From: Fragilaria crotonensis
Taxonomy: Eukaryota > Bacillariophyta > Fragilariophyceae > Fragilariales > Fragilariaceae
Direction: 5' to 3'
Assembly: GCA_022925895.1 (NCBI GenBank)
Contig: JAKSYS010000529.1
Span: 1 to 43,685, forward strand
DNA length: 43,685 bases
Shown: positions 1 to 43,685 of the stretch, piece after piece
Layout: every line of letters starts with the position of its first letter
Position numbering within the stretch: position 1 is the stretch's first letter
Notes under the pieces: generated by a model
The model's input: only the letters and a program-made list of their open reading frames with translations
Database searches by the model: none
What the model was told of the DNA's origin: nothing
Program-made: the position numbers and the translations under genes

Positions 1-6
1 CACACG

Positions 7-38
7 CACACAATTAATTTATAATATAGTAGGATATG
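7..38. repeat. 32-bp dispersed repeat, also found in the two hinge segments of the triplication
   Basis: A 32-base AT-rich string following CA dinucleotides occurs here and again, identical, at 33685-33716 and 40431-40462. In the two later copies it opens a longer shared block of about 245 bp; here the similarity stops after base 38. It may be the edge of an unrecognised dispersed element. No coding capacity is seen. Confidence 0.7.
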
Positions 39-213
39 AAACTTACATGTAGCCGTTGGAGAGTTGAGAGTTGAGAGTGTGAAGAATGAAGAGTCATCGT
101 AGCGGTGTCGTTGCGACAGTACATATTTACAATTTTAGATTCATGCACGTGTACTGGAGTACGTACGAAAAAAAACGATGGTTATATCTCCCATACATCG
201 AATCGGTCTGGAG

Positions 214-534
214 CAGAGACGGGAATTTCTGAAAACATCAAACCCATGGGTACCCACGTAAAGCTACGCTCACGGAAGTACCAGCCCAAACCCACCCAGA
301 ACCCATACGATCTACCAAGACCAACCCAAACCCACCCAAACCCAGTAGCCAGTCCTGGAGTACATGGTTCTACTACTACCGGTAGCAAACATCTACTGTC
401 ATTTTTTGCTATGATTTGCCGGCCCACCCAGACCCACCCATGAAATCCTGAGCTCACCCAAAACCCACCCTTAACCCAATGGGTTTGGGTGGGCCGTGGG
501 TTTGGGTGGGCTGGGTTTGAAATTCCCGTCTCTG
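214..534. mobile_element. hAT-type MITE, 321 bp, with 8-bp target duplication
   Basis: Perfect 16-bp terminal inverted repeats (CAGAGACGGGAATTTC at 214-229, its reverse complement at 519-534) are flanked by identical 8-bp direct repeats GTCTGGAG at 206-213 and 535-542. An 8-bp target duplication and a terminus starting CAG are typical of the hAT superfamily. No transposase is encoded, so this is a non-autonomous MITE. The interior is mostly CCCACCCAAACCCA-type repeats on the left and their G-rich complement at 480-516, resembling hAT subterminal transposase-binding repeats. The element ends about 190 bp before the start codon of the next gene. Confidence 0.9.
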
Positions 535-727
535 GTCTGGAGTCTGGACTTTCAAGACTCGAGACAGTCATATCGTGATATCGTGATAACATTCACCTCG
601 TCGTTGTCTTGTTCTCAATCCTTCATTATTCGTTACTACGCCAGCACTAAGTGTCTGTACCAGTGTAACTGTCGTCTTGAGTCTTGAACATTCCGAATCC
701 AATCCAATCCAATCTAATCGTTCAATC

Positions 728-2129
728 ATGTCGACTGATTACGTCCCTAAGAACATCTTTCTCACTGGTGGAGCCGGTAAGTGTTCAGATTTGAGTTGAT
801 GCAAGAGTTATCCGAGTTCTTGTTAGTATCGAGGGTGCATTACGATATGCATGACTATTGCCATGGAGTTCATCTGCTCTGATGATGCCTGATGCTGATA
901 GTTGTTGTTCACTGCTTTTTTGACTCGTGACTGAATGTAATGGTTGCAATGCAATTACCGGTGATTCGTGGAGGATATACACATCTTGTTTGTACTTCGA
1001 TAGTTCATAGTTCAGTTTCACAACATTTGTACTACACTATCTAACCTCAATCATCATATCACGATAACCGAACACCATGAATCCACTCGTGTCGCCATGA
1101 ATCATCCTCAGGTTTCATCGCCTCCCATGTGGCAATTCTGCTTTGTCAAAAGTATCCAGAGTACAATGTTGTCGTCTATGACAAGCTCGATTACTGTTCC
1201 TGTCTTGCCAATCTTGACGAGCTTCAAGGTTTGCCGAATTTCAAGTTTGTCAAGGGTGACATTTGTTCTCCTGATCTTGTTAGTTACGTACTGAAGGAGG
1301 AGCAGATCGATACCATTATGCATTTCGCCGCTCAGACGCATGTCGACAATTCTTTCGGAAATTCATTCGCCTTTACTCATTCCAACATTTACGGAACTCA
1401 CGTTCTGTTGGAGAGTGCCAAGTGCTGTCCAACAATCAAACGTTTCATTCACGTTTCGACGGACGAAGTCTACGGCGAAGGTGAAGACTTTGACACTGAT
1501 CCCATGATGGAGGATCACGTCCTCGAGCCAACGAATCCATACGCTGCCACCAAGGCTGGTGCTGAGTTCCTCGTCAAGAGCTACTTTAGGTCCTTCAAGC
1601 TCCCGTACTCATCACTCGCGGGAACAATGTCTACGGTCCTCACCAGTTCCCCGAAAAGTTGGTTCCCAAATTTACCAATCAGCTCTTGAAGGGCATGCCC
1701 CTCACCATCCACGGCGATGGGTCCAACACGCGCAACTTTTTGTTCGTGAAGGATGTTGCGAATGCCTTTGACTGCATCCTCCACAAGGGACAAGTTGGAC
1801 ACATTTACAACATTGGTGGCAAGAATGAAATTTCCAATTTGGATTTCGCCAAGACGCTCCTCAAGATCTTCAACAGGCACGAAGAGGAAGATAAGTGGAT
1901 CACATTCGTCCCAGATCGCAAATTTAACGATTTGCGATACACGATCAACTCTACCAAACTTCACGAATTGGGATGGAAAGAAGAAATGTCGTGGGAAGAA
2001 GGCCTTTTGACGACAGTCGAGTGGTACAAAAAGTACACTTCTCGTTATGGTAATATTGATTCTGCCTTGGTCGCACACCCACGCATTCTGAGCAACACTG
2101 CCGGTGACGAAGTTCCTTATCAAAAGTGA
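728..2129 (+). CDS. UDP-glucose 4,6-dehydratase (RHM-like), one intron, one frameshift
   Basis: Predicted to convert UDP-glucose to UDP-4-keto-6-deoxy-glucose, the first step of UDP-rhamnose synthesis, in the cytosol. Exon 1 is 728-776 and exon 2 is 1112-2129, joined across a GT-AG intron (777-1111) that splits the glycine codon of the NAD-binding motif TGGAGFIASHV. Visible short-chain dehydrogenase features are FAAQTHVDNSFGNS, STDEVYGEG with the catalytic Thr-Asp-Glu, and YAATK with the catalytic Tyr and Lys. Around base 1605 one base is missing (the family motif TRGNNVYGPHQFPEK resumes in the next frame). With that base the gene gives 355 residues, normal for a single-domain dehydratase. 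It matches the N-terminal half of plant RHM proteins; the C-terminal epimerase/reductase half is absent. The frameshift is probably an assembly error, since both sides are well conserved. Confidence 0.93.
777..1111 (+). other. Intron of the UDP-glucose 4,6-dehydratase gene
   Basis: The intron begins GTAAGTG and ends CCTCAG. Splicing restores the continuous motif Gly-Gly-Ala-Gly-Phe-Ile-Ala-Ser. At 335 bp it is the longest intron recognised in the window. Confidence 0.9.
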
Positions 2130-2412
2130 AAACTGATGTGAAACTTGCTTTGCGGCAACGACCCTCGAGGTTTTAAAAATTATGAATAGCTGATTTCAAA
2201 CGTTAGAAGTGGATGATTGATTTCAATGTATGCTACGTTGCACTACCTCTTCACTGCCCTTTATTGGAGACGCATAGCAGGCAGTTCTGTATGGTAGATA
2301 GCCAAAATAAACTCTAACCAGAGAGATGTTGGGACTTCAAATGGTGTTCAACGCTCAACCATGTATACATACAATCCGGTATCAACATATCAACTACATC
2401 GACGATGCTAGG

Positions 2413-3816
2413 TACCACCTAAAAACTACTTAGAACCAATAATTTTGCTTAGAACCAATAACGCGCTAATTTCCGTTCCTCCTACATGAAAGTTAATCAA
2501 ATTGTTGTTTTCAAACAAAGTTCGTAGGAGACTCTTGTTCCTCTATTCATTCCAGGGGTTGGAATAGTTATACTACCGGTTCTGGTATACCCGGTTTCCC
2601 GGTTTTTAACCGTACCAAAACTGGCATTTCAAAAAAACCAGGAAACCGGTGGTGCATTGGTGGTCATTTAACCAAATACTACCACGCCACCCCGGTTATG
2701 ACTGACCTGATACCGAGCCCAATCATAACTAACTACTGCGGTGGCACAGTATACTACCACATAGCGGTATTCTGGAAAACCTCTCGGTTATCGAGGATAC
2801 TGGGTCGTACGAATTTCATGTGAATGACTTGAGAGCACAATTTTCTTATATTTAATGGAGTTTTCCAGCTTGGCAACCTCTAATATGCTTGCACGTGTAT
2901 AAATTGCAGCGCAAGAATTTGTTGTCATCATGTCATTTGTTGATTCTTACGACCAAAGTCACCTCTTTGATAGTACTTTACAGGGGTACAGTACCAAATC
3001 ATCCAGTACTATCTGTACTCACGCGACAGTTTATGAACCGGTTTTAACCGGTATGACCATTGCAGTACCGGTTGACCGACCGCAGGTGAAAGAAGGCTGT
3101 GGTTATACTAATACTAAACCGTGATAAAGTCAGCGATGCATTTAACCAAAGAATGACCACCTACACAACCGGTGCACCAACCGCTGCTACATTTTTGTCC
3201 CGGTTAGTATTTGGTATAACTATTCCGACCCCTGATTCATTCTACATAGATCATGTACTTGTCGGAAAGTGTGTTTCCCTGGACCGTCGCTCAATATTTC
3301 ACACCGTATTTTGGCACTTCAGGTCAAAAGTTGCTCAAAATATTTGCACATCGAGGTGGGCCTCCCATTTAATGCTCTCCATCGTGACGCTGAATATTTT
3401 TTATGCTTGCTATTTTTATAGAAACGCCTGCCACATGATACCGCGCCACGAATTGCTATTGGTCCAGGGTTGGTACAAGCCACGCGTGAAACGCAGCGTT
3501 CCAGTAGTCCAGGGATAGGCATGATTTTGGGCGAACGTGTGAAAAAAATTACGCGCACACATATAAATTGTTTTTCATGCATGGATGAATTTTAATGTTT
3601 CGCTTAGAACCAATAATCCCAAAATGAGGCAATCAAATCGTTTGATACCTCGATGAATATCGGCACCCAGTACAAGATTGATTCAATTGTAGGATAAACA
3701 AAAACACGAAGGAGAATTCTTGACAGAATGTTGTTGGGGTGTGAAGCTTTTCGGAACAAATAAATTGAGTCGAAACATGCGTTAAATTATTGGTTCTAAG
3801 TAGTTTTTAGGTGGTA
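2413..3816. mobile_element. TA-flanked inverted-repeat element (mariner-like, non-autonomous), 1404 bp
   Basis: A 33-bp perfect inverted repeat lies at 2413-2445 and 3784-3816. The outermost bases are TA at both ends, consistent with a Tc1/mariner-type TA target duplication, the repeat proper then starting CCACCTAAAAAC. A subterminal motif GCTTAGAACCAATAA recurs in direct orientation at 2447-2461 and 3602-3616, and its core is also inside the inverted repeat. No transposase frame is present. Without the nested hAT element the host copy would be about 710 bp. Superfamily assignment rests on the TA flanks only. Confidence 0.8.
2553..3234. mobile_element. hAT-type MITE nested inside the TA-flanked element, 682 bp
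   Basis: Terminal inverted repeats of 20 bp with one mismatch (CAGGGGTTGGAATAGTTATA at 2553-2572; the right end at 3215-3234 has the CAGGGGTCGG form) are flanked by perfect 8-bp direct repeats ATTCATTC at 2545-2552 and 3235-3242. The interior is rich in CCGGT/ACCGG motifs in both orientations, likely subterminal binding repeats. No transposase is encoded. It interrupts the surrounding element and so inserted later. Confidence 0.9.
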
Positions 3817-4245
3817 TCATACTCGCTTTCAGATGGCGTAAAAGGCGTACTGTACACAGTACACAGTATACTGTCCAACAGAAGTATCAGTCACCACTAA
3901 CATTGTACGAAGTACTTTGTACTTGCGAGTACACTTGCTTTTGCGTACGGAAGACGGAACCGTACGATGGTTAACAGTACAGATATTGAGAACTGTGAGG
4001 AGGAACCATACCGATGCCTACTGCCTACATGACCTGTACGAATACAAGGTACAAGTGTAGCCCGTGGAGAAATGCTTCGAATCGGATCATCAACACAAAT
4101 CACATTGCCACATTTGAGGTTTCAGATAGGCGATAACTTGATCACTGTGATCACACCACGGCCCAAAGGGAAGGCATCTATCATCTCTCATCTGTCAGAC
4201 ATCAACAACTTCCTCATTAACATATCCGTATCTTGACTATCAAGT
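3817..4245. other. Intergenic stretch
   Basis: No gene recognised. It contains short GTACACAGTA-type repeats near 3850-3880 and is presumably the upstream region of the small gene at 4246. Confidence 0.5.
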
Positions 4246-4628
4246 ATGGCACACTTTCCATCACTCCTCGTTGGCGGGGCCGTAGCATCGACGGGATTCC
4301 TCTTTATTCATCAGCAGCTATCCTACCGAACCCGTCTCTCTCGCAAGTGGCCGTTGCAGGGTACGAACTGAACTGATGTGAAAACGATTTTATCGATTGA
4401 ATACTTGTATTGATTGTATTAACACAATACTCACTCGTTCTCACGTCATTCACAACACTACCAGAATGGGCCGAACATGAAGCCCGCGAAATCATGTCCT
4501 GGAGAGGCTCTTCAAAGCTAGTCAACTCGGACCTATCCGGTGTGAATACAACAATTATCGATAGCTGGAATAAGACGCTCAAGTCGGTTCAGAAGGCTCT
4601 GGCTGCACCTCCAAGAAAGGAATCGTGA
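4246..4628 (+). CDS. Small membrane-anchored protein, 92 aa, one intron
   Basis: Exon 1 is 4246-4360 and exon 2 is 4465-4628, with a 104-bp intron (GTACGA to ACCAG). Splicing joins the phase-1 codon G|AA to give an uninterrupted 92-residue frame starting MAHFPSLLVGGAVASTG. Residues about 6-24 are hydrophobic and probably form one membrane segment. The rest is hydrophilic and ends in WNKTLKSVQKALAAPPRKES. Size and layout (N-terminal anchor plus a short amphipathic tail containing Trp-Asn) recall small mitochondrial inner-membrane proteins such as MICOS subunits of the Mic12/Mic13 type, but I could not establish homology. Function unknown. Confidence 0.65.
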
Positions 4629-5011
4629 CAATTTTTTGGAAGCTCATCGCCAAGTCAATGTAAATCAGAAATTCCTTTGCCACATTGAGATAACGATGGA
4701 TCATTGATTTTTACAGATAATGCTCACTCCCCAATGTTCGAGTAGATAGACTACAATTGTTTTACTTCGAGCGTCCTGTCCTTCGTTGCACAGGAAATGC
4801 AATCCATAGCTACTGTTCGAAATTCAGATATCTTGCCGAGTAACGACTGCTGTACACTTGCAGCACAGCTCTGGAGGAGATTGAAAACACCCGGAGCCCA
4901 GATGAACACACTTCAGACAGGCTTGCACAAGAGAAAACTAGATTCAATTTTTGATAGGTGCTCCAAATTATGAAAACTATAGAAACCGATAGGCAAAGGC
5001 TTTCTCTACAA

Positions 5012-8000
5012 TCATCTAAAGGCGCCCTGGTGGACACCCTTGATCCAGATCGGCGTCCCATTCTGGTCGCAAACCGGGACCATCTGCGGAGGCTTCCAGT
5101 TCTGCACTCCTTTCGCCTTTTCTGCAATCATCTGGAATGCCGGCCCCATTAGTGTCTGCAGCTCACCATAATCATTGTCCAAGATGCCATTCTCAACTAG
5201 AGTTTGGCATGATGTCAACGTCCCGAGGGCAGATTCCTCTGCCACTGTGTCCAGAAAATGTGTCATCAATTCAGATTGCTGCAGAAACGTGAGATTCGGT
5301 AAAGGAAAGGGAAAGCCGAAAGAGCTTGCAGCACCCTTCAGTGCCATGAGCGATAATTGTAGCACAGGGGCAATCTTTGCAATCCAGCCTTTGGGCACCT
5401 CGATCTCAAAGGGTACATGACCAGGTTCCAGCGAGTAGGCGCAGACAAACACGACACTGTATTTGTGCATTCCGGTCTTCTTGATCCACTGCATCGGATT
5501 GGTAGCATTCACCGAGATGGGAGTCAACCATATGAGATTAGGGCATTCCCTGAAAAGGTTTGCCGCCAGCAGTGCCAAGACTGCCAATGAGCGGTCCAAA
5601 CCTTTCCCCAACTTCTGCAGCATGCGCTGTTGACTCTGCATCAACTGCTGAGTTTTGTCCACGCCAACTTTCATGCCGTCTACTGTGACTTTCAGGCTTT
5701 CAACCTTGGCCTCAATACGTCGAAGGCAGCTGTCAAAGACCGATCGCGTGGTTCGTTCAACCACGTATTGGTTGTAGACCTCGACAGACACATGTCCACA
5801 AAGCTCTTCGAATTCAAATGGGATGCTTGAGCACATTTTGATTGCACACCGTGCTCTGCGCCCCCCAACAATATCGCGCAGCACGCTATTCTCTGTGCAA
5901 TACTGGCACAAGGCATGCCCCTTGCTACATTTGATGCAAGACAAATTCTGATTGCAAATGGCACACGCGCAGCACACTCCACTTCTCACCGAACTTTCGA
6001 CACATGCTGGTACATTTGCAGTTTTGGTGCCACTGTTGGACTTGGCATTAGCCTTTGTGTTCAAAGTAATGGCCGTGCTTAGCCTTGGAAGGAGATCGTG
6101 CGTGCTCAAACGTTTGTAGGGAGATGACGCCATGCATGCGATCGCTGTCTCACAGACAACTTCGAGAGAGTCGGAGTTCCAGAGAATGGAGGGATCTGCG
6201 TCTTGGATGAGCTGTTTCCACCCATCTTTGACTGGCTCGTCGAATTTGTCCTTGATATACCTCTCAAACACATTAGAGAATTGCGTTCCGTTCCTTGTTG
6301 ACTGACCGCCATTCAAGCAACCCAATATGAGCTCGACCATAACCACACCGATCGAGTACACGTCGCAAGCTGCCATAAACGAACAACCCCCGCGAGCGTA
6401 CATTGGGCAGATGTATCCAGGAGTTCCAAAGGCATTGCCACCAGAGCTGTTCCTCACTGAAGGCGTCACAGAGCCTGGGAGAGCCTTCTCATCTTCGCAA
6501 ACGAACTTGGCGAGTCCACAATCAATTATCCTTGCCGTGAAGTCTTCCGTCAAACAAATGTTGGCACTCTTGATGTCGCGATGACAGACAATGAAACCTT
6601 TGCAGCCACCTGTATGCAAGAAGTGCACTGCTCTTGTCAATTCATACATGATAGACAATCGCACATCGGCGGGCAAGCGGGCTCTATTTCCGTCATCTCG
6701 TAAGAAACCGTCAAGGGCACCAAAGGCTGCGTATTCGTACAAAAGGAATTGCTGCGTGTGATTGACTCGTAGGTTGTAGCCGTACAAGGCAATGATGTTG
6801 GGATGGCGAAATCGCTTGAGTGTCTTTGAGTGTAGAACGAGGAGACAATATGATGAGCATCATTGACTGAACATCGGATGATTCATGATCGTTCCACTAG
6901 TAGCATCAACAAGGGACGTACCGCAAGCTCTCTACGGAAGCTTCGCTGAATCTCGAGTATTGTCTCCTCGTCAGAATGTGCAAGTGAGATCTTTTTCACA
7001 GCAAAAGATTTTGGAAGCATGCTATCTTCGCCCATGTACACGTCACCGAAGGCACCAGATCCAAGATGGCGGGTTGTAATGCACTGCTGGACATACTCAT
7101 AGGGTAGTTCAACGGGATCAGAGTTGGGCGTTGTCATCACATGGCGTAGCAATTCTCTAGCTGATCAGCCACAGACCCATTCTTAGTAGAAGTAATTTCG
7201 GAAAGACTTGGATCACGGTTACTGATTGGCATTTTTCCGTGTTTACTGGGTGGTGTTTTTCCATTATCAACCTGGTATTGCTGCGGCTGAGCTTTTCGCA
7301 TTGCCTCCTGCAATCGTCGGTTGATATCGTCACCAATAAGTTTTACAACGTCCTCGTTGCCGACCTTGCGAGCAATATCCAATGCTCTGTCGGCATTCTT
7401 TCTTTTAGTCAGCATATCTAATTCATCATGCTTCAGTAACTCCTGGACAGCATTCAGATTTCCCTTCGTGATGGACATAACCAGAGCAGAATCGCCGTAG
7501 TTATTTCTGGCATTAACATCCACCTTATTGTGCTTCAACAACGCGCAAACAATTTTAAAATATCCATTCCTGATGGCCACGAGCAGAGCTGTGTCACCAA
7601 TGTTGTTTCTGGCATTAACATCCACCAAGGGGTGTTTCAACAACTCGCAAACAACTTCCAGATGCCCATTATGGGCAGCGAGAGTGAGGTGTGTCACCAT
7701 TTCCATTTCTGGCGTTTTGGTCAATGTTCTTATGCTTCAGAAGCTCACAAACTACTCGTACGTGACCATTCCAGCTGCCAATGATAATGGCAGAGTCGCC
7801 ATCAACATTCTTCATGTTAATATCCAACTCGTCGTGTTTCAGGAGCTCGGTAACCACGCTCGCATTTCCTTTGTCCACTGTCAGAATAAGAGGTGTATCA
7901 CCACTGATATTCTTGGCATTTATATCCACACTGCCGTGTTTCAATAACTCTAAAACGACATCCCAACGACTCTTGTGGCAGGCAAGTGACAGGGCTGTCT

Positions 8001-8418
8001 CGCCGTGAAACGTCGGCTCGTTCACGTTGACCTTCTCGCTCTTCAACAACTCGCGAACAACCTTTAAATGGCCGTTATAGCACGCTCCAATAAGAGCTGT
8101 GCTGCCATTCATATCCTTGGCATTCACATCAAGAATATCTGCAGACTTCAAGAGTTCCGAGACGATTTCCACATGGCCCATAACGGAGGAAAGAGTAAGG
8201 GCCGTGAAACCTTGCACATTCTTGGTGTTGATATCGGCCCCCATTTCCAAGCAACGGCGAACTATTTCGAGATTGCCATCCCTGGATGTCGTGACCAACA
8301 AGCTATTGAGTGCATTAATGATGGCTTGGAGAGCTTCCATTTGTTCAGGTTTCGTCGCGTTGCGACAACACTTGTACTGCATGTCATTAGTATTTGTGAT
8401 TCTCGACATTACAAGCAT
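5012..8418 (-). CDS. Ankyrin-repeat protein kinase with zinc-finger-like domain (frame broken twice)
   Basis: Read on the minus strand, residues about 35-425 form some ten ankyrin repeats (pattern TALxxAxxNGHxxVVxELLKH...VDVNARN). A protein kinase domain follows: GSGAFGDVY glycine loop and AVKK lysine in 7137-6922, then across a 98-bp intron (6824-6921, GTACGT to TCAAAG) LKRFRHPNI, HRDIKSANI, IIDCGLAKF, GTPGYICPMY and DVYSIGVVMVELI. The usual DFG reads DCG and the usual CPE/APE glutamate is Met, so activity is uncertain. A Cys/His-rich stretch (CAICNQNLSCIKCSKGH...C..C) resembles a RING-type finger, followed by a helical, partly coiled-coil C-terminus ending at 5012. Near 7692 a 2-base gap (or one extra base) breaks repeat 7, and near 7145 one base is missing between ankyrin and kinase parts. 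Alternatively the kinase is a separate gene starting at the ATG at 7137, which overlaps the ankyrin stop by one base. I favour one gene, a cytosolic signalling protein of unknown partner. Confidence 0.8.
6824..6921 (-). other. Intron in the kinase domain
   Basis: On the minus strand it starts GTACGTCC and ends TCAAAG. Removing it joins ...SFRRELA to TLKRFRHPNI, the expected alpha-C to beta-4 region of a protein kinase. Confidence 0.85.
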
Positions 8419-9655
8419 CACTCAAAATGTAAGTTCGCATTTCATTTTTGGACGCGAACCGAGAACAGTGCTCGTAGAGTATCGTACATAATAAGTATGT
8501 ACATGGAATCACTGTGTACTCCAATGTGTCGCACAAGTGCAACCAGCGCGTATCAGTATCAGTACCAACTGTCGTTCCGGAGTTCTCTCGAATCGTCGAA
8601 TACCGAAGCGTACTCCTTGCGTTCGAAAGTTTGTGCGGAGTACTTCATTGATGTCCAGGAATGACCAGCATCTTTGGGGTTTGATGGTGAACGCATCCTC
8701 GTCGCTGTCAGCATTTACTCAGACTTCAGTACTCCGAGCTCGCTGATACCGATAGTAGCCTGCCATATATCATAGCAGTCATTTATGATCATACAACACT
8801 TCTCTATTCTCCCTCCATTCTATCACATACATAGAGTCTATCACATAAACGAGCATGATTTACTTATATGTATGTATATATTTTTATTTGTCACAATGTA
8901 AACATTAAATGGCCTCTACTGTCGTCATTTACTGTACAACAGTGTACAGTTTACGTAGACTCCGAGTATATGTAATTTCCACTTTACAGGAGTACTGTAC
9001 TGGGTACTGGGTGTACCTCACCAGGATACACATGGAGTGTGACTATCATACGCCATTGCGATGTTCTTTTACGTTTGTCGAGTCGTCCGAGAAACAGGAA
9101 CTGTAGTACCAAATGTGCCAGTACTGGAGCCATGCAGTATCATATAAAGCTACTACCTCGGGTGACGATGGAGCCTTGTCGACGACGGGACGATGGACTT
9201 CCGTCTCCACTTCTTCTGCGCAATGCCGTCCATGCGATGCTGAAAACACCGCATGGATTCAGGAAGTGCTGAAGAGAGAACTAGACTCGAAAGTGATGAG
9301 ACTCCTCAACACTGACGCTTAGATTAACTGTAGCGATGGCCATTCCGGAGAGTGCACCAGTCAGTAGCCGGAGAAGCTGCACTACGAGAGATTCACATGG
9401 CGTAGAGTGAACTGACTTCCTGAAGCCAAGCTCAAACCACGGCGTTGAAAGAGGATCATTATTTATTCATTCTTGGATTGATGAGAACACTAGACTATGA
9501 ACCGTGACAGTGTGACACTCTGACACCGGGGCTCGCATTCCACTGTTGCGTTGCGGTGTCACACATCTACCACGAACACTCTGGGAATCAGATTCATTTG
9601 ACCTTGACCTTGTGACAATATATTACGTTTCTGCAAAAGAAAATAAGATCGAACT
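8419..9655. other. Intergenic region without a recognised gene
   Basis: Only short frames of 60-75 codons occur, on both strands and without family resemblance. The stretch 9113-9322 is open for 69 codons but has no other support. AT-rich sequence around 8860-8910 and GTAC-rich short repeats near 8990-9020 are visible. An 18-base string at 9521-9538 recurs at 11936-11953 with one difference. Confidence 0.5.
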
Positions 9656-10539
9656 ATGTTCGCAATGATATCAACAATGATGGACACTCTTAGGGTGCAG
9701 TTGACGGAAGAGTCTTCCGACTGCACGGCTGTATTGGCTTTATCAGCCGTTGCTTGGTCGGTGGTATTCCCCCTGACGCTCATTTGGAACGCCTATCTCT
9801 TCTCAGTTGGCTATGCTGCGGCAGTTGCGGTGATAGCTCTTTGCCTCATCAATTCCTTCCAAGTGCCGCTTCTGACAGTCCGTGGTCGAAAGAAACCTCA
9901 CGAGATATTGGCATGGATTGTGCTTCTCCATGGACTGCGCTTGACAGTGTTCCTGATCCATCGTGAATACAGTGTCAAGAGGATGAGGGATCAGGTCCGC
10001 GCCTTTCATAACAAATACCCCGGATACATTTTGGTGGTGCTTGCAACTGTCGTTAGCATGCTCTACGCCAGCATGGTTTCTCCTCTCTTTTACGCCCTGA
10101 GACGTCCCGCAGATGATGCCAACGTGGTTCTTGTGTGGGCTGGAACAATGTTGGCCTTTTCGGGTTCATGATGGAGGCCATTGCCGACCAACACAACTCC
10201 AATGTGAAGAGAAGTCATGGTATTTTTTATGGAGAAAAGCGCTTTGTCGGTCCCACAACCGGTCTGTACGGCATTTGTCGTCACCCGAACTTTGCTGGCG
10301 AACTGTTGTTCTGGACAGGATTGCTAGTGGCTGGGCTACCTTCCTTTCACCAAAGCGGGGTTTCCTGGATCAGCTCTCTCGCCGGCTGGGTTTGCATCGC
10401 CAGTATCATGAGAACTTCGGCAACCAATCTGGACCGAAAGCATGATGAATGGTATAGTCAACAGCCAACGTATGAAGCGTGGAAGAAGAAAGTTAAAGGT
10501 TCTTTGCTTCCCGGCATTCCATTTCCTTCCAAGGTTTGA
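9656..10539 (+). CDS. DUF1295 family membrane protein (steroid 5-alpha-reductase-like), one frameshift
   Basis: Multipass membrane protein of the DUF1295 family, related to steroid 5-alpha-reductases and isoprenylcysteine methyltransferases; the substrate is not known. The conserved core is EAIADQH, followed by GLYGICRHPNFAGELLFWTGL and, near the C-terminus, NLDRKHDEWYSQQPTYEAWKKKV. The frame breaks near 10155 in GGCCTTTTCGGG: the first part runs to a stop at 10171 and the conserved part continues one frame over. One missing base restores a 294-residue protein, the usual family size. The N-terminal 50 residues resemble those of the neighbouring minus-strand gene ending at 11755. Confidence 0.88.
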
Positions 10540-11023
10540 GAAACTCATATTATATTTTACTGCAAATTAGTGCATCACTATTTGATCGTAATCAACGGTA
10601 TGTAGGGACAAGTTACTTGCGTTTTACACGGCAACCAACGTGTTGAAACTTAGAAGTGCATGCTTCTCACTCGTGTGATTCGTCCTTGTAGCCTATTCCA
10701 GATGCCGTTGGAGAAATTAGTCTTGGATCTGGGATATGGCGATGCAGCACACCAAATGTCACCACTTCTACAACAAAGCCTGGAACAGAAACACGAAACC
10801 AACGACATACATTGATGGAATAAAGTATAGCGAAAACCATATGCAAACCTTGCAATGTAGCACTGAGAGAGTACTTAATGATTAATTCAACTTACACCCC
10901 CGACTGAATTGAATAACTTGGCTTCCCCGTCCACCATGCGATGCGAATTCATTCCGTAATTGTATACATAATACCCGCATGGCCTGCCACACTTTTCTGA
11001 GCCTATCGGCTGTTAAGCAGCGA
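10540..11023. other. Shared 3' intergenic region of two convergent genes
   Basis: This is the tail-to-tail interval between the DUF1295 gene and the minus-strand membrane protein. A 62-codon minus-strand frame at 10667-10855 has no supporting features. Nothing else is seen. Confidence 0.5.
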
Positions 11024-11755
11024 TTACTGCTTCTTCAATGTCTTCCAGGTTAAACATGGATACCAGATAAGCGCAATAAAGACCATGGACGTACACCACA
11101 AAACGATCGCCAAAGTCGACACTGTGTCCAACAGTAACACCATTTGGGGCGGTTCGGTCGAGAATTCATCTCTCTTGATCTGATATCGTTTGATCCAGGT
11201 GACAATGCCGAATGCTCCTCGATAGCTATTGGCCAAGACCGTGTACCAAAATCCCATTCCGTGACGTTCCTTGATCATGGACTCAAGTGCTATCTGAGAT
11301 TGAAAGATGAACAAATGCGGAACGAGCACGTATGCCAGATTTTCAATCGTCCGTTTATCGACACCCCAACCAGTCGACGACAATGACGACGAGACCAAAA
11401 TGATCCAAGGCGTCAGCAGAAGAAAAGAAACCTCGCACGTCATGAGACCCGCGGTCGTCACTGCCATCAACCGGGTTGTTTTCAAACCGACTTGTTCCTG
11501 TCGTGGTTTCCGATGTGCACCAAGCAAGAGCAGGAGAAGCATTACAAGAAAACTGAACGCAACATCGCGAAAAGGGATCACATCCGGATGCCAGACACAG
11601 AGAACGGCATTGAGGGTCGCGAAGACTATTGAAAAAGCAAACGATTGCCAAACCAGCAATACTGGGATTGCCACCAAGAGAGCCAGAAATGACAGAGCCA
11701 GTTTAGAAGTCAAGTCAGAGGACTCCTCTGACAAGTACGGTTTAAGAAAGTCCAT
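11024..11755 (-). CDS. Unrecognised multipass membrane protein, 243 aa
   Basis: The first ATG in frame is at 11755, giving MDFLKPYLSEESSDLTSKLAL. Five or six hydrophobic segments are evident (for example LVAIPVLLVWQSFAFSIVF, SFLVMLLLLLLG, FLLLTPWIILVSSS, TLAIVLWCTSMVFIALIW). It lacks the DUF1295 core motifs, but its N-terminus lines up with that of the convergent DUF1295 gene: (T/S)EESSD, then LALS, then a similar hydrophobic helix with Trp at the same place. It may be a diverged paralogue or share an N-terminal membrane module. The frame is intact. Function unknown. Confidence 0.75.
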   Translation of the reverse strand: MDFLKPYLSEESSDLTSKLALSFLALLVAIPVLLVWQSFAFSIVFATLNAVLCVWHPDVIPFRDVAFSFLVMLLLLLLGAHRKPRQEQVGLKTTRLMAVTTAGLMTCEVSFLLLTPWIILVSSSLSSTGWGVDKRTIENLAYVLVPHLFIFQSQIALESMIKERHGMGFWYTVLANSYRGAFGIVTWIKRYQIKRDEFSTEPPQMVLLLDTVSTLAIVLWCTSMVFIALIWYPCLTWKTLKKQ

Positions 11756-11996
11756 TTCCGTGTTCTTAATCGCAGGCGTCAAAAAGCGAATTGATTTTGT
11801 TTTGTAATCTTTTGAGTGAAAAAGAACAGAATGGCTTGTTCACATCTCATTGATTACTTGACAGCAATTGGATCCACTATTTCCTGAGATTGTTCCCTTT
11901 CGAAAGGCACGATTGCCACATGCTGGGGTGACCTGTGACATCGGGGCTCGCATCGGACTAATGAGTCACGAGTCCACAGAAGACTCGTGACTCGAG
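11756..11996. other. Short intergenic interval
   Basis: It contains the 18-base string at 11936-11953 shared, with one difference, with 9521-9538, and repeated GAGTCACGAGTC-type direct repeats near 11960-11995. No gene. Confidence 0.5.
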
Positions 11997-13253
11997 CTAG
12001 GTCGCCGTTCCGAAGAAACTGAGCAGAATGACGCCGGCTACGGCCAGCGTTGCTCCGATACTGGCACGGATGGTTGGTTTGTCATTTTGCAGCAGCCAAC
12101 TCAACGGCAATGCATAAATAGGACCGACAGAACCGAGGGTCAGTGCCAGTGCGAGGGCAACTTGAAACAATGCGTAGTTGCTCAGAGCTGGTGTTATGAA
12201 TGTAACGAGAGCAACACCAACAACAGTATATATCCATGCGGATCTTGCCATGTGGGTCGGTAACTTGTACCAAGGTGTTTCCTGGTTATCTTTGATCGCT
12301 CCCGAATAGAATAGCATAAATCGCGATCTGACCGACATTGCAATGGATAAAAGAAACATGATCGCTCCTGCAAAACCAAAGCGTATGAGCGAAATCTCCC
12401 ATGTTGACATGCGACTGCCCCATTGTTTTGTAAGAACCGATCCATAAGTGTCGAGGACCACATTAGTTACAGCCATGACGTATCCCCGTCGAAGCGATGC
12501 GACTGTGTTGCTTCGACTCTCTCGCAGGGAAGAGTGACGTTGAGGTTGAGTCAGCACTTCAACGTCTTGATTTTCTGGTTCGAGCGATGATGTAGTGTGA
12601 GGTGCCTCTGCCTCGTTCCTTTGTGTAATTTGAGATTCGGATTCGCGTGAATCCAAAGACAATGATTCTATAGCAGACCCGTTGCCTTCCGTTGGTGTAG
12701 GCGGCGATTCCAGTGGGTCTGAGCTTACATCAACGACTACACCTGAGATGGGTTCGACGTCGTTGATCACTGTCTCGCCTTCTCTCTGCTGGGCACGTTC
12801 CAGGCTAACAATAACCACACCGCTGACAGTCAGTATCACCCCACCTAGCGCTGCAATTTTCAAGTTTTCACCCAGAATGGCCCATCCCATAAAGGCTGCC
12901 AGGAATGGTTTGACTGTATCCACGACAATAACCCTCCTCGCTCCGAGCAATCGCAATGCCTCCAACCACAAAAAATCTCCCACCACGATCCCCAACAAGG
13001 ATGACAGGATTAGAAATCCCACAGCTTGAATGGTAAATAGTTCTTTTGGAAAGGGATCACAACCATTGGTCGTTGATGATTCACACCGTGTTGCAATGGA
13101 AACAATGAGGAACCAAGTGGATGCCAAACAACATTTGAAGAGATTCAATGCATATGTACTACCACTCCAATGATTGTCCCATATAATGAATCCAATGGTC
13201 ATGATTAATGGCGCAGTCACTGCGGCCGTGACGCCAAGGGGAAAGGAAGACAT
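11997..13253 (-). CDS. DMT-family (EamA-type) transporter, 418 aa
   Basis: Membrane transporter of the drug/metabolite transporter superfamily; the substrate cannot be told from sequence. The N-terminal half has about five membrane segments including LGIVVGDFLWLEALRLLGA and VDTVKPFLAAFMGWAILGE, the typical EamA repeat with conserved Pro and Glu. A hydrophilic Ser/Glu-rich linker of about 110 residues follows (residues 150-260, probably cytosolic and possibly phosphorylated). The second half repeats the pattern, ending ALALALTLGSVGPIYALPLS and a final helix. The frame is intact and intronless, with a clear ATG at 13253. Confidence 0.88.
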   Translation of the reverse strand: MSSFPLGVTAAVTAPLIMTIGFIIWDNHWSGSTYALNLFKCCLASTWFLIVSIATRCESSTTNGCDPFPKELFTIQAVGFLILSSLLGIVVGDFLWLEALRLLGARRVIVVDTVKPFLAAFMGWAILGENLKIAALGGVILTVSGVVIVSLERAQQREGETVINDVEPISGVVVDVSSDPLESPPTPTEGNGSAIESLSLDSRESESQITQRNEAEAPHTTSSLEPENQDVEVLTQPQRHSSLRESRSNTVASLRRGYVMAVTNVVLDTYGSVLTKQWGSRMSTWEISLIRFGFAGAIMFLLSIAMSVRSRFMLFYSGAIKDNQETPWYKLPTHMARSAWIYTVVGVALVTFITPALSNYALFQVALALALTLGSVGPIYALPLSWLLQNDKPTIRASIGATLAVAGVILLSFFGTAT

Positions 13254-13860
13254 GATTTGAGAATCACAATCATGAATTACTGTGTACTGTAGAGTGGATT
13301 ATATACTGAGTACGAAAAGTTGTGAGTACTGTACGGGAGCGACGGTTTGTTTCGTTGTGTCCTTGGGTTGGATTCTGTCCTTGTTGTTGTCGTCGTGGGC
13401 GTAGTTCGAGCTCATCTCAATCTTCATTCAGATCAGGGGTCGGGACAAGGATGATGATCGTATGTTGTTTGGTGAATTGTCAGCTGTATGTTATTCGAGT
13501 GTGCTCCGGACTGGTGTCCATGGGCTGCGTGATTTTCTATTGGCTTGTTGTGCACTCGGAGTTCTCCACTATGTACAAGTACTGCACTGTGCACTGTTAC
13601 CGGCAAAACTAAGCGAGTAAAATGGAATTACCGTTACTCAGTACTCGCCATACTCCAGTATTGTAGAACACCCCTTAACCGAAAATATACCGCACGATGT
13701 GTTGAAATCGCGTCTAAAAATGGGACATTTTCAATTTTCAACACGTGACAATAGCACAAAGATTCGTGGTGACACAGTACACAGTAGTATAGTCGTGCAT
13801 TATGCCACTTCCGCACCTTCCACACAAATCTTCGTTATTCCTCTTTGCGACTATTACACC
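13254..13860. other. Divergent intergenic region between the transporter and PDI-like gene
   Basis: No gene recognised. Both flanking genes start outward from here, so their promoters should lie inside it. Short frames read through but have no family resemblance. Confidence 0.5.
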
Positions 13861-14460
13861 ATGAAGTTCTCGTCTTTGATCCTCACCATTACAACTGTTT
13901 CTCTCCTCCTCGTCTCCTCCGTGGACGCTGGAGGTCCGGTGCAGCTCCATTTGGATAACTTTGAGACAGAAATGAGTGGAAAGAATGCACTCATCAAGTT
14001 CTTTGCTCCCTGGTGTGGTCATTGCAAGGCCATCAAACCCGCGTGGGATCAATTGGGGGCTGAATATGCCGGTTCCTCCTCGGTCCTGATTGGTGATGTC
14101 GACTGTACGGACAGTGGTGATTCGTTGTGCCAAAAGTTTGGTGTCCAGGGATATCCCACTCTCAAGTTCTTCAAGGATGGAAATTTGGAGGGAGAAGATT
14201 ACACGTCGGGACGTGATTTTGACAGTTTGAAGACATTTGTATCGGAAGAATTGGAAGTCAAGTGCAATGTCAAGGATCCATCCCTCTGTTCAGACAAGGA
14301 GAAGGCATTCATTGAAAAGATGAAGGCAGAATCTGCGGAAGCCAGGAAGAAACAAATTGATCGTCTCTCCAAGCTGAAGGGATCGTCGATGAAGGCGGAG
14401 TTGAAGCGTTGGTTGAACCAGAGACTTAACATTCTTACAGGTCTGGATCAGGAGCTTTAG
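13861..14460 (+). CDS. Secreted PDI-like thioredoxin-domain protein, 199 aa
   Basis: An N-terminal signal peptide (MKFSSLILTITTVSLLLVSS, probable cleavage after VDA) precedes one thioredoxin domain with the PDI-type active site APWCGHCK, the conserved cis-proline in GYPTLKFF, and DVDCT. A C-terminal helical, Lys/Glu-rich segment follows. It is expected to be a disulfide oxidoreductase of the endoplasmic reticulum. The last residues, LDQEL, resemble but do not match a canonical KDEL/HDEL retention signal. An in-frame ATG-less extension upstream is not needed: the start at 13861 gives an immediate signal peptide. The frame is intact and intronless. Confidence 0.93.
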   Translation: MKFSSLILTITTVSLLLVSSVDAGGPVQLHLDNFETEMSGKNALIKFFAPWCGHCKAIKPAWDQLGAEYAGSSSVLIGDVDCTDSGDSLCQKFGVQGYPTLKFFKDGNLEGEDYTSGRDFDSLKTFVSEELEVKCNVKDPSLCSDKEKAFIEKMKAESAEARKKQIDRLSKLKGSSMKAELKRWLNQRLNILTGLDQEL

Positions 14461-14714
14461 ATTTATGATCGTTCGATCTTATGGCGAGTTTGGTCAATTG
14501 CTGCCTTTTCGCATGGATAAATGACCTTACCAGTAGACAAAACAAATTCCTCTTATTCGCAGTGACTCTTAGGTAAGAGTAAGATACTTAGGATAGTAAC
14601 TAGAACCAACTAGAAAAAAGGGATTGATCGACTTTGATGCGTTCAAATCAGCAGTGTGCAAAGTCAAGGTGACATTACAGATCTGTGCGTTTCCTGTCAT
14701 GTTGTTGATACCTA
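14461..14714. other. Convergent 3' intergenic interval
   Basis: Separates the PDI-like gene from the convergent minus-strand gene. No feature beyond short AT-rich sequence is seen. Confidence 0.5.
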
Positions 14715-15790
14715 TTATGAACAGCCCTTGGACCGATGCCGAACATGATGCTGATGAGTCAGAGTCACGTGTGCTGTTTCAGGTAAGTCCTCTAGAATAC
14801 CGTGCAGAGTTGCTGTTGTGGTGTGATGGGCCGACAGACGTTGCATCACTTCCAGTCGCACTCGTGTCGACGAGTCCACATCACCGAACCAACCCAAGGA
14901 TCGACTCCATCGCAGGCTTATTCTTCCTCGATTCCTCCAACCATAGGTATGACTCGATTCCAATTGTCCAGATGTACTTATTTGTAATTTGGGGATCCAC
15001 CAATCTGGATCATGCTCTTGTGACTGAGATGATATCGGAGGATGCTTGTTTGCATAATGATCATTCCATAGTGCCTTGTATTCGGCATGAAACCGTGGTG
15101 TAGATTCGCCCAACAAGGAAATTGGTACACGAGCAACGATATACGCTTGACGAATGGAGTTTGTTCCAAGTTCCAAGGAACATGCGTCATATTGCTGTTG
15201 CGGTTGGTGATGTTGTTGACGTTTCCGACCAGGATTGAGTAGTACGTGAGTCGACAGTACTGCAGGACTGTTAAGTGGTGATTCTCGTGTTCCCACTAGC
15301 TTTTCTTCATTTTCTTGTTCTTGTTCTCGAGGTCCCTCGATTGCCACTTGCCAATCCACATGATTCCATTGAAGCTTGGTAAAGAAGGAATTGCCAGTCG
15401 TCGATTGCAAGTCGTACGTAAATCCCACTTGCAGATACGGTGGTCCATCCACAGATAGCAACGAAGGCATCTCATCACAAGTTGGTTGTTGATTTTGATC
15501 ATTCTCCGTTGTTGTGGTGTTCCAGTTGCTTGTACGCACACCCCCATAACCAGTGACTTGACATTCATATCGTCCCGACCAATCAATTGAAACCTTTTTT
15601 ATTCGACTGGCAGAGGCATCATCATTTGGTCTTTGAAAGAGACCCTTAGGAATCTACCACTTGGTTTCAAATTGATATTGACGGGAGTTGCCATTGTCAC
15701 AGCGGAACAAGAAGAGGATTGTAGTATGAATTTGAACAAGAACAAGAGGGAAACAATGACTTGTCCATGTTCATGCACATGTACACCCAT
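14715..15790 (-). CDS. Unrecognised secreted protein, about 358 aa, one frameshift
   Basis: The ATG at 15790 gives MGVHVHEHGQ followed by a strongly hydrophobic segment (VIVSLLFLFKFIL) ending QSSSCSA, a plausible signal peptide. The frame breaks near 15650: one missing base joins NINLKPSG to IPKGLFQRPNDDASASRIKK, then SIDWSGRYECQVTGYG and the long frame ending at 14715. Total length with the base restored is 358 residues. The body is rich in Gln, His and Thr and in beta-strand-like stretches (AYIVARVPISLLGES; RISLRWSRSLGWFG). No C-terminal membrane helix is present. I recognise no family. It converges with the PDI-like gene. Confidence 0.6.
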
Positions 15791-16286
15791 TGTCGGTATG
15801 ATGACCTAGATACTATACTACCTGGATGTACGTGATACCTGATGATGTGTGTTTGATTCATCACCGTCCAACGTCCAACACATCTATCACGAACCACGAA
15901 ATGTGAGACCAAGGTCGGTGGTCGGCATCCGTCGTTTTGATTGACGTTGATGGCCGATTGAAGGACTGGCACTGGTATTGGTACTCTACCGGTATTTCGG
16001 CATCATATGTGACGAACTGCGCAGCACGTGGCAAGTTGGCAAGTTGGCAAGTTGTAACATCAGCGGTCGCTTGACAGACGTGAATCTCAAATCTGAGAAA
16101 AAAGCGCTGAAAAAGCTCCAAATACTTGCACGACTTGTGCTCGTAGTACTAAGAGGTTTCGATTAGTGCGTAAAGTATAATATAAAGAATGAACATTTCG
16201 ACTATGAAAATACATACATGTGTTCGAAATACTGTACTGGAGTAAAGCATCGAGACGAAGTATGCATATGTCTTAAATCAGAATTA
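15791..16286. other. Intergenic region before the transposon
   Basis: No gene. A threefold direct repeat of AAGTTGGC lies near 16029-16052. The interval ends at the TA target duplication (16285-16286) of the following element. Confidence 0.5.
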
Positions 16287-19200
16287 TGGCTTGTTTCGCT
16301 TCGTAGCAAAATATAGTGCAACTCGTGTAGGATCAGTACAAAATCCGTGACGTCTTCGTTTTATGCCAGGGGATGGCAGCCTCGCACATCGAAACAAGAC
16401 GATCGAAACCACACCAAAAAAAGTTGTTCGGACCATGATATTGTAACGACAACTTCACCAACTTACACTTCGTAACTGCCGAGCCTTTTGTTGCGACTGG
16501 ATCAATAATATACTTCAAGGCAGAGTTTAACTTGCGAGGGTCGGCAGTTGAGACATAATGAAGACGCTCGCAACGTATTATCAGTGTTGGCTTGAAATCA
16601 CCAAGCAACAACGATACCGAGACAAATGGCTGTCAGACGAACTCTATTTCCGTGCAATCAATGCCCAGTTTCCAACTCTCAAGGCCCTTGGATTCGATAG
16701 AGGCATGTTGAACAAAGCAATTTCATCATGCGAAGGCGCAACACTTGATGACTTCACAGAATCGAATGATACTGGCCGATTCCGGAGGTCAGCCAAAGGC
16801 CTTGATATCTTCGGCAATCCAAAACGAAAGATCTGGGGATACTACGTAACAGATCCCGGAGGATTGGTCGAACGTCCGCCAGATGGAAAGAAATGTTTCT
16901 TGTCTCTGTTGCAAGACGCAGGAATAAATGATCGCTATAGTGTGGCACGTGGTTCATCGGAAATTGTGGATCTGACGACGGAAATTCATATCCAATCGAG
17001 AGCAAAGAGGAAAGCTGAAGCAGGTGCAGCTGTTGCGGCACAATCTCCTGGTAGTCAGAAGAAAGCAAAGGCTTCTCAACTTGCTTCTGGATCTGATTCG
17101 GCAATTATCTCGGTAGAGAGCTACTGGGACAGTCCGGAGGCAAAAAAGCTCTTCCTTGGGAGCTCAACCGACAACCGAAGCGTTGTTGATGTTCTTCAGC
17201 AACGTATAGAAAGGCTGCAGCAAGTCAATAGAAGTCCTGACGGGTGGAGAGACCTCATTGATAAGCATGATGTAGACAATCTCTGTTCTCCGTATGATAT
17301 CTTCATAATACGACAGCGATGCTCCATTCTTTGCTTAGCATATATCATGGCCTTGGAGGAGATGAACTCTGCTCGGTGGGTAGAAGATTGCTGCTCCCAG
17401 GCTGTCTATGATAGCAATAGGATGGGCATTGAAGCCGCAACCAGCAAGCTTACAGTTGCAGGCTGGAATATCCTACTGCGAGCGAATCGCGAGCACTTTC
17501 CGTTACCAGACCCGAAGATACATAAACAAAAGAAACCACTCCCTGATCTTCTAGAGTACTTCCGTGAAGAAATCACATTACCATGGATTGACTACTGTAT
17601 TGGAAGCCTTGCTGACCTAACAGTGGAATCGGCACGTAACGAGCTGATCACTAAGATAATTCCTAACTATTGTTCGCAGGTGAATGACGATGACACGGAG
17701 GAGAATGCAACAAACAAGAACGGTGAATCTAGTACTACAATTAAAGACTGCTGCCCACTCCTTCAGACGTATCTAGATTCTCCTATCTCATTGACGACAA
17801 CCTGGCGATGGCTTCGACGTCTCGGCTTTCATTACGACAGTCGCAAGAAATCCTTCTTTGTTGATGGGCATGAGAGACCCAATGTCGTATTCCACCGGAA
17901 CGAGTTCTGCACGAAATACCTATCGAAGCTTGAACCTCGAACCCATCGATGGATTCAAGTGAGAAGAGAAACTGTGGAAAAGTGGAAGTCAGAGAAAAGA
18001 ATTTCAGACGACGTCGCAGGTCAAGGATATTCTTACCAAGAGCAGCCTTCGGGCAAAGAAATGATTGAATTCCACGTGGACGATTTTGATTTTCTTCATT
18101 CGGTTGCGGAGGAAATGGGCTTTGGTATGTTTGGAGGGAACCTCAGCGTTCGCAAGCCGCTAGGTCTGAAACCACTGATGATCTTCGGCCAAGATGAAAG
18201 CGTGTTCAACCAGTTTCTGCTCAAATCACGCCAATGGGTTGGGCCACTAGGTCAACGTCCACTTTTGCCAAAGACGGACGGAATGAGCCTCATGCTCTCC
18301 GCAATTCAATCGCGTGAAACCGGATTCGGAGTTCCGATCAGTCGGATTCAGATGGAAGAAATAAATGAGACTCGTCGTGGTCATAACTATGTTGACCTTG
18401 ATGCAGCGATTGCAGTTCATGGCCAAGTGTCCAAGAAAGACCTGGAAGAATCGCCATTTGTTGTGAGTTTCGAATTGGGAGCAAACAACGAAGGGTATTG
18501 GACTTACAATCACATGAGCATGCAGTTTGAGGACTGCGTCGACTGCATCAAAGTTATATACCCCCAATTTGACTTCGTTTTTCTGTTTGATCATTCGCAG
18601 GGACATTCAAAGAAATTGACGGGCGGTCTAGATGCTTACAGTATGAATAGAAGCTATGGAGGAGCACAACCAATAATGCGTGAGTCAAAAATAAAGGAAC
18701 ACGATGGGTACCTCGGGATGCATGCTGCACGAACCTTAAACGTTGGCGACACACAATCTTTTGTGTTTACCTCGGAGGATGATGGTCCATTCTGGATGTC
18801 ACCACAAGAACGGGAACTTAACCGTGATGACCGCATACTCCCATCTCCGGCAGGCATTCCGCGAATGCGAAACAAAACCATCGCTGAACTCAAATCGGAG
18901 CTCGCTCCACTCAATATCTTGAGCAATCGCCGCCAATATCGCCTGACCGAATTACAACAGATTGCAAGGGATAACAATTTGGATCCAAAAGTGGAAAGGA
19001 CAAGGGAGAAAAAGGTTGGTTAGGCCAGCCGAAAGGTCTCATGCAAGTCCTTTGGGAGCGAGGATGGATAGATGAAGGCAATATTGACAAGTATACAATG
19101 GATATTGCGAAGGACAAGAATGATGGTGAAGATATGGAGGATGCCGAAAATTGGAGCTTAAAATATCTGATGGCATCGTGTCTTGACTTTGCTGAAGAGA

Positions 19201-19970
19201 TGACAGCGTTGCAGCATGTGGGACATGCACTTGGAGTTTCGGTCCTCATCACTCCAAAGTTCCACGCCGAAATGGCCGGCGAGGGAATTGAATACAGTTG
19301 GGGGGGTGTCGAAGAGTGTCTACCGCAAAATGCCACTGGATTCTAAAAAAGGGAAAGACATCTTTCAAGGCGTTAGTGAAAGAATGTACAAGCAGAGATG
19401 TCCTCAAAACAGTGACAGTGCGAAAGCTTTCACGACGGGCACGATCATACATATGTGCATACTTTGTCCTTCATCAACAAAACCTGAACAGTTGCGAGGA
19501 CAGTATTCCTACAGCACTCACCTTGCCTCGGATTGAACGCGTCAGGAAGGAATTCAAAACCCACCGAGCTGTAGTTGACTTTGATGCTGGCTTTGTGCAA
19601 AGCTTTGTCTCGCCTGCAATAGAGGACGTTGTTCTGATGGCAGCAAAGAATGAAACGCCAGCAGCAGGAGTATAACGTCTGAGACGCTATCGGTACTTTC
19701 GGAAATGCAAGACCGATAAAGACGAATCTGTTCAACGTGCAGCTCACCTTCAATTATTCTCGTTGCTTCTTCATCGTTTCGGCCTCGTAGTGCAAATAGA
19801 TGCGAATGAAACAGATTGTCGAAGATATAGATTTATGGATCATACCGAATTCTTGTTCTATTTTGAGGAGACTGCCGGAGGATTGGAGGCAGTTTCTCAG
19901 TTCAACTAAAATTTTAGAATACTGAGTCTACGTGCTCCTACCATATATTGCCTCATGGTGAAACAAGCCA
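16287..19970 (+). mobile_element. IS630/Tc1/mariner-type DNA transposon, 3684 bp, with TA target duplication
   Basis: The ends are short inverted repeats: TGGCTTGTTTC at 16287-16297 and its complement at 19960-19970, with imperfect similarity continuing inward (GCAAAATATA against GCAATATA). Each end is flanked by TA (16285-16286 and 19971-19972), the target duplication expected of the superfamily. A single long transposase gene fills the element on the plus strand. Together these make this a nearly complete autonomous-type element, inactive as written because the transposase frame is broken. Confidence 0.85.
16558..19675 (+). CDS. DDE transposase of the IS630/Tc1/mariner superfamily, three frameshifts
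   Basis: The first frame runs 821 residues to a stop at 19021-19023. It has a basic, Lys/Ala-rich region near residue 145-175, a helix-turn-helix-like segment (SLTTTWRWLRRLGFHYDSRKKS), VDGHERP, then FGQDES and FLFDHSQGHSKK, which carry the likely first and second catalytic Asp. The C-terminal part (GWLGQPKGLMQVLWERGWID) continues one frame over from about 19014, and the third acidic residue lies in AGEGIEYSWG, equivalent to the IEY.W motif of Tc1-like enzymes. Two more frame changes follow: an extra G in the G7 run near 19300 and an extra A in the A6 run near 19347, after which KKGKTSFKALVKECTSRDVL and SRRARSYICAYF continue to the stop at 19675. All three breaks are at homopolymers, so the enzyme could be intact in the real genome. 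About 1040 residues in all. Confidence 0.85.
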
Positions 19971-20016
19971 TACAAAAATTGTTGTAGTATGTATCAACAT
20001 GATGTACGTCATACTG

Positions 20017-20701
20017 GGAGCAGTTCAGAAAACACAAATACACATTTCTCAACGCCGGTTTACACAAATCTCATCCGTTTTTGCATGTGGGCGCGGAAAA
20101 AAATGTGTAACCCATTCTTAATAATTGGGTTATAAGCTCAAAAAAACCTTGCACATTTACACAAATTTGTCGAGCACGATTTCGTGTTCGACATTTTTGT
20201 GTAACGTTACACATTTTTGTGCAACTTCACTTTTTGTGCCTACGGTGATTTCTACATGTCGAACATAGTGCGTTGTTCTGAAATCGCGTTCCGATACAGT
20301 ACAAGTACTGAAGGTCTCGGAGTACAGCATTATTGTCGTATGAGACGGTGCTACTGCACAACGCACCGAGTCGCTGATGAAACCTCGTTTTGTACCCATA
20401 AATACAGAAAAATGCTTTCTCTTGTAACTCTTTCTCGTCAATTTCTATACCTCTGCATCAAGTACAACATGAGCGGACTTTTTTGGTTTAAGTGCATCGT
20501 TGTCATCGTGGAAATGGTCCCCCGCTGACAAGCATTTATATGAAAACCTGCCAGAAATCTCTTTTTTGTGTTTATGTTTTCTGAAAGTACGCTTTTGCAC
20601 ATTCACAAATACACAATTTTCATGTGGATCACACCACATGAAAATTTACGTGTGTTAAACCGCCGTTGAGAAATGTGTATTTGTGTTTTCTGAACTGCTC
20701 C
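20017..20701. mobile_element. Inverted-repeat element (MITE-like), 685 bp, no clear target duplication
   Basis: A 38-bp perfect inverted repeat (starting GGAGCAGTTCAGAAAACACA) lies at 20017-20054 and 20664-20701, with weaker similarity inward for a dozen bases. A TA occurs 3 bp outside the left end and 4 bp outside the right end, so a TA duplication with ragged termini is possible, but no exact duplication is seen. Inside is a 16-bp perfect palindrome at 20198-20213 and a near-perfect hairpin at 20169-20192. No transposase. Confidence 0.75.
20198..20213. repeat. 16-bp perfect palindrome TGTGTAACGTTACACA
   Basis: Self-complementary sequence inside the inverted-repeat element, next to a hairpin whose arms GTCGAGCACGA/TCGTGTTCGAC (20169-20192) match except for one base. 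It could extrude as a cruciform or act as a binding site. Confidence 0.7.
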
Positions 20702-22380
20702 ACTCTATGCACACATTAATTATATTGGTGAATGAATTTCGAGTAAGAAAAATGTTCCACTCGGAGGTCGACAGACGAGGATTACTTCTCATTTCTCATA
20801 TGATACCTGGTACAGTGCGTATCTTCAATCGACATCAGCCCTTCAGCATCATTTGGCAGCTGGGACGTCGGGGCAATCTTATACTTCAGTACTTGTGATT
20901 GGACGACATCCGAACCCCATGTTGTTGACTTCAACGACGACAAGTACTGTATCGAATTGCATCCAGATGAACTGAACACGAACGATTGACGAAAGATGAG
21001 GCTATGTTTTATAGGTGAGTGATGGACTCCGATAACGAGCATGTGAACATCCGGCGAAACAACACATGTACTCGCAATACTACTGCAAACGCAAGACGCA
21101 GCGGTTTCCAATCGACCTTCCACTGTTGGAAAACCTCCTATTTATTTAATCTATGCCAAAGTAATGCTCTTTAGTTTGAGCTGGCCGTGTGACTTTCATC
21201 GACACGGGCGGTATAAAACGAGACAACATCCCTCATGATCTTATGACGATGTCAACGCCGAATTAATGTGATGATTGCGTTTCCAATCCATTTTACTCAC
21301 TGAACTTTTTATTGTTTCGTACTTGACATCAATCCTTTCAATGGTAAACCTTAAGGAATGGCTTCAATGTTGACACTGGAACACTTGTTTGTCCGTTGCG
21401 ACTGAGGCCATGCGTTCCCGTGTACTCCGAGTTCATGCTACAGCATTCACAAGAGTGTCTTGGTGTCCGCTGCCCCAACTCTCTGGTCTCGTCTCGAGAC
21501 AATTGCCATCTTCAGCCGTCGGAGTCGAAAGTTGCAAAAGTTGGCGATAACTGTGTCAGCCCTCGAAAACTGTGACGTTGCTGCGACAATTAGCACACAT
21601 CTCTCTCGACACGGCTTTGTTCATCCTTGATGGAGTGGAGTATGCATGTAGTGCAAGAACATGCATACTCCGATTACATTCTATTCGGATCCGGCCCCGG
21701 AACGCACCTTGGAAGCGAAGAAAAGTCGCAAGCCTGCAGACGCAGGAAGTGCGGTAGTCGTGACAAACCGTCGTCGTGCCGTCTGTGGGGCGTGTGTGCC
21801 CCTCGTTTGCCTACCACTCACACAAACACACATGGCAGAATTGGATCTTGGATCCCGCATCCCGGTTCTCGTTTTCGCACTGTAGTACCTGCTACTACTG
21901 GTACAATGCAACAACTAACAAGTGACGTACCTCAACTTCCCCATGGCCCTGCATGCATGCCTTGTGACAGTTAGTGTGTGTTTGCTTCTCTATGAGTGTG
22001 TGACAGTTGATGTACGTGTGTGATGCGTGTTTGCGTTCCTGTTTGAACAGCATTCCGCCGCTCTAGTATATCGCCACGCCAGTCAATGCTTCGGTACACT
22101 ACTGCTGGTGAAAAAGTGCAATGCAAAAAAGTCTATGAATTATCTGGAAGCGTTGTGGCCCTATTCCCAGGCGGTTGTCTATGAGTCTCAGACTCTTTTT
22201 TCTCCTTGTCGTTTGATGCAAATGTGCGCATTGCGCATGTGAAGTTTTCTATGGGTGTGAACTTGGGTGCGAATCTTGTGTAGGTTTTGATAGATGATGA
22301 ATGGCCATCATGAAGGACAACCAGGTACCACGGGATGTACCTGTTGATTTGTTCCGTACACCACCAAATGCATCTGGTAT
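20702..22380. other. Intergenic region without a recognised gene
   Basis: Only short frames without family resemblance. A 13-bp perfect inverted repeat with a 9-base loop is at 21637-21671, and TGTGTG-rich sequence lies around 21970-22030. This is the 3' side of the minus-strand gene at 22381. Confidence 0.5.
21637..21671. repeat. Hairpin: 13-bp perfect inverted repeat, 9-base loop
   Basis: Arms GGAGTATGCATGT (21637-21649) and ACATGCATACTCC (21659-21671) flank the loop AGTGCAAGA. No flanking direct repeats and no U-tract; not obviously a terminator. Confidence 0.75.
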
Positions 22381-23046
22381 TTAGAGATCAAGGATGAAGA
22401 TTCCGTCGTCGTCGATGGAGAGATCGCAGTCCATGGCTGCGCCGCCGCGACGTCCCACCAAATCTACCAGTGAAGGTAATGGCCTTGAATACGAATCTTG
22501 TGACAACCAATCTGCAGGTGCCCCAGCGAATGTAGTACCACCACGCAGCGACGTTTCGTTGTCAACGTCGTAGATGGCTTTCGTGGAAGGTGTCCGTTCA
22601 AGCCATGGCATGCCATCCGGTGAACCTGGCATTGGAGGAAAGCGACTGTGAAGATGCTTCTTGTTTCGCATGCTGGTCTTGTTGTCCAAGTCATGGTGAG
22701 TTCGAATGACACTGTCAAGGCTATCACGAATGTCAGATCCACTGTTCTGCTGAGAAAGCATGCCACCGGCTATTCGTAGAAACATACAATAGTCTCGGTA
22801 TTCAGCAGCTTCTTCATCTTCCATCAGTTGAATCTCCGAGTCTGTGCGCTTCATTTTGAACATGATTGGGTCACTCATTGTTCTTTGAGACCCATTCTTT
22901 GAGTTTGATGGTGAGTATGCATAGTCTTCGTGGTGATTGCTCTGGAAGCGATGGCAGTCGTCGTATTCGTCGTTCTCAAACATGAACGAATAATCATCGT
23001 TGAAGTCAGATTCACACCTGATCTCGATATCCAAGGATCGTGTCAT
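22381..23046 (-). CDS. Acidic unrecognised protein, 221 aa
   Basis: Single intact frame from an ATG at 23046. The N-terminus is rich in Asp/Glu/Tyr (DFNDDYSFMFENDEYDD). A more conserved-looking helix sits mid-protein (IQLMEDEEAAEYRDYCMFLRIAGGML), and the C-terminus has Ser/Arg-rich segments ending in DCDLSIDDDGIFILDL. No signal peptide or membrane segment. Probably nuclear or cytosolic and partly disordered; I assign no function. Coding is supported by length, codon composition and balanced amino-acid use rather than homology. Confidence 0.65.
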   Translation of the reverse strand: MTRSLDIEIRCESDFNDDYSFMFENDEYDDCHRFQSNHHEDYAYSPSNSKNGSQRTMSDPIMFKMKRTDSEIQLMEDEEAAEYRDYCMFLRIAGGMLSQQNSGSDIRDSLDSVIRTHHDLDNKTSMRNKKHLHSRFPPMPGSPDGMPWLERTPSTKAIYDVDNETSLRGGTTFAGAPADWLSQDSYSRPLPSLVDLVGRRGGAAMDCDLSIDDDGIFILDL

Positions 23047-24268
23047 GATATATGATAAACCTGCTATATAGTGCTGTGATTTGTGGTCTGTTGTCTAGTT
23101 CAAATGGTACTCTGCCCGCGATCGGAGGTGTATGAAACTCAATTTATGTCACGAAACGTACACAATCAAGATATGGCTGATGAAAGATTTGTGTTCGCTT
23201 ATACTTTTATGTGCCATTCAGCCACCCTCAATAGTGGACGAGTGGACGAGTCGTGACCCTCCCTTCTGTGAGGATCGTGAGTCTTCAAGAATGTGACACG
23301 GTACAAATCAAATCTGTACCAGAGTCTAGCTGGAGTCTAGTCACAGCCGTACGCCGAATCTCGAATCTACGCCAAGGGCCTATGATTTTGCGCATTCCCG
23401 TCACACATGAATATCAACCACGGATTCCATAGGCCAAAATGACCTTGCAACTTGAATTTAAGTGACGTCGCTGACGTGTGGGTTGACATGTCATCCAAAA
23501 CGATACCTGGTAGTGGACCTCGACACCATTCACACACACACACACACACTCCCAGCACACTCACAGCACACACTTCAGTCGGCGTCCCTGCAATCGGCCA
23601 ACCACACTTGCTCGACCTATGTCCCCCCCCTGAATTTTTCCAGACGTTGTCCATAGGTCGGCCCTCGCTGGGACTAGTCTTGCAACGATTCTATAACTGA
23701 CATTAGTTTTAACAAGAGTGGTAGTAACGGTTTTTCACCCAGATGCCAAAAATGTCATAATCTTGTAACCACATAATAACCGTTTAGTGATCTCGGATGG
23801 GAACCTCACATTTTGCCACGTCGCAGAAATCCTACCAATCAAGTTGCAATGCCTCAGGCTATTTCCAACACACATCATGTTGTACTCGTAGAAAGTACCA
23901 CTGCTACTACTAGAGTGTAGAAAGAAATCGGGACTGGTTTTGAAAAATGAGAAGGCGGCCGACTATAGGCCTTTCCCGAGCCGCTGGCTGTCATGAGACC
24001 CAAAACGTGCTCAGAGGCGCGCAAGGTGAGGCTCTTCGATTGGAGCTCGGGTTCAAAAGTTGACGATGAAACGAGAAGAAGCAAATGGAAGACCTAGTTA
24101 CTACTGTACTTGGTATCGGGTTCATGCCAAACGTTCATAAAACCATTACATGGTTCAAGTAACGCCTTGCAAAAAGGTTGATGCGGTTACTACAGGTAGT
24201 TACTCGAAAGTACTACTACTGTACCAGGCAATGTAGGCTAGACGGCTACCGGTAGACAAATGACAGCG
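23047..24268. other. Intergenic region
   Basis: Upstream region of the acidic protein gene, then unannotated sequence. A CA microsatellite is at about 23530-23550 and a C8 run near 23623. No gene recognised. Confidence 0.5.
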
Positions 24269-26272
24269 GACTTGGTGGCAGAGTGAAAATGTATCCGACT
24301 GGCAGTCCGGTCCCAGATAAAGCCAAACGGCCAGGTTAGAACAAGGGTAGAAGGCAAAAGTCGCGAGTCGAACATGATGTAGCAAGTCCGTCGTACTGCA
24401 GCACTCGATTGTCGTGCCCTCGTCTGAATCCCCTCGCCGTCGCTTTCTGATCAAGATTTCCATATAGCAAACGCAGTTCTTGATGTGGAAGGTGTCATGT
24501 GTAATCAATCCGACATTAAATTTACACAACTAGTTGACACGACGACTACGACCAGTCTTAACCACGATACTTCGATAGTCGCCTAAAGTACTAGAACGAT
24601 CAAGCTCCAGCAGGTAGTATGGGGGCATAGGTCTGCTGTTGTACCGTCTTACCTGACTTGGTGGCGGAGTGAAAATGCATCCGACTGGTTGTCCAGTACG
24701 GAATGGAGCCAAACGGCCAGGTTTGAACGCAGAGTCGAATACATACCAGGTAGAGTTAGTTTACGTTTCGCTTATCTAACCCTGATCTGAATCTCTCGTC
24801 TTTGCTTTGATAAAGGTTTCATAGAGCAAAGTCAGTAATGGAGTACATGATGTGGAAGGTGCGATGAGTAATTTATACAAATTGTTGGCACTACTACTAG
24901 TAGACCACATGCCTATGGCTGTGTTATGCTTCGATATTCGTCAATGGTACAAGCATATAGCACTTCCATGGAGTAGCTGCCAGGTACTGGCCTATTTTTG
25001 TACTGCCTTACTAGACATGGTGGCTGAGTGGAAATGTGGAAATGCATGTCCCCGATTGGGGTAGCGTCCGGAGTCCGGTGCGGGATTAAACCAAACGGCC
25101 AGGGTAGCACAATAACAGATGGACAGGCAGAGCTACGTACCAGGTACTGCAGCCATCACTCGATTAGACCTTGCCCGAATCTAAAGCATCTCCCTCGTCG
25201 TCTTCGCTTTGCTGTGATTCGGATTTTCATAGTGCAAACGCCAGACTGCACATATTGTCGTATGTAGTATGCGGGATGTACAATCAGACCCCTAGCCAAA
25301 TTGTTGACACGTTGACACTATTCCCTTGTACGAGACCACTATGTCTTTTGCTAAACTTCAATAGATGTTTGCCTATATACTAGAACTTAGTATCGCCAGC
25401 TTGTATTATGGGGGCTCTGGCATTTTGATGTACCTGGTACAGTACCGTCTAAATACGGAAGACTTGGTGGCGGAGTGAAAATGCATCAACCTGATAGTCC
25501 GGTCGGGGATGAAGCCAAACGGCCAGCTGATGGCAAAATATACATTCGCGTACTCCGAGTGGGTACCAGGTACCGTCGCACTCGATTATCTGCTTACTAT
25601 CATTTGTGATCTGAATCCCCCGTCTTCGCGTTGTGCGATCAAGATTTTCATAGTTCAAGTGCAGTACAAGTACATGATGTCGTAGATGTGATGTGCCATC
25701 AAGCCTTCTCTGTACTCTGGAGTACATAAAGATAACACATTGTTGACACCTCTCTAACTCGAGTATGCCGAGAAGTCCACTACAATAGACTAGTATTTCA
25801 CCCTTGTAGACGTTTATGATATGGCTACCAGGCTGTGTTATTTTGGGAACTTTTTCTTATTTTGGGAATTTGTTCCCAATTAAAAATTTCAAAAGTTCCC
25901 GAATTAAACCGTGTAGAATACGTAGGATTCAGTAGAGATCATCTGGCCATCGCCCGAATCTTTTTGGACTGGCGTCGTACCGGCGACTCGGTCAAATTAG
26001 TACTGAATTACTGTATTACTGTATGATATCATCAATGTACTGACGATCCACGTAGCAATCACGTAGGACTCACACTGTACTGTGTACTGTAATGTTCCCA
26101 ATTAAAGTTCCCAAAATAAGTTTCAAAAATGTCCCGAAATAAGTTATTTCGGTGTTTTGGGGAACTTTCCCAAAATAACACAGCCTGATGGCTACTACCG
26201 AATTCGAAAATTGCATATAGAGGGGTGACTATAGGAGGTACGGGGTACTAGTACTGGCCTATTGTTGTGCAG
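24269..26272 (+). repeat. Four diverged tandem repeats with tRNA-like A box (SINE-like)
   Basis: Units begin GACTTGGTGGC(A/G)GAGTG or close variants at 24269, 24655, 25014 and 25461, spaced 386, 359 and 447 bp. Shared blocks are CCAAACGGCCAG about 60 bp in, a CTCGATT...CTGAATC...TCGTCTTCGCTTT block mid-unit, and TTTCATAG.GCAAA. The third unit has TGGCTGAGTGG (25021-25031), a perfect RNA polymerase III A box (TRGYNNARNGG); the others miss one base. The second has GGTTTGAACGC (24720-24730) about 58 bp downstream, a decayed B box at class II tRNA (Leu/Ser) spacing. These could be tRNA-derived SINE copies or an old tandem duplication. The last unit is split by a hAT MITE. Confidence 0.6.
25829..26187. 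mobile_element. hAT-type MITE, 359 bp, with 8-bp target duplication
   Basis: Perfect 20-bp terminal inverted repeats CAGGCTGTGTTATTTTGGGA (25829-25848) and complement (26168-26187) are flanked by identical 8-bp direct repeats ATGGCTAC at 25821-25828 and 26188-26195. Interior ATTTTGGGAA/TTCCCAATTA motifs repeat in both orientations. No transposase. It inserted into the fourth tandem unit: sequence matching the end of unit 2 (TACTGGCCTATT) resumes beyond it. Confidence 0.92.
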
Positions 26273-26434
26273 CCTTACTAAACAACTGTACAGACAAGTC
26301 TACCGGTACAACAGTGCTGTGGTAGGAGAAACCAGCAGTCAGAGTCACTGACTCACTCACTGGAATCATGCCTCCGGTGTCAATGAACGATGGTGTATGA
26401 TATCCGATCAGCTGCGACAGGTATATATTCGTAA

Positions 26435-26474
26435 ATACTCGCAGCATACTCGCAGCATACTCGCAGCATACTCC
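26435..26474. repeat. 11-bp tandem repeat ATACTCGCAGC, 3.6 copies
   Basis: Three exact copies at 26435-26467 followed by a partial fourth, about 105 bp before the start codon of the aldo/keto reductase gene. It could be a promoter element or a chance microsatellite. Confidence 0.8.
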
Positions 26475-26577
26475 TTACTCTACAAACGTAAAGCACTACT
26501 TCATCGTTTCTCAGTTGGAAATTCAAAGAGACGTGTCATTGAGTTTAGGTGGTGGGGAAGTTTGAAGTAGCATAGTG

Positions 26578-27921
26578 ATGAAGTTGTCAGCGTCCGTCGG
26601 AAAGATGAAAGTGCTGTCCAGAGCAGCCGTTGCCGTTGCAGCAGTAACAGCAAGAGCCTCAAGGTAAGAATGGGTTTTTAATAAGTTGCTGCGATATCTC
26701 CTCTTCGTCAATGCATCAGAAAGTATCCATGCTAACATTCCCATCACTCATAATGTCAAATCGCATCTATTGTATGCATATAGCGTACGTGCATACTCCG
26801 GTGTCATTTCCAAGACACTTACGGTACCCAAATTGGAGAAAGGCATGGATTACTGCAAACTAGGATCATCCGACCTTGAAGTCTCCAAGGTTTGTATGGG
26901 TACAATGACCTTTGGAAATCAAAATACTCTCCAAGAGGGAGTTCACCAACTCAATACTGCATTTGATGAGTACGGAGTTAACTTTATCGACACTGCCGAA
27001 ATGTATCCTGTACCCACCAATCCACAAACCTGCGGTGACACGGATCGGACTGTGGCCGAGTTCCTCAAATCACGAAATCGTGAGAGTGTCATTCTAGCCA
27101 CCAAAGTGTGTGGCCGATCGGACCGCATGACGTGGATGCCACGCGCTGAACCGGGGACGCCTGCGGAATTGAATCGAGACCAAATTTTGTTCTCGGTCGA
27201 CTCGTCACTCAAACGTTTGGGCGTCGACTACATTGACTTGCTGCAATTGCATTGGCCTGATCGATACACGGGAGGACTCTTTGGGCAACCGGATTTCTCA
27301 CCGTCGCAGCTTAAGGAGGGATACAATGCGTTTGAAGAACAACTGAGTGCGCTTCAACAAGTTGTTGAGGAAGGAAAGGTTCGCTACGTTGGTGTCAGCA
27401 ATGAAACGCCGTACGGAGTATGCTCCATGGTCGAGCTCGCAAAACATTCTCCCACACTGTACCCAAAGATTGTTTCTATTCAGAACTCATATTCTTTGGT
27501 AGTTCGCAAGGACTTTGATTCTGGCTTGGCAGAAGCATGTTACCATCACAAAGTAGGGTTGCTACCGTACAGTCCTCTTGCGGGAGGCAGCTTGAGTGGC
27601 AAATATCGCAATCCAGACCAACTCCCCGAGAAGGCACGTCTCAAGCTCTTTCCTGGTTTCATGGATCGCTACCTTGGTTCCTTGAATGAGGCCGCCGTCA
27701 ACGCATATGCTGCTCTCGCCGAAGACATTGGATTGACTCCAACGCAGTTGGCACTATCGTGGTGCTACCATCGCGAACACGTGGCTTCCACAATTATTGG
27801 TGCAACTACCATGACCCAACTGCACGAAGATATTCAGGCCTATGATGTTCGCCTGGACGATGACACTCTGTCCAAGATTAATGCAATTTACAAACAATAC
27901 ACGGATCCAACAAAAAGCTAA
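26578..27921 (+). CDS. Aldo/keto reductase, Tas-like, 407 aa, one intron (intact copy)
   Basis: Exon 1 is 26578-26663 and exon 2 is 26784-27921; the 120-bp intron runs GTAAGA to TATAG and splits a serine codon. NADPH-dependent carbonyl reductase of the aldo/keto reductase family, closest to the E. coli Tas type (motifs GTMTFGNQNT, DTAEMYPVP, YVGVSNETPYGV, IIGATTM). The catalytic tetrad is visible: Asp and Tyr in DTAEMY, Lys in ATKVCG, His in QLHWPDRY. The N-terminal 45 residues are Arg/Ala/Ser-rich without acids (VLSRAAVAVAAVTARAS...VRAYSG), suggesting a mitochondrial or other organelle targeting peptide. It is convergent with the sulfotransferase-glycosyltransferase gene, and its 3' part is duplicated downstream. 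Confidence 0.93.
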
Positions 27922-28238
27922 GAAATAGATCCATCCTGGTCTTTCAAAGTGCAGTAGTGGACAAGATTCGTTATGAACAACTCGTCATCTGCCTAAAAGT
28001 GTGCAGTACTCGCGTCGTTAGAAGTTCTAAAGGAGCCACTTTACCTGCTAGAAAGAGGATTGTTGGGAGGCAGTTGCCTCGTACGGGGCACCAACGCTGT
28101 AGAACTTATGCATTATATGAATTACAAACACATCGTGGAGTAGTCGTATCATTGCGCTTCACGTCTCGCTCGATGGGCATCGGCCTTTATCACTCATCAA
28201 CAGTCACACAAAAAAACCAATGTTTCCAGTTTTTGGAC

Positions 28239-30261
28239 TTAAAGTTTCTTGGGTTTCTTGGTCGCCTTAAACGTGGGCTTGCTTGTTGTGGGCCTCCTTG
28301 TGGGATTCCTTGTTGGCGTAATTGCGGGGTTGTTTGTAGGCTTCTTTGTGGGTGCCCTTGTGGGGTTTCTTGTGGGTGCCCTTGTGGGTTTTCTTGTAGG
28401 TCTTCTAGTGGGCTTTCTGGTCGGCTTTCTGGTCGGCTTGTAATTGGCGGCTTTAAGCGCGCGTCCGAGGTATCGTTTCTGACTGACACCGCCCATCTTT
28501 TCGATCAAGAGATCAAGACAACCGTAGAACTTTCCGGGAGTGTGGATCATCATCGGGGAGGTCTTCGTCACACTGTGGATCAATACGCTTTTGCTGTCTT
28601 CGAAAAAGACACAACCGGCCTCTAACCCTTTGGGCCATTCGGCGACTCCAAACAACTCGTTCTCGTAGTCGAGAACCAGTGCCTCAGGATCATGGTAAAG
28701 AAGTCCCGACAGAACAGCCTGGTCATCTTCAGTCTCGCCGATATCTACACGATCCAGGAGATGGAGAATGTTCCTTGCTGAACCGGCGAAGACGCCAGCA
28801 TTCAAGTAAGCACTTGCCTGGTATTCTCCCGTCCGATGATACGAGAGTTCCGACATGAAGGTTTTCCATGCGTTGATACGGAAGCCATCCTCGTACTGGC
28901 ATGTGTCCTTTCCAGAGGTGCAGGCTCGCTCCTTTCGTTCGCCTGTGATCGGATCGAAGTAGTCGAGTGGACCAGCTTGGCTCATGGCCGAAACACAGCA
29001 CTGAGGTTCAGCTGACATTACCACAGCATCAGGTCGGTTAATCGTCATTCTCTGATAGGACGAGATGAAATGGGAAACGATGCTGGCTGCTGACTCTCTG
29101 TCAGGGACATTCAGCAGGACGTCTCTTGCATCCGAGACAACAACGAGGGTGTCGTCGCTCATTTCCTTCAGAATGTCACGGATGTGTAGGTACTTGTCAC
29201 CCCATCCCTTGAAGCTCGTGCCTGCTCCAAATGTTGTTGTCTCGATTCCAACCCGTTCGCTCGTCTGGAGGAAAAACCCAAGCGAGGAATTCTCTTCGTA
29301 CTGTTCGGTGCTCGACGTCTCAAACATGATGATATGAACCTTATTGAAGGTTTGCTTGTTTGAAAACATCTTTTTGGATTGAAGCGAACCGGACCTCTCA
29401 ACAGGGAAGGGAATCTTTTTAAGTGGCAAGCCGAACTCGCGGATGCTGTAGTCTTCTTCATAGAACAATTCCAAAGTCGACTCAATGCGAGGAGTCATCA
29501 GCTTCGAAAGGAGATCCCAGGACCCAGAAAGCTCGCTGGAGGTGGCGTCAGTGAGCTTATCTTTTGCTGCGAAGATGGCCTCATTGCCATGCTCACCCCA
29601 ACCAGATGATCCGAACGCCTCCCACGCTCCGATCCTTTCGAGCAAAGATCTTGCGTCGGCTTCGGCGGTCTCGAGGTGACCGACAAAGTTGAGCGTGGGG
29701 ACAAACTTTCTGTCGATCCAGGTGCTCATTGGAATCCAGTGCTTGTCATCACAGGACTGAATAAGTGATACAAAGTCAGACATGGTCTGGTACTTGTGGA
29801 GACAGTTTTGGTCTTGAGGACAACATGCTTGCTTGATTGAGGCATCGCCGCTCATGACTTTGTCGAGGAAGGTGGACAGAAAGCGATCCTTTGGGTCACG
29901 AACGAAGGTGGCTCTGGTGTACTCGAGAATTCATCATCGCCGCGGCCTGCTCGGGGAAAATCCGAGAGCCGGACAAGTCCTTCAAAAGAATCATCGTCGA
30001 TTGACTTCCAGTTCTCCAATCCCATCATACGTCGAAGCAGCATCAACCAGAGGGTGTCAGCGACCTTTGGAACTGGAAAAAGATGAGCTTGTTGCTCTCA
30101 ATAACGATTGGGGAAGAGTCGATCATATTCATGAACATATGATCATCTTGTTCAACAGGAATGTAGGACGATGCTCCGTTCGAGGTCACATTCCAAAATG
30201 GAATGGCGCAGCATACAAGGAGTGCAAAGGCAGCTGCGGCCGGTTTCAGACTTGCAATCAT
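28239..30261 (-). CDS. Sulfotransferase / PLOD-type glycosyltransferase fusion with (K/R)PT tail, copy 1
   Basis: Starts at 30261 with MIASLKPAAAAFALLVCCAI, a signal peptide or Golgi signal anchor. The sulfotransferase part has FPVPKVADTLWLMLLRR (5'-phosphosulfate loop) and TFVRDPKDRFLSTF (3'-phosphate site), as in carbohydrate sulfotransferases. The second part matches the procollagen/PLOD-type glycosyltransferase: VVVSDARDVLL with the metal-binding acidic residues, SAEPQCC, YLNAGVFAGSA, EDDQAVLSGLLYHD and HTPGKF. The C-terminus is a run of KPTR/RPTR/APTR units ending TKKPKKL. Compared with copy 2, this copy lacks 1 base (A run near 30080) and 2 bases at each of two places (near 29958 and 29929), all in the sulfotransferase part; otherwise it would be about 675 residues. 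Likely Golgi lumenal enzyme acting on secreted glycoproteins or polysaccharides. Confidence 0.85.
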
Positions 30262-33200
30262 TGACAGAGTAGACAGTATTGATGGTGGGAGAGAAGAGGT
30301 CGGGTTAGAGAAGGAACGAAACGATAGGTTGGATCTGTTTCAACTCCTCTTCAACAAGTGCTCAACGGATTTGTGAGAGAGTTTTGTGTGTTCCCAATGC
30401 GCACAGATGATAGGAGTTACGAGTCATAAATATTGGAATGTGCGGATTGGTCATCCGATATACCAGATCTATTCGTGGTTGTTTTGTGTTCGACTTCTCT
30501 CCTGTCCCGTGAACGGCAGAATCAACGATGAGCAAGTTCTATGACTTTTTTCCCGCGAGCTAACTTCCTTACACGTCAATTGAACAAAAAAGTTCACCCT
30601 TTAATTAAATTGATATAAACAGACAATTCATGATTAGTGGTGCGGATGAAAGTCCTCGACATGTCTAAGGGACAATCTTCATGTGGAACGAAAGTGCCGA
30701 AGACTTTTTTGGTGGTGCGAATGAAAATCCTCGAATCATCGGTGTACCTGCATTCATTCACGTAGGTTTCGCGTATGTCACACAGTCGTGACCCAATCCT
30801 CGGAGTGTGCACTATGATAATTTTGAGTTAACTTTTATGTAATGACCATTGTTTTTGATGGATTAAGTGTTTATTCTACTAACGCTACTTGAAGTCGATG
30901 CATCACCTTCGGTTGGAAAGAAAGTCACTCAACGCATAATTGCACCACTCGTCCAAACACATTCGAGAACGCGATATTCCAAATCGAGATATTTAGTCAG
31001 AGTCGGGCATTAAAGTATCCTCACCAGTTCACGCTACTTTACTAAAATGGTCTAATAGCGGGACCACCTAAAACCGGCAGGACCTTTTGGCATTTCGACT
31101 TTCGACAACGCTATTACCTACCTGGTACTTGTACTTGACACTCTAAACATACTAATATCATTATATACGTTACGTCGTTTGATGAATTGATGGTCCGTGT
31201 TGATGACTATTTTCATCAGAAAAAGGATGCAGCTGGCAAGATAGGATTGCTTGTCACCACATCATTCTGTGCCACTCGATACCCCATCTGTTCCTACCCA
31301 TTTTGCCTGCCCTTTGGGGCCAGCCCCATGAAATGCACCGACCTATAAATAGATCTGTGATAAACATTGTAGAAGAGGTTAGTATGGATTTTCACCACAT
31401 CAAAAGGTTGCTTCAGCATTATGACTGCTCACTTCAGGCAGGTGTGTCGTCCACAGAACACGATGAAAAAGACAGGATGGGAGCATCTACGGATCTTGAA
31501 GCACAATGACGTGCTTCTGGGTTGCTGTGAATGAGGCGCGCAAAGCAGATTCACTCCAACACCCTATAAGTGACGGCATCAATCCTCTACTGATGGGACA
31601 GGAATCTGGATTCCCAGGATGCATTGGGAATAGAAAAGTTGCCCCTCTTCATAGAAGGGCATGTTCCAAGATACTAGTAAGTCTGGGCATCCAACTTTTG
31701 TACTGGTGGAGGCTGCTGTAGATCATTCCTGCCATTCCTGGCGCTTTAACTTTTTCCGCCCTGGATTGATGAACAATATTAATATCTTGGACCATTTGCC
31801 CCTTTTTACAACGGTGTAAAGGGAGAAGCCCCGCAAGAAGCGTACAAACTGCAGGGACAGAACTAGCATGCGTGATTTGCACACGGGAGTAGTAGTAGTA
31901 ATATGAGGCCATCCATGTCACAAGGGCGGTTCAAAAGACAAAACAGGTGAAACCATGATGGTGCAATCAGAAGGAAGTGCAATATGGTTGATGAGAAATT
32001 TCCTGTCTCTGCAGATCTTGCTATTTCAGTTTGTGCGGTTGTAATCTGTAAACTAGCCTGATGCCTTACAATTGATGTTGACCGGCAAGGTGCAAATGAG
32101 GCAATACAAGGCTATGTAAGAAGTTGTGCAGAGTATCTGGAGTACTCCGATTAGGCTAAAGTCAACTGCTGGCACTTGTAATACTGTGGTCGTAGCTTGT
32201 GCAACACAGCATAGTACTCTCAGACAGGGATTGGAAAAATAATACTGCAGGACTTGGATTTCAGTATCGAGAGCGTCTGGTAAATATTTGGTATACCCCG
32301 TTGTAAATTTGAACAAACGTATAGTTATTCAATAATATGAAGTGCCACTTATTTCAAGCTCGGCTCTCAGACATGTATTGTGGCATGAAATGCTGCAGTG
32401 ACACACTCCCCCATTGTATGCATCCACAAGGACAAGAACAGTGCATACACAGGAGTGCATTATCATGACAGAAGGGGGACGGTTTCAATCGTTGTTGTCA
32501 TGGGGAACCCATGAAAATTTGAAGATTTTGTGAGGGCATCTGCGGGATTGATGACGATACTGGGGATGTGGCAGAGGACATTTTCTCACCATTGACTTTC
32601 CATTGTTCTTGGATAGCAAAATGCTGAATGTTGATGTGGCATACGTAAGGCATCGGCCGGACGTCATCAGAATTGCTGCTTCAATGCACAGTTGGCCGGC
32701 CCAGGTTGCGAGTATTTGAAGGATAGAGCGAGGGGGTATTTTGCTATCTTCGCAGCATGGACGGCGGCAATGAACTACTAGGCTTTGATGGAACTTGTGG
32801 ATACGGTTCATTGGACCACCACAGAGGAGCATAAAAACTAAACCAGTGATGGATCGGCTGGTTGTTATGGCATGAGCAGTGCGGTGTGTAGTAGGCAAAT
32901 TTGGTTGAGGGAAACTGGGTACTAGAGTGGGATGAGATGCCAGAGCAGTGAACATCCCATTACGCAGAGAATCTAGAAGAGTCGGTTGCCAACATAGGTA
33001 TCTTGCAAGAAGGCTGCTGTGGAGGGAATCAAAATTGATCTTGTTGGGATCGTTTGAGAATTGCACAAGCAGTCAACGGGCAACTACATATATATGTAGA
33101 TGACGGCACCAACACGGACACTGGGACAATAATAGGCAAAACTGGCAGTGGTATTGAAATTTGCATTGCAGTAGTGTTGGCTCCGAAATCCGTAAGGAGC

Positions 33201-33362
33201 TGTTGGATTCTTGTTGATAGCACAAGTGGTTTAATGGGTTTTTCACCTGATTCATTTGCTGATGCAGATGACCATCCGTAGAGTCTTAGGAACAAATCCA
33301 TGTACAATAAGCAAGTGATTTGGAGGTAGTTCCAGGTTTGTTTGACATCGACACCATAGAAT
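30262..33362. other. Duplicated spacer, copy 1
   Basis: About 3.1 kb between the fusion gene and the next hinge; matches 37051-40187 closely. The first 200 bases are the upstream region of the fusion gene, with an AT-rich CATAAATATT near 30425 that could serve as a core promoter. Scattered short frames such as 33054-33281 are partly conserved between copies, but no gene is recognised. Confidence 0.6.
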
Positions 33363-33926
33363 GTTTCAAGGAGCAGATGGTTGCAGACCGCTTGCGAATT
33401 GAGTCCGCATTGACGCAGCGGCCGACAGCAAGATCGTCAACCTGCTGCCGAGAGGTGAACATCGTCTGGAGGAATCAGTATAAGGTCCCTCTATATATGC
33501 TTTGCTCGTGTGTCGTTGATACAGAACCATGGCCGGACAATACTTTATTCAGAAAGCGCTCCCAGCAAAGGGAGCCGGACTCATCGGGGCGGTGGCCTTG
33601 CAGTGCGTGTTGGACCGGGAGCACCTGGTCGCGCTATAAGGGTGTGCCGTGCGTGCTGGTTGCAGTACGCCAGACGGACGCACACACACAATTAATTTAT
33701 AATATAGTAGGATATGGAAGCTCGATTGGCTCGATGATGGGACAGTCATTATTGGAAGATCTCATGGTACAAGCATGAAATCCGCAATGATACCCCAATA
33801 AATGCTATCATATCCACGGCATCGGCGGTTCGTCCTTCCGATAATGATAGTCAGACTGCAACTATCCAACACTTTGTCGAGGCAATTTATGAATCTGGTC
33901 ATATACCCTGACAATTGAAACTTGGA
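33363..33926. repeat. Hinge between units 1 and 2
   Basis: The first part (33363-33680) has no counterpart in the equivalent hinge at 40188-40430. The second part, from the 32-bp repeat at 33685 to the junction with the reductase fragment, is nearly identical to 40431-40672. The hinge has no counterpart upstream of the intact reductase gene. Confidence 0.8.
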
Positions 33927-34785
33927 ATCCTGTACCAACCAATCCACAGACCTGCGGTGACACGGATCGGACTGTGGCCGAGTTCCTCAAAACACGAAAT
34001 CGCGACAGTGTCATGTGTGGCCGTTCCGATCGCATGACGTGGATGCCACGCGCCGAACCGGGGACGCCTGCGGAATTGAATCGAGACCAAGTTTTGTTCA
34101 GTGTCGATTCGTCACTCAAACGTTTCGGCGTCGACTACATTGACTTGCTGCAATTGCATTGGCCCGATCGGTATACGGGTGGACTCTTTGGGCAACCAGA
34201 CTTCTCACCGCTGCAGCTTAAGGAGGGATACAATGACTTTGAAGAGCAAGGTTCGCTACGTTGGTGTCAGCAATGAAACACCATATGGAGTATGCTCCAT
34301 GGTTGAGCTCGCAAAACATTCTCCAGCTCTCTATTCAAAGGTTGTTTCTATTCAGAACTCTTATTCTTTGGTGGTTCGCAAGGACTTTGATTCTGGCTTG
34401 GCAGAACCATGTTACCATCACAAGGTAGGCTTGCTACCGTACAGTACTCTTGCGGGAGGCAGCTTGAGCGGCAAGTAACGGAATCCAGACAAACTCCCAA
34501 AGAAGGCACGTCTCAAGCTATTTCCAGGTTTCATGGATCGCTACCTTGGTTGCGCCGCCGTCAACGCATATGCTGCCCTCGCCGAAGACACAGGATTGAC
34601 TCCAACGCAATTGGCAACTATCGTGGTGCTACCATCGCGAACACGTGGCTTCTACAATTATTGGTGGAACAACCATGACCCAACTGCACGAAGATATTCA
34701 GGCCTATGGTATTCGTCTGGACGACGACACTCTGTTCAAGATTAATGCCATCTACAAGCAATACACGGATCCAACAGAAAGCTAA
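33927..34785 (+). pseudogene. Aldo/keto reductase pseudogene, copy 2
   Basis: 5'-truncated: similarity to the intact gene begins at its codons for PVPTNPQTCGD. A 15-base deletion turns SVILATKVCGRSD into SVMCGRSD and removes the catalytic lysine. A 35-base deletion shifts the frame (FEEQ joined directly to KVRYVGVSNE). TAA replaces a tyrosine codon in GSLSGKYRNP, and 12 bases are lost in the region of GSLNEAAVN. A further 1-base insertion lies near the C-terminus. The start, targeting peptide and first strand are missing. Confidence 0.93.
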
Positions 34786-35089
34786 CCAATAGGTCCACCC
34801 TGTGTCGTACGTCATCCAATGCCGCCGTGGACTCGAGACATTGCGGACAACCATGAGTTCTACTACGACAAGAGTACAATGCATACAACGACATGCGCTT
34901 CCAGCATGATTGCCGCAAGCTCGTCACCTCTTTCACAGTGCACCATCACACAAAAATTTGATTAGTTTATGTATTACAAACACATCCTGGAGTAAAGTTG
35001 ATACATTCTGCTCCACACCTTGTGCCGTGGGCAACGCCTTCATCACTCATCACCAGTTCCCAGAAAACCGATCTCGCGGGCTGTTCGAC

Positions 35090-37050
35090 TTAAAGTTTCT
35101 TGTTCTTTTTGGTCGACTTAGTGGGCGCTCTGGTTGGCTTTCTCGTCGGCCTGTTTGCGGGCTTTGTGGTGGGCTTTCTTGTCGGCTTTTTGGTGGGCTT
35201 TCTCGTCGGCTTTCTGGTCGGCTTGTAATTGGCGGCTTTAAGTGCGCGTCCGAGGTATCGTTTCTGACTGACACCGCCCATCTTTTCGATCAAGAGATCA
35301 AGACAACCGTAGAACTTTCCGGGAGTGTGGATCATCATCGGGGAGGCCTTCGTCACACTGTGGATCAAAATGTTTTCGCTGTCTTCGAAAAAGACACAAC
35401 CGGCCTCTAACCCTTGGGCCATTCGGCAACTCCAAACAATTCGTTCTCGTAGTCGAGAACCAGTGCTTCAGGATCATGGTAAAGAAGTCCCGACAGAACA
35501 GCCTGGTCATCTTCAGTCTCGCCGATGTCTACACGATCCAGGAGATGGAGAATGTTCCTTGCTGAACCGGCGAAGACGCCAGCATTCAAGTACGCACTTG
35601 CCTGGTATTCTCCCGTCCGATGATACGAGAGATCCGACATGAAGGTTTTCCATGCGTTGATACGGAAGCCATCCTCGTACTGGCATGTGTCCTTTCCAGA
35701 GGTGCAGGCTCGCTCCTTTCGTTCGCCTGTGATCGGATCGAAGTAGTCGAGTGGACCAGCTTGGCTCATGGCCGAAACACAGCACTGAGGTTCAGCTGAC
35801 ATTACCACAGCATCAGGTCGGTTAATCGTCATTCTCTGATAGGACGAGATGAAATGGGAAACGATGCTGGCTGCTGACTCTCTGTCAGGGACATTCAGCA
35901 GGACGTCTCTTGCATCCGAGACAACAACGAGGGTGTCGTCGCTCATTTCCTTCAGAATGTCACGGATGTGCAGATACTTGTCACCCCATCCCTTGAAGCT
36001 CGTACCTGCTCCGAATGTTGCTGTCTCGATTCCAACCCGTTCGCTCGTCTGGAGGAAAAACCCAAGCGAGGAATTCTCTTCGTACTGTTCGGTGCTCGAC
36101 GTCTCAAACATGATGATATGAACCTTATTGAAGGTTTGCTCGTTCGAAAACATCTTTTTGGATTGAAGCGAACCGGACATCTCAACAGGGAAGGGAATCT
36201 TTTTAAGTGGCAAGCCGAACTCGCGGATGCTGTAGTCTTCTTCGTAGAACAATTCCAAAGTCGACTCAATGCGAGGAGTCATCAGCTTCGAAAGGAGATC
36301 CCAGGACCCAGAAAACTCGCTGGAGGTGGCGTCAGTGAGCTTATCTTTTGCTGCGAAGATGGCCTCATTGCCATGCTCACCCCAACCAGATGATCCGAAC
36401 GCCTCCCACGCTCCGATCCTTTCGAGCAAAGATCTTGCGTCGGCTTCGGCGGTCTCGAGGTGACCGACAAAGTTGAGCGTGGGGACAAACTTTCTGTCGA
36501 TCCAGGTGCTCATTGGAATCCAGTGCTTGTCATCACAGGTCTGAATAAGTGATACAAAGTCAGACATGGTCTGGTACTTGTGGAGACAGTTTTGGTCTTG
36601 AGGACAACATGCTTGCTTGATTGAGGCATCGCCGCTCATGACTTTGTCGAGGAAGGTGGACAGAAAGCGATCCTTTGGGTCACGAACGAAGGTGGCTCTG
36701 GTGTACTCGGGAGAATTCATCATCGCCGCGGCCTGCTCGGGGGGAAAATCCGAGAGCCGGACAAGTCCTTCAAAAGAATCATCGTCGATTGACTTCCAGT
36801 TCTCCAATCCCATCATACGTCGAAGCAGCATCAACCAGAGGGTGTCAGCGACCTTTGGAACTGGAAAAAAGATGAGCTTGTTGCTCTCAATAACGATTGG
36901 GGAAGAGTCGATCATATTCATGAACATATGATCATCTTGTTCAACAGGAATGTAGGACGATGCTCCGTTCGAGGTCACATTCCAAAATGGAATGGCGCAG
37001 CATACAAGGAGTGCAAAGGCAGCTGCGGCCGGTTTCAGACTTGCAATCAT
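35090..37050 (-). CDS. Sulfotransferase / PLOD-type glycosyltransferase fusion, copy 2 (best preserved)
   Basis: An uninterrupted frame from the ATG at 37050 covers signal anchor, the whole sulfotransferase part and nearly all of the glycosyltransferase part (547 residues), then meets TAA after AEWPKG at 35407. Copy 1 has one more base at this T run and reads on as AEWPKGLEAGCVFFED; with it copy 2 would be 653 residues and end in a tail of KPTRKPTKKPTRKPT-type units finishing APTKSTKKNKKL. The tail is shorter than that of copy 1 and includes KPANRPT. Domain positions: anchor about 1-25, sulfotransferase 55-260, glycosyltransferase 300-590, tail from about 605. The single stop-causing indel may be an assembly error. 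Confidence 0.88.
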
Positions 37051-40000
37051 TGGCAGAGTAGACAGTATTGATGGTGGGCGAGGAGAGGTCGGGTTAGAGA
37101 AGGAACAGAACGATAGGTTGGATCTGTTTCAACTCCTCTTCAACAAGTGCTCAACGGATTTGTGAGAGAGTTTTGTGTGTTCCCAATGCGCACAGATGAT
37201 AATGGGAGTTAGGAGTCATAAATATTGGAATGTGCGGATGGGTCATCCGATATAGCAGATCTATTCGTGGCTGTTTTGTGTTCGACTTCTCTCATGTCCC
37301 GTGAACGGCAGAATCAACGATGAAGGCCTATGACTTTTTTCCCGCGAGCTAACTTCCTTACACGTTAATTGAACAAAAAAGTTCACCCTTTAATTAAATT
37401 GTTATAAACAGACAATTCATGATTAGTGGTGCGGATGAAAGTCCTCGACATGTCTAAGGACAATCTTCATGTGGAACGAAAGTGCCGAAGACTTTTGGTG
37501 GTGCGAATGAAAATCCTCGAATCATCGGTGTACCTGCATTCATTCACGTAGGTTTCGCGTATGTCACACAGTCGTGACCCAATCCTCGGAGTGTGCACTA
37601 TGATAATTTTGAGTTAACTTTTATGTAATGACCATTGTTTTTGATGGATTAAGTGTTTATTCTACTAACGCTACTTGAAGTCGATGCATCACCTTCGGTT
37701 GGAAAGAAAGTCACCAACGCATAATTGCACCACTCGTCCAAACACATTCGAGAACGCGATATTCCAAATCGAGATATTTAGTCAGAGTCGGGCATTAAAG
37801 TATCCTCACCAGTTCACGCTACTTTACTAAAATGGTCTAATAGCGGGACCACCTAAAAACCGGCAGGACCTTTTGGCATTTCGACTTTCGACAACGCTAT
37901 TACCTACCTGGTACTTGTACTTGACACTCTAAACATACTAATATCATTATATACGTTACGTCGTTTGATGAATTGATGGTCCGTGTTGATGACTATTTTC
38001 ATCAGAAAAAGGATGCAGCTGGCAAGATAGGATTGCTTGTCACCACATCATTCTGTGCCACTCGATACACCATCTGTTCCTACCCATTTTGCCTGCCCTT
38101 TGGGGCCAGCCCCATGAAATGCACTGACCTATAAATAGATCTGTGATAAACATTGTAGAAGAGGTTAGTATCGATTTTCACCACATCAAAAGGTTGCTTC
38201 AGCATTATGACTGCTCACTTCAGGCAGGTGTGTCGTCCACAGAACACGATGAAAAAGACAGGATGGGAGCATCTACGGATGTTGAAGCAAAATGATGTGC
38301 TTCTGGGTCGCTGTGAATGAGGCGTGCAAAGCAGATTCACTCCAACACCCTACAAGTGACGGCATCAATCCTCTACTGATGGGACTGGAATCTGGATTCC
38401 CAGGATGCATTGGGAATAGAAAAGTTGCCCCTCTTCATAGAAGGGCATGTTCCAAGATACTAGTAAGTCTGGGCATCCAACTTTGTACTGGTGGAGGCTG
38501 CTGTAGATCATTCCTGCCATTCCTGGCGCTTTAACTTTTTCCGCCCTGGATTGATGAACAATATTAATATCTTGGACCATTTGCCCCTTTTACAACGGTG
38601 TAAAGGGAGAAGCCCGCAAGAAGCGCACAAACTGCAGGGACAGAACTAGCATGTGTGATTGCACACGGGAGTAGTAGTAGTAGTAATATGAGGCCATCCA
38701 TGTCACAAGGGCGGTTCAAAAGACAAAACAGGTGAAACCATGATGGTGCAATCAGAAGGAGGTGCAATCAGAAGGAAGTGCAGTATGGTTGATGAGAAAT
38801 TTCCTGTCTCTGCAGATCTTGCTATTTCAGTTTGTGCGGTTGTAATCTGTAAACTAGCCTGATGCCTTACAATTGATGTTGACCGGCAAGGTGCAAATGA
38901 GGCAATACAAGGCTATGTTAGAAGTTGTGCAGAGTATCTGGAGTACTCCGATTAGGCTAAAGTCAACTGCTGGCACTTGTAATACTGTGGTCGTAGCTTG
39001 TGCAACTGACATAGTACTCTCAGACAGGGATTGGAAAAATAATACTGCAGGACTTGGATTTCAGTATCGAGAGCGTCTGGTAAATATTTGGTATACCCCG
39101 TTGTAAATTTGAACAAACGTATAGTTATTCAATAATATGAAGTGCCACTTATTTCAAGCTCGGCTCTCAGACATGTATTGTGGCATGAAATGCTGCAGTG
39201 ACACACTCCCCATTGTATGCATCCACAAGGACAAGAACAGTGCATACACAGGAGTGCATTATCATGACAGAAGGGGACGGTTTCAATCATTGTCATGGGA
39301 ACCCATAAAATTTGAAAGATTTTGTGAGGGCATCTGCGGGATTGATGATACTGGGGATGTGGCAGAGGACATTTTCTCACCATTGACTTTCCATTGTTCT
39401 TGGATAGCAAAATGCTGAATGTTGATGTGGCATACGTAAGGCATCGGCCGGACGTCATCAGAATTGCTGCTTCATTACACAGTTGGCCGGCCCAGGTTGC
39501 GAGTATTTGAAGGATAGAGCGAGGGGGGGGGGGGGGGTATTATGCTATCTTCGCAGCAGCATGGACGGCGGCAATGAACTAGGCTTTGATGGAACTTGTG
39601 GATACGGTTCATTGGACCTTCAATTTGTAGGCAATGGGACCACCACAGAGGAGCATAAAAACTAAACCAGTGATGGATCGGCTGGTTGTTATGGCATGAG
39701 CAGTGTGGTGCTGTGTACTAGTAGGCAATTTTGGTTGAGGGAAACTGGGTACTAGAGTGGGATGAGATGCCAGAGCAGTGAACGTCCCATTAGGCATAGA
39801 ATCTAGAAGAGTCGGTTGCCAACATAGGTATCTTGCAAGAAGGCTGTGAAGGGAATCAAAATTGATCTTGTTGGGATCGTTTGAGGATTGCACAAGCAGT
39901 CAACGGGCAACTACATATATGTAGATGATGGCACCAACACGAACACCGGGACAGTAGTAGGCAAAACCGGCAGTGGTATTGATATTTGCATTGCAGTAGT

Positions 40001-40187
40001 GTTGGCTCCAAAATCCGTAAGGAGCTGTTGGATTGTTGATAGCACAAGTGGTTTAATGGGTTTTTCACCTGATTCATTTGCTGATGCTGATGACCATCCG
40101 TAGAGTCTTATAGGGAACAAATCCATGTACAATTAGCAAGTGATTTGGAGGTAGTTCCAGGTTTGTTTGACATCGACACCATAGAAT
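37051..40187. other. Duplicated spacer, copy 2
   Basis: Same content as 30262-33362, with small indels and a G15 run at 39523-39537 where copy 1 has five G. A local duplication of GGTGCAATCAGAAGGA occurs near 38750-38780. No recognised gene. Confidence 0.6.
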
Positions 40188-40672
40188 TGCAGTTCATTTA
40201 TCGCACGTTCAGTAACATTTGTGAAGCAACCTGTGCTTCTAGCAGATTCAATAACTGCTCATCAGTAACTTTGAATCGAACAGTATAGGTCCTACAGTAT
40301 ATGCTTTGACTCTGTCGTTCAACATGAATTTTAATGATTTGTACCAGAGAGCCTGAAGTACATGTAATCCACACGTGCGTGTACAAGCAGTCGCTATAGT
40401 GGTCGCCTCCGTTGCAGACGCAGACACACACACACAATTAATTTATAATATAGTAGGATATGGAAGCTCGATTGGCTCCATGATGGTGGGACAGTCATTA
40501 TTGGAAGATCTCATGTACAAGCATGAAATCGTAATGATACCCCAATAAATGCTATCATATCCACGGCATGGCGGTTCGTCCTTCCGATAATGATAGTCAG
40601 ACTGCAACTATCCAACACTTTGTCGAGGCAATTTATGAATCTGGTCATATACCCTGACAATTGAAACTTGGA
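40188..40672. repeat. Hinge between units 2 and 3
   Basis: The first 240 bp are unrelated to the equivalent block at 33363-33680; the remainder, from the 32-bp repeat at 40431, matches it closely. Confidence 0.8.
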
Positions 40673-41494
40673 ATCCTGTACCAACCAAACACCTGCGGTG
40701 ACACGGATCGGACTGTGGCCGAGTTCCTCAAAACACGAAATCGCGACAGTGTCATGTGTGGCAGTTCCGATCATGACGTGGATGCCACGCGCCGAACCGG
40801 GGACGCCTGCGGAATTGAATCGAGACCAAGTTTTGTTCAGTGTCGATTCGTCACTCAAACGTTTCGGCGTCGACTACATTGACTTGCTGCAATTTGCATT
40901 GCCCGATCGGTATACGGGTGGACTCTTGGGCAACCAGACTTCTCACCGCTGCAGCTTAAGGAGGGATACAATGACTTTGAAGAGCAAGGTTCGCTACGTT
41001 GGTGTCAGCAATGAAACACCATATGGGTATGCTCCATGGTTGAGCTCGCAAAACATTCTCCAGCTCTCTATTCAAAGGTTGTTTCTATTCAGAACTCTTA
41101 TTCTTTGGTGGTTCGCAAGGACTTTGATTCTGGCTTGGCAGAACCATGTTACCATCACAAGGTAGGCTTGCTACCGTACAGTACTCTTGCCGGAAATCCA
41201 GACAAACTCCCAGAAGGCACGTCTCAAGCTATTTCCAGGTTTCATGGATCGCTACCTTGGTTGCGCCGCCGTCAACGCATATGCTGCCCTCGCCGAAGAC
41301 ACAGGATTGACTCCAACGCAATTGGCAACTATCGTGGTGCTACCATCGCGAACACGTGGCTTCTACAATTATTGGTGGAACAACCATGACCCAACTGCAC
41401 GAAGATATTCAGGCCTATGGTATTCGTCTGGACGACGACACTCTGTTCAAGATTAATGCCATCTACAAGCAATACGGATCCAACAGAAAGCTAA
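40673..41494 (+). pseudogene. Aldo/keto reductase pseudogene, copy 3
   Basis: Shares with copy 2 the 5' truncation, the 15-base loss of the catalytic lysine, the 35-base deletion and the 12-base loss, so these predate their separation. It has additional small deletions, for example at NPQT (3 codons lost), in GRSDRMTW, in GLFGQP, and a loss covering the GGSLSGK codons where copy 2 has its stop. Confidence 0.92.
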
Positions 41495-41798
41495 CCAATA
41501 GGTCCACCCTGTGTCGTACGTCATCCAATGCCGCCGTGGACTCGAGACATTGCGGACAACCATGAGTTCTACTACGACAAGAGTACAATGCATACAACGA
41601 CATGCGCTTCCAGCATGATTGCCGCAAGCTCGTCACCTCTTTCACAGTGCACCATCACACAAAAATTTGATTAGTTTATGTATTACAAACACATCCTGGA
41701 GTAAAGTTGATACATTCTGCTCCACACCTTGTGCCGTGGGCAACGCCTTCATCACTCATCACCAGTTCCCAGAAAACCGATCTCGCGGGCTGTTCGAC

Positions 41799-43685
41799 TT
41801 AAAGTTTCTTGTTCTTTTTGGTCGACTTAGTGGGCGCTCTGGTTGGCTTTCTCGTCGGCTTGTTTGCGGGCTTTTTGGTGGGCTTTCTTGTCGGCTTTCT
41901 CGTCGGCTTTCTCGTCGGCATTCTCGTCGGCTTGTAATTGGCGGCTTTAAGCGCGCGTCCGAGGTATCGTTTCTGACTGACACCGCCCATCTTTTCGATC
42001 AAGAGATCAAGACAACCGTAGAACTTTCCGGGAGTGTGGATCATCATCAGGGAGCCCGTCACACTGTGGATCAAAATGTTTTCGCTGTCTTCGAAAAAGA
42101 CACAACCGGCCTCTAACCCTTGGGCCATTCGGCAACTCAAACAATTCGTTCGTAGTCGAGAACCAGTGCTTCAGGATCATGGTAAAGAAGTCCCGACAGA
42201 ACAGCCTGGTCATCTTCAGTCTCGCCGATGTCTACGATCCAGGAGATGGAGAATGTTCCTTGCTGAACCGGCGAAGACGCCAGCATTCAAGTAAGCACTT
42301 GCCTGGTATTCTCCCGTCCGATGATACGAGTTCCGACATGAAGGTTTTCCATGCGTTGATACGGAAGCCATCCTCGTACTGGCATGTGTCCTTTCCAGAG
42401 GTGCAGGCTCGCTCCTTTCGTTCGCCTGTGATCGGATCGAAGTAGTCGAGTGGACCAGCTTGGCTCATGGCCGAAACACAGCACTGAGGTTCAGCTGACA
42501 TTACCACAGCATCAGGTCGGTTAATCGTCATTCTCTGATAGGACGAGATGAAATGGGAAACGATGCTGCTGCTGACTCTCTGTCAGGGACATTCAGCAGG
42601 ACGTCTCTTGCATCCGAGACAACAACGAGGGTGTCGTCGCTCATTTCCTTCAGAATGTCACGGATGTGCAGATACTTGTCACCCCATCCCTTGAAGCTCG
42701 TACCTGCTCCGAATGTTGTTGTCTCGATTCCAACCCGTTCGCTCGTCTGGAGGAAAAACCCAAGCGAGGAATTCTCTTCGTACTGTTCGGTGCTCGACGT
42801 CTCAAACATGATGATATGAACCTTATTGAAGGTTTGCTTGTTTGAAAACATCTTTTTGGATTGAAGCGAACTGGACATCTCAACAGGGAAGGGAATCTTT
42901 TTAAGCGGCAAGCCGAACTCGCGGATGCTGTAGTCTTCTTCGTAGAACAATTCCAAAGTCGACTCAATGCGAGGAGTCATCAGCTTCGACAGGAGATCCC
43001 AGGACCCAGAAAGCTCGCTGGAAGTGACGTCAGTGAGCTTATCTTTTGTTGCGAAGATGGCCTCATTGTCATGCTCACCCCAACCAGATGATCCGAACGC
43101 CTCCCACGCTCCGATCCTTTCGAGCAAAGATCTTGCGTCGGCTTCGGCGGTCTCGAGGTGACCGACAAAGTTGAGCGTGGGACAAACTTTCTGTCGATCC
43201 AGGTGCTCATTGGAATCCAGTGCTTGTCATCACAGGTCTGAATAAGTGATACAAAGTCAGACATGGTCTGGTACTTGTGGAGACAGTTTTGGTCTTGAGG
43301 ACAACATGCTTGCTTGATTGAGGCATCGCCGCTCATGACTTTGTCGAGGAAGGTGGACAGAAAGCGATCCTTTGGGTCACGAACGAAGGTGGCTCTGGTG
43401 TACTCGGAGAATTCATCATCGCCGCGGCCTGCTCGGGGAAAATCCGAGCCGGACAAGTCCTTCAAAAGAATCATCGTCGATTGACTTCCAGTTCTCCAAT
43501 CCCATCATACGTCGAAGCAGCATCAACCAGAGGGTGTCAGCGACCTTTGGAACTGGAAAAAGATGAGCTTGTGCTCTCAATAACGATTGGGGAAGAGTCG
43601 ATCATATTGATGAACATATGATCATCTTGTTCCACAGGAATGTAGGACGATGAACCGTTCGAGGTCACATTCCAAAATGGAATGG
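41799..43685 (-). pseudogene. Sulfotransferase / PLOD-type glycosyltransferase fusion, copy 3 (partial, many indels)
   Basis: The 5' end lies beyond the window; the sequence stops within the signal-anchor region. Relative to copy 2 the frame is broken repeatedly by 1-4 base deletions, for example near 43457, 43180, 42568, 42330, 42235 and 42055. Domain content and order are the same, and the tail (KPTRMPTRKPTRKPTRKPT...KPTRAPTKSTKKNKKL) is of the copy 2 type. I label it a pseudogene as written, but the pattern of scattered small deletions suggests unpolished sequence. Confidence 0.8.

What the first reader, a model, noticed from the sequence alone, without database searches (positions are those of the whole stretch)
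35090..37050. Sulfotransferase fused to a PLOD-type glycosyltransferase and a (K/R)PT repeat tail
One gene joins a signal anchor, a carbohydrate-sulfotransferase-like domain (RDPKDRFLS), a PLOD/procollagen-type glycosyltransferase domain (SDARDVLL, YLNAGVFAGSA, EDDQ) and a basic Pro-Thr tetrapeptide tail. Seen: the motifs, in one open frame in copy 2 and across the tail in copy 1. Known: these two enzyme classes act in the Golgi on secreted glycans and are normally separate proteins. Inferred: a bifunctional enzyme that glycosylates and sulfates an extracellular polymer, with the tail as a wall, silica or adhesive anchor or an acceptor for its own modification.
Basis: partly seen in the sequence, partly recalled or inferred. 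Interest (0 to 1): 0.85.

Follow-up and report, generated by a model that had tools for sequence, protein, structure and literature searches.

The report
Diatom sulfotransferase–glycosyltransferase fusion gene family
A diatom carries a family of genes that join, in one probably secreted protein, an enzyme that puts sulfate on sugars and an enzyme that attaches sugars, so one molecule may both build and sulfate a sugar decoration of the cell surface.

Summary
The core of the finding holds. Copy 2 (35407-37050, minus strand, 547 aa) is one open frame with a Sulfotransfer_2 domain (73.7 bits, cut-off 22) and a GT_PLOD domain (30.8 bits, cut-off 27). No window copy carries signal, both domains and tail in one frame: in copy 2 the tail is frame-shifted, in copy 1 the N-terminal half is broken. 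But the same genome (probably Fragilaria crotonensis SAG 28.96, a Nanopore assembly) holds uninterrupted paralogues of 608, 607 and 735 aa on other contigs, the last with a PT tail. Among five paralogues both domains evolve under purifying selection (dN/dS 0.10-0.19 and 0.12-0.22) while the 21-residue linker is looser. So the fusion is a real, maintained gene family. Metal-binding residues of the glycosyltransferase appear kept; the UDP-stacking residues of LH3 are not. Best reading: a secretory-pathway enzyme that adds a sugar and sulfates the same glycan. Acceptor, donor and activity are unknown. The tail is optional and variable. No such fusion showed in the listings of six paper searches. 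Structure prediction failed; other diatoms could not be searched. New variant of known kinds; moderately interesting.

The parts
35407..37050 (-). Copy 2: ST-GT open reading frame, 547 aa, incomplete at the GT C-terminus because of a frame break
36970..37050 (-). Copy 2: putative signal peptide (about residues 1-27)
   Evidence: hydropathy; boundary is an estimate
36229..36894 (-). Copy 2: Sulfotransfer_2 domain (residues 53-274) with PKVADT and RDPKDRFLS
   Evidence: E 3.4e-20, 73.7 bits against cut-off 22
36133..36195 (-). Copy 2: weakly constrained interdomain linker (residues 286-306)
   Evidence: boundaries chosen by hand from alignment A1
35410..36132 (-). Copy 2: GT_PLOD-like glycosyltransferase domain up to the frame break (residues 307-547)
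   Evidence: start chosen by hand
35090..35406 (-). Copy 2: end of the GT domain (with IHTPGKF) and the basic (K/R)PT tail, in a different frame
28239..29855 (-). Copy 1: ORF of 538 aa, C-terminal part of ST + complete GT + basic PT tail
29856..30261 (-). Copy 1: signal peptide and first part of ST, broken by short indels
41799..43685 (-). Copy 3: broken ST-GT copy with basic tail, cut off by the end of the contig
26686..27921 (+). Aldo/keto reductase gene, convergent partner in the 6.7-6.8 kb tandem unit (further copies, without a long frame, near 33.9-34.8 kb and 40.7-41.5 kb)

Best explanation
A diatom gene family encodes a bimodular enzyme of the secretory pathway: signal peptide, PAPS-dependent carbohydrate sulfotransferase of the Sulfotransfer_2 type, a short flexible linker, a GT-A type glycosyltransferase of the GT_PLOD family, and in some members a disordered Pro-Thr tail. 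SHOWN: one frame, both domains above curated cut-offs, several paralogues on different contigs, purifying selection on both halves. INFERRED: the protein enters the ER/Golgi lumen; the GT half, with a metal ion bound by an Asp-x-x-Asp pair and a C-terminal His, adds a sugar from a nucleotide-sugar donor to a secreted glycoprotein or wall glycan; the ST half transfers sulfate from PAPS to that same or a neighbouring sugar, so extension and sulfation are coupled in space. The tail, where present, is an accessory segment, not part of the catalytic core.
For: Both domains above cut-off in copy 2 and in P0003-P0006 (4 of 4); at E <= 0.01 GT_PLOD in 8 of 8 and Sulfotransfer_2 in 6 of 8 members of A1, the other two being frames that lack much of the ST. 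Uninterrupted two-domain frames on C198, C119 and C267. dN/dS over 10 pairs: ST 0.10-0.19, GT 0.12-0.22, linker 0.16-1.15, signal 0.39-1.34. The only PDB sequences matched by the family profile at E <= 0.1 are the GT enzymes R699 (0.0068) and LH3 (0.018). LH3's metal ligands Asp112, Asp115, His253 and the residues Asp190/191, whose mutation abolishes activity (PMC6082870, passages), line up with D379, D382, the His of IHTPGKF and D514/D515. PKVADT and RDPKDRFLS in 5 of 5 fused proteins that cover them (PAPS role recalled). 7 of 7 GT_PLOD matches listed for the genome lie next to an ST half.
Against: No activity, transcript or structure data. The GT_PLOD scores are only just above cut-off and the best stretch covers mainly the second half of the model (126-225 of 246 in P0003 and P0004). 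With copy 2 alone the best PDB hit was R699 at E 0.61. The DxxD part of the LH3 and R699 alignments scores only 0.6 and 1.0 bits. LH3's UDP-stacking Tyr114 is an Arg here, and no Trp is aligned with Trp75, so donor binding must differ. Structure prediction failed (mean pLDDT 29.9). Three related genes (L009-L011) lack the GT core yet keep a constrained ST, so the coupling is dispensable in some copies. Window copies 1-3 are all frame-broken as assembled.
Confidence: 0.6

Rival explanations
1. The fusion is real, but only one half is catalytic: the GT half has become a glycan- or protein-binding module that positions the sulfotransferase.
For: UDP-stacking residues of LH3 are not kept (residues from PMC6082870, passages); three relatives lost the GT core and kept the ST.
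Against: The Asp pair and the EDDQ pair are invariant in the 8 rows of A1 and the His is present in the six rows that reach it; GT dN/dS is about as low as for the ST.
Confidence: 0.22
2. The window copies themselves are pseudogenes in a tandem array, while the functional genes lie elsewhere in the genome.
For: All three copies have frame-breaking indels; copies 2 and 3 share one lost T, and copies 1 and 3 share two losses relative to copy 2.
Against: Outside the tail, 4 of 4 indels between copies 1 and 2 and 7 of 12 between copies 2 and 3 lie in runs of one base, and 4 of the other 5 in two-base repeats (the last count by eye from its list). The assembly is Nanopore R9.4.1/Canu with short-read polishing (PMC9476933, part 1 of the text read), where near-identical tandem repeats polish poorly (general knowledge). 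Copies 1 and 2 keep a readable protein on both sides of their breaks. C286 and C174 read the same over most of their length, but only C286 loses the frame near the GT end.
Confidence: 0.35
3. Assembly or annotation artefact: two separate neighbouring genes read as one.
For: Draft assembly with frame errors; no transcript was available here.
Against: The same two-domain frame occurs on contigs C198, C119, C267 and C871, with dS of 0.73-1.52 per domain between paralogues; the linker is only about 20 residues with in-frame length differences, leaving no room for gene ends.
Confidence: 0.03

Closest known systems
Human LH3/PLOD3 GT domain and mimivirus R699 (collagen galactosylhydroxylysyl glucosyltransferases)
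   Same: Nearest solved structures to the second half by sequence profile; Asp-x-x-Asp motif, LN(S/A)G.F.G motif, D190/D191-like EDDQ, C-terminal His; LH3 is itself a GT fused to another enzyme domain.
   Different: Here the partner is a sulfotransferase; no lysyl hydroxylase domain; UDP-stacking Trp75/Tyr114 not kept; a Cys-containing stretch in mid-domain (by eye). E-values to the solved structures are weak (0.0068 and 0.018).
Carbohydrate sulfotransferases of the Sulfotransfer_2 family (CHST8-15, HS2ST, HS6ST, UST as listed in PMC4659905, passages; brown-algal STs)
   Same: PF03567 domain over nearly its whole length (model 4-251 in P0003 and P0004), both PAPS-site motifs (roles recalled).
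   Different: Fused to a GT; PKVADT instead of the (A/P)KVGCT of this genome's stand-alone members; signal peptide rather than a membrane anchor (inferred).
Stand-alone sulfotransferases L015-L017 (same genome) and L022 (contig binned as Flavobacteriales, probably eukaryotic)
   Same: 34-35% and 42% identity to copy 2.
   Different: No GT; outside the fused + truncated clade (support of that clade 100/100, 100/99).
Truncated relatives L009-L011 (same genome)
   Same: Same clade; keep the first 23-33 aligned residues of the GT domain after the ST.
   Different: GT core lost, different short C-terminus.
Other two-module algal glycan enzymes (FK-GFPP and GT74-GT2 in brown algae; PMC11468063, passages)
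   Same: Two activities of one glycan pathway in one chain.
   Different: Neither joins a sulfotransferase to a glycosyltransferase.

Membership tests
Sulfotransfer_2 (PF03567) | Profile score above the curated cut-off | tested here: met
   73.7 bits against 22 in copy 2; 66.0-77.5 bits in P0003-P0006; the truncated frame of copy 1 stays below, 18.9
Sulfotransfer_2 (PF03567) | PAPS-binding motifs: Lys/Thr of the 5' loop and R..P..R..S of the 3' loop (motif roles recalled) | tested here: met
   PKVADT and RDPKDRFLS in 5 of 5 fused proteins that cover them; of the three truncated ones L011 lacks the Thr
Sulfotransfer_2 (PF03567) | Sulfate transfer from PAPS to a sugar | not testable with these tools
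   needs an enzyme assay
GT_PLOD (PF25342) | Profile score above the curated cut-off | tested here: met
   30.8 and 38.4 bits against 27; 30.0-36.8 bits in P0003-P0006; 8 of 8 members of A1 at E <= 0.01; margins small
GT_PLOD (PF25342) | Match over the whole domain | tested here: inconclusive
   best stretch covers model 126-225 or 126-230 of 246 in the complete members P0003-P0005; the first half is at best a weak second stretch
GT_PLOD (PF25342) | Metal site Asp112, Asp115, His253 of LH3 | tested here: met
   D379, D382 and the His of IHTPGKF aligned (residues from PMC6082870, passages); the Asp pair rests on an aligned segment of only 0.6 bits, the His on one of 13.8 bits; the His lies beyond the frame break in copy 2
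GT_PLOD (PF25342) | UDP-stacking Trp75 and Tyr114 of LH3 | tested here: not met
   Tyr114 is Arg381 (invariant); no Trp aligned at the Trp75 place (weak alignment); an invariant Trp355 lies nearby
Procollagen-lysine hydroxylase/GT (LH/PLOD) | C-terminal Fe/2-oxoglutarate lysyl hydroxylase domain | tested here: not met
   no Pfam domain at E <= 0.01 in P0003, P0004, P0005 besides ST, GT and the PT repeat
Collagen GGT activity | Acceptor Gly-X-Lys in collagen-like proteins | tested here: inconclusive
   six loci holding 9 of the 15 collagen-model matches were read: no Lys in Y in the Gly-X-Y runs of five, 2 of 10 triplets in the sixth
PT repeat (PF04886) | Score above cut-off | tested here: inconclusive
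   copy 1 31.3 against 26.2; P0005 18.5, below; no match in P0003 and P0004

The most novel reading that the evidence does not exclude
A diatom enzyme that first glycosylates hydroxylated residues (for example hydroxylysine) of silica-associated wall proteins and then sulfates that same glycan, accounting for the glycosylated and sulfated state reported for silaffin-2 and the Thalassiosira silaffins (PMC4557024, passages). The PT tail in some copies would dock the enzyme on its substrate or serve as its own acceptor.
Probability: 0.08. Interest if true: 0.8.

Novelty: new variant of a known kind. Interest (0 to 1): 0.5.

Why it matters
Sulfated glycans of diatoms matter for wall formation, adhesion and carbon export, yet few of the enzymes that make them have been identified (general knowledge). 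A natural protein holding a glycosyltransferase and a sulfotransferase in one chain names an acceptor-coupled pair that can be expressed and assayed directly, and it places the PLOD-type GT family on a partner other than the lysyl hydroxylase.

Tried and rejected
Structure prediction of copy 2 with window sequences only (3 closely similar rows) gave mean pLDDT 29.9 and pTM 0.18; no fold search was run on it. The second structure job was not used: I judged the rows that the tool admits too few.

Relatives in viral contigs: three scans (A1, A2, A3) found none; they rest on two short peptide patterns each, so distant relatives would be missed. The one scan of genome contigs found one stand-alone ST, L022, on a 3,140-base contig binned as Flavobacteriales; it is ST only. 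No eukaryote genome besides G000 could be searched, so the spread among diatoms is untested.

Papers: six searches aimed at an ST-GT fusion or at algal ST/GT enzymes showed none in their listings (listed of found: 20 of 35, 20 of 28, 2 of 2, 15 of 204, 12 of 17, 1 of 1). Listings are titles and abstract starts, so this is weak. My recollection of GT7-sulfotransferase modules in Chondrus was not borne out in the passages read (PMC7359372).

GT-only stretches on C95 (L023, L024) proved to be copies of the last 75 or so residues of the GT set inside another locus; C130 (L025) is a degenerate copy. These, and a broken copy of residues 2-330 at C456:38373-39155 (fetched as L019, no long frame shown), were left out of the count of 11 loci. 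Copy 3 was not scanned with Pfam. L007 and L012-L014, which are broken, were left out of the dN/dS counts, and these together with copy 1 out of the trees.

Collagen-like proteins as acceptor: collagen-model matches exist, but the runs read have almost no Lys in Y; two of the six loci (L027, L030) look like simple-repeat frames.

PHROGs hits were weak (E 0.0012-0.0024 to a galactose-3-O-sulfotransferase family for P0001 and P0003; 0.00032 to a family of unknown function over the copy 1 tail region) and add nothing. Alignment A4 was spoilt by a frame-shifted row and dropped for A5.

Full report
WHERE THE WINDOW COMES FROM. The window is the whole of contig C480 of a genome of 62,107,879 bases in 881 contigs. 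It has silicon transporters of the diatom type, including a 1456-aa frame with three transporter units. Size and contig number are close to Fragilaria crotonensis SAG 28.96 (61.85 Mb nuclear, 879 contigs; PMC9476933, part 1 of the text read), not equal; the identity is an inference from these numbers. That assembly is Nanopore R9.4.1 + Canu, polished with short reads, from a non-axenic culture.

WHAT IS IN THE WINDOW. A unit of 6.7-6.8 kb occurs three times in tandem (spacings of 6784 and 6698 for the longest repeat). Each unit has an aldo/keto reductase gene on the plus strand (a full frame in the first unit only, 26686-27921; Pfam E 6.9e-67) and, facing it, the finding's gene on the minus strand. 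Copy 2 is one frame of 547 aa (35407-37050), with Sulfotransfer_2 at residues 53-274 (3.4e-20) and GT_PLOD (2.2e-7). Copy 1 has a 538-aa frame (28239-29855) with the end of the ST (below cut-off), the complete GT (1.1e-9) and a PT-repeat tail (1.5e-7). Copy 3 is cut by the contig end and is the most broken.

FRAMES. No window copy has signal, ST, GT and tail in one frame. In copy 2 the frame ends after WPKG; the remaining GT residues, which include the expected third metal ligand (IHTPGKF), and the tail are in another frame, with one T fewer than in copy 1. In copy 1 the first part of the ST is broken. Outside the tail, copies 1 and 2 differ by 23 substitutions and 4 indels in 1829 columns, copies 2 and 3 by 21 substitutions and 12 indels in 1772, the 12 all losses in copy 3; 4 of 4 and 7 of 12 of these indels lie in runs of one base. 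This fits uncorrected Nanopore errors in near-identical repeats; but copies 2 and 3 share the lost T, and copies 1 and 3 share two other losses, so real pseudogenisation is not excluded.

THE FUSION IS REAL. A search of the own genome with copy 2 gave 38 matches. I count 11 loci with both halves: three in C480, one each in C198, C871, C267, C680, C286 and C174, and two in C119. C286 and C174 read the same over most of their length and may be two haplotypes of one gene. Uninterrupted complete frames are C198 (608 aa from the homologous start), C119 (607 aa) and C267 (735 aa); C871 has both domains in a 564-aa frame that ends early like copy 2. All 7 GT_PLOD matches listed for the genome lie directly behind an ST half, three of them in an uninterrupted complete frame. 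That list is not complete: copy 2, C871 and C286 are missing from it, though they pass the cut-off when scanned as proteins. So no stand-alone GT of this family was seen, within the limits of that search. Sulfotransfer_2 gave 33 matches, stand-alone ones among them.

SELECTION. By the Nei-Gojobori counts in my script, over the 10 pairs among copy 2, C198, C119, C267 and C871, dN/dS is 0.10-0.19 for the ST (residues 46-285), 0.12-0.22 for the GT (307-547), 0.16-1.15 for the linker (286-306) and 0.39-1.34 for the signal region (1-35). dS for the two domains is 0.73-1.52, so both have been kept together over considerable divergence. The linker and signal ranges rest on few codons. This is the strongest evidence that both halves do something.

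HISTORY. A tree of the ST half puts the five fused and three truncated proteins together, apart from the stand-alone ones (100/100 without L022; 100/99 with it). The fused members alone are not one side of a branch (2 changes in both trees), and inner forks are weak. The truncated genes (C526, C128, C456:32146) still carry the beginning of the GT domain (23-33 aligned residues) and then end differently, so they probably descend from fused ancestors and lost the GT; their ST stays constrained among themselves (dN/dS 0.23-0.32), their new ends less so (0.41-0.70). Inference: one fusion, expansion by duplication, loss of the GT in some copies.

THE TWO CATALYTIC HALVES. ST: PKVADT and RDPKDRFLS correspond to the PAPS-binding loops (recalled). 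GT: the family profile matches R699 (E 0.0068) and LH3 (0.018) and no other solved sequence at E <= 0.1; copy 2 alone found only R699 at E 0.61. LH3's Asp112, Asp115 and His253 form the metal site, and mutation of Asp190 and Asp191 was reported to abolish activity (PMC6082870, passages). The aligned residues are D379, D382, the His of IHTPGKF, D514 and D515; the Asp residues are invariant in the 8 rows of A1, the His present in the six rows that reach it. The segment with D379/D382 aligns with only 0.6-1.0 bits, that with D514, D515 and (for LH3) the His with 13.8-14.6 bits. Against a plain LH3-like enzyme: Tyr114 is Arg, and no Trp is aligned with Trp75, although both stack on uracil in LH3 and the Trp is critical in R699 (PMC9546862, passages). 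An invariant Trp355 in the same loop region might serve instead (inference). The Pfam match is strongest over the second half of the model.

TARGETING AND TAIL. The N-termini have one run of 17-21 nonpolar or small residues and no other strongly hydrophobic stretch, and end in ANA/SNA/AHA-like sites in four of five proteins (by eye): a cleaved signal peptide is more likely than an anchor. Tails: copy 1 66 residues from the first KPT, 23 Lys+Arg and no acid; copies 2 and 3 44 and 36 residues counted the same way, 19 and 16 Lys+Arg, no acid, in shifted frames; C267 142 residues from RYLG, 21 Lys+Arg and 31 Asp+Glu; C198 and C119 none.

ACCEPTOR. Not known. Collagen-model matches occur (15), but in six loci holding 9 of them the Gly-X-Y runs had no Lys in Y in five loci and 2 of 10 triplets in one, and two loci look like mere simple repeats. 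Sulfated, glycosylated silaffins (PMC4557024, passages) and sulfated wall and extracellular polysaccharides (PMC4584364, passages) are plausible targets in diatoms generally; nothing here links this enzyme to either.

NOVELTY. The parts are known families; the combination was not seen in the listings. That does not show absence from print or from databases; other diatom proteomes could not be searched. I rate it a new variant of a known kind.

Noticed in passing
window 26686-27921, about 33900-34790, about 40670-41480: Aldo/keto reductase gene in three tandem copies, convergent with the ST-GT gene; only the first copy gives a full frame.
   Followed up: partly
window 1129-2129 (+): Nucleotide-sugar dehydratase/epimerase (GDP_Man_Dehyd, E 3.5e-38 and 2.4e-11) split into two overlapping frames; a sugar-nucleotide gene on the same contig.
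   Followed up: partly
G000 C97:29749-33762: Three silicon-transporter units in one 1456-aa frame, and two in one 1008-aa frame on C771.
   Followed up: no
L023 1004-1273, L024 842-1111 (C95; a third place at C95:85780): The last 75 or so residues of the GT domain, about 90% identical to the C198 protein, lie in repeated loci of another gene: a duplicated 3' end.
   Followed up: partly
L009, L010, L011: Sulfotransferases that still carry the first 23-33 aligned residues of the lost GT domain and then a different short C-terminus.
   Followed up: yes
L022 1471-2412: Contig binned as Flavobacteriales holds a stand-alone ST 42% identical to the ST half; a frame at 727-963 looks retroelement-like, so the contig is probably eukaryotic and misbinned (judged by eye).
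   Followed up: partly
window 16558-19023 (+): 821-aa frame with no Pfam match at E <= 1e-5; looks transposase-like by eye.
   Followed up: no
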